A stretch of DNA of 37,291 bases from assembly GCA_027324255.1 (NCBI GenBank), contig DAHVTI010000164.1:1-37291 (forward strand). The letters are read 5' to 3'. The position numbers and the translations under genes were made by a program. Within the stretch, counting starts at the first letter, position 1. Each line of letters opens with the position of its first letter. Source of the stretch: Bryobacterales bacterium (GTDB lineage: Bacteria; Acidobacteriota; Terriglobia; Bryobacterales; Bryobacteraceae). This document shows positions 1 to 37,291 of this stretch, piece by piece. A model generated the notes under the pieces. It did no database searches, had not been told where the DNA came from, and saw nothing but the letters and a program-made list of their open reading frames with translations.

Positions 1-2176
1 GGAGGCGCGGGTGTGGGAGCGGCTGGAGCGGGAGATGGGGATCATCGAGGAGGTCGGCTACGCCGAGTACTTCCTGGTGTTCGCCGATATCGTGGAGTGG
101 TGCGGGCGGCAGGGGATTGCGACGCTGGCGCGGGGGTCGGCGGCGGGCAGCCTGGTGTGCTACCTGCTGGGGATCTCGAACGTGTGCCCGTTCCGCTTCG
201 GGCTGTGCTTCGAGCGTTTTTTGAACCGGGAGCGGATGCAGTTCGCCAAGCTGGCGGACATCGACCTGGACCTGCCGTGGGACCGGCGGGACGAGGTGAT
301 CCAATACGTCTTCGACCGCTACGGGCGGGAGCACGTGGCGATGATCGGAGCGGTGCACACGTTCCAGGGGCGGTCGGCCGTGGCGGAGATCGCGAAGGTG
401 TACGGGATTCCGGAGAGAGAAGCCCGGCGCTTCACGGAGCACCTGCCGTGGCACCGGGGCGACGCCGGGGCGGCGGTGCGGGAGACGCCAGAGTGCCGGA
501 ATCTGCCGTACCAGGAAGAGCCGTACAAGACGGTGCTGGCGATGGCGGGCAGCCTGGACGGCATTCCGCGGCACTTCGCGATGCACCCGTGCGGGCTGGT
601 GGTGTCGGGCGGTGTGATTGCGGACCGCATGCCGCTGTTCGAGTCGTCGAAGGGCCTCCTGACCACGCACTACGCGATGGACGATGTAGAGGAACTGGGG
701 CTGCTGAAGCTGGACCTACTGGGGCAGGCGGGGTTGAGCGTGCTGCGCGACACGCTCGAGAACCTGGACGAGAACGGGCGGGAACGGGTGGACCTGGAAA
801 AGCTGGACTGGGGGGACGGGGAGACTTGGGACGCGATCGCCGAGGGGCGGGCGCGCGGGGTGTTCCACATCGAGTCTCCGGCGATGACGAGCCTGCTCGT
901 CATGACGAACTGCCGGGACATCGACTGCCTGACGGCGGTGGAGTCGATCATCCGGCCGGGGGCGGCGAACGAGGGCAAGAAGCGGGCCTACGCGCGGCGG
1001 CACCAGGGGCTGGAGCCGGCGGCGTTCGCGCATCCGTCGCTGGAGCCGCTGCTGGCCGACACCTACGGGCTGATGGCGTTCGAGGAGCACATTCTGCTGG
1101 TGGCGAACGGCTTTGCAGGGATGCCGTGGGGCCGGGCGGACCTGCTACGGCGGGCGCTGGTGAAGAACCGCGACCGGGATCGGATTGAGGCGTTAGGAGA
1201 AGAGTTCCGCGAGGCGGCGCGCGGGCTGGGGCGGACGGAGGAAGAGACGGGGCGCGTGTGGGAGATGCTGCGCGACTTCGCGGGCTACATGTTCAACAAG
1301 GCGCATTCGGCGGCCTATGCGGTGGAGGCGTACTCGGGGGCGTGGCTGAAAACGCGCTACCCGGTGGAGTTCCTGGCGGCGGTGCTGACGTCGCGGCGCG
1401 GGTTTTATTCGCCGCTGCTGTACGTGCTGGAGGCGCTAAGAAACGGCGCGCGGTTCCTGCCGCCGGACCTGCACGAATCGGACACGCGGCGGTTCCTGGT
1501 GCGGGGCGCGGCCATTCTATTGCCGCTCGACCAGGTGCGCGGGCTGACACAGGCGTGCCTGGAGCGGATCGGGGAGAAGCGGCCGTTCCGCGACGTGGGC
1601 GATTTCTTCCGTCATGCGAAGCCGGGCAGAAGTGAGTGGCTGGCGCTATTGAAGGCGGGCACGCTGGACGCGCTGGGCGAGCCGCGCGGGCGGCTGTTCT
1701 GGCGGCTGCAGCGGCTGGAGGCGTCGGCGCAGGCGGAGCGCAAGCCGCTGCTGGAGCCGGACTTGCCGGAGTCGTTCGAGGCGACGCCGGAGGTGCGGGC
1801 GCGGTGGGAACACGAGGTGCTGGGCTTCCCGGTGAGCGTGCATCCGCTGGAGTACTTCGCGCCGAAACTCGACTGGCGGCGGTTCCTGACGGCGGAGGAG
1901 CTGACGCGGCGGCAGCAGGATATGTACGGGAAACAGGTGCGGGTGGCGGGGCTGGTGGTGGCGGACCGGCATCATCCGACCGACAACGGGACGATGAAGT
2001 TCCTGACGCTGGCCGACCACACGGGCTTCCTGGAGGTATCGCTGTTCGCGCAGGTGTATCGCGACTACGGGCACCTGACGGTGCAGCCGGTGGTGGCGGT
2101 GGAGGCGGTGGTGGACCCGTTCGACAACCGGCGGGGGTTCGCGCTGAACGGGCAGCGGGTGCTGCGTCATTCGTAG
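1..2176 (+). CDS. DNA polymerase III alpha subunit (DnaE family), 5'-truncated by window edge
   Basis: This is the catalytic alpha subunit of a C-family replicative or translesion DNA polymerase. The frame is open to the window edge, so the N-terminal PHP domain and part of the palm lie outside. Visible, numbering from the GTG at 11: a nucleotide-binding loop RGSAAGS (41-47), the catalytic aspartate pair in ADIDLDL (82-88), the third aspartate in LKLDLLG (232-238), helix-hairpin-helix-type sequence in the middle, and an OB-fold with FLTLADHTGFLEVSLF near the C-terminus. About 720 of the roughly 1050-1160 residues usual in the family are present. The gene ends in TAG and overlaps the convergent permease gene by 10 bp. 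It could be the main dnaE or an accessory DnaE2/ImuC-like copy; imuA/imuB would have to lie upstream, so I leave the symbol blank. The family call is firm, the subtype is not. Confidence 0.93.
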   Translation, partial: EARVWERLEREMGIIEEVGYAEYFLVFADIVEWCGRQGIATLARGSAAGSLVCYLLGISNVCPFRFGLCFERFLNRERMQFAKLADIDLDLPWDRRDEVIQYVFDRYGREHVAMIGAVHTFQGRSAVAEIAKVYGIPEREARRFTEHLPWHRGDAGAAVRETPECRNLPYQEEPYKTVLAMAGSLDGIPRHFAMHPCGLVVSGGVIADRMPLFESSKGLLTTHYAMDDVEELGLLKLDLLGQAGLSVLRDTLENLDENGRERVDLEKLDWGDGETWDAIAEGRARGVFHIESPAMTSLLVMTNCRDIDCLTAVESIIRPGAANEGKKRAYARRHQGLEPAAFAHPSLEPLLADTYGLMAFEEHILLVANGFAGMPWGRADLLRRALVKNRDRDRIEALGEEFREAARGLGRTEEETGRVWEMLRDFAGYMFNKAHSAAYAVEAYSGAWLKTRYPVEFLAAVLTSRRGFYSPLLYVLEALRNGARFLPPDLHESDTRRFLVRGAAILLPLDQVRGLTQACLERIGEKRPFRDVGDFFRHAKPGRSEWLALLKAGTLDALGEPRGRLFWRLQRLEASAQAERKPLLEPDLPESFEATPEVRARWEHEVLGFPVSVHPLEYFAPKLDWRRFLTAEELTRRQQDMYGKQVRVAGLVVADRHHPTDNGTMKFLTLADHTGFLEVSLFAQVYRDYGHLTVQPVVAVEAVVDPFDNRRGFALNGQRVLRHS

Positions 2177-4698
2177 CGCAGGGCGAGGACGGGGTCGATG
2201 CGGCTGGCGCAGCGCGCGGGGATGAGGCCGGCGACGGCGGCGACGGTGACGAGGAGGAGGATGGAGACGCCGGCGCTCCAGGGGTCGCGGGGCTCGATGC
2301 CGTAGAGCTGGGTGGCGACGAGCTTGCCGAGAGCGAGGGCGGCGGGAACGCCTATGACGAGTCCGGCGGCGAGGAGGATGAGCACCTCGCGCAGGATGGC
2401 CCAGAGGACCCAGGCGGGCTGGGCGCCGAGGGCGAGGCGGATGCCCATCTCCTTCCTGCGACGGGCGACGGCGAAGGCCATGACGCCGTAGACGCCGATG
2501 GCGGCGAGGATGGTAGCCAGCAGGCCGAAGCCGGCGGAGAGCAGGGCGATGAGGCGTTCGGTCATGAGGGTCTCGTCGAGCTGGGCGGCGAGGGTTTTCA
2601 TGCCGGAGACAGGGAGGGCGGGGTCGAGGCTCTTCACTTGGTTGCGGAGCAGTCCGTAAGCGGTGCGTGAGTCCATGAAGGTGCGGACGTAGAAGGCGGC
2701 GCTGTTCTTGTCCCAGGCGGGCACGAAGACCTGGCGGTGAGTGCCTTCGCGGGGGCCTTCGAAGAGCGTATTGCCCACCACGCCAATGATCTCGACATCG
2801 AGCTTGGTGTCCGGACCGCCGCCCCAGCCGAGGTGGCGGCCGACGGCGCTCTGGCCGGGGAAGAAGTGGTCGGCGAATTCGCGGTTGACGATGGCCACCT
2901 TGGGCAGCACCATATCGGGGTCCCCCTGGGCGGGGGTGGATTCAGGTTTGTCGTGGAGATCGAAATCGCGGCCCTCCTGGAGGGGGATGCCCATGGTATG
3001 GAAGTAGCCGGGGGAGAGGGCGTTCATGAAGGCCTGCATATCCTCGCCGTCGGTGGCCTTGTGGCCTTCGACAGACATGGTGCTATCCCATTCATTGCCG
3101 GCCAGGAGGGAGACCGCGGCGTGGGCAGCGGACTTCACTCCGGGGGTGGAGCGCAACTGGTCGAGCAGACGGCGGTAAAGATCCTCGGTGCGGGGACCGT
3201 CATAGCCGTTGAGCGCGGGAGAGAGGCGGAAGGTGATGAGGTTGTCCATGTCGCGGAACCCGGTCTCCTTCTGCTGGAGGTTGTGAAGGCTGCGGAGGAA
3301 CAAGCCGGAGCCGAACAACAGGAGGAAGCTGAGCGCGACCTGGGCGGCGACAAGGCCTTTCTTCAGGCGGACCGAGCCGCCGGAGCCGGCGATGGAGCCA
3401 ACGGTGTCCTTGAGAGTGGAGGCGAGGTCGGGGCGGCTGGCGCGGAGGGCGGGCACCATGCCGAAGAGCAGGGCGGTGAGGCAGGTGAGGGAGAGAGTAA
3501 AGAGAAGGATGCGCCAGTCGGGATTGGGCTGGATGAGGATCGGATTGCCTTCACTGGGGACCATGGCGAGGAGGACGCGGGTCATGAGGACGGCGAGGAA
3601 GACGCCGGCAGCGGCGCCGGCGGTGGAGAGCACGAGGCTTTCGACGAGCAACTGGCGGACGAGCTGCCAGCGGGTGGCGCCGATGGACAGTCGCACGGCG
3701 ATCTCCTTTTGCCGGGCGAAGGCGCGAGCGATGAGGAGGTTGGCAACGTTGGCGCAGGCGATGAGGAGGACTAGGCCGACCATGCACATCAGGACAATGA
3801 GGGGCTTGGAGAAGTCGTTGCGGAGGTCGGAGTAGCCGGTGGCGGCTTTTTCGAGGTGGATGGTGCCTTGGAGGAAGCGGTCGCGGAGGTACTTGGACCA
3901 GTCCTTGGCCGACGGTAGGGTGACCTCGTATTCGCGGATCTGGCGGAAGAGGCCCTGCAGCGGCGCGCGGGCGGACACGACGGTGTAGCCGGGCTTGAGG
4001 CGGGCGAAGACCTGGATCCAGCGGTAGCGGCGGTCGTCGAGGTGCACGCGGGTCCACTCGGGCGCCATGGCGTCCTTCATGAGCACGGGGACGCGCACCT
4101 GAACGGCGCGGGAGGGATCGATGCCGGCGAAGCCGCGGGCGGAGACGCCGACGATGGTCATGGGGTAGTTGTTGATGAGCACCTTGCGGCCGATGACGCC
4201 GGGGTCGCCGTTGAAGCGGGCGATCCAATAGTCGTAGCCGAGGACGGGGTGGCCCATGTAGAGGCGGTCGTCTTCGCGGGAGTTAAAGACGCGCCCGAGG
4301 GCCGGCTTGACGCCGAGCATGGTGAAGTAGTTGCCGGAGACCGGTTCGGCGCTGACGCGCTCGGTTTGGTTGTCGACGCTGAAGGAGGCGGAGACCAAGC
4401 GTCGGCAGAGGACCTCGGCCAGGGGGGCGGCCTTCTGCTGGTAGTCCTGATAGATGGGATAGGAGTGCATGCGGGAACCCATGTTGCTGCCGCTGTGGGT
4501 GCCGCGCTGGTAAAGCATGACCAGCTCGCCGGGATTCTTGACCGGGAGGTCCCGGAGGAGGAGCTGATCGAGGAGGGTAAAGATGGCGGTGTTGGCGCCG
4601 ATGCCCAAGGCGAGCGAAAGGATGGCGATGACGGCGAAGAGGGGACTGCGCGCCAGGGCGCGGAAGGAGAAGCGCAAATCAGCCCATGCGGTGCCCAT
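2167..4698 (-). CDS. ADOP-type MacB/FtsX permease
   Basis: This is a membrane protein of the MacB-like periplasmic core plus FtsX family, in the long duplicated form called ADOP (acidobacterial duplicated orphan permease). Order: a first membrane helix with the signature LSLALGIGANTAIFTLLDQL, a periplasmic core with the motif EPVSGNYFTMLGVKPALGR, a membrane block (LIVLMCMVGLVLLIACANVA, then ARQKEIAVRLSIGATR), a second membrane helix near AAQVALSFLLLFGSGLFLRS, a second periplasmic core (MNALSPGYFHTMGIPL), and a final three-helix FtsX block with RRKEMGIRLALGAQP. I chose the ATG at 4698 because it places the DLR-SPLFAV start in the family position; a TTG at 4749 would add 17 residues. No ATPase gene is adjacent, as is usual for this group. 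The transported substrate is unknown. It lies 61 bp downstream of pheA on the same strand, so co-transcription is possible. Confidence 0.9.
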   Translation of the reverse strand: MGTAWADLRFSFRALARSPLFAVIAILSLALGIGANTAIFTLLDQLLLRDLPVKNPGELVMLYQRGTHSGSNMGSRMHSYPIYQDYQQKAAPLAEVLCRRLVSASFSVDNQTERVSAEPVSGNYFTMLGVKPALGRVFNSREDDRLYMGHPVLGYDYWIARFNGDPGVIGRKVLINNYPMTIVGVSARGFAGIDPSRAVQVRVPVLMKDAMAPEWTRVHLDDRRYRWIQVFARLKPGYTVVSARAPLQGLFRQIREYEVTLPSAKDWSKYLRDRFLQGTIHLEKAATGYSDLRNDFSKPLIVLMCMVGLVLLIACANVANLLIARAFARQKEIAVRLSIGATRWQLVRQLLVESLVLSTAGAAAGVFLAVLMTRVLLAMVPSEGNPILIQPNPDWRILLFTLSLTCLTALLFGMVPALRASRPDLASTLKDTVGSIAGSGGSVRLKKGLVAAQVALSFLLLFGSGLFLRSLHNLQQKETGFRDMDNLITFRLSPALNGYDGPRTEDLYRRLLDQLRSTPGVKSAAHAAVSLLAGNEWDSTMSVEGHKATDGEDMQAFMNALSPGYFHTMGIPLQEGRDFDLHDKPESTPAQGDPDMVLPKVAIVNREFADHFFPGQSAVGRHLGWGGGPDTKLDVEIIGVVGNTLFEGPREGTHRQVFVPAWDKNSAAFYVRTFMDSRTAYGLLRNQVKSLDPALPVSGMKTLAAQLDETLMTERLIALLSAGFGLLATILAAIGVYGVMAFAVARRRKEMGIRLALGAQPAWVLWAILREVLILLAAGLVIGVPAALALGKLVATQLYGIEPRDPWSAGVSILLLVTVAAVAGLIPARCASRIDPVLALRYE

Positions 4699-4759
4699 GG
4701 ATATGAATACGACTGGCTCCTGATCCGGTTCGGCCGGACCGTGTAACAAATTGGGCGGG

Positions 4760-5611
4760 CTAGACGCGGTAGCAGCCGAGGACGCGGAGCATGTCGGCGA
4801 GCTCGTCCAGGTGGCCGAGGGCGCGCTGGACCCGCTCTTCCTCGACGCTGCCCAGGAGGTCTAGGTAGAAGAGGTACTCCCAGGGTCGGCCGCGGAGGGG
4901 GCGCGATTCGATCTTGGCCAAGGAGATGTCGCGCAGGGCGAAGGCGCTGAGGGCCTTGAAGAGGGAGCCGGGCTGGTTGCGGGTGGTGAAGACGAGGGAG
5001 GTCTTCCAGTTTTTCTTGGCGGCTTCCTTGAGAGGGAGGGCGGGCTGGTCCATGCGGCGGAGCAGGACGAAACGGGTGAAGTTCTGGCGGTCGTCCTCGA
5101 TGGAGCGGCGGAGGATGCGGGCGCCGTAGATGTCGGCGGAGACGGCGGAGGCGATGGCGGCGGCGTCGCGGAGACCTTCGGCGATGACCATTTTGACGCT
5201 GCCGGCGGTGTCGTAGAAGGGGGTGCGCTCCATTTGGGGGTTGGCGGCGAGGAAGTGGAGGCACTGGTTGAGGGCCACGGGATGAGAGAACACGCGGCGA
5301 ATATGTTTAAAGGGCACGCCGGGAGCGGCAATCAGGTTGTGGACGATGCGGACGTTCGTTTCGGCGACGATGCGGAAATCGAAGTGGAGGAGGTGGTCGT
5401 AGTTTTCGTGGACGGAGCCGTGGAGGGTGTTTTCAATGGGGATGACGGCGGCGTCGACGGTGCCGTCGCGGAGGGCGGAGAAGGCCTCCTCGAAGCGCTG
5501 GCAGGGGTGGACGGGGACGCGAGGGCCGAGGAGGCGCATGCAGGCTTCGTGGCTGAAGGCTCCGAGTTCGCCCTGGAAGGAGAGCCGGGGCAGCTTAGTA
5601 CTGGAGGTCAT
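4760..5611 (-). CDS. pheA: Prephenate dehydratase
   Basis: It converts prephenate to phenylpyruvate in cytosolic phenylalanine synthesis. At 283 aa it matches the monofunctional prephenate dehydratase plus ACT-domain architecture, without a chorismate mutase domain. The N-terminus SFQGELGAFSHEA is the usual substrate-domain start. NFTRFVLL carries the conserved TRF catalytic motif. The C-terminal ACT domain shows PGSLFKALSAFALRDI and the ESRPLRGRPWEYLFY phenylalanine-binding ESRP motif, so feedback inhibition by phenylalanine is expected from family knowledge. The ATG at 5611 is preceded by GGAG about 7 nt upstream on the coding strand. The gene diverges from the XRE regulator, and the TGTTC-N8-GAACA palindrome lies about 75 bp upstream, so regulation by that factor is possible but unproven. 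Confidence 0.95.
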   Translation of the reverse strand: MTSSTKLPRLSFQGELGAFSHEACMRLLGPRVPVHPCQRFEEAFSALRDGTVDAAVIPIENTLHGSVHENYDHLLHFDFRIVAETNVRIVHNLIAAPGVPFKHIRRVFSHPVALNQCLHFLAANPQMERTPFYDTAGSVKMVIAEGLRDAAAIASAVSADIYGARILRRSIEDDRQNFTRFVLLRRMDQPALPLKEAAKKNWKTSLVFTTRNQPGSLFKALSAFALRDISLAKIESRPLRGRPWEYLFYLDLLGSVEEERVQRALGHLDELADMLRVLGCYRV

Positions 5612-5833
5612 AGGCCTACTCCGTTTGTGTTTTCGTACTACAGATCAACCTTAGTGTTTCGGAAAACAGGACTAAGACTTGCATCTGTTCCGAATTCAGA
5701 ACAGAATCGAATTAGGAGAGTGCGCGAACGGTCGGTCAAGTCAGGCCAACTTACTGGCAGATATTGACTTAGCGGCACGAACCCGATCCCGGATGGAGAT
5801 GCGGGAAGTCTGCGAAACGAACCTGATCATATC
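5612..5833. promoter_or_regulatory. Divergent intergenic region between pheA and XRE regulator
   Basis: This 222-bp stretch is clearly less GC-rich than its neighbours. It contains an inverted repeat CTTAGT-N15-ACTAAG (5650-5676) and the 18-bp palindrome described separately (5686-5703). No open frame in it looks like a gene. Promoters for both pheA and the regulator must lie here, but I cannot place their -35/-10 boxes with confidence. Confidence 0.6.
5686..5703. promoter_or_regulatory. Putative operator TGTTC-N8-GAACA, copy 1
   Basis: TGTTCCGAATTCAGAACA is an 18-bp near-perfect palindrome with 8 of 9 base pairs matching. The same outer half-sites and spacing recur at 7166-7183. It lies 131 bp before the XRE start and 75 bp before the pheA start. 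The adjacent regulator is the obvious candidate to bind it, which would imply autoregulation; this is inference. Confidence 0.6.
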
Positions 5834-6640
5834 ATGGAAGAGGCTGGCCAGAGACTGAAGCGGGCGCGGGAACGGCTAAGCCTCAAGTACCGGGATGTGG
5901 AGGAGTACAGCCAGCGGATCGCCGACCGGTACAGGAACAACGAGTTCAGCATCTCGATCAGCCGGCTGTCGGACTTCGAGAACCGGGGGGCGTTGCCAAG
6001 TATCTACAAGCTGTATTCGCTGTGCGCGATCTACCGGTTGGAGATGGGGGAGGTGATGCGGTGGTTTGGGGTGGATCCCTCGCTGATGCCGTCGGATGCG
6101 GCGGGGATCGCCTCGGAGCGGACGCATCTGGTCGGGTTCGGGCGGGAGGGGATGGCGAGGGTGATGTCGGGGGAGATCCAGGTGCCGTTGTCGCTGGACC
6201 CGGGGCTGGATTTACAGAAGACAACGTTCCTGAGCCGGTTCATCCAGAGCTGGGGCGTGCTGCCGCTGATGCTGGTAAGCGCTTATGAGCCTAAGAGTTA
6301 CCAGTATGCACTGATCGGCTCGGAGGACTGGTTCATGTTTCCCATCCTGCAGCCGGGCAGCCTGGTGCTGATCGACGACACGCAGAAGAAGGTGGCAGAG
6401 GAAGGCTGGAGCGGGGAGCACGACCGGCCCATCTACCTACTGGAGCACCGGGAGGGGTGGCTGTGCGCGTGGTGCGACGTGCGGGAAGAGCGGCTGATTG
6501 CGCTGCCGCATCCTTCCGGGCAGGACAGCCCGCTGGTGTTCACGGCGGCCGGGGAGGTGGAGGTGGTGGGGCAGGTGATAGGGGTGGCGAACCGGTTCCG
6601 GCCGATGGCTAGGCCGCGGAATCGCGCAGGAGGAGGGTGA
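5834..6640 (+). CDS. XRE-family regulator with inactive S24/LexA-like C-terminal domain
   Basis: This is a probable DNA-binding regulator of 268 aa. Residues about 5-78 form a helix-turn-helix domain of the Cro/C1 (XRE) kind, with a longer than usual loop containing RYRNNEFSISISRLSDFENR. Residues about 160-255 resemble the S24 peptidase fold of LexA and C1 repressors: DWFMFPILQPGSLVLID aligns with the usual D-S-M-x-P...G-D-LVLVD block, and EVEVVGQVIGVANRF is the typical end. The catalytic serine position is phenylalanine (F167), and no lysine is present where the VKR motif should be (around WLCAWCDV, 209-216), so self-cleavage looks lost and the domain may act as a dimerisation or ligand-sensing module. 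The gene converges on the next gene with a 32-bp overlap. Palindromes lie upstream and beyond its neighbour. Confidence 0.85.
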   Translation: MEEAGQRLKRARERLSLKYRDVEEYSQRIADRYRNNEFSISISRLSDFENRGALPSIYKLYSLCAIYRLEMGEVMRWFGVDPSLMPSDAAGIASERTHLVGFGREGMARVMSGEIQVPLSLDPGLDLQKTTFLSRFIQSWGVLPLMLVSAYEPKSYQYALIGSEDWFMFPILQPGSLVLIDDTQKKVAEEGWSGEHDRPIYLLEHREGWLCAWCDVREERLIALPHPSGQDSPLVFTAAGEVEVVGQVIGVANRFRPMARPRNRAGGG

Positions 6641-7043
6641 GGAGAACTTCCAGGTTAGCCTGGAAGAGTTCGTGCTCGGCGGGGTTGGCCCAGGCGGGGG
6701 CCATGCTGAGGTAGGGGCGGAGGCGCAACCAGTTCTCGGCCAAGGTCTTGCGGCTGGCGGGTAGGCTGGTGAAGTAGAGGGCGAGGTCGGCGGTTTGCTG
6801 CTCCAGGCTCATCTCGAGCCATTCGCGAAAGACGCGGCCGTGACTATCGCGCAGGGCGGAATCGGCGGCGACTTCCCCGAACAGCAGGGTGAGGCCGTGA
6901 TGCTCGTAGCGGCCGGTGTTGACGTTGCGGAGAGATGTCAGATAGACGATGCGGCCGTAGGTGGAAGGGATCTGGGCGAGAGTCCGCCTCCAAAGATCCT
7001 CAGCGGGGCGCCGTGCGTTCTCCATGCCGAGTTGCCTGAACAC
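6609..7043 (-). CDS. Conserved protein of unknown function next to XRE regulator
   Basis: I do not recognise this 144-aa protein. It looks soluble and mainly alpha-helical, with no signal peptide, no membrane segment and no clear catalytic motif. Notable sequence: LWRRTLAQIPSTYGRIVYL, YEHHGLTLLFGE, and a leucine-rich C-terminus. The ORF opens with GTG at 7043; the ATG at 7025 (M7, giving 138 aa) is an equally good start and neither has a strong ribosome binding site. It converges on the XRE gene with a 32-bp overlap and diverges from the small peptide gene, sharing the intergenic region that carries operator copy 2. That arrangement suggests a functional link with the regulator. Its codon pattern and lack of stops over 435 bp, with a coherent protein in only this frame, support it as a real gene. 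Confidence 0.72.
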   Translation of the reverse strand: MFRQLGMENARRPAEDLWRRTLAQIPSTYGRIVYLTSLRNVNTGRYEHHGLTLLFGEVAADSALRDSHGRVFREWLEMSLEQQTADLALYFTSLPASRKTLAENWLRLRPYLSMAPAWANPAEHELFQANLEVLLTLLLRDSAA

Positions 7044-7165
7044 TCTAGACGGGTGACCTCATGCGACCGGATGGCCCGGACACGAGGAGCCGGGCGAAGT
7101 ATCATTATGCTCCAAACGCGCCGCGGGAGGAAGCCTTTTCCGAATTCACTACAAACCCGCCGCCG

Positions 7166-7183
7166 TGTTCTGATTACAGAACA
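7166..7183. promoter_or_regulatory. Putative operator TGTTC-N8-GAACA, copy 2
   Basis: TGTTCTGATTACAGAACA has perfect 7-bp arms around ATTA. It shares outer half-sites and spacing with copy 1 at 5686-5703. A further partial site, TTCCGAATTCA, at 7138-7148 is identical to 11 bases of copy 1. The site is 83 bp upstream of the small peptide ATG and about 120-140 bp upstream of the divergent unknown gene. Binding by the XRE protein is inferred. Confidence 0.62.
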
Positions 7184-7265
7184 ATTCAGCCCAAAATCGC
7201 AAACCGGCAAAAATCCGGGTTACGCTTTGCTCGGAATCCAACATTCCACCAAAGGAGCAACCCCA

Positions 7266-7382
7266 ATGAAACGCCTTCTGGCCATCTTTCTTCTGTCCCT
7301 CGCCACGGTCACCCTGGCCGCCCCGGTCGCCCAGGACCCGGTCCCCAGCTGCCAGCCGTGCCCGGTTCCCCCCATCCGGTGA
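7266..7382 (+). CDS. Small secreted peptide, 38 aa
   Basis: This short gene appears in the ORF track only as the tail of a longer frame. It begins with ATG and is preceded by AAAGGAG about 8 nt upstream, one of the best Shine-Dalgarno sites in the window. The product has a lysine/arginine start (MKR), a hydrophobic core LLAIFLLSLATVTLA, and a likely signal-peptidase site near APVA-QD. The predicted mature part is only about 16 residues, rich in proline, with two cysteines in CQPC. There is no lipobox. The gene sits downstream of operator copy 2 and beside the XRE regulator. Function is unknown; an exported signalling, bacteriocin-like or metal- or redox-active peptide are all possible. Confidence that it is translated is moderate, resting on the SD plus signal peptide combination. 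Confidence 0.6.
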   Translation: MKRLLAIFLLSLATVTLAAPVAQDPVPSCQPCPVPPIR

Positions 7383-7496
7383 GCCCGGCCGGCGTGCGGG
7401 GCGCCTGATGCACGCGTCCCGCACTGATCTCTCGCGCTTGCCGAACTGCGAGGCCGGCGGGCCAGGCGCCCTTGGCGGACCGGCTCGCGGCGCCCC

Positions 7497-7505
7497 TGCT
7501 AGAAT
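7497..7505 (+). promoter_or_regulatory. Putative extended -10 promoter upstream of 7538
   Basis: TGCTAGAAT fits an extended -10 element (TGnTAnaAT) about 32 bp before the next start codon. I see no well-spaced -35 box. The context CGCCCCTGCTA also occurs upstream of the inositol oxygenase gene at 10813-10821, which supports it weakly. Confidence 0.35.
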
Positions 7506-7537
7506 CGGGGGGAAAGCGCGAGAGGTGATCTGGAGCG

Positions 7538-8329
7538 ATGGGAGCCGCCGGCCCTTGGGAAATAACGTTCTGGTACGCGAGCCTGCTGGCGAAGGCGGGG
7601 CTGCTGGGCAGGCTGGTCTGGCTCCGCCTGGCGAGAGAGTATCCCGCCATCAGCGCCTTCCTGGCACTGCAACTGGTTCGGACCTTGTGGCTGATGCAGT
7701 ACTCCACAGCGTCCAACGAGTACAGCTACGGGTGGCTTTTCACCGAGCCCCTGCTGATCCTCAGTAGGGCCCTGGTGATGTTCGAGCTGTACGAAAAGAT
7801 TCTGGCGGGCTATCGCGGACTATCCTTTCTGAGCCGGGGGACGATGGCAGCGGTGCTGACGGCCAGCCTGACGCTGGCCTTAGCGGCGAACTATCCGGCG
7901 TTCACCTCCCACCGCGACTTCTCCAAGTGGATGAACCTGGTGTTCCTGTTCGAGACGACAGTGTACTCCGGCGTGCTGGTCTTCATCGTCGCCCTCGTCG
8001 CCTTCATGCTCTGGTTCCCGGCGCAGGTGAAAAAAAACGTGCTGGTGCATTGCTGCGCCTTTTCGGCGTATTTCGTCGTCTCGAGCGCCTCGGTCTACCT
8101 GCGCCAGATCGACGTGGCGGAATGGGGGAGGCTGTCGAGTTCCTGGCGGATGTTGGCGGCCGACATCATCATGGCGCTGTGGATCCTGTTGATTACAAAG
8201 CGCGGCGAGCACGAAGCCACGGGTATCGCACTGCGTTTTGCGCCGGACAGCCGGGAGCGGCTGCTGAAGCAATTGGACGACCTGAACCGCGCGCTGGAAT
8301 CCCGGAGGCGGCAAACCCCCGCGGGGTAA
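7538..8329 (+). CDS. Polytopic membrane protein of unknown function
   Basis: This is a 263-aa integral membrane protein I cannot assign to a named family. Hydrophobic segments are visible near residues 38-54, 66-84, 102-121, 131-160 (probably two helices), 168-188 and 204-219, giving six or seven passes. A basic, charged cytoplasmic tail rich in arginine and leucine (RERLLKQLDDLNRALESRRR) looks like a short coiled coil. There is no catalytic motif. The ATG at 7538 follows an extended -10 candidate and a GAGGTGATCTGGAGC leader. The next gene on the same strand starts 94 bp downstream and is also of unknown function. It could be a sensor or a structural membrane protein; the topology is what the sequence supports. 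Confidence 0.78.
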   Translation: MGAAGPWEITFWYASLLAKAGLLGRLVWLRLAREYPAISAFLALQLVRTLWLMQYSTASNEYSYGWLFTEPLLILSRALVMFELYEKILAGYRGLSFLSRGTMAAVLTASLTLALAANYPAFTSHRDFSKWMNLVFLFETTVYSGVLVFIVALVAFMLWFPAQVKKNVLVHCCAFSAYFVVSSASVYLRQIDVAEWGRLSSSWRMLAADIIMALWILLITKRGEHEATGIALRFAPDSRERLLKQLDDLNRALESRRRQTPAG

Positions 8330-8365
8330 TTCCGGGGCGGCGCGGCAGATTTTCATATTCTTTTC

Positions 8366-8394
8366 TTGCCTGTCCGCCGGATGCACGTTACGAT
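8366..8394 (+). promoter_or_regulatory. Putative sigma70-type promoter
   Basis: TTGCCT (8366-8371) and TACGAT (8389-8394) are separated by 17 bp, a canonical spacing, and lie about 30 bp before the start of the 8424 gene. The stretch 8345-8410 is locally AT-rich. An overlapping GATAAT at 8392 is an alternative -10. Confidence 0.4.
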
Positions 8395-8423
8395 AATCAC
8401 AGCCGAAAGGTATTCGTAACACC

Positions 8424-8939
8424 ATGACGCAGGTTGTCACTATCATCCTGACGGCGGCCGGCTTGACAGCGGGGCTGACCTGGCTCTTCTGGCGGCTCGC
8501 GCTGCCCGCGCCTTATCTCTCCTTCTCACCCGACTGGTGGGAGCATTTTTCGGCGGAGCGATATCTTCCGCTGGCGCATCTGTTGCGAGAGGAGGATTTT
8601 GCCTTCTTGCGGACGCAGCCGGGCTATCATCCGGAGCTGGGGCGGCAGTTGCGGCGGCGCCGGATAGGCATCTGCCGGGCATATCTTTCGGAGATCCGGC
8701 AGGATTTCCTGCGGCTGCAGGGCATAGGCCAGGCGCTGCTGGCGGCGGGCCAGGCGGAGCCTGAGTTGCAGGAGCTGCTTTTCCGGCAGCGGATTCGTTT
8801 TACGCAAAGCTGGTGGAGCGTGAGGGTGCAGCTCGAGATGCAGCGTTTCGGGCTGGGCCGGGTGGACTTCGCGGGCCTGATCGGAACGCTGGATGCTTCG
8901 GCGAGCCAGCTAAGGCCGGCGCTGTCGCCCGCGCTGTAA
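8424..8939 (+). CDS. Small protein with N-terminal membrane anchor, unknown function
   Basis: This 171-aa protein starts with a hydrophobic segment (VVTIILTAAGLTAGLTWLFW, about residues 4-23) that looks like a signal anchor, followed by a mostly helical soluble part rich in arginine, glutamine and leucine. Paired tryptophans occur in SPDWWEHF and QSWWSVRV. No family is recognised and no catalytic motif is visible. The ATG at 8424 lies about 30 bp after a promoter-like sequence. The gene ends 5 bp before the stop of the convergent metalloprotease gene. The preceding membrane protein gene may be related in function because both are unknown, co-directional and 94 bp apart, but there is no direct evidence. 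Confidence 0.7.
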   Translation: MTQVVTIILTAAGLTAGLTWLFWRLALPAPYLSFSPDWWEHFSAERYLPLAHLLREEDFAFLRTQPGYHPELGRQLRRRRIGICRAYLSEIRQDFLRLQGIGQALLAAGQAEPELQELLFRQRIRFTQSWWSVRVQLEMQRFGLGRVDFAGLIGTLDASASQLRPALSPAL

Positions 8940-8943
8940 TCGA

Positions 8944-9678
8944 TCAGAGCCGCTTGAGCATCTCTTTCGCCTGCGCCAGGGCGGCGAACCTCTTCTCATC
9001 TTCGCGGAAGGCACGGGTGTGGACGCGCCGGCGGGAGCCGTGGTGCTCGACGGGATGCTTGAGGTGGAGCATTTCGTGGAAGAGGATGTACTCCACGGCG
9101 AGGCGGGGCACTTCGGGACGGTCGAGGAGGCGGCTGAGGATGATGGCGTTGTGGGCATGGTCGAAGTGGCCGAGCAGGGTGCGGGAGGGGCGGCGGCTCC
9201 AGCCGAGTTGGGGCTTGGGCAGGAGGGGTTCGAAGTAGCGGTCGCGCAACTCGTCGAAGAGGGGATCGAGGTCGTAGTAGTCGCCGCGAGGCCCGGAGAC
9301 GTACTTACGCCCACGGGCCTGGCGCACGGTCTGATGGGTGCGGCGGACATCGCGGCGGTTCATGAACTGGCGGTAATGGAGCACCCAGTGGGCCGGGGGG
9401 CGGCGGCGGAACATTTTGGAGAGCAGGATCCAGGCCAGGGCCTCGCGGACGGTGGAGGGGGCGCCGGCGATCAGGTCGCTGATGCGCACGACGAGGACCC
9501 CGTCGCGAAGCTGCAGCTTGCCCATGGTATTGACGTAGGGCTTGACGCGAAAATCGACGGATTGGGGCGGCGCGGCGCGGGCCACTTCGCAGTAGACGCG
9601 GGCAAAAATCCGCTCGTTGCTCTCTTCGCCGGGAGCGCCCCCGGGGAGTTCGACTTGCATCCCTCTTCTGAATAGCAT
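8944..9678 (-). CDS. SprT-like zinc metalloprotease-domain protein
   Basis: This is a 244-aa cytosolic protein with a C-terminal zinc-metalloprotease motif: EYILFHEMLHLKHP contains HExxH (HEMLH), followed by a conserved histidine-rich stretch (EHHGSRRRVHTRAFREDE) that could supply the third ligand. This pattern fits the SprT/YgjP-like gluzincin-type superfamily; the substrate is unknown. The N-terminal half contains VDFRVKPYVNTMGKLQLRDG and VREALAWILLSKMF, seen in SprT-domain proteins of related bacteria. The ATG at 9678 has no strong Shine-Dalgarno site. The gene diverges from fabH with about 120 bp between starts. The zinc-binding motif is directly visible; the protease assignment is by family. 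Confidence 0.8.
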   Translation of the reverse strand: MLFRRGMQVELPGGAPGEESNERIFARVYCEVARAAPPQSVDFRVKPYVNTMGKLQLRDGVLVVRISDLIAGAPSTVREALAWILLSKMFRRRPPAHWVLHYRQFMNRRDVRRTHQTVRQARGRKYVSGPRGDYYDLDPLFDELRDRYFEPLLPKPQLGWSRRPSRTLLGHFDHAHNAIILSRLLDRPEVPRLAVEYILFHEMLHLKHPVEHHGSRRRVHTRAFREDEKRFAALAQAKEMLKRL

Positions 9679-9799
9679 ATCAATGGAGTTTTGCGTCTGA
9701 TTTATTCAACTTGGTCCCGGACCCGGGCCGGCGCAGCTTCTGGGGGAATGGAACCCGCTGGAAGTTTGCCCCGGCGGCCGCGGCGGGACAGGAGGCATC

Positions 9800-10789
9800 T
9801 TGCGTAACGTAAAGATCAGCGCGGTGGGCGCGTGGGTTCCGCCGCGGGTGTTGACCAACGACGAACTGGCCCGCATGGTGGACACCTCGAACGAGTGGAT
9901 TCTGGAGCGGACGGGCATTCAGGAGCGGCACATCGCCGACCCCGAGACGGCCACCTCCGACATGGCATTGGAGGCCGCGCGGGCGGCCCTGGCGCAGCGG
10001 GGCACGACGGCCGAGGACGTGGACGCCATCATCCTGTGCACCGTGACGCCGGACCACATGTTCCCGTCGACGGCCTGCATCGTGCAGCACAAGCTGGGGG
10101 CGAAGCATGCGTGGGGTTTCGACCTGATCGCCGCCTGCAGCAGCTTTGTCTACGGACTGACGACAGCCGCGCACCTGGTGGGCGGCGGGACGCACAAGAA
10201 GATTCTGGTGATCGGCGCCGACACGATGAGCCGCATCATCGACTACACGGACCGCGCCACGTGCGTGCTGTTCGGCGACGGGGCGGGCGCGTTTCTGATC
10301 GAGCCGGCCGAGGACGGTGAGCCGGGCTTCGTGGGCTTCAAGAACGAGATCGACGGCTCGGGCGGGGACGTGCTGAAGATGCCGGCCGGGGGATCGCGTT
10401 GTCCGGCGTCGCACGAGACGGTGGACCAGCGGATGCACTTCGTGCACCAGGAAGGCCAGGCGGTGTTCAAGTTCGCCGTGAAGCGCATGGGCGAAGTCTC
10501 CGCGCAGTTGCTGGCGGAACACAACCTGAAGCCGCAGGAAGTGAAGCTGATGGTGCCGCACCAGGCCAACCGGCGCATCATCATGGCCTGCGCCGACCGG
10601 CTGGGGATGCCGCACGAGAACGTCCTGGTCAACATCGAGCGCTACGGCAACACCACGGCCGGCACCATCCCGATCGCCACCACCGAGGCCTATCAGGCCG
10701 GGCGCCTGCAGAAGGGCGACCTGGTGCTGTTCACCGCCGTGGGGGCCGGCTTCACGGTGGGCGCCAACCTGTGGCGCTGGGCGTTCTAG
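9800..10789 (+). CDS. fabH: 3-oxoacyl-ACP synthase III (KAS III)
   Basis: It condenses an acyl-CoA starter with malonyl-ACP to begin type II fatty acid synthesis in the cytosol. The full catalytic triad is present: Cys113 in LIAACSSFVYGL, His254 in VPHQANRRI and Asn284 in ERYGNTTAGTIPIA. The N-terminal WVPPRVLTNDELARMVDTS and RTGIQERHIA blocks are typical. At 329 aa it has normal length. The start is the TTG at 9800: it is preceded by AGGAGG 4 nt upstream and no ATG or GTG lies between there and the conserved KISAVGAWVP strand. The inositol oxygenase gene begins 62 bp downstream on the same strand with its own possible promoter, so an operon is not certain. No other fatty acid synthesis genes are adjacent. 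Confidence 0.95.
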   Translation: MRNVKISAVGAWVPPRVLTNDELARMVDTSNEWILERTGIQERHIADPETATSDMALEAARAALAQRGTTAEDVDAIILCTVTPDHMFPSTACIVQHKLGAKHAWGFDLIAACSSFVYGLTTAAHLVGGGTHKKILVIGADTMSRIIDYTDRATCVLFGDGAGAFLIEPAEDGEPGFVGFKNEIDGSGGDVLKMPAGGSRCPASHETVDQRMHFVHQEGQAVFKFAVKRMGEVSAQLLAEHNLKPQEVKLMVPHQANRRIIMACADRLGMPHENVLVNIERYGNTTAGTIPIATTEAYQAGRLQKGDLVLFTAVGAGFTVGANLWRWAF

Positions 10790-10817
10790 CGGCGGCTGAA
10801 AGCCGGACGCCCGCCCC

Positions 10818-10826
10818 TGCTAAGCT
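10818..10826 (+). promoter_or_regulatory. Putative extended -10 element upstream of inositol oxygenase
   Basis: TGCTAAGCT lies 25 bp before the GTG start, in the same CGCCCCTGCTA context seen before the 7538 gene. It would give a very short leader. A GAGGGAGG ribosome binding site follows. No clear -35 box is visible. Confidence 0.3.
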
Positions 10827-10851
10827 GTAGGCATCAGAGGGAGGGATCCGA

Positions 10852-11658
10852 GTGTCTACGCCAGCCGCACGCTACCAGGAAGGCAAGAGCCAGGAAGAGT
10901 TCCGCCACTACGACGATTCGACGCCGGCGGTGGTGCGCGAATTCTACCGGCTGAACCATACCGGCCAGACCGTCGATTTCAACCGCGCCATGCGGGAGAA
11001 ATGGCTGCGGCTGGACCACGCCGAAATCTCCGTCTGGGACCTGATGGTGGAGCTGAACAAGCTGGTGGACGACTCCTATCCGGACACCGACCTGTCGCAG
11101 ATCGAGCACAACTTCCAGACGGCCGAGGCGATCCGGGCCGACGGCCACCCGCGCTGGTTCCAACTGGCGGGCCTGATCCACGACCTGGGCAAGGTGCTGT
11201 GGCTGTGGGGCGAGCCGCAGTGGGCCGTGGTGGGCGACACCTTCCCGGTGGGCTGCGCGTGGTCGGCGAAGATCGTCTTCCCCGAGTTTTTCCGGGACAA
11301 CCCGGACCGGCTGGTGCCGGAGTACCAGACGCGCTGTGGCATTTACTCCGAGGGCTGCGGGCTGGACCGGGTGATGATCTCCTGGGGCCACGACGAGTAC
11401 CTGTACCAGGTGGCGAAGAACTACCTGCCGGCCGAGGCGCTGGCCATGATCCGGTTCCACTCCTGCTATCCGATCCACCGCGAATGCGAGTACGGGCACC
11501 TGATGAACGCTGAAGACCGGCGGCTGATGGAGTGGGTGAAGAAGTTCAATCCCTACGACCTGTACTCGAAGGGCCACACCAAGCCGGACGTGGAGGCGCT
11601 GACGCCTTACTACCGCGAACTGATCGACGAGTACTTCCCGGCGAAGGTCCGCTGGTAG
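10852..11658 (+). CDS. myo-Inositol oxygenase (MIOX)
   Basis: This non-haem di-iron enzyme cleaves myo-inositol with O2 to D-glucuronate. The 268-aa protein is full length compared with animal MIOX (about 285 aa) and keeps all iron ligands seen in that family: His in SQIEHNFQTAEAIR, the His-Asp pair in GLIHDLGKVLWLWGEP, His in SWGHDEYLYQV, His in RFHSCYPIH and Asp in FNPYDLYSK. QWAVVGDTFPVGC and YYRELIDEYFP are close to the eukaryotic sequence. The GTG start is supported by GAGGGAGG just upstream. It lies 16 bp before a sulfatase gene and probably shares a transcript with it. No other inositol catabolism gene is in the window, so the fate of the glucuronate is unknown. The enzyme call is firm; its pathway role here is inferred. 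Confidence 0.95.
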   Translation: MSTPAARYQEGKSQEEFRHYDDSTPAVVREFYRLNHTGQTVDFNRAMREKWLRLDHAEISVWDLMVELNKLVDDSYPDTDLSQIEHNFQTAEAIRADGHPRWFQLAGLIHDLGKVLWLWGEPQWAVVGDTFPVGCAWSAKIVFPEFFRDNPDRLVPEYQTRCGIYSEGCGLDRVMISWGHDEYLYQVAKNYLPAEALAMIRFHSCYPIHRECEYGHLMNAEDRRLMEWVKKFNPYDLYSKGHTKPDVEALTPYYRELIDEYFPAKVRW

Positions 11659-11674
11659 GAGTACACTACCGTCG

Positions 11675-13075
11675 ATGAACGGATTCTCGCGGCGCAGCTT
11701 CTGCGCCTCACTCGCCGCCGCGGCGCTGAAGCCGGCCCGCGCCCTCGCCGGCGGACCGCTGAACGTAGTCTTTATCCTGGCCGACGACCTGGGCGGCTGC
11801 GACTTGGGCTGCTACGGGGCGGACCTGCACGAAACGCCGAACCTGGACGCGCTGGCGCAGCAGGGGGTGCGCTTCGACAACGCCTACGCGGCGGCGCCGG
11901 TGTGTTCGCCGACGCGGGCGTCCATCATGACGGGCCTGCACCCGGCTCGCCTGCACATGACCGTGTGGCGGGAGCAGGCGCTGCGGCCGCCGGAAGGCAC
12001 GCCGCTGACGCCGCCGCGCACGGTGCCGGACCTGCCCCAATCCCTCACGACGCTGGCCGAAGCGCTGCGCGCCGCCGGCCACGCCACGTTCCACGTGGGC
12101 AAGTGGCACCTGGGGGGCGCGGAAAACTACCCGGAGAACCACGGCTACGACGTCAACATCGGCGGCACGCTGTGGGGCGCGCCGCAGACTTACTTCTACC
12201 CTTACCGCGGCAACCGCTGGTTCGGTGGTGAGCCGCGCTACGTACCGGGGCTCTACGGCGGCCAGCCCGGCGAGTTCCTGACGGACCGGCTGACCACGGA
12301 GGCGCTGAAGCTGGTGGACGGCGCGGCCGGCCGCCCGTTCTTCCTGAGCCTGAACTTCCACAACCCGCATACGCCCATCGAGGGCAAACCTGAGCTGGTG
12401 GAGCGCTACAGGACGCGCATCCGGCCCGGGATGAAGCACCGCAACGCGGCCTACGCGGCCATGATCCGGACGCTGGACGACAACGTAGGGCGCGTGCTGC
12501 GCAAGCTGGACGACCTGAAGATCGCCGGCCGCACGCTGCTGGTGTTCACCTCGGACAACGGGGGCTACATCGGGCAGAACCAGGGGCGGGCGGTGACGAA
12601 CAACAGCCCGCTGCGCTCAGGCAAGGGCTCGCTGTACGAGGGCGGCCTGCGGGTGCCGCTGATGGTGCGCGGACCGCAGGCCAGGGCCGGAGCGGTGTGC
12701 CGCGAGCCGGTGGTCTCCTGCGACCTGTACAAAACCATGGCGCTGGCCGGCGGCGGAAAGCCGGGCGACTCGCCGGACGGCATGGACCTCTCGCCGCTGC
12801 TCGGCAATCCGTCGGGGCGGCTGGAGCGCGAGGCGCTGTATTTCCACTACCCCCACTACTACGCCACCACGACGCCGGTGAGCGCCGTGCTGGCGCGGCG
12901 CTGGAAGCTGCTGGAATACCACGAGGACGGGCGCACCGAACTCTACGACCTGCGGGAAGACCCCTCGGAGACGCGGAACCTGGCGAACAGCAACCCGGCG
13001 AAGGCCGCCGAGCTGCTGTCGAAGCTGCGCGAGTGGCGGAACCGGGTGGGCGCGCAGATGCCCACCCGGGCCTGA
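11675..13075 (+). CDS. Tat-exported sulfatase, arylsulfatase A-like
   Basis: This 466-aa S1-type sulfatase hydrolyses sulfate esters, probably in the periplasm or outside the cell. A twin-arginine signal (SRRSFCASLAAAALKPARALA) opens the protein. The core motif Cys77-Ser-Pro-Thr-Arg81, followed by ASIMTG, is the canonical formylglycine site matured by FGE. The calcium site NVVFILADDLGG and the second metal-binding segment LLVFTSDNGG are intact, and HVGKWHLGG carries conserved Lys and His. The C-terminal TELYDLREDPSETRNLA is typical of the family. The gene follows inositol oxygenase by 16 bp. No FGE gene is in the window. The substrate is unknown; sulfated polysaccharides are usual for Tat-exported sulfatases of soil and marine bacteria. 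Confidence 0.93.
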   Translation: MNGFSRRSFCASLAAAALKPARALAGGPLNVVFILADDLGGCDLGCYGADLHETPNLDALAQQGVRFDNAYAAAPVCSPTRASIMTGLHPARLHMTVWREQALRPPEGTPLTPPRTVPDLPQSLTTLAEALRAAGHATFHVGKWHLGGAENYPENHGYDVNIGGTLWGAPQTYFYPYRGNRWFGGEPRYVPGLYGGQPGEFLTDRLTTEALKLVDGAAGRPFFLSLNFHNPHTPIEGKPELVERYRTRIRPGMKHRNAAYAAMIRTLDDNVGRVLRKLDDLKIAGRTLLVFTSDNGGYIGQNQGRAVTNNSPLRSGKGSLYEGGLRVPLMVRGPQARAGAVCREPVVSCDLYKTMALAGGGKPGDSPDGMDLSPLLGNPSGRLEREALYFHYPHYYATTTPVSAVLARRWKLLEYHEDGRTELYDLREDPSETRNLANSNPAKAAELLSKLREWRNRVGAQMPTRA

Positions 13076-13081
13076 ACTGCT

Positions 13082-14206
13082 TTAAGCCTGGTAGCCTTCG
13101 GCCTGGAAGGCCTCGGCCAGGGTGTCGAGAAGCAGCTTGACGTTTTCGGCCGAGGAGCCGTAGCCCATGGTGCCGATGCGGAAGACCTTGCCGGCCAGCG
13201 GCCCGAGTCCGCCGGCGATCTCGATGCCGTGGCCGGCCATCAGCCGCTTGCGGACGTTGAGTTCGTTGACGCCCGCGGGCACCAGCGGTGTGTTGAGCGT
13301 CCAGAGGCGGTGGCCTGCGTTGACGAGCATGCCGATGCCCATTTCGGCGAGGCCGGCGACGAAGGCTTCGTGGTTGGCCTTGTGGCGGGCGAAGCGGGTG
13401 TCGAGCCCCTCTTCGGCGATGATGGCGAGGGACTCGCGCAGGGCGTAAAACATCGAGATGGGCGCGGTGTGGTGGTAGCGGTGGGCGCTCTCGTAGTAGT
13501 CGAGCAGGAGCTTCAGGTCGAGGTACCAGCTCACCGAACTCTGCTTGCGGTTGCGGAGCCATTCGAGTGCCCGCGGGGAGCAGGTGATGGGGGCCAGGCC
13601 GGGGGGACAGCCGAGGGCTTTCTGGGTGCCGCTGTAGGCGATGTCGATGCCGGCATCGTCGACGTCGACGGGCATGCCGCCGAGGCTGGTGACGCAGTCG
13701 GCGATGACGAGGGCGCCGGAGTCGTGGGCGGCCTTCGAGATGCCGTGGCCGGGCTGGTAGGCGCCGGTGGAGGTTTCGGCCTGCACGAAGGCGACGACTT
13801 GCGGCTTTTCGGCGGCAATGAAGTCGCGTGCCTCGGCGTCGGTGTACGTCTCGCCCCAGGGCTTTTCCAGACGGGCGATGACGGCGCCGTGGCGGCGGGC
13901 CATCTCGGTGAGGCGGTCGCTGAAGTAGCCGTTGGCGAAGACGGCGATCTTGGCGCCCGGCTCGACGAAGTTGGTGACGGCGCACTCCATGCCGGCGCTG
14001 CCGGTGCCGGAGATGACCATAGTGAAATCGTTGGCGGTGCCGAAGCACTGCTTCAGCCAGCCGCGGATCTCTTCGTTCACCTGAAAGAAGAAGGGATCGA
14101 GATGGCCGACGATGGGCTGGCGCATCGCTTCGTAAACGCGCGGGTGGACCGGCGACGGGCCGGGGCCGAACAGGTGGCGCGCGGGTGCTTGGAGGGGCGG
14201 AACCAT
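13082..14206 (-). CDS. Alanine/serine-glyoxylate-type class V aminotransferase
   Basis: This is a PLP enzyme of the AGXT/serine-pyruvate aminotransferase group, cytosolic, 374 aa. [17 protein letters not shown] and the DPFF segment are the usual N-terminal block, [19 protein letters not shown] binds the cofactor phosphate, [15 protein letters not shown] holds the PLP-contacting aspartate, and [16 protein letters not shown] carries the Schiff-base lysine. I chose the ATG at 14206 because the family starts close to the LxxPGPSxV motif; the longer ORF from 14275 would overlap hrpB. Its start lies only 15 bp from the divergent hrpB GTG. It could use alanine, serine or another amino donor with glyoxylate or pyruvate; the sequence does not decide this. 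Confidence 0.9.
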
Positions 14207-14221
14207 AGCTACAGTGTATAT

Positions 14222-16522
14222 GTGGAGCCCCTTCCCGTCGACGCGTTCCTCGGCGCCATCGCCGCGGAGCTGCACGGCACTGCCAACCTGGTGCTGGAAG
14301 CCCCGCCGGGCGCGGGCAAGACCACGCGCGTGCCACCGGCGCTGCTCCGGGAACTCCGCGGCGAAGTGCTGGTGTTGGAGCCGCGGCGGCTGGCGGCGCG
14401 GCTGGCCGCGCGGCGCGTGGCCGAGGAGATGGGTGAGCGGCCGGGCGGGACGGTGGGCTACCAGGTGCGCTTCGAGCAGGTGGGCGGCGCGGGGACGCGG
14501 CTACGTTTTCTCACCGAAGGCGTGCTGACGCGGCGGATGCTGTCCGATCCGCAGCTCAAGGGCGTCTCCGCCGTGGTGCTGGACGAATTCCACGAGCGGC
14601 ACCTGGAGGGGGACCTGGCGCTGGCGCTGCTCAGGCGGCTGCAGCGCACGGCGCGGCCGGAGCTGCGGCTGGTGGTGATGTCGGCGACGCTGGACGGCGC
14701 GCGGGTGGCGGAGTTCCTGGGGGGCTGTCCGGTGCTGCGCAGCGAGGGGCGGCTGTATCCGCTGGAGGTCGAGCACACGCCGCATTCGGCCGAGGCGCTG
14801 GAGACATTGGCGGCGGGCGCGGTAGAGCGGCTGCTGCGGGCCGTCGGCGAAGGGGACGTGCTGGTGTTTCTGCCGGGAGCGGCCGAGATCCGCCGCGCCC
14901 AAAGGGCGCTGGAAGGGCTGGGCGGCCGGCGCGGGCTGGAGGTGCTGCCGCTGTACGGCGACCTGCCGGCGGATGAGCAGGACCGCGCGGTGCTGCCGGG
15001 TCCGGCGCGCAAGGTAATTCTGTCCACCAACGTCGCCGAGTCCTCGATTACGATTCCCGGCGTGCGGGCGGTGGTGGATGCGGGGCTGGCGCGGGTGGCG
15101 GCGGATTCGCCCTGGAGCGGGCTGCCGCGGCTGGTGGTGCAGCGGGTGTCGCGAGCCTCCTGCGTGCAGCGGGCTGGACGGGCCGGGCGCACCGGGCCGG
15201 GGCGGGTGGTCCGCCTGTTTTCGCAGGAAGACTTTCTGCGGCGGCCCGAAGCGGAAACGCCGGAGATCCTGCGGCGGGAGCTGGCGCAGTTGTTTCTACA
15301 CCTGCACGCCGCGGGGCTTCGCGACCCGCACGAACTGGAATGGCTGGACACGCCCCCCGAGCCGGCGCTGGCGGCAGCCGAGGAACTGCTGCACCGGCTG
15401 GGTGCGTTGGACAAGGCGGGGGTGGTGACGGCGCTCGGGCGCCGCGCGGCTTCCCTGCCCCTGCACCCGCGGCTGGCGGCGCTGGCGCTCAACGGCGGCG
15501 CGGCCGGCTGCACGGCGGCGGCGGAGCTATCGGCTGCCCAGCCCGCCCAGGCGCGGCAGGTGGAGCAGCAGTTGAGGCGGCTGGTGCCGGGCGCGGCGCG
15601 CAGGCCGTTGGCGGAGGCGTACCTGCGGGCGTTTCCGGATCGAGTGGCGCGGCGGCGCAAAGGCCTGGAACTGCTGCTTTCGAACGGCGCCTCGGCGGTG
15701 CTGGCGTCGAACGAAGGACTGGAACAGGCCGAGTTCCTGGTGGCGCTGGACATCGAGGACCGGCCGGACAAGGGCCTGCCCATCGTGCGGCAGGCGGCGC
15801 AGATCGAGCCGGAGCTGCTGCTGGAGGCGTTCCCGGAGCGGATCCGCGAGCGCAACACGCTGGACTGGAACCGGGCGGCGGAGCGGGTGGAGTCGCTCAG
15901 CGCACTGCTGTACGACGAACTGGTGATCGAAGAGTCTCGCAGCCACACGCCGCCACCGGCGGAGACGGCGGAACTGCTGGCGCGGAAGGCGATGGAAGCG
16001 GGGCTGCAAAGGTTCGCGGACCCGGAGGCGGTGGAGGCGCTGCTGGGGCGGGCGAAGTTCGCGGGGCTGGCGGCGGCCGATCCGGAGTCGGTGCTGCGGG
16101 GGCTGTGCGAGGGGCTGCGCTCCTTCGCCGAGCTGGAGCGGTTGGCGCGGGACGGAGGTCTGGAAGCCGCGCTGCTGGAGGCGCTGGGGCCGGAGGCGCG
16201 GCGGCGGCTGGAACAACTGGCGCCGGCGCGGATCCAACTGCCCTCCGGGCGCTGGGCGACGGTGCACTACCCGCCGGACCGTCCGCCGTGGGTGGCCTCG
16301 CGGCTGCAGGACTTTTTCGGCATGAGCGAGACGCCGCGCGTGGGCGCCGGGCGCACGCCGCTGGTGGCGCATTTGCTGGCGCCGAACCGCCGGCCGGTGC
16401 AGATGACGCAGGACCTGGCGGGCTTCTGGCAGCGGTTGTATCCGCAGGTGCGGAAGGAGCTGAGCCGGCGCTACCCGCGGCACGCCTGGCCCGAGAACCC
16501 TCATGATGCCTGTAAGGACTGA
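14222..16522 (+). CDS. hrpB: ATP-dependent helicase HrpB
   Basis: This is a DEAH-box RNA/DNA helicase of the HrpB family, 766 aa. Visible in order: Walker A PPGAGKTTRVPPAL, motif Ia LVLEPRRLAARLAA, DEFH box VLDEFHERHLEGD, motif III MSATLDG, motif V STNVAESSITIPGVRAVVD, motif VI QRAGRAGRTGPGR, then a ratchet and helicase-associated domain, and the HrpB C-terminal ending RYPRHAWPENP. The ORF track extends this frame to 13229, but that part lies antisense to the aminotransferase. The GTG at 14222 starts 20-25 residues before the Walker A lysine, as in relatives. No Shine-Dalgarno site precedes it, which fits a leaderless or very short leader. The stop is 1 bp before the next start, so the two are translationally coupled. 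The cellular role of HrpB is poorly defined. Confidence 0.93.
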   Translation: MEPLPVDAFLGAIAAELHGTANLVLEAPPGAGKTTRVPPALLRELRGEVLVLEPRRLAARLAARRVAEEMGERPGGTVGYQVRFEQVGGAGTRLRFLTEGVLTRRMLSDPQLKGVSAVVLDEFHERHLEGDLALALLRRLQRTARPELRLVVMSATLDGARVAEFLGGCPVLRSEGRLYPLEVEHTPHSAEALETLAAGAVERLLRAVGEGDVLVFLPGAAEIRRAQRALEGLGGRRGLEVLPLYGDLPADEQDRAVLPGPARKVILSTNVAESSITIPGVRAVVDAGLARVAADSPWSGLPRLVVQRVSRASCVQRAGRAGRTGPGRVVRLFSQEDFLRRPEAETPEILRRELAQLFLHLHAAGLRDPHELEWLDTPPEPALAAAEELLHRLGALDKAGVVTALGRRAASLPLHPRLAALALNGGAAGCTAAAELSAAQPAQARQVEQQLRRLVPGAARRPLAEAYLRAFPDRVARRRKGLELLLSNGASAVLASNEGLEQAEFLVALDIEDRPDKGLPIVRQAAQIEPELLLEAFPERIRERNTLDWNRAAERVESLSALLYDELVIEESRSHTPPPAETAELLARKAMEAGLQRFADPEAVEALLGRAKFAGLAAADPESVLRGLCEGLRSFAELERLARDGGLEAALLEALGPEARRRLEQLAPARIQLPSGRWATVHYPPDRPPWVASRLQDFFGMSETPRVGAGRTPLVAHLLAPNRRPVQMTQDLAGFWQRLYPQVRKELSRRYPRHAWPENPHDACKD

Positions 16523-16523
16523 A

Positions 16524-17741
16524 ATGAAGCTTTTTGCCGCCGTTTTCTTCGCCTGCGCTTTCTTCGCCCGCGCCGGCGCCTGCGCGCAGACTCCCGCCGG
16601 GTTGTGGGATGCCACGCTGCAGGTGGAAGACCGCCAGGTGGCGTTCCGGCTGGACGTGCGGGCCGCTGGCCCGGGCTGGAAAGCGGCCATTTTGGACGGC
16701 GGGCAGCGGATCGAATCCACCTCCGGCACGCTGAGCGGCAACCAACTGGCGCTGCGCTGGGACTACTTCGACGCGGAACTGACGGCCGCGCTGGAAGGCG
16801 GCGGGATGAAGGGGGCTTACTCGCGGCGGACGCGCGCGGGCGTGGTGACGCGGGCGTTCACGGCGCGGCCCTTCCGGCCGCCGCCGGCGGAGCAGCCGGC
16901 CGGGGCGGCGAGCGTCGCTGGCATGTGGCGCATCCAGACCGGCGCGGCGCGCGGGGCGCAGGTGATGGACGGCATTTTCCGGCAGGCCGGGACGGAGGTG
17001 AGCGGGACCATCCAGCGCGTGGACGGCGACTTCGGCACGCTGACGGGCAGGATGGAAGGGAAGCGCCTGACGCTGAGCCACTTCGATGGCATCCGGGCGA
17101 CGCTGATCGAGGGCGAACTGAAACCGGACGGGACGCTGGCCGGCACCATGGACGGGCAAACGCGGTTCACCGCCGCGCGGCTGGACGAGGCGGCGAAGCT
17201 GGGTTTGCCGGAGCCGCCCGACCCGGCGCGCTACGTGGCCGTGAAGAACCCGGCCGAGCCGCTGCGGTTCCGGTTCCAGGACCTGGACGGGCAGTGGGTG
17301 TCGGCGGAGGACCCGGCCTTCCGCGGCAAGGCGATGATCGTGACCATCATGGGGTCGTGGTGCCCGAACTGCCATGACGAGGCGGAGTTCCTGGCGGAGA
17401 TGGACCGGCGCTACCGGGCCGAGGGGCTCGAAATCGTGGCGCTGGGATTCGAATACACGGGCGAAGTGGGGCGCGACCGCGCGCAACTGCGGGCATTTGC
17501 GCGGCGCCACAAGACGGGCTACCGCGTTTTGCTGGCGGGAACGACGGAGGAAGGGTCGGTGCTGCGCGCGCTGCCGCAACTGGCGAACTTCGCGGGCTAC
17601 CCGGCGACGTTGTATCTGGACCGGGACCATCGGGTGCGGGCGGTGCACGCGGGTTTTGCGGGCCCGGCCAATCCACGGGAGCACCAGAAGCTGAAAGCGG
17701 AGTTGGACCACCTGGTGCGCGAATTGCTAAGAAATCGCTAA
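16524..17741 (+). CDS. Secreted thioredoxin-fold (TlpA/AhpC-type) protein
   Basis: This 405-aa envelope protein has a signal peptide (KLFAAVFFACAFFARAGACA), a beta-rich N-terminal region of about 220 residues with repeated GxxLSGNQLAL-, GRMEGKRLTLSHFDG- and GELKPDGTLAGTM-like strands, and a C-terminal thioredoxin fold. The redox motif is GSWCPNCHDE (Cys280 and Cys283) and the cis-proline lies in FAGYPATLYL. This pattern fits membrane- or periplasm-located disulfide reductases used in cytochrome maturation or oxidative repair. I prefer the ATG at 16524 to the 16503 start because TAAGGA lies about 7 nt upstream and the signal peptide then begins correctly. It follows hrpB by 1 bp. The link to a helicase is not obvious. 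Confidence 0.88.
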   Translation: MKLFAAVFFACAFFARAGACAQTPAGLWDATLQVEDRQVAFRLDVRAAGPGWKAAILDGGQRIESTSGTLSGNQLALRWDYFDAELTAALEGGGMKGAYSRRTRAGVVTRAFTARPFRPPPAEQPAGAASVAGMWRIQTGAARGAQVMDGIFRQAGTEVSGTIQRVDGDFGTLTGRMEGKRLTLSHFDGIRATLIEGELKPDGTLAGTMDGQTRFTAARLDEAAKLGLPEPPDPARYVAVKNPAEPLRFRFQDLDGQWVSAEDPAFRGKAMIVTIMGSWCPNCHDEAEFLAEMDRRYRAEGLEIVALGFEYTGEVGRDRAQLRAFARRHKTGYRVLLAGTTEEGSVLRALPQLANFAGYPATLYLDRDHRVRAVHAGFAGPANPREHQKLKAELDHLVRELLRNR

Positions 17742-17775
17742 GACCGCGCCGCGATCTGCCGATACGGGCACTAGA

Positions 17776-19323
17776 GTGCACTATCCAGGCAACAGGCTGG
17801 AGCGGCTGATCGCGGCAGAGAAGACGCTGCAGGCGCGGGCCGACCACGATTTGGCGGACCGGGTCCGGCTGTCGAGCGTGCCGCAACTTCTCATGCTGGG
17901 AGTTCTGGGCTTGGGCGGACATGTAGCAGAGGATTTTCCTTTTCCATTCTTGTCGGCTCTGATCTGGCAGATCGCGGTTTTGGTGGGGAGGCTGAAGTTG
18001 GCCAAGTGGCGGGAGCGGGGCGCGGCGGCCTTTCCAGGCAGGTTCCGCGCGTGGCTGTTTGCGGTGGTGCTGGGCGCCGCGGTGGGTTGGAGCGCACTGC
18101 TCGCGGCCATCTTCATCCAGTGCGATCTTCGGGACTGGGGGGAGGCGACGCTGGCGCTGCCGGTTCTGATCGCCCTGTGCGCGGCGGCGCTGGCGACGCT
18201 GGTGTCCCATCTTTCGCTGCTCTGCTGGTTCATGACAATCCTGCTGACGCCAAGCGTGTCCATCCTGCTTTGGCGGGGCGGCGAGCACCCGCGGCTGGTG
18301 GCCGCCAGCCTGATCACGTTCGCCTTGTTCGCGCTGATCCAGGGCCGGCGCCTGAACGCCAGCTACTGGTCCGGGCTGCAGGGCAGCGCGCTGCTTTCCG
18401 TGAAGTTGCAGGAACTGGAGGCGGCGCGCAAGGAGGCCGAGCAGGCCAATCGCGCCAAGAGCGAGTTTCTGGCCAACATCAGCCACGAACTGCGGACCCC
18501 CATGAACGGCGTTCTGGGAATGACCGAACTGGCGCTGGACACGGCGTTGACCGCCGAGCAGCGCGACTACCTGGAAACGGCCAGGGATTCGGCGCACTCC
18601 CTGCTGCGGCTGCTGAACGAAGTCCTGGACGTTTCCAAGGTGGAGGCGGGCCGCCTGGAACTCCTAAAGGACGAATTCGACCTACGCGAGCCCCTGGAGG
18701 AGCTGCGGCGCTCCTTCGTGCACGACGCAGCGGCGCGGGCGCTGTCCATCGACGTGTCGATGGACCAGGACATTCCGCGGCGGCTGACCGGCGACGCTGG
18801 CCGCTTGCTGCAAGTGCTGACCAACCTGGTGGCCAACTCGCTGAGATTCACGGAACGGGGAGGCGTCCACGTAAACGCAACGCTGCTTTCCAGCCGGAGG
18901 GACCGCGTCCAGGTGCTGTTTCAGGTGCGGGACACGGGCATCGGGATTCCGGTGGAGATGCAGCGGGCCATCTTCGAGTCCTTCGTGCAGGTGGACGGGT
19001 CGCTGCGGCGCAACCGCGGCGGCGCGGGTCTCGGCCTGACGCTCAGCGCCAGGCTGGTGCAGTTGATGGGCGGTTTCATCACGGTGGAATCCACGCCCGG
19101 CCACGGCTCGACGTTCCGCTTCACGGCGGAGTTCGAGTTGCCGCCAGCGCTGGGCGCCGCGCCGCGCAGGACGCCGGTGGGCGCGCGGGTGCCGCAGAAG
19201 GCCGGCGACGCGCTGGGGCTGCCCACGCCCGCTCTTCGACTGCGGGCGGGACAAATGTTGCCAGGACAGAATCGCGGGGTGCCCGCCGAACGACATCGCG
19301 TGACACCCCGCGTTCCGCACTGA
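17776..19323 (+). CDS. Membrane sensor histidine kinase
   Basis: This 515-aa kinase has an N-terminal membrane sensor with about five hydrophobic segments (residues 36-50, 58-72, 92-115, 127-165, 173-190), a short coiled coil ([20 protein letters not shown]), and a HisKA domain with the phospho-acceptor His237 in [18 protein letters not shown]. The ATP-binding domain keeps the N box ([14 protein letters not shown]), D box (DTGIGIP) and G boxes ([19 protein letters not shown]). The HisKA pattern is of the type often seen in hybrid kinases, yet no receiver domain follows. The last 60 residues are low-complexity and arginine/proline-rich, which may mark a lost C-terminal domain. The start is GTG at 17776 with no clear ribosome binding site, 34 bp after the thioredoxin-fold gene. 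No response regulator gene is adjacent. Confidence 0.9.
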
Positions 19324-19522
19324 GTGGCGGAACTCTTGCCGGACCTGCCGGATCCCGAAGGCAAGCCGGAGCCGGCCCGCGGCGCTGCGCGGCAGGCTGC
19401 TTGGTGCGCTGTCCGATGATTCATAGATAACCCGGCGGGTGGCTCACCCATTGAGCCTGGGCGCAAGAATGCGGCGTGCCGCGCGAGGCGGGGGCTGAGG
19501 CGGGCTGGCCGGGGCGGCCCTG
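19324..19522. other. Convergent intergenic gap, nothing supported
   Basis: This 199-bp gap lies between the stops of the histidine kinase and the Tat oxidoreductase. I see no gene and no clear terminator hairpin with a T tract. A remnant of a lost kinase C-terminal domain is possible but not demonstrable by eye. Confidence 0.4.
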
Positions 19523-20788
19523 CTATGAGAGCTTCCAGGGCTTGCGGTAGCGGCGCGTGACGAGCTTGTCGGCGGCGCGGCTGTTGGTGATGCGCTCTTT
19601 CGCGTCGTCCCAGGCGATGCGCTGGCCGGTGCGGAAGGCGATGTTGCCCAGCAGGCCGCCCTTGGTGAGGCGATGTCCGTAGCCGACGTTGCAGGTGGTG
19701 GCGGCACGGCTCTTGATAGCGTCGAGAAACTCGCGGATGTGGCCCGGCGAATCAGGGATGCTCTGCGGCGGCTTGGGGAAGTTGTCGTCGCGCTTGCCCT
19801 TCACCCACACCTCGTAGCGCGAGTAGTTGGCCACCAGCGTGGCTTCGGTGCCCTCGAAGATGACGCAGGAGCCCATGTGGTCGTAGCCCGGCCGGCCCTT
19901 GGGGTGCAGGGTCCAGGTGAGCACCAGGCCCGGATACTCGTAGAGCACTTCGAGCACGTCGGGGGTTTCGGCGTTGTCCTGGGCGAGCCAGCGGCCGCCG
20001 GCGGCCGAGACGGTCTGCGGGGCCTGGAGGTCCAGCGCCCAGTAGACGAGGTCGGTGTAGTGGCACCAGAAGTCGATGAAGCAGCCGCCGGAGTAATCCC
20101 AGAAATAGCGATAGGTGAGGTGGGAGCGGTTCGGATTGTAGGCGCGCCTGGGGGCGGGGCCGAGCCAGAAATCGTAGTCGAGCTCGGGCGGGGGCGCGGT
20201 GTCAGCCGGGGAGCCGATGGACTTCTCGTTGGATGTGAGGGCGCAGTAGACGCGGTTGATTTTGCCGAGCGAGCCGCTCTTGACCACCTCCACCACGCGG
20301 CGGTAGTTGGGCAGGTCGTTGTGGATATGGTTGCCCATCTGCGTGACGCGCTTGTGGCGCTCGGCGGCGCGGGCCATGGCGCGGCCTTCGCCGATGGAGT
20401 AGGAGAGGGGCTTTTCGACGAAGACGTCCTTGCCGGCCTCGCACGCCTGGACGGTGGGCAGGGCATGCCAGTGGTCCGGCGTGGCGATCATGACGGCGTC
20501 GATATCCTTGCGGGCCAGCAACTGGCGATAGTCGTGGAAGGTCTCGGGCTTGCGGCCCTGGGCCTTTTCGACGAGGGCGACGGCGCGCTCCACGTGGTGC
20601 GTGTCGAGGTCGCAGACAGCCGCGGCCTCCACGTCGGGCTGCTTCAGAAACTGATTCAGGCGGCCCGTGCCCTGGCCGCCGAGGCCGATGAAACCAACTC
20701 GGATGCGGCTGCTGGGAGCGGCGCGGAGGGAAGAAGCGGCCAGCCCCGCGGCGGCCGTGCCAAGGAAGATGCGGCGCGTTTGTGACAT
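19523..20788 (-). CDS. Tat-exported Gfo/Idh/MocA-family oxidoreductase
   Basis: This is an NAD(P)-dependent oxidoreductase or glycosidase-like enzyme of the Gfo/Idh/MocA fold. A twin-arginine signal (QTRRIFLGTAAAGLAASSLRA) sends it to the periplasm. The Rossmann motif is RVGFIGLGGQGTGRL, DAVMIATPDHWH holds the usual second strand, and GKDVFVEKPLS carries the conserved EKP lysine. The C-terminal half contains WDYSGGCFIDFWCHYTDL with the catalytic-region histidine. Three in-frame ATGs exist (20797, 20794, 20788); I use 20788, which leaves an AGGA a suitable distance upstream, but 20797 is possible. The gene begins 1-10 bp after the pyruvate carboxylase stop, so they form an operon. The substrate, probably a sugar or glycoside, cannot be told from sequence. 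Confidence 0.9.
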   Translation of the reverse strand: MSQTRRIFLGTAAAGLAASSLRAAPSSRIRVGFIGLGGQGTGRLNQFLKQPDVEAAAVCDLDTHHVERAVALVEKAQGRKPETFHDYRQLLARKDIDAVMIATPDHWHALPTVQACEAGKDVFVEKPLSYSIGEGRAMARAAERHKRVTQMGNHIHNDLPNYRRVVEVVKSGSLGKINRVYCALTSNEKSIGSPADTAPPPELDYDFWLGPAPRRAYNPNRSHLTYRYFWDYSGGCFIDFWCHYTDLVYWALDLQAPQTVSAAGGRWLAQDNAETPDVLEVLYEYPGLVLTWTLHPKGRPGYDHMGSCVIFEGTEATLVANYSRYEVWVKGKRDDNFPKPPQSIPDSPGHIREFLDAIKSRAATTCNVGYGHRLTKGGLLGNIAFRTGQRIAWDDAKERITNSRAADKLVTRRYRKPWKLS

Positions 20789-20798
20789 CGACATCATC

Positions 20799-23700
20799 CT
20801 ACTGCACGGGCGTGATGACCAGCAGCAGGTCTTTCGGCTCGACGGTCTGGCCGACGGCGGCGAGGCGCTCCGTCACCTTGCCGGAGATGGGCGCGTAGAC
20901 GGTAGTCTGCATCTTCATGGCCTCCATGACGAGCAGCTTGTCGCCCTTTTTGACGTCCTGGTTCAACTCGACGGCGATGGAGGTGACGGCGCCGGGAATG
21001 GGCGCGCCGACGTGGCCTTCCTTTGCCGGGTCAGCCTTGGGCTGAGACTTGGTTTCGGCCTTGATGCGGCGGTCGCGGATGGTGACTTCGCGCGGCTGGC
21101 CGTTCAATTCGAAGAAGACGGTGCGGGTACCGTCGGGGTGCGGATCGCCAACGGCGACGAACTTGATGACGAGGGTCTTGCCGGGCTCGATTTCGACGGC
21201 CACCTCCTCGCCCGCCTTGAGCCCGTAAAAGAAGGCGGGCGAGGGCAGCACGGTGAGGTCGCCGAAGGCGGCGCGGGCCTTGTCGAACTTGAGGAACACG
21301 TCGGGGTACATGACGTAACTCATCAGGTCCGTTTCAGTGGGCTTGTGGCCGGTCTTCTTTTCGACGAGGGCATGGACTTCGTCGAAATCGACGGGCGCGA
21401 GGCGCGCACCGGGGCGGCCGCGGCGGGGCTTGCGGCCCTTGAGGATCACGGACGCGATCTTCCTGGGCCAGCCGCCGGCGGGCTCGCCGAGCGAGCCCTC
21501 GAACATGTCCACAACCGAGTTGGGGATGTTGAGGCGGTGGTTGGGCCCGAGGTTTTCGAATTCGTGCACGGTGAGGCCGTGCTGGATGAGGAACAGCGCC
21601 ATGTCGCCGACCACCTTGGACGACGGCGTCACCTTGACGATGTCGCCGAAGGCGTGATTGACGTCAGCGTACATGCGGGCGATCTCGGGCCAGCGGGGGC
21701 CGAGGCCGAGGCTTTCGGCCTGCTCGCGGAGGTTGGTGTACTGCCCGCCGGGCATCTCGTGCAGGTAGACGTCAGCAGTGCCGGAGCGCGGGGCGGAGTC
21801 GAACGGCAGGTAGTTGGCGCGCACCGCCTCCCAGTAGTCGGAGCAGCGGTTGAGTGCGTCGAAGTCGAGGCCGGTGGCGCGGGCGCGCTCGTGCCGCAGG
21901 GCGGCGGCGATGGAGTTGAGGTTGGGCTGCGAGGTGGAGCCGGACATCGAGGAGATGGCCGCGTCGGCCACGTCGACGCCGGCCTCGACGGCTTTCAGAA
22001 TGGAGGCGGCGTTGAGGCCCGAGGTGTCGTGGGTGTGGAAGTGGATGGGGATGCCGATCTCGTCTTTCAGGGCCTTCACCAGCTTGTAGGCGGCGTACGG
22101 CTTGACGAGCCCGGCCATGTCCTTGATGGCCAGGATGTGGGCGCCCATCTTTTCGAGTTCCTTGGCCATGTTGACGTAGTACTGGAGCGGATACTTGTCG
22201 CGCTTCGGATCGAGGACGTCGCCGGTGTAGCAGATGGCGGCCTCGCAGACGCGGCTGGTGCGGCGCACGGCCTCCATGGCCACTCTCATGTTGGGCAGCC
22301 AGTTGAGGGAGTCGAAGATGCGGAAGATGTCCATGCCTTCCGCGGCGGCCACTTCGACGAAGCGGCGCACGGCATTGTCGGGGTAGGCGGTGTAGCCGAC
22401 GGCGTTGGAGGCGCGGAAGAGCATCTGGAAGCAAATGTTGGGGATGGCTTCGCGCATGCGCCGCAGGCGCACCCAGGGGTCTTCGTGGAGGAAGCGCATG
22501 GCGACGTCGAAGGTGGCGCCGCCCCACATTTCCAGCGAGTAGAGGCCGGAGAGCGAGTGGGCGTAGTAGTTGGCGATGGCCATCATGTCATGCGTGCGCA
22601 TGCGGGTGGCCATGAGCGACTGGTGGGCGTCGCGCATGGTGGTGTCGGTCATCAGCAGGCGCTTCTGCTTTGCGGTCCAGGCGGCGAAGCCCTCGGCGCC
22701 GAGCTCATCGAGAAGCTGGCGGGTGCCAGCGGGCGGGGGCGTGGCAATGTGCTCAGGCACGAGCGGCAGGCGCAGGACGGCGGGGGGGATACGGTTGTGC
22801 ATCTCGGGGTTGCCGTTGACGGCGACGTCGCCGAGGTAGGTGAGGAGGCGCGTGGCACGGTCCTGCCGGGGCTTGAAGCGGAACAGGTCGGGCGTCTGCT
22901 CGAGGAACGTAGTGGTGACGCGACCGGCCTGGAAGCTGGGGTGGTTGACGACGTTTTCGAGGAAGGGGATGTTGGTCTTCACGCCGCGGATGCGGAATTC
23001 GCGCAGCACGCGATCCATGCGCTGGCAGGCGAGCTTGAAGTTGTTGCCCCAGGTGGTGACCTTCACCAGCAGCGAGTCGTAGTAGGGCGTGATGACGGCG
23101 CCGCCGTAAGCCGAGGCGCCGTCGAGCCGCACGCCGAAGCCGGCCGGCGAGCGGTAGGTGGAGAGCTTGCCGTAGTCGGGCAGGAAGTTCTTGGCCGGGT
23201 CCTCGGTGGTAACGCGGCACTGCATGGCGGCGCCATTGACGCGGATCTCTTCCTGCGGCGGGAGGCCCATCTCCTCACCGTGCAGAGCGAGCCCCTGGGC
23301 GATCTGGATCTGCGCGCGCACAATGTCGATGCCGGTGACCGCTTCGGTGACGGTGTGCTCCACCTGCACGCGTGGGTTCACCTCGATGAAGAACCACTCG
23401 CCGCTGTCGCTGTCCACCAGGAACTCGACGGTACCGGCTGAGTAGTAGCGGGCGTGGGAGCAGAGGCACACGGCGGCCTGGCAGAGCGCCGTGCGAATGC
23501 CGTCGTCGAGGCCGATGGCGGGCGCCACTTCCACCACCTTCTGATGGCGGCGCTGCACGGAGCAGTCGCGCTCCCAGAGGTGGACGATGTTGCCGTGGCA
23601 GTCGCCCAGGATCTGCACCTCCACGTGCCGGGCGCGGCGAACGTAGCGTTCCAGGAAGACGGCGCCGTTGCCGAAGGCGGCCTGGGCCTCGGCGGTGGCT

Positions 23701-24248
23701 TCGTGGAAGCGGGCCTCGAGGTCGTCGGCGCGATTCACGATGCGCATGCCGCGGCCGCCGCCGCCGAAGGCGGCTTTGAGGATCAGGGGGAAGCCGATTT
23801 TGGGCGCGATCTTGCGCGCCTGCTCGAGAGAATCCACGGGGTGCCCGGTGCCGGGCAGCACCGGGACGCCGGCTTCGATGGCCAGGCGGCGGGCGGCGGT
23901 CTTGTCGCCGAGGCGCTCCAGCATGGTTTGGCTGGGCCCGATGAAGGTAATGCCGGCGGCGCCGCAGGCGCGCGGCAGCTCCGGATTTTCCGACAGGAAG
24001 CCGTAGCCGGGATGGATGGCATCGACGCACTTTTCCTTCGCCAGGGCGACGATTCCGGCCACGTCGAGATAGGCCTGGACGGGTCCCAGGCCCTGGCCGA
24101 CCAGGTAGGCTTCGTCGGCCTTGAAGCGGTGCAGGGAAAGGCGGTCCTCCTGGCTGTAAATGGCCACGGTCTGCAGCCCTAACTCATTGGCCGCACGGAA
24201 GATCCGGATCGCAATCTCACCCCGGTTCAAGGCCAGCAACTTCTTCAT
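20799..24248 (-). CDS. pyc: Pyruvate carboxylase
   Basis: This biotin enzyme carboxylates pyruvate to oxaloacetate, replenishing the TCA cycle. The 1149-aa single chain has the full domain order: biotin carboxylase (KKLLALNRGEIAIRIFRAA start, ATP-grasp loop GGGGRGMRIV, EVNPRVQVEHTVTEAVTG), carboxyltransferase (DTTMRDAHQSLMATRMRTHD, metal-binding HFHTHDTSG), allosteric/PYC_OADA region, and a C-terminal biotin carrier with VMEAMKMQT where the biotinylated lysine is about residue 1112. The ATG at 24248 is 9 codons inside the ORF track start and matches the family start. It diverges from the DUF4097 lipoprotein gene, with 66 bp between starts, and is followed within 10 bp by the oxidoreductase gene. 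Confidence 0.97.
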   Translation of the reverse strand: MKKLLALNRGEIAIRIFRAANELGLQTVAIYSQEDRLSLHRFKADEAYLVGQGLGPVQAYLDVAGIVALAKEKCVDAIHPGYGFLSENPELPRACGAAGITFIGPSQTMLERLGDKTAARRLAIEAGVPVLPGTGHPVDSLEQARKIAPKIGFPLILKAAFGGGGRGMRIVNRADDLEARFHEATAEAQAAFGNGAVFLERYVRRARHVEVQILGDCHGNIVHLWERDCSVQRRHQKVVEVAPAIGLDDGIRTALCQAAVCLCSHARYYSAGTVEFLVDSDSGEWFFIEVNPRVQVEHTVTEAVTGIDIVRAQIQIAQGLALHGEEMGLPPQEEIRVNGAAMQCRVTTEDPAKNFLPDYGKLSTYRSPAGFGVRLDGASAYGGAVITPYYDSLLVKVTTWGNNFKLACQRMDRVLREFRIRGVKTNIPFLENVVNHPSFQAGRVTTTFLEQTPDLFRFKPRQDRATRLLTYLGDVAVNGNPEMHNRIPPAVLRLPLVPEHIATPPPAGTRQLLDELGAEGFAAWTAKQKRLLMTDTTMRDAHQSLMATRMRTHDMMAIANYYAHSLSGLYSLEMWGGATFDVAMRFLHEDPWVRLRRMREAIPNICFQMLFRASNAVGYTAYPDNAVRRFVEVAAAEGMDIFRIFDSLNWLPNMRVAMEAVRRTSRVCEAAICYTGDVLDPKRDKYPLQYYVNMAKELEKMGAHILAIKDMAGLVKPYAAYKLVKALKDEIGIPIHFHTHDTSGLNAASILKAVEAGVDVADAAISSMSGSTSQPNLNSIAAALRHERARATGLDFDALNRCSDYWEAVRANYLPFDSAPRSGTADVYLHEMPGGQYTNLREQAESLGLGPRWPEIARMYADVNHAFGDIVKVTPSSKVVGDMALFLIQHGLTVHEFENLGPNHRLNIPNSVVDMFEGSLGEPAGGWPRKIASVILKGRKPRRGRPGARLAPVDFDEVHALVEKKTGHKPTETDLMSYVMYPDVFLKFDKARAAFGDLTVLPSPAFFYGLKAGEEVAVEIEPGKTLVIKFVAVGDPHPDGTRTVFFELNGQPREVTIRDRRIKAETKSQPKADPAKEGHVGAPIPGAVTSIAVELNQDVKKGDKLLVMEAMKMQTTVYAPISGKVTERLAAVGQTVEPKDLLLVITPVQ

Positions 24249-24314
24249 GAAATTCAGGCTAGCATGCGGGAACAATCGGGCTTGCCCGTCCGTAATACTT
24301 CAATTGAGGACCAT

Positions 24315-25253
24315 ATGCGACATTCCCTCCTGACGGGTTCACTGATTCTCGCTTCGCTCACTCTCATCGGCTGCGATTTCGTCGATCCCTCCGAGTGGGG
24401 AAACTCAGATCGCTACAAGCAGGACTTCTCCTCCACGCACAAGCTGGCCGCGGGCGGCCGCATCGTGCTGGAAGGATTCAACGGCTCGGTGGAAATCACG
24501 GGCTGGGACAAGGACGAGGTGGAGGTGGCGGGCACCAAGTCCGCCTCCCGCGAAGAGGTGCTGAGCGCCATGCAGGTGGACGTCACCGCCGACCCGGGCA
24601 TGGTGCGCATCCGCGCCCGCCGGCCGGACGAGCGCAACTGCAACTGCGGCGTGCGTTTCGCATTGAAGGTGCCCCGGAAAGTGGTGCTTGAAGACATCAC
24701 CACCTCCAACGGCAGCCTGCGGCTGGAATCGGTCACGGGCTCGGCCCGGATGCACAGCTCCAATGGCTCCGTGCACGTGTGGGGCGTCGAAGGCGACATC
24801 AACATCCAGACCTCCAACGGCTCCATGGACGTGGACAAGTTCAAAGGCTCGGCTGACTTGAAGACCTCCAACGGCCGCGTGAAGGCCAGCGGCATTGATG
24901 GCGCGTTTTCGGCCCGGACCTCCAACGGCTCCATCGACGCGGACGTGGATTCGCTCGACACCGGCAAGCCCGTGGTGCTTTCCAGCTCCAACGGCAGCAT
25001 CAATCTCGCGCTGGCCCGCTGGAACAACAACGAAGTGCGCGCCACCACCTCCAACTCGTCCATCAACCTGCGGCTGCCGCCCGGCGTGGCGGCAGAGGTC
25101 AGGGCGGTCACCTCCAACGGCAACATCTCCACGGATTTCGAGCTGACCACCACGCAGCTTTCCAAGACGCGCGTCAGCGGCCGCATCGGCGGCGGCGGCG
25201 CGCTGCTGGACCTGACCACCAGCAACGGCAACATTCGCCTGATGAAGCGCTGA
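24315..25253 (+). CDS. DUF4097-type beta-repeat lipoprotein
   Basis: This is a predicted lipoprotein of 312 aa. The N-terminus (RHSLLTGSLILASLTLIGC) ends in an L-I-G-C lipobox at Cys20. The body is a repetitive beta structure: nine copies of a T/S-S-N-G/S motif (for example TTSNGSLRL, QTSNGSMDV, RTSNGSIDA, TTSNGNIRL) spaced about 17-25 residues apart, as in DUF4097 adhesin-like beta-solenoids. A short cysteine pair (NCNCG) interrupts the N-terminal part. The ATG at 24315 has GAGGA 4 nt upstream and is preferred over the 24264 start, which would precede the signal peptide. The function is unknown; such proteins are thought to sit on the outer membrane or to sense the envelope. The second sulfatase gene starts 40 bp downstream. 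Confidence 0.87.
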   Translation: MRHSLLTGSLILASLTLIGCDFVDPSEWGNSDRYKQDFSSTHKLAAGGRIVLEGFNGSVEITGWDKDEVEVAGTKSASREEVLSAMQVDVTADPGMVRIRARRPDERNCNCGVRFALKVPRKVVLEDITTSNGSLRLESVTGSARMHSSNGSVHVWGVEGDINIQTSNGSMDVDKFKGSADLKTSNGRVKASGIDGAFSARTSNGSIDADVDSLDTGKPVVLSSSNGSINLALARWNNNEVRATTSNSSINLRLPPGVAAEVRAVTSNGNISTDFELTTTQLSKTRVSGRIGGGGALLDLTTSNGNIRLMKR

Positions 25254-25273
25254 AGCCCCGCCGGCGTCCCGCT

Positions 25274-25284
25274 TGCCATAAGAT
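25274..25284 (+). promoter_or_regulatory. Putative extended -10 upstream of second sulfatase
   Basis: TGCCATAAGAT resembles an extended -10 and lies 9 bp before the ATG, which would make the transcript nearly leaderless. There is no ribosome binding site before this start. The -35 region is unclear. Confidence 0.25.
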
Positions 25285-25293
25285 GGGTCTGCC

Positions 25294-26658
25294 ATGACCC
25301 GCCGTGAGTTCTGCGCCGCGCCGGCCCTGCTAAACCTGCAGCAGCGCCGGCGCCCCAACCTGATTTTCCTGCTGGGCGACGATCACCGCTGGGACGCACT
25401 CGGCTGCATGGGCAATCCGCGCGTACACACGCCCAACATCGATTCGCTCTCGCGCTCCGGCGTCACTTTCCGGCGCCATTTCGTCACCACCGCCATCTGC
25501 GTCACTTCGCGCGCCAGCATCTTCACCGGCCAGTGGGCGCGCACCCACCAGGTAGTGGAATTCAACCGGCAGTTCACGGCGGAGCAGCATACCCACACCT
25601 ATCCCGGGGTGCTGCGCGCCGCCGGCTACCGCACGGGATTTATCGGCAAGTACGGCCTGGACAAGCCGCCCGCGCCCAAGGAGCAGTTCGACTACTGGGC
25701 GGGCTTCCTGGGCCAGGGCCGGTATTTTCCGCAGGGCGAGCCGGGGCCGCACCTGACGGACATCCTGACGGGGCAGGCCCGCGAATTCCTGAACGGGGCG
25801 AAGGCGGGCCAGCCGTTCTGCCTGTCCGTCTCCTACAAGGCGCCGCACGTGCAGGACGACGACCCGCGCCAGTTCCTGCCCGCGCCCGAAGACATGCCGC
25901 GCTACGCCCAGGTGCGTATGCCCGTGCCGAAGACGATGGACTCGGACGCCATCACGCACCTGCCGCTGAGCGTGCAGGGCTCAGAGGGCCGCCGCCGCTG
26001 GGCCGTGCGCTTCTCGACGCCCGAGCTGTTCCAGCGCTCGGTGCGCAACTACTATGCGCTGATCACGGGCGTGGACCGCTCCGTGGGCACGATCCTGGCC
26101 GAACTGGACCGTCTGGGCCTGCGCGACAACACGATCCTGGTCTACACCGGCGACAACGGATTCTACCTGGGCGAGCACGGGCTGGCCGGCAAGTGGTTCA
26201 TGCACGAAGAGTCCATCCGCGTGCCGCTGATCGCCAGCGGACCGGGCATCGCCGCCGGCCGGAGCGTGGATGCGATGACGCTCAACGTCGATCTGGCCCC
26301 CACGCTGGTGGATCTGGCCGGCGCATCCGTGCCCGCTGCCATGCAGGGCACGGCGCTGACCTCCTGGCTGCGCGGCTCGGCGCCGGCGCGCTGGCGCACG
26401 GAGTGGTTCTTCGAGCACCGCGTCCGGGCCAACGGCTGGATCCCGCCCACCGAGGGCATCCGCACCGAGCGCTGGAAGTATACGCAGTATCCGGAAGAGC
26501 AGCCCGTCTTCGAAGAACTCTACGACCTGCAGGCGGATCCGCTGGAAGAGCGCAACCTGGCGCACTACCCGGCGCAGGCGGGCGTGCTCGCGCAATTGCG
26601 CGGCCGGCGCCAGGCCTGGATCCGGTCGCTCGATCAGGACCGCCGTCCGGCCGGCTGA
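25294..26658 (+). CDS. Sulfatase with non-canonical CxTxR active-site motif
   Basis: This 454-aa protein belongs to the S1 sulfatase family. PNLIFLLGDDHRWDALGC holds the first metal-binding aspartates, TGDNGFYLGEHG the second metal site, and FIGKYGLDKPP the conserved lysine. The modification motif reads Cys69-Val-Thr-Ser-Arg73, with threonine where FGE substrates usually have proline or alanine. The C-terminal EELYDLQADPLEERNLA is typical. The N-terminus MTRREFCAAPALLNL looks like a degenerate or short Tat signal; the hydrophobic stretch is brief, so export is uncertain. Its stop is directly abutted by the stop of the convergent Ig-repeat gene (26658/26659). The substrate is unknown. Confidence 0.92.
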   Translation: MTRREFCAAPALLNLQQRRRPNLIFLLGDDHRWDALGCMGNPRVHTPNIDSLSRSGVTFRRHFVTTAICVTSRASIFTGQWARTHQVVEFNRQFTAEQHTHTYPGVLRAAGYRTGFIGKYGLDKPPAPKEQFDYWAGFLGQGRYFPQGEPGPHLTDILTGQAREFLNGAKAGQPFCLSVSYKAPHVQDDDPRQFLPAPEDMPRYAQVRMPVPKTMDSDAITHLPLSVQGSEGRRRWAVRFSTPELFQRSVRNYYALITGVDRSVGTILAELDRLGLRDNTILVYTGDNGFYLGEHGLAGKWFMHEESIRVPLIASGPGIAAGRSVDAMTLNVDLAPTLVDLAGASVPAAMQGTALTSWLRGSAPARWRTEWFFEHRVRANGWIPPTEGIRTERWKYTQYPEEQPVFEELYDLQADPLEERNLAHYPAQAGVLAQLRGRRQAWIRSLDQDRRPAG

Positions 26659-29487
26659 CTAACGCACGGCCACGGGCACGGAGGTGAAACTCAAAGTGGG
26701 GTTGAAGCGCAGCCCCAGTGCGGCCAGCCCGGCCGTCTGGCTGCTGAGAAACTCCACCACGCCGCGCCGACCGCTGAGCACAGGGTACTTGTCGGGCAAC
26801 GAGAACGAGGTGTGGCCGCTGCCGGCTACGGACAACGTGTCGCGGCCGATCTCGACGCCGCTCTCGTCGCGCCAGATGGCGGTGACCGACGCCTGGGCGG
26901 CCGCCAGGTTCACCAGCGCCACGCCGGTGGAGTAACCCGTGAGGTTGTCGAAGGGCACTAGCACGCCGCCCTGCCCGCGCGTCTCCAGCGGCGAGGTGCC
27001 TTCGGAGTCGCGGCCGTCGCCGCCGCGCTGACGGAAGATGGCGTAGCCGGAGACCGGCGCCGAGGCCTGCACTTCGGCCCAGCCCACTACCGTCGCCGAA
27101 ATTTGCGCGTCGAGCTCGATCAGCAGGCTGCTGCTGGCGGGCATGGCGCGCTCCACGCTGGAGCCGACGAGCGTGGTGGACTGCCCGCCCTGCGTCACGA
27201 CGTAAGGCAGCTCGAGCGCCAGGCCGTCCTCGCTGACGAACACCACGCGCACCTGCGCGTTGGCTGCCTGCACGTTGACGAGGTTGATGCTGGTTTTCCA
27301 GCCGCCGCCGGTGGCCAGTTGCGAGATGACGCCCACGCGGGACATCGTGCCCGCGGCCTGAATCTCGATGGCGAGCACGGCGGTGGCCGTCGCGCCCGCC
27401 GAATCCGTGACGCGCGTCGCGAAGAAAGACGCCCCGGCCAACGTGGGCGTGCCGGAGAGCACACCCGCCGCGGAGAGCGTCATGCCCGGCGGCAGCGAGC
27501 CGGAACTCAACACCCACGTGTAGGGAGCGGTGCCGCCGCTGACGGCCAGCGATTGTTGATAGGGGACGCCGGCCGTGCCCTTGGGCAGGGTGGAGGTCGT
27601 CACCGTCAGGCCGCCCGAGATGGCGCCTGAGATGGTGATGGTGAAGGACTGCGTGACCTGCGCGGCGCGCGAATCCGTGACGCGCGCGGAGAAAGTGGAA
27701 GCCCCGATTGCCAGCGGTGTGCCGGAGATCAGTCCGTCGCTGGCCAGCGCCAGCCCCGCGGGCAGCAACCCGCCGGCCTGCGACCAGGTGTAGGGCGGCA
27801 CGCCGCCGCCGGCCGCCAGCCGCTGGCTGTATGTGGCGCCCACTACCCCGCCGGGCAGCGGGCCGGTGGTGGTGATGGCCAGCGCCTGCGATGGGCCCGT
27901 GGCCACCACCATGGTGAAGAACTGGAACGCCACCTTGCCCGCGCTGTCGCTCAACTGCACCGTGAACGTAGTGCTGCCGGCCGCCAGTGCCGTTCCGCTG
28001 ATCACGCCGCCGGAAGAGAGCGTCAGCCCCGCCGGCAGTTGGCTGGCGACGATGCCGCCGGTGGCCAGAGTCCAGGTGTAAGGCGGCACGCCGCCGGCGG
28101 CGGTGAGCGTCTGCGAATAGGGCGCGCCCACGATGGCGTTGGGCAGCGTCACGGTGGCCACGGCCAGTCCGGCCCCGATGGTCAGGCCGACCGCACCCGT
28201 CGCCGTAGCCACGGTGCTGTCGGTGACGCGCACGGTGAACGTGTAGCTGCCGCCGGCGGCCGGAATGCCGCTGACGGTTCCGTTCGTGCCTACGCTGACG
28301 CCGCCGGGCAGAGCTCCTGACACGTACTGCCAGCTATAGGGCGGCGCGCCGCCCGTCGCTCCCAGGTTCTGGCTGTAGGGCACGCCCGCGGTGCCGGCGG
28401 GCAAAGTGGTGCTGGTCACGGCAAGCCCCGGCGCAGTGCCCAGAATGGTGACCTGATAGGAGGCGTAGTTCGCGCCGGCCGACACGCGCACTTCGTAGGT
28501 GCCCGGCGTCGGCCCCAACTGCACGCCGGCGGACACCAGGCCCGACGCGTCCGCCGTGGTCAAGGGACTGATCAGGGAGACGCTGCCTGGCGGGATCGCC
28601 GACCACACGGCCGTCGCACCCGGCAGAGGCGTGCCTGAAGCGTTCTGCAGGCGCGCGCTCAGGCGCAGCGGAAGCTGCTGCCCCGGCTGGCCGCTCTGCC
28701 GGTCGCCCTGCACGATGACGGGAATCGGGTCTCCGGCCGTCACCTGCAACTGGGCACGGAACGTCACCAGGTTGCCGACGTCGATGACCAGTTCCGTCGT
28801 GCCCGGCAGGCCCAGGGCGAGCAGTTCGCACGAAGCGAAGCCGTCCGCGCCGGTCAGCACCGTGCCGCCTGTACAGGAAGCCACCGGCCCGGCGGCAGGA
28901 TCCTGATTCACCGATTTCACCGTCACGCCGACGCCCGGGATCGGCAGCCCGGGTGACACTCCGATGCCGCCCGTGGTCACCACCACCGCGCGCACGGCGT
29001 CAGCCACGCGCCCGCCGGACTGCACGGCGATAGGCCCGGAGCCCTGCGCCGGCTTGATCAATTGCACGTCCGGCTGCGGGTTGAATGAGCCTGAAAGGTA
29101 AGGGTAGGAGACGAGCGAAAACGTCACGTTGCCCACGTCGCTGGCGGCCGTCACCGTGTACTGCCGGTATGGCACGCCCGGCCCGATCTCCCCGCCCGGC
29201 ACCCAGGTGAGCGAGGCGTAGCCGTTGGCGTCGGTGGACACCACTTTCGGGCTGGCGTAGCTGATGCCGCCCACGTCGCTCCAGGTGACTGTGCGCCCGG
29301 CCACCGGCCGGCCGGCCGAATCCACGGCCTGCACCACCAGCGGCTGCGTGAAGGCATAGAAAAGCTGCACCAGTTGCCCGTCGCCGGAGATCTTCTGCAG
29401 CCGGGACTGCCCGGCCGCCGGCAGTGCCGCCAGCAACAGCGCCCACAACAGCGCCGCGAACGAAGTTCGTGAAAGCATCAAGTTCAT
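26659..29487 (-). CDS. Large secreted protein with putative Ig (He_PIG) repeats
   Basis: This secreted protein of 942 aa starts with a signal peptide (SFAALLWALLLAALPAAGQS). It has an N-terminal Ig-like region (VQAVDSAGRPVAGRTVTW and a second Big-1-like unit around LSARLQNASGTPLPGATAVW), then four putative-Ig repeats of about 85-95 residues, each with a GVPYSQ-L-A-GG-PPYTW and LP-G-LS-G-ISGTP pattern, then about 220 residues of beta-rich sequence (GWKTSINLVNVQAANAQVRV and GYSTGVALVNLAAAQASVT) common at the C-terminus of such proteins in acidobacteria. No catalytic motif is visible, so adhesion or surface display is the likely role. I prefer the ATG at 29487, which brings the signal peptide to the start. 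It diverges from the class V aminotransferase. Confidence 0.86.
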   Translation of the reverse strand: MNLMLSRTSFAALLWALLLAALPAAGQSRLQKISGDGQLVQLFYAFTQPLVVQAVDSAGRPVAGRTVTWSDVGGISYASPKVVSTDANGYASLTWVPGGEIGPGVPYRQYTVTAASDVGNVTFSLVSYPYLSGSFNPQPDVQLIKPAQGSGPIAVQSGGRVADAVRAVVVTTGGIGVSPGLPIPGVGVTVKSVNQDPAAGPVASCTGGTVLTGADGFASCELLALGLPGTTELVIDVGNLVTFRAQLQVTAGDPIPVIVQGDRQSGQPGQQLPLRLSARLQNASGTPLPGATAVWSAIPPGSVSLISPLTTADASGLVSAGVQLGPTPGTYEVRVSAGANYASYQVTILGTAPGLAVTSTTLPAGTAGVPYSQNLGATGGAPPYSWQYVSGALPGGVSVGTNGTVSGIPAAGGSYTFTVRVTDSTVATATGAVGLTIGAGLAVATVTLPNAIVGAPYSQTLTAAGGVPPYTWTLATGGIVASQLPAGLTLSSGGVISGTALAAGSTTFTVQLSDSAGKVAFQFFTMVVATGPSQALAITTTGPLPGGVVGATYSQRLAAGGGVPPYTWSQAGGLLPAGLALASDGLISGTPLAIGASTFSARVTDSRAAQVTQSFTITISGAISGGLTVTTSTLPKGTAGVPYQQSLAVSGGTAPYTWVLSSGSLPPGMTLSAAGVLSGTPTLAGASFFATRVTDSAGATATAVLAIEIQAAGTMSRVGVISQLATGGGWKTSINLVNVQAANAQVRVVFVSEDGLALELPYVVTQGGQSTTLVGSSVERAMPASSSLLIELDAQISATVVGWAEVQASAPVSGYAIFRQRGGDGRDSEGTSPLETRGQGGVLVPFDNLTGYSTGVALVNLAAAQASVTAIWRDESGVEIGRDTLSVAGSGHTSFSLPDKYPVLSGRRGVVEFLSSQTAGLAALGLRFNPTLSFTSVPVAVR

Positions 29488-29557
29488 TTTACGGGACACC
29501 ACCCCAGGACTCCCTCCGCGCAATTGCCCTTTCCTCGCCCTAAGTGCACCTTAGTCC

Positions 29558-29582
29558 CGGAAAATTTGCAGTAGATTTTCCG
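29558..29582. promoter_or_regulatory. Inverted repeat in divergent promoter region
   Basis: CGGAAAAT (29558-29565) and ATTTTCCG (29575-29582) are perfect 8-bp arms around a 9-nt spacer. The repeat lies in the 185-bp region between the starts of the Ig-repeat gene and the aminotransferase gene. It could be an operator or an RNA hairpin; a T-containing tail (TTTCT) follows on the plus strand, but a terminator is unlikely between divergent starts. Confidence 0.5.
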
Positions 29583-29672
29583 TTTCTCCGCCTCATTCCA
29601 CCAACCTGCTTCTGTTAAACCCGGCCGCCGCGAAATTCTCTCGCTCCGGAAGTGGCGTTAGACTGGACTACT

Positions 29673-30914
29673 ATGAACAGGCGTCACTGGATGGCGGCAT
29701 CGATGTTCGGCCTGGCTCGCGCCACGGGCGAAGTGAAACCCCTGCCCGAGGCGGGCCTCAGGACCACCGACCCGGAGGCCTACTGGCTGAAGATCCGCAA
29801 GGACCAGTTCTTCCTGCCGGAATGGCGCGCCTTCCTGAACAACGGCAGCCTGGGCGTCGCGCCGCGGCCCGTGGTGGCCGCCGTGACGGAGTTCCTGGAA
29901 AACGCCGCCGCGCTCACCAGCGACGAGTACCCGCGCTGGGGCTACGAAACGCTGGACGCCGAGCGCGCGGAGATGGCCGGGTTCCTGGGCTGCAAGAAGG
30001 ACGAGCTGGCCTTCACGCACTGCGCCACCGAAGGCATCAGCACCGTCGCCATGGGCCTCGACCTGAAGGCCGGCGACGAAGTGCTGCTGACGGACCACGA
30101 GCACCCCAGCGGCAAGGCCGGCTGGCAGCAGCGCGCGCAACGCCACGGCATCACGCTCCGCGAAGTGCCGATCCCCCATCCGCCGCGCGACTCCGCGCAA
30201 CTGGCCGAGCTGATGATCAAAGCCATCGGGCCCAAGACGCGCGTACTGAGCTTCAGTGGCATCATCAGCCCCACCGGCGTCGTCATGCCCGTGCGCGAAA
30301 TCTGCGACGCGGCCCGCGCGCGCGGCGTCGTCACCTTCGTCGACGGCGCCCACATGAACGGGCAGATTCCGCTGCAGCTCTCCGAGCTCGGCTGCGACTA
30401 CTTCGCCGGCAGCCCGCACAAGTGGATGTTCGCCCCCGCCGGCTGCGGCATTCTCTACATCCGCGAGGAGAACCTGGACCGCCTGTGGCCCTCCATCGTC
30501 ACCGGCGACTGGGACAATAAGCCGCTGAAGGCGGCGCGCTTCATGAAGGTGGGCACGAACAACCGCGCCACCATCGTCGGCATGATGGCCGGGCTGCGCT
30601 TCCTGAAAGCGCTTGGGCCGGATAACGTCTACGCCCGCATCCACGACTTGGCGCGCAGGAACTACGCCATGGCCGCCGCGCGGCCGCACCTGGAGATCCT
30701 GAGCAGCGCCGACCACCGCCTGTACGGCTCGCTGGTGACCATCGGCTTCAAGGGCGCCAAGCTCGACGACCTGTGGAAGAAGGCGCGCGAGCGCAAGATC
30801 TGGGTGTACGGCTCGCCGCAGCTCCGCCTTTCGACGCACATCCACACGCGCGTGGCGGACCTGGAAGCGTTCTACTCGCTCGTGGACGAGGTCCTGCTCG
30901 GCAAGAAGGGCTAA
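29673..30914 (+). CDS. Tat-signal class V aminotransferase (isopenicillin N epimerase-like)
   Basis: This 413-aa PLP enzyme has fold type I and belongs to the class V aminotransferase/cysteine desulfurase/epimerase group. FLNNGSLGVAPRPVV and FTHCATEGISTVAMGL form the cofactor phosphate pocket, FVDGAHMNGQIPL carries the PLP aspartate and histidine, and AGSPHKWMFAPAGCGILY the Schiff-base lysine. With the ATG at 29673 the protein begins NRRHWMAASMFGLARATG, a plausible twin-arginine signal, which supports that start over 29652. Export of a PLP enzyme would require folding before transport, which the Tat route allows. The PNPOx-fold gene starts 7 bp downstream in the same operon. The substrate is unknown. 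Confidence 0.9.
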   Translation: MNRRHWMAASMFGLARATGEVKPLPEAGLRTTDPEAYWLKIRKDQFFLPEWRAFLNNGSLGVAPRPVVAAVTEFLENAAALTSDEYPRWGYETLDAERAEMAGFLGCKKDELAFTHCATEGISTVAMGLDLKAGDEVLLTDHEHPSGKAGWQQRAQRHGITLREVPIPHPPRDSAQLAELMIKAIGPKTRVLSFSGIISPTGVVMPVREICDAARARGVVTFVDGAHMNGQIPLQLSELGCDYFAGSPHKWMFAPAGCGILYIREENLDRLWPSIVTGDWDNKPLKAARFMKVGTNNRATIVGMMAGLRFLKALGPDNVYARIHDLARRNYAMAAARPHLEILSSADHRLYGSLVTIGFKGAKLDDLWKKARERKIWVYGSPQLRLSTHIHTRVADLEAFYSLVDEVLLGKKG

Positions 30915-30921
30915 AGGGCGC

Positions 30922-31359
30922 ATGACGGACCGCGAAGCCGCGGCAGAGTTGCTCGCCTCGCAACACACGCTGGTGCTCGCCACGACATCGGCCGGCGGCA
31001 CGCCGCACAGCGCGCCGCTGTTCTACATCGCGGGCGAAGGGATGCGGCTCTACTGGCTCTCTTCGCCGCGCAGCGCGCACAGCCGCGGCCTGGCGCGCGG
31101 CGCGTCGGTGGCCGTGTTCCAGCCGGCCTCGGACTGGCGGGACATCCGCGGCGTCCAGCTATGGGGCACGGCGCGCGCCGTGCGCGGCGTGCGGGAGAAG
31201 GCGCAGGTGCTCGAACGCTACCGCCGGCGCTTTTCGCTGGGCGCCGAGTTCGCGCCGGCGATCGCCCTCAGCCGCCTGTACGTTTTCGAGCCCGTGCGCG
31301 GGCGCTACATCGACAACTCGCGCGGCTTCGGCTACCGGGCCGAGTTTACGCTGCCCTGA
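30922..31359 (+). CDS. Pyridoxamine 5'-phosphate oxidase-fold protein
   Basis: This small 145-aa protein has the FMN-binding split-barrel fold of the PNPOx-like superfamily. TLVLATTSAGGTPHSAPLFYI is the characteristic first beta hairpin, RLYWLSSPRSAHSRGL and ASVAVFQP follow in the expected order, and VQLWGTARAV is the central strand. It lacks the full substrate-binding C-terminus of true PdxH, so it is probably a general flavin or haem-binding family member and not a B6 oxidase. It begins 7 bp after the PLP aminotransferase gene, which makes a B6-related role tempting but unproven. It converges on the symporter gene with a 7-bp gap. Confidence 0.84.
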   Translation: MTDREAAAELLASQHTLVLATTSAGGTPHSAPLFYIAGEGMRLYWLSSPRSAHSRGLARGASVAVFQPASDWRDIRGVQLWGTARAVRGVREKAQVLERYRRRFSLGAEFAPAIALSRLYVFEPVRGRYIDNSRGFGYRAEFTLP

Positions 31360-31366
31360 TGCGGGA

Positions 31367-32980
31367 TCAGAGCGCGAAGAGTCCCCAGGCCAGCGCCAGC
31401 AGCGCCGCCACCACGCCCCAAGCCATGAGGAAGCCCGTCCAGTCTTCGCGGTAGCCGGCCCACAGCGGGCGTAGCTTGGGCTGGAACAGGTCGAGGAAGA
31501 GCAGCCGCGGCCCTTCGGCGAGCCTGGCGAAGAAGGCCTCGCTGTGCTCGCGCGGCTCGGGACGCGTCAGCAGGCTCACCGCCACAAAGACCGCCGCGCC
31601 CGATGCCAGCGCCGCCAGGAACACGTCCGGGTCCCAGTGGTCCAGCCGCTTGCCCATGCGCGCGTACAGCGCGAAGTTCACCGCGAAGGCCGTGCCCACG
31701 CCCGAGGCCGCGCCCCAGCGGTTGCCGCGGCGCCACAGGAAGCCGCCCATGACGGCGATGCCCACGTAGGTGGCCATCGTCTCCGTGAGCAGGAACGAGT
31801 AGAGTACGCGGTCGATGAAGAACATCGCGTACAGCAGGCTGGCGGCGGTGATCAGGGCGCCGCTCCAGCGGCCCACGCGCGTGTAGTGCTCATCCGGCCG
31901 GCCCGGCGCCCAATAGCGTTCGTAAAGCCCGCGCGTGAACAGCGCGCCGCTATTCACCTGGAAGGTGGCGCAGCCCGCCATGTTGGCCGCCAGCACGCAG
32001 GCGATCATGAGCCCCGTGCCGCCCGAAAACAGCAGCCGCCGGCAGGCGAAGCCGAACGCGTCCTCCGCTTCCTTCAGCGCGGGCACTCCGGCCTTGCCCT
32101 GCGCGAACATCGCCGCCACCATCAGCCCGGCCACCGCCCAGCCCACGGTGCAGAAGCGCTTCACGAAATTGCCGTAGGTGAAGCCCGTGCGGCAGGCACG
32201 CTCGTCGCGGCCCGTGCCCGCCACCGCCACCATGTGCGGCTGCGCGACGATGCCGATGAGCCCGTTCAGCGTGAGCATGAAGATGAACCACGGGCCGATG
32301 CCCTGCGGCGTGCTGAGCGAGAACATGTGCGGCGCGAGCGTCGCCTTCATGCCGGCCAGGCCGCCCACCACGCCCCAGCCCAGCGGGATCAGCAGGAAGG
32401 AGAGCGTCAGGATGAGGAAGCCCTGCAGCACCTCCGTCCATACGGCCGCGCGCAAGCCGCCGGCGACGCTGTAGAGCACGAACACGGCCGTCATCGCCAG
32501 GATGGTGTGGTTCACCTCGATGCCGCCGCCCGTGGCCTGGCTGATCACCTTCCCCGCCCCCTTCAGCATGCTGGCCATGTTCAGCGTGAAGAAGATGAGG
32601 GCGAAGGCCGTGTAGCCGGCGCCCATCCACGGCCCGTAGCGGTCCTCCACGATCTCCGCCAGCGTGGTGCGTTTCATGCGCCGGTAGACGGGCGCCATCA
32701 GCCAGTAAAACGGGGTGGCGAAGAGGTTCTTCCACTGCAGCCAGATGGCGGAGGCGCCCAGCGTCTGCACGGCGCCGGCCAGCGCCACGGGCATCTCCGC
32801 GCGCGTGCCGGTGGCAAAGCTCTGCCCGATCATGAGCCACTTCGAAAAGACGCGCCCGCCCAGGAAGTAGCCCTCCGAGCCCTTCACCTTGCGCCCGGCG
32901 GCCAGGCCGAGCGCGGCGATGCCGGCCAGGTAGGCGAAGAGCACCGTCCAATCCGCCGCCGTCAATTGGAGCGGAGGCAT
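31367..32980 (-). CDS. Sodium:solute symporter (SSS family)
   Basis: This is an inner-membrane transporter of 537 aa with about 13 hydrophobic helices. The N-terminal VLFAYLAGIAALGLAAGRKV and GSEGYFLGGRVFSKWLMIGQ, and the TTLAEIVEDRYG segment after helix 2, are signatures of the SSS family (SGLT/PutP-like). The solute is taken up with sodium; its identity is not visible. The ATG at 32980 has GAGGAG 8 nt upstream and begins 3 bp after the stop of the GH172-family gene. This tight pairing suggests that the symporter imports the product released by that enzyme, probably a sugar. Confidence 0.92.
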   Translation of the reverse strand: MPPLQLTAADWTVLFAYLAGIAALGLAAGRKVKGSEGYFLGGRVFSKWLMIGQSFATGTRAEMPVALAGAVQTLGASAIWLQWKNLFATPFYWLMAPVYRRMKRTTLAEIVEDRYGPWMGAGYTAFALIFFTLNMASMLKGAGKVISQATGGGIEVNHTILAMTAVFVLYSVAGGLRAAVWTEVLQGFLILTLSFLLIPLGWGVVGGLAGMKATLAPHMFSLSTPQGIGPWFIFMLTLNGLIGIVAQPHMVAVAGTGRDERACRTGFTYGNFVKRFCTVGWAVAGLMVAAMFAQGKAGVPALKEAEDAFGFACRRLLFSGGTGLMIACVLAANMAGCATFQVNSGALFTRGLYERYWAPGRPDEHYTRVGRWSGALITAASLLYAMFFIDRVLYSFLLTETMATYVGIAVMGGFLWRRGNRWGAASGVGTAFAVNFALYARMGKRLDHWDPDVFLAALASGAAVFVAVSLLTRPEPREHSEAFFARLAEGPRLLFLDLFQPKLRPLWAGYREDWTGFLMAWGVVAALLALAWGLFAL

Positions 32981-32983
32981 CGG

Positions 32984-35035
32984 CTAGCGCTCCTCGATCT
33001 TCGCAATGGCCGCCTCGGCGTTCCACTGCACGCGCGGCACTTTGCGGAGCTGCCGCAGCGCCGGCACGGCCTGGGCCGCCGCAGGGCCGAGGGCGCCCAA
33101 CGCGTCGGCGACGCTGCGCAGCACCTGAACGTGTTCGCCCTCGGCGCCGGCCGCCGCGATCAACGCATCCAGGGCGGGCGCCGCGGCCGGCCCCAGCGCG
33201 GCCAGCGCATTGGCGCTCATCATGCGCACGCCGCTGTCCGCGTCTTTCAAACCGGCGATCAGCGCGGGCAGTGCCGGCGCGGCCGGCGCGCCGAGGCCCC
33301 GCAACGCAACGGCCGCCAGACCGCGCACCTCGGCACTGCGGTCGCTCATCGCCTGTTCCAACTGCTTGAGCCCGCGTCCGGCCAGCCGGGCGTGCTGCGT
33401 CGCGCGCCACACGGCGGCGGCCCGCACGAAGCTGTCGGCGTCCTGCAGGGCGGCGATCCACTCGGCGTCCGTCACCGAGCCGGTGCGCAAGCGCTCGGCC
33501 TTGTCTCCGCCGGCAGCCTCGGGCGAGGCCACGCGGGCCGGCACCACGGTGTCCAGGCCGAAATGGTATCCGCCCGAGCGCTCGTCTTTGGCCTGGCACA
33601 CGAAGCTCAATACATGCTGCCCCTTCGTGAGCCGCGGCCAGGCCAGGACATGATCCTCGGCCACGTACAGCTCGGTGTGCCAGGCGTTGATCAGTGTGGC
33701 TCCGCCGATGTTCGCGCCGGGCTCGTGCTCCAGATCGCCGGCCGCCTGCACCGGCTTGCCGTCCAGCAGCACGCTGTAGATGCCGTAGTCCGGAGCGTGC
33801 GCCACCTGCGCCAGCAGCTCGTAGCGGCCGTCCGATTCCACGTCGAAGGGCACGTCGAGCCGCGCGCCGGGGCCCTCGGCTTCGAGAAACAGCAGGTCGC
33901 GCGACCAGAAGACCTCTTTCTGCACGGAGGCCTTGCCGCGCGCTGCCTTCACACGCGCGATATCCTGCTCCACTTCGATCTGGCGCGCGTTGCCGTGAGG
34001 CAGCCGCGCCACGCCGTAGGGCGGCACGGGCAGCCCTTGCGCGATGCCCTGCTGGTACCAGAACGCGACGCTGCTGAAGAGGTCGGCCCGCTCTTCGAAT
34101 CCGGACCGCACGCTGCCGTCGGCGTTGTACGTCCAGCCGGCGTGCTCGATCTCCAGCTTCAGCGACCGGCGGAAGGGCACCGGGTCCGCCACGTGCCACC
34201 GGTAGGCCGTCATGCGCGACGACTCACCCGTGCCCTCGGCCACGGGCACGCCCGTGTACGGCCCGTTGGCCACGCGCAGGGACCACGCGTCGTTGAAGTA
34301 ATCCTCCGTGCCCGTGCCCTCGATGGACGCCTTCGGCGCGCCGTCCACGAAGAAGAACTCGTCGCCCTCGCCGAACCAGCCGGGCTCCTTCTGGATCACG
34401 CTGAACACCGTGCCGGCGTAATGGCCGCGCCCCGCGACGTCGAGGATGGTGTAGTGCCGCCCCATCCGCGCCGGCAACTCCTGGCGGTACCAGGCGTGGA
34501 AGTAGCCAATGTCGGCGGCGAGCGCCGGCACCTTGCGCCAGTCCACGTGGTAGTAAAGGTTCGAGCTGCGCCGCCGGCCTTCGTTGGTGATGGTGATGCG
34601 GCAGTGCTTGCGGAACGGCATCGGCCAGTAGGAGTTGCGCGATCGCCCGCTGGAGGAGTCGCGGATGAGCAGCGACTCGACGGTGCGCTCCACGCCGTGG
34701 CCCACGGCGAAGAAGTCGCCCACCGGAGCGTCGACGCTCGGCGTCGCGCTGCCGTCGTAATAGACGCGCAGGCGGAACAGCCGCGGCCAGCCGTACTCGT
34801 TGGAAGCGACGGTGAGCCAGATGTGCGTCACCACGCCGGGCCCTTCCAGATCGGCCAGCACGACGGTCTCGCCGGGGATGGGCCGCAGGCTGTCGTCGTT
34901 GCTCAGCAGGTTGGGGTTGTTGCTCGACGCGCGAAAGGCCGCGTAGTCCTTGAGGCGGGCGAGGTCGAGCCAATCCTGCGCCGCCGCGCCGCCGGACAGG
35001 GCGCAGAGCGACACAACGAAGAAGGGGAACCGCAT
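32984..35035 (-). CDS. Secreted DUF2961 (GH172) protein with C-terminal HEAT repeats
   Basis: This 683-aa exported protein has a signal peptide (RFPFFVVSLCALSGGAAAQ). Residues about 25-340 form a DUF2961 domain, the fold of glycoside hydrolase family 172, which includes difructose-dianhydride enzymes and alpha-D-arabinofuranosidases. Recognisable blocks are PGVVTHIWLTV, FFAVGHG, PMPFRKHCRITITNEG and the acidic motif EGTGTEDYFNDAW, which contains a likely catalytic or calcium-binding glutamate. A carbohydrate-binding-like region with LDVPFDVESDGRYELLAQV and LLDGKPV follows. The last about 150 residues are HEAT-like repeats (AEVRGLAAVALRGLGAPAAPALPALI, SGVRMMSANALAALGPAAAPAL), an unusual fusion. 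It is transcribed ahead of the symporter. The substrate is probably a furanose-containing glycan, by family. Confidence 0.88.
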   Translation of the reverse strand: MRFPFFVVSLCALSGGAAAQDWLDLARLKDYAAFRASSNNPNLLSNDDSLRPIPGETVVLADLEGPGVVTHIWLTVASNEYGWPRLFRLRVYYDGSATPSVDAPVGDFFAVGHGVERTVESLLIRDSSSGRSRNSYWPMPFRKHCRITITNEGRRRSSNLYYHVDWRKVPALAADIGYFHAWYRQELPARMGRHYTILDVAGRGHYAGTVFSVIQKEPGWFGEGDEFFFVDGAPKASIEGTGTEDYFNDAWSLRVANGPYTGVPVAEGTGESSRMTAYRWHVADPVPFRRSLKLEIEHAGWTYNADGSVRSGFEERADLFSSVAFWYQQGIAQGLPVPPYGVARLPHGNARQIEVEQDIARVKAARGKASVQKEVFWSRDLLFLEAEGPGARLDVPFDVESDGRYELLAQVAHAPDYGIYSVLLDGKPVQAAGDLEHEPGANIGGATLINAWHTELYVAEDHVLAWPRLTKGQHVLSFVCQAKDERSGGYHFGLDTVVPARVASPEAAGGDKAERLRTGSVTDAEWIAALQDADSFVRAAAVWRATQHARLAGRGLKQLEQAMSDRSAEVRGLAAVALRGLGAPAAPALPALIAGLKDADSGVRMMSANALAALGPAAAPALDALIAAAGAEGEHVQVLRSVADALGALGPAAAQAVPALRQLRKVPRVQWNAEAAIAKIEER

Positions 35036-35082
35036 GGCGCGGCCAGGATATCAGGTCTTGAGAGCGGGTGGAGGAGGCAAGG

Positions 35083-35130
35083 TGGTGGGCTCGGCAGAAC
35101 TCGAATCTGCGACCTCTACCGGGTCAAGGT
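35083..35130 (-). pseudogene. 3' fragment of a tRNA-Val(GAC) gene; att-site scar
   Basis: Read on the minus strand, the sequence gives a tRNA from the anticodon stem to CCA: loop TTGACCC (anticodon GAC), GGTAG, variable AGGTC, a perfect T arm GCAGA-TTCGAGT-TCTGC, acceptor CGAGCCC, discriminator A, CCA. Upstream there is no D arm and no GGGCTCG acceptor strand, so only the 3' two-thirds remain. Position 37 is C where a purine is expected, which supports a non-functional copy. Tyrosine recombinases commonly integrate at tRNA 3' ends and leave such fragments; the intact gene would then be at the other end of the island, outside the window. Confidence 0.75.
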
Positions 35131-35190
35131 TTAGCTCCGGAAGGTGGAAGTCTCGTGGTGTCAGTCACATACAGGCTTTTCCGCTAGTCC

Positions 35191-35223
35191 TGGAGTCCAA
35201 ATGGAGTCCACTTGGAGTCCAAG
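35191..35223. repeat. Three tandem 11-bp repeats TGGAGTCCAnn
   Basis: The units are TGGAGTCCAAA, TGGAGTCCACT and TGGAGTCCAAG, head to tail, with the first nine bases identical. Each unit is almost palindromic (TGGA-G-TCCA). They lie 60 bp from the tRNA fragment. They could be recombinase arm-type sites, or the last trace of an integrase 3' end. Confidence 0.8.
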
Positions 35224-35234
35224 TCCCTTGTTTT

Positions 35235-35293
35235 CATGGGCATGATGGACGCCGGATCGCGCCCATGATTGGGCAAGCCGTTTCAACGGCTTG
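35235..35293. repeat. Overlapping inverted repeats
   Basis: CATGGGC/GCCCATG (35235-35241 and 35261-35267), GCCCA/TGGGC (35261-35265 and 35270-35274) and CAAGCCGTT/AACGGCTTG (35274-35282 and 35285-35293) overlap or abut one another. Mutually exclusive foldings of one strand are therefore possible. All arms match perfectly. Confidence 0.75.
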
Positions 35294-35319
35294 GCAGGAT
35301 GGGCAGCATGGGCAGGATG
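35293..35319. repeat. Three tandem 9-bp repeats GGCAGSATG
   Basis: GGCAGGATG, GGCAGCATG and GGCAGGATG are directly adjacent. The first begins at the end of the preceding inverted repeat. An inverted copy of the unit, ATCCTGCCC, lies at 35392-35400. Confidence 0.75.
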
Positions 35320-35330
35320 TTCTCGCCGTT

Positions 35331-35375
35331 GTCTCCTCGTCAATGCCGTGTGGTACGAGGAGACGATTTTCGTTT
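35331..35375 (+). terminator. Hairpin with T-rich tail, terminator-like
   Basis: GTCTCCTCGT and ACGAGGAGAC form perfect 10-bp arms around a 14-nt loop, followed by GATTTTCGTTT. This resembles a rho-independent terminator on the plus strand, but no complete gene ends just upstream on that strand, so it may belong to a lost gene or serve another structural purpose. Confidence 0.45.
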
Positions 35376-35495
35376 CTCCTATATGAGCGGCGATCCTGCC
35401 CATCGCGCCCCGGCCGAGCTCGGCATCGCGGTTGACTTGACACCAAGCCTCGATTCCCAGGTCAAGACTATGGTTATCGCCAATTTATGTCACCT

Positions 35496-35813
35496 TCAGG
35501 CTGGCACCCGTTCGGCCGGCGCTACGCGCCGTACGCGGATCTTTACCTCGACCCGCGAGCCCAGGCGGTTGAGGATGGACATGAGTCTGTCCACGGTGAA
35601 GCGCCCCAGATCCGCATTCCGGATGCGCGAGAAGTCGGCCGCGGCGAATCCCGTGCGGTCGTGCGCCGCGCGCACCGTCAGTCGCTGCTTGTCGAGCGTC
35701 TTGATGATTTCGGCAGCGAGGATGGCCTTGAACTGCTCGGCGTCCGCGTTCTCGTGCCCGAGGTCACGAAACACATTGCCGCCGCCCCGCACCACTTCTA
35801 GCTTTTCTCTCAT
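35496..35813 (-). CDS. XRE-type antitoxin (HigA-like)
   Basis: This 105-aa protein fits the helix-turn-helix antitoxin family HTH_37. NVFRDLGHENADAEQFKAIL is its usual N-terminal block, AAEIIKTLDKQRLTVRAAHDRTGFAAADFSRIRNADLGRFTVDRLMSIL the DNA-binding part, and NRLGSRVEVKIRV the end strand. It would neutralise the toxin encoded just upstream and repress the pair. Its ATG overlaps the toxin stop by 4 bp (ATGA), so translation is coupled. The order toxin then antitoxin matches higBA-type modules. Confidence 0.87.
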   Translation of the reverse strand: MREKLEVVRGGGNVFRDLGHENADAEQFKAILAAEIIKTLDKQRLTVRAAHDRTGFAAADFSRIRNADLGRFTVDRLMSILNRLGSRVEVKIRVRRVAPAERVPA

Positions 35814-36157
35814 CCCAGCATCTCCTTCAGCCGCTTAAGTCGGTCCTTGACGAGGTCTATCTCGCGCTTTGGCGTCCCGATGCCCTGTGTCGACCTCTTC
35901 TGGAAGGCATGAAGCACCCAGATCTCATCGGCGAGTTGCACCGCATAGACCACGCGAAAGGCGTCGCCCCTGAACGCCAGCGCTATCTCGAACACGCCCG
36001 AGCCTAGGCCGTGCATTGGCTTCGCGATATCGGCCTTGCCGCCCTCCGCAGCGATTGTCAGCGCCGCGAGGCAGATTGCCTGCGCTCCCTCCGGGAAAGC
36101 CTCGAATTCCCTGAGCGCCGCCCTGATCCACGAGACGGGCCTTGTCTTCCGCGTCAT
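35810..36157 (-). CDS. RelE/HigB-superfamily toxin (Gp49-like)
   Basis: This 115-aa protein belongs to the phage-derived Gp49-like/HigB group of the RelE superfamily, mRNA-cleaving toxins that act at the ribosome. Signature blocks are SWIRAALREFEAFPEGAQ, FEIALAFRGDAFRVVYAVQ, EIWVLHAFQKRSTQGIGTPKREIDLVKDRLKRL. I use the ATG at 36157, which begins MTRKTRPVSWIRA as relatives do; the ORF track start is a GTG at 36208 that falls inside the palindromic operator. It is the first gene of a two-gene operon. Presence on an island suggests a stabilising role there. Confidence 0.87.
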   Translation of the reverse strand: MTRKTRPVSWIRAALREFEAFPEGAQAICLAALTIAAEGGKADIAKPMHGLGSGVFEIALAFRGDAFRVVYAVQLADEIWVLHAFQKRSTQGIGTPKREIDLVKDRLKRLKEMLG

Positions 36158-36198
36158 CTGCCGGTCGCCGCCTTTGTTTGTCGAATCTGCCCTCAGAC

Positions 36199-36220
36199 AT
36201 GTTGTCACCTATGACAACAT
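36199..36220. promoter_or_regulatory. Putative toxin-antitoxin operator palindrome
   Basis: ATGTTGTCA (36199-36207) and TGACAACAT (36212-36220) are perfect 9-bp arms around CCTA. The palindrome is 42 bp upstream of the toxin ATG, where antitoxin or toxin-antitoxin complexes normally bind to repress their own operon. Binding by the adjacent XRE antitoxin is inferred. Confidence 0.7.
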
Positions 36221-36510
36221 CCGTCAAGGAGGCCCGCCGTCAGGATTCACGCTCGCACGCACGATTCCGTCTCCCCAACGGAAGACAAAGGGTGCCTGGC
36301 GGAATGCGTGCGCGCGTTCGCGAAAGCAAGCCGGCGGCCAATAGAACCAGAAAGAAACGCCGGCTGCGGACAACTACCTCAGGCCGAAGTACCAGATGGA
36401 AATGAGGGCCTCGGCGGTCACCCAAATCCGGCCATTGATGGTCACCTGAAAACCGGCCAACGGAGGAGGCACTCAGGACATGAGTTCAGGTGGAGCTAAG
36501 CTCCATCATC
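36221..36510. other. Spacer between toxin operator and istA, no supported gene
   Basis: These 290 bp hold no convincing gene. Short basic ORFs on the plus strand show no domain. The right part (from about 36403) contains the IS21 terminal repeats. The exact left tip of the element is not visible to me because its inverted partner is outside the window. Confidence 0.5.
36424..36459 (+). repeat. Two IS21 terminal-type repeats
   Basis: GGTCACC-CAAAT-CCGGCCA (36416-36434) and GGTCACC-TGAAAA-CCGGCCA (36440-36459) are direct repeats of 19-20 bp. IS21-family ends typically carry several such copies that bind the transposase. Confidence 0.65.
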
Positions 36511-37291
36511 GTGAGCAATGTCTTGAGCCAAGAGAAACAGAACCAGGTGATCGCGCTCGGCCGGCTTGGCTGGCCGTTGAGGCGCATCGAGAAGGCGACC
36601 GGCGTCCGGCGGGAGACTGCCGCTGGCTATCTTCGTTCCGCCGGCGTGCCTGTGCGCCAGCCGGGGCGATGGGGCCGGCAGGCGCCGGAATCAAATCCGG
36701 CCATAGAGGTGACCACCGGCTCTGCCGGCGGCGCCACGCCAAATCCGGCCAACGAGGCGCCCCAGGTGACCACCGACTCAGAGCCGCCCCAGCCGGCGCG
36801 GAGCCCCTCCGCCAGCGCCTGCCTGCCGTACCACGAACTCATCCAGGCCGGCCTGTCCAAGGGTCGCAACGCCATGGGCATCTGGCAGGACCTCGTCGAC
36901 CAGAGCGGCTTCACCGGCGCCTACGAGAGCGTGAAGCGCTACGTGCGCAAGCTGCGCGGCGCGCGCAGCCCGGAACCCCGCGCCGTCATCGTGACCGCGC
37001 CCGGGGAAGAAGCGCAGGTCGACTACGGCACCGGCCCGATGGTCCGGGATCCGCAGACCGGCAAGTACCGGCGCACACGGCTGTTTGTGATGACGCTCGG
37101 CTGCAGCCGCAAAGCCGTCCGCCTGCTGGTCTTCGAATCGAGCACTCAGACCTGGGCGCAACTGCATGAGCAGGCGTTCCGCCGCCTGGGCGGCAGCGTG
37201 CGCGTTGTCGTGCTCGACAACCTCTCCGAAGGCGTGCTCAAACCCGACATCTACGATCCCGCGCTGAATCCGCTCTATCGCGACGTGCTGG
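36511..37291 (+). CDS. istA: IS21-family transposase IstA, 3'-truncated by window edge
   Basis: This reading frame is not in the ORF track because it has no stop before the window end. From GTG at 36511 it reads VSNVLSQEKQNQVIALGRLG, then WPLRRIEKATGVRRETAAGYLRSAG, a helix-turn-helix for end binding. A proline-rich linker with a duplicated NPA...VTT unit follows, then a second helical domain (YHELIQAGLSKGRNAMGIWQ), and the DDE catalytic core with the first aspartate in EAQVDYGTGPM and the second in VVVLDNLSEGVLKPDIYDP. Some 260 of about 500 residues are present. It makes the DNA cuts and strand transfer for the element; an IstB ATPase should follow. GTG fits the family start, and no SD is obvious. 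Confidence 0.9.
   Translation, partial: MSNVLSQEKQNQVIALGRLGWPLRRIEKATGVRRETAAGYLRSAGVPVRQPGRWGRQAPESNPAIEVTTGSAGGATPNPANEAPQVTTDSEPPQPARSPSASACLPYHELIQAGLSKGRNAMGIWQDLVDQSGFTGAYESVKRYVRKLRGARSPEPRAVIVTAPGEEAQVDYGTGPMVRDPQTGKYRRTRLFVMTLGCSRKAVRLLVFESSTQTWAQLHEQAFRRLGGSVRVVVLDNLSEGVLKPDIYDPALNPLYRDVL
36693..36771 (+). repeat. Two further AAATCCGGCCA...GGTGACC repeats inside istA
   Basis: AAATCCGGCCA at 36693-36703 and again at 36741-36751 are each followed by GGTGACCACCGRCTCWG (from 36708 and 36765). They match the repeats before the gene (AAATCCGGCCA at 36424-36434). Inside the frame they encode the repeated peptides SNPAIEVTTGS and PNPANEAPQVTTDS. Confidence 0.7.

Follow-up and report, generated by a model that had tools for sequence, protein, structure and literature searches.

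Does a 38-aa open reading frame downstream of an XRE-type regulator gene in a Bryobacterales genome encode a genuine product, and if so, what might so small a peptide do? The frame lies in a stretch of 37,291 nucleotides (the window; contig DAHVTI010000164.1 of assembly GCA_027324255.1), and the original prediction took it for the gene of an exported peptide, controlled by an operator that the regulator gene has as well. Bacillota are well known for signalling by peptides; the Acidobacteriota, to which this genome belongs, are a major, little-understood soil phylum. The features of the locus are collected in Table 1.

Conservation of the small gene and its neighbourhood

When the 38 residues were searched against 150 family genomes with tblastn, the matches adjoined orthologues of XRE, also in tandem arrays; in its own genome the peptide gene has one copy. 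An XRE orthologue is present in 87 of 101 family genomes. Its neighbourhoods, taken from the family genomes plus named records, have a family-wide gene order of prephenate dehydratase (−), XRE (+), ORF144 (−), peptide gene or genes (+), TM263 (+), ORF171 (+), an SprT-like gene (−) and FabH (+). The named relatives are Bryobacteraceae/Bryobacterales, the nearest being a Paludibaculum assembly and an unclassified Acidobacteria assembly with 68% XRE identity.

For the conservation count we used 128 distinct XRE loci, each with at least 900 bp past XRE, and a finder that looks for small ORFs that begin with basic and hydrophobic residues and carry P-x-C..C. The finder was positive at the syntenic site in 103 of the 128 loci (in L227 and L243 it scored a Cys-rich ORF of another type as the peptide), compared with 0 matches on the minus strand, 1 in reversed sequence, 0/117 upstream and 1/103 downstream. 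Seventeen of the 25 loci scored empty under this length-limited finder carry long polyproteins, and the peptide is at the syntenic site in 120/128 loci once such precursors are counted. Occupying the same place in 103–120 of 128 loci, with 0–1 matches in the controls, the ORF is not a chance occurrence. Related genomes were found to conserve the start and the hydrophobic leader and, in most loci, the cysteines; with start, hydrophobic leader, core and operator all conserved among relatives, the small ORF proposed originally is a real gene. Most members of the peptide family are shorter than 60 residues, and the family is easily overlooked. Another family of the same class shows the combination too: its XRE orthologues occur with a peptide and TM263 (L264–L267, L269), the peptides being of a looser, two-cysteine type.

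Of the remaining neighbours, ORF144 runs into the 3' end of XRE, and its intergenic operator region is also that of the peptide gene. It matched no Pfam or NCBIfam family above cut-off, ORF171 matched no family in either collection, and the neighbours tested against PADLOC gave no match. We rejected a defence or phage origin, PADLOC returning nothing and PHROGs only sub-threshold matches (E 0.04–0.07). Two variations in the neighbourhood were also observed. The Cys-rich ORF of L227 and L243 (~67 aa, ending ...WYYCGWANGWTYCCN) is predicted to be exported and lies 124–159 bp past XRE. In most genera (L068–L071 too), XRE is set apart from the prephenate dehydratase gene by ~500 bp of additional sequence, which is absent from the window's genus.

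Table 1. Coordinates of the features at the peptide locus, numbered from the first base of the window
Feature	Position	Strand	Basis or occurrence
Operator TGTTCNGANTNCNGAACA (TGTTCCGAATTCAGAACA) ahead of XRE gene	5686-5703		exact palindrome; site in 124/127 family loci
XRE-type regulator, 268 aa, N-terminal HTH, C-terminal LexA/UmuD'-like fold	5834-6640	+	profiles, AF2, Foldseek
ORF144, convergent with XRE, divergent from peptide gene	6609-7043	-	in 91/99 loci
Possible degenerate second operator TTTTCCGAATTCACTACA, 30 bp upstream of peptide operator	7136-7153		3 mismatches
Operator TGTTCNGANTNCNGAACA (TGTTCTGATTACAGAACA) ahead of peptide gene	7166-7183		exact palindrome; equivalent in ~83% of loci
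Inferred -10 TACGCT of peptide promoter, no -35	7221-7226	+	TANNNT at fixed offset
Shine-Dalgarno AAAGGAG, 8 bases ahead of peptide ATG	7251-7257	+	sequence
Peptide precursor, predicted exported, single unit, 38 aa MKRLLAIFLLSLATVTLAAPVAQDPVPSCQPCPVPPIR	7266-7382	+	ATG start
Core PVPSCQPC of window peptide	7338-7361	+	sequence
TM263, seven-helix membrane protein, cytoplasmic C-terminal helix	7538-8329	+	AF2 mean pLDDT 90.3
ORF171, one N-terminal hydrophobic segment	8424-8939	+	61/99 loci by tblastn

The core and its repetition in polyprotein precursors

The units of one genome have in common a core of 8 residues, PxPxCxPC, with a mean identity of 0.986 within a genome and 0.66 between genomes, and 84 distinct core 8-mers occur among 99 loci. 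Positions 1, 3, 5, 7 and 8 are P, P, C, P and C in 95–99 of the 99 loci, a fixedness partly built in by a search pattern that demands C-x-P/L-C. The variable sites are positions 2 (mostly W/L/I/V/F), 4 (mostly polar) and 6 (mostly F/L/Y/N/W). The original prediction described a 16-residue mature tail; the actual tail may differ from that length, and the conserved unit comprises just ~8–11 residues (DPVPSCQPC in the window). A signal peptidase I site in the precursors is without statistical support, AxA-like cleavage sites being barely more frequent than in shuffles (84/120 = 70% vs 63%), and the leader might stay attached and anchor the product in the membrane.

After spurious second matches had been taken out by eye, 18 loci had 2–5 tandem peptide genes and 23 had 2–9 units in one ORF. 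The precursor of L148 holds nine units of the type ILPIPKCYPCEEPPFAGAEVAEAN, and others hold eight (L199), seven (L164 and L197) or six (L192). Units of TPTCWPGDKRCWP occur five times in L121 and four times in L120, L194 has four (SAAR-ILPLPECYPCEPDSR), and shorter multi-unit precursors are found in L079, L083, L090, L156, L165 and L220. Precursors contain anything from one to nine units, whose cores are closely alike and whose spacers vary freely. Cys-free units in the L102, L103, L107 and L111 precursors, for example EIPMPDPHSPN and DGPLPDPNSPN, indicate that cysteines, though common, can be dispensed with.

The units of one precursor have the same core in different codons, as in the three SIPIPSCYPC units of L220. 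When 54 pairs of tandem copies were compared, the 13 codons of the core region showed 134 synonymous versus 25 nonsynonymous codon differences, and the leader 276 versus 222. The synonymous excess in the core rules out recent duplication or assembly error as the cause, and judged by these codon counts the core is under purifying selection between copies. Cores that are alike within a genome and unlike between genomes form the pattern that a recognition code would give.

A shared operator, the XRE regulator and a linked membrane protein

The two exact copies of the palindrome TGTTCNGANTNCNGAACA listed in Table 1 are the only ones in the window, where up to three mismatches yield 9 matches against 1.4 expected. 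In the whole of its own genome (6.17 Mb), a slightly looser operator pattern recovers one further locus only, and allowing one mismatch adds three more single sites. A weight matrix trained on the XRE promoter sites (cut-off score at least 4) places a site ahead of the peptide gene in 83% of loci, compared with 0.3% of shuffled sequences, mostly 98–130 bp ahead of the start. The palindrome that the original prediction had noticed at both promoters is thus a conserved operator. In the sister family the operator lies ahead of the peptide in 3/6 loci and ahead of XRE in none.

Promoter geometry suggests how the operator is used. At the peptide promoter a TANNNT element lies 55–56 from the operator start in 86/102 loci, and at XRE promoters the -10 is mostly at 58–59; a scan of the peptide promoters for a -35 found none above chance. 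This puts the centre of the operator at about -60 from the inferred start. Class I activators bind at that distance, and from this placement the XRE and peptide genes are both predicted to be activated by XRE. For the window the prediction of self-activation is weaker, because the -10 of its XRE gene is off the usual operator offset. Given the fixed -60 geometry, a repressor site is less likely. This probable activator geometry, the polyproteins, the tandem copies and TM263 had all been missed in the original prediction.

Operators were also observed before other genes. In eleven loci from different genomes, a short AT-hook-like gene (~64–81 aa; MDVxKMLAELRQER...GKRRGRPPAWM) is a third conserved operator target: L305 (1656–1863, −), on contig C140 of the window's own genome, and L295, L300, L301, L304, L306, L308 and L310–L313. 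The operator is doubled in some genomes, the copies being 84–87 bp apart, and this gene is likely a third member of the XRE regulon. Operator pairs precede other genes in L296 (2277/2362), L297 (2348/2433), L299 (2157/2242), L302 (1170/1256) and L303 (2311/2395), spaced 84–86 bp or about eight helical turns; some of the downstream products are predicted to be exported, and the pairs may point to additional targets that are bound cooperatively. In L314 (G055:C11) an operator stands at 2059, and a minus-strand ORF beginning 57 bp off encodes a predicted multi-helix membrane protein of 224 aa with a layout like TM263.

Sequence profiles of XRE gave weak HTH model matches only. In the AF2 model the HTH is confident and the C-terminal domain moderate (mean pLDDT 66.5), and Foldseek aligned the latter with LexA, UmuD' and CI at E 1e-5 to 1e-3 and target TM 0.6–0.7. 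We read the XRE alignments for a conserved serine at the GxSM position and found none, so that, as far as the alignments go, self-cleavage seems less likely. An EHR..CxWC..PHP motif is conserved in XRE, with CxWC kept in most orthologues; in the 17 loci without an intact CxWC match, mostly one cysteine is lost, and the peptide is not changed to match.

The peptide is closely linked to TM263, which is single-copy in 8/9 genomes tested. Among 106 loci with room for both genes, 89 have both, 10 the peptide alone, 7 neither and 0 TM263 without the peptide (Fisher p 8e-7). Most genomes with a peptide-alone locus have TM263 elsewhere, and family genomes lacking XRE also lack TM263 in 9/12 cases. Three displaced TM263 genes have their own two-cysteine peptide, predicted to be exported, just upstream: L328 (G014), L327 (G023), whose core differs from that at the XRE locus, and L338 (G083), in a genome without a detected XRE. 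Upstream of other displaced copies (e.g. L333, L337) no peptide was recognised. TM263 evolves fastest among the proteins compared. Core and TM263 divergence showed no correlation beyond XRE divergence in a Mantel analysis, in which TM263 distances are near saturation.

TM263 matched nothing in Pfam or the PDB by sequence, and carries no transporter or protease signature, no kinase domain and no known output domain. Positive charges on its odd loops suggest an N-out, C-in topology. The best Foldseek match, rhodopsin/GPCR-like, is not significant (E 0.055, TM 0.45), and with that TM score, and with helix 7 of the window protein containing no lysine that could bind retinal, a rhodopsin was rejected. 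We regard TM263 as the best receptor candidate; less probably, it could be an immunity protein or a processing factor.

Candidate roles and known systems

With moderate confidence, we propose that the product of the ORF gives rise to a peptide that acts outside the cell as an autoinducing signal, with XRE as the activator and TM263 as the candidate receptor. From the features above we infer the following chain of events. The leader would send the precursor via Sec into the periplasm, where proteases would free the core, around DPVPSCQPC in the window and perhaps loop-closed between its cysteines. The released core would be sensed at the membrane by TM263 and the signal passed on to XRE. By binding the operator ~60 bp upstream of the XRE and peptide start sites XRE would activate both genes, creating an autoinduction loop, with the AT-hook-like gene as its third conserved target. 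Species specificity would come from the three core positions that vary. Among the roles proposed originally, a secreted signal is the best supported, given the multi-unit precursors, the cores identical within and diversified between genomes, the linked seven-helix protein and the predicted autoinduction; metal binding is weakened by the four loci with Cys-free units, and a toxin-like role is less probable. A broader generalization, to a family-wide and in part class-wide hormone-like signalling system of cut polyproteins, a kinase-free seven-helix receptor, feedback by a LexA-fold activator and a three-position species code, is offered tentatively and seems to us rather doubtful.

A toxin-like role would take the form of a bacteriocin, an antimicrobial acting on a narrow range of close relatives, with TM263 as membrane immunity protein and XRE controlling production. 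A small predicted-exported peptide always near a fast-evolving membrane protein would suit it, as would the additional module of G023 (L327), whose core is a different one, but the locus is a core chromosomal one, at one syntenic site across the family and not patchy, and either of the two genes can occur without the other beside it. Many identical 8–11 residue units per precursor, to our knowledge unusual for bacteriocins, also argue against it. A search for a dedicated exporter or known immunity family found none, nor did the neighbours tested match Pfam, NCBIfam or PADLOC, and we consider the bacteriocin rather unlikely. Less probable still is a periplasmic metal- or thiol-active peptide, binding copper or zinc or buffering redox, with the CxWC of XRE sensing the inducing metal or redox state. 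Most units do have CxPC, XRE keeps EHR..CxWC..PHP, and tandem amplification would raise the dose; yet L102, L103, L107 and L111 have Cys-free units, CxWC loss in XRE (17 loci) and the peptide cysteines do not track each other, and neither variable residues 2, 4 and 6 nor within-genome identity is needed for metal binding. As the main reading, metal or redox action through peptide and XRE CxxC was rejected on the CxWC losses, the Cys-free peptides and the missing tracking.

The core could instead act inside the cell, or be re-imported, and bind XRE directly as in RRNPPA systems, leaving TM263 as transporter or processing factor. Divergence of core and XRE is correlated beyond that of the prephenate dehydratase gene (partial r 0.26, p 0.001) and tracks the XRE linker region most, and the LexA-like C-domain has an apparently unused active site, all of which favour direct binding. 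However, the correlation may reflect shared phylogeny, TM263 has no transporter or protease signature, and peptide–TM263 pairs occur away from XRE or without it, so that we judge this arrangement improbable. We hold out similarly little prospect for a housekeeping envelope peptide, such as a small membrane-anchored or cell-surface repeat protein with no signal function: family-wide conservation, AxA sites that are not enriched and a leader that could stay as an uncleaved anchor are consistent with it, but 1–9 units with tight cores and free spacers fit released peptides better, and control by a dedicated autoregulated factor also speaks against it.

If an extracellular signal is the correct reading, the 84 distinct cores (99 loci) would be a ready set of testable signal molecules, and the candidate receptor would have a build unlike the known bacterial peptide systems considered. 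We found no literature on such systems in Acidobacteriota, in a search mostly outside subscription journals. Pheromone propeptides with several copies are known from the Bacillota RRNPPA systems, Rap-Phr and relatives (PMC11343458, PMC9765709, PMC10075063). RRNPPA pheromones are secreted, matured by proteolysis and taken back up through an oligopeptide permease, to bind a regulator with a TPR domain. Our system resembles these in having a small precursor with a Sec-type leader by a regulator gene (here with ORF144 between them, on the opposite strand), tandem pheromone genes, several units per precursor and diversified cores. In contrast to RRNPPA, the regulator combines an HTH with a LexA-like domain and is not a TPR protein, which excludes the system from RRNPPA membership; it also has a linked seven-helix protein, a diderm host phylum, up to nine units and a PxPxCxPC core. 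Unlike Agr-type and two-component systems, the locus neighbours scanned include no histidine kinase or processing/export family (Pfam/NCBIfam). XRE is like LexA, CI and UmuD' (S24-like) proteins in its N-terminal HTH and, in a moderate-confidence model, its C-terminal fold, but its alignments show no conserved serine at the GxSM position, and its operator is placed as for an activator. TM263 has the seven helices of microbial rhodopsins and 7TM receptors, with N-out, C-in suggested by loop charges, although its fold falls short of theirs (TM-score 0.45, <0.5) and the window protein has no retinal lysine in helix 7.

The yeast alpha-factor precursor consists of one leader followed by short active-peptide repeats with diverged spacers. 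The analogy is one of precursor layout alone, with no homology claimed; if the signalling reading holds, the polyproteins described here would be a bacterial parallel to such multi-unit hormone precursors.
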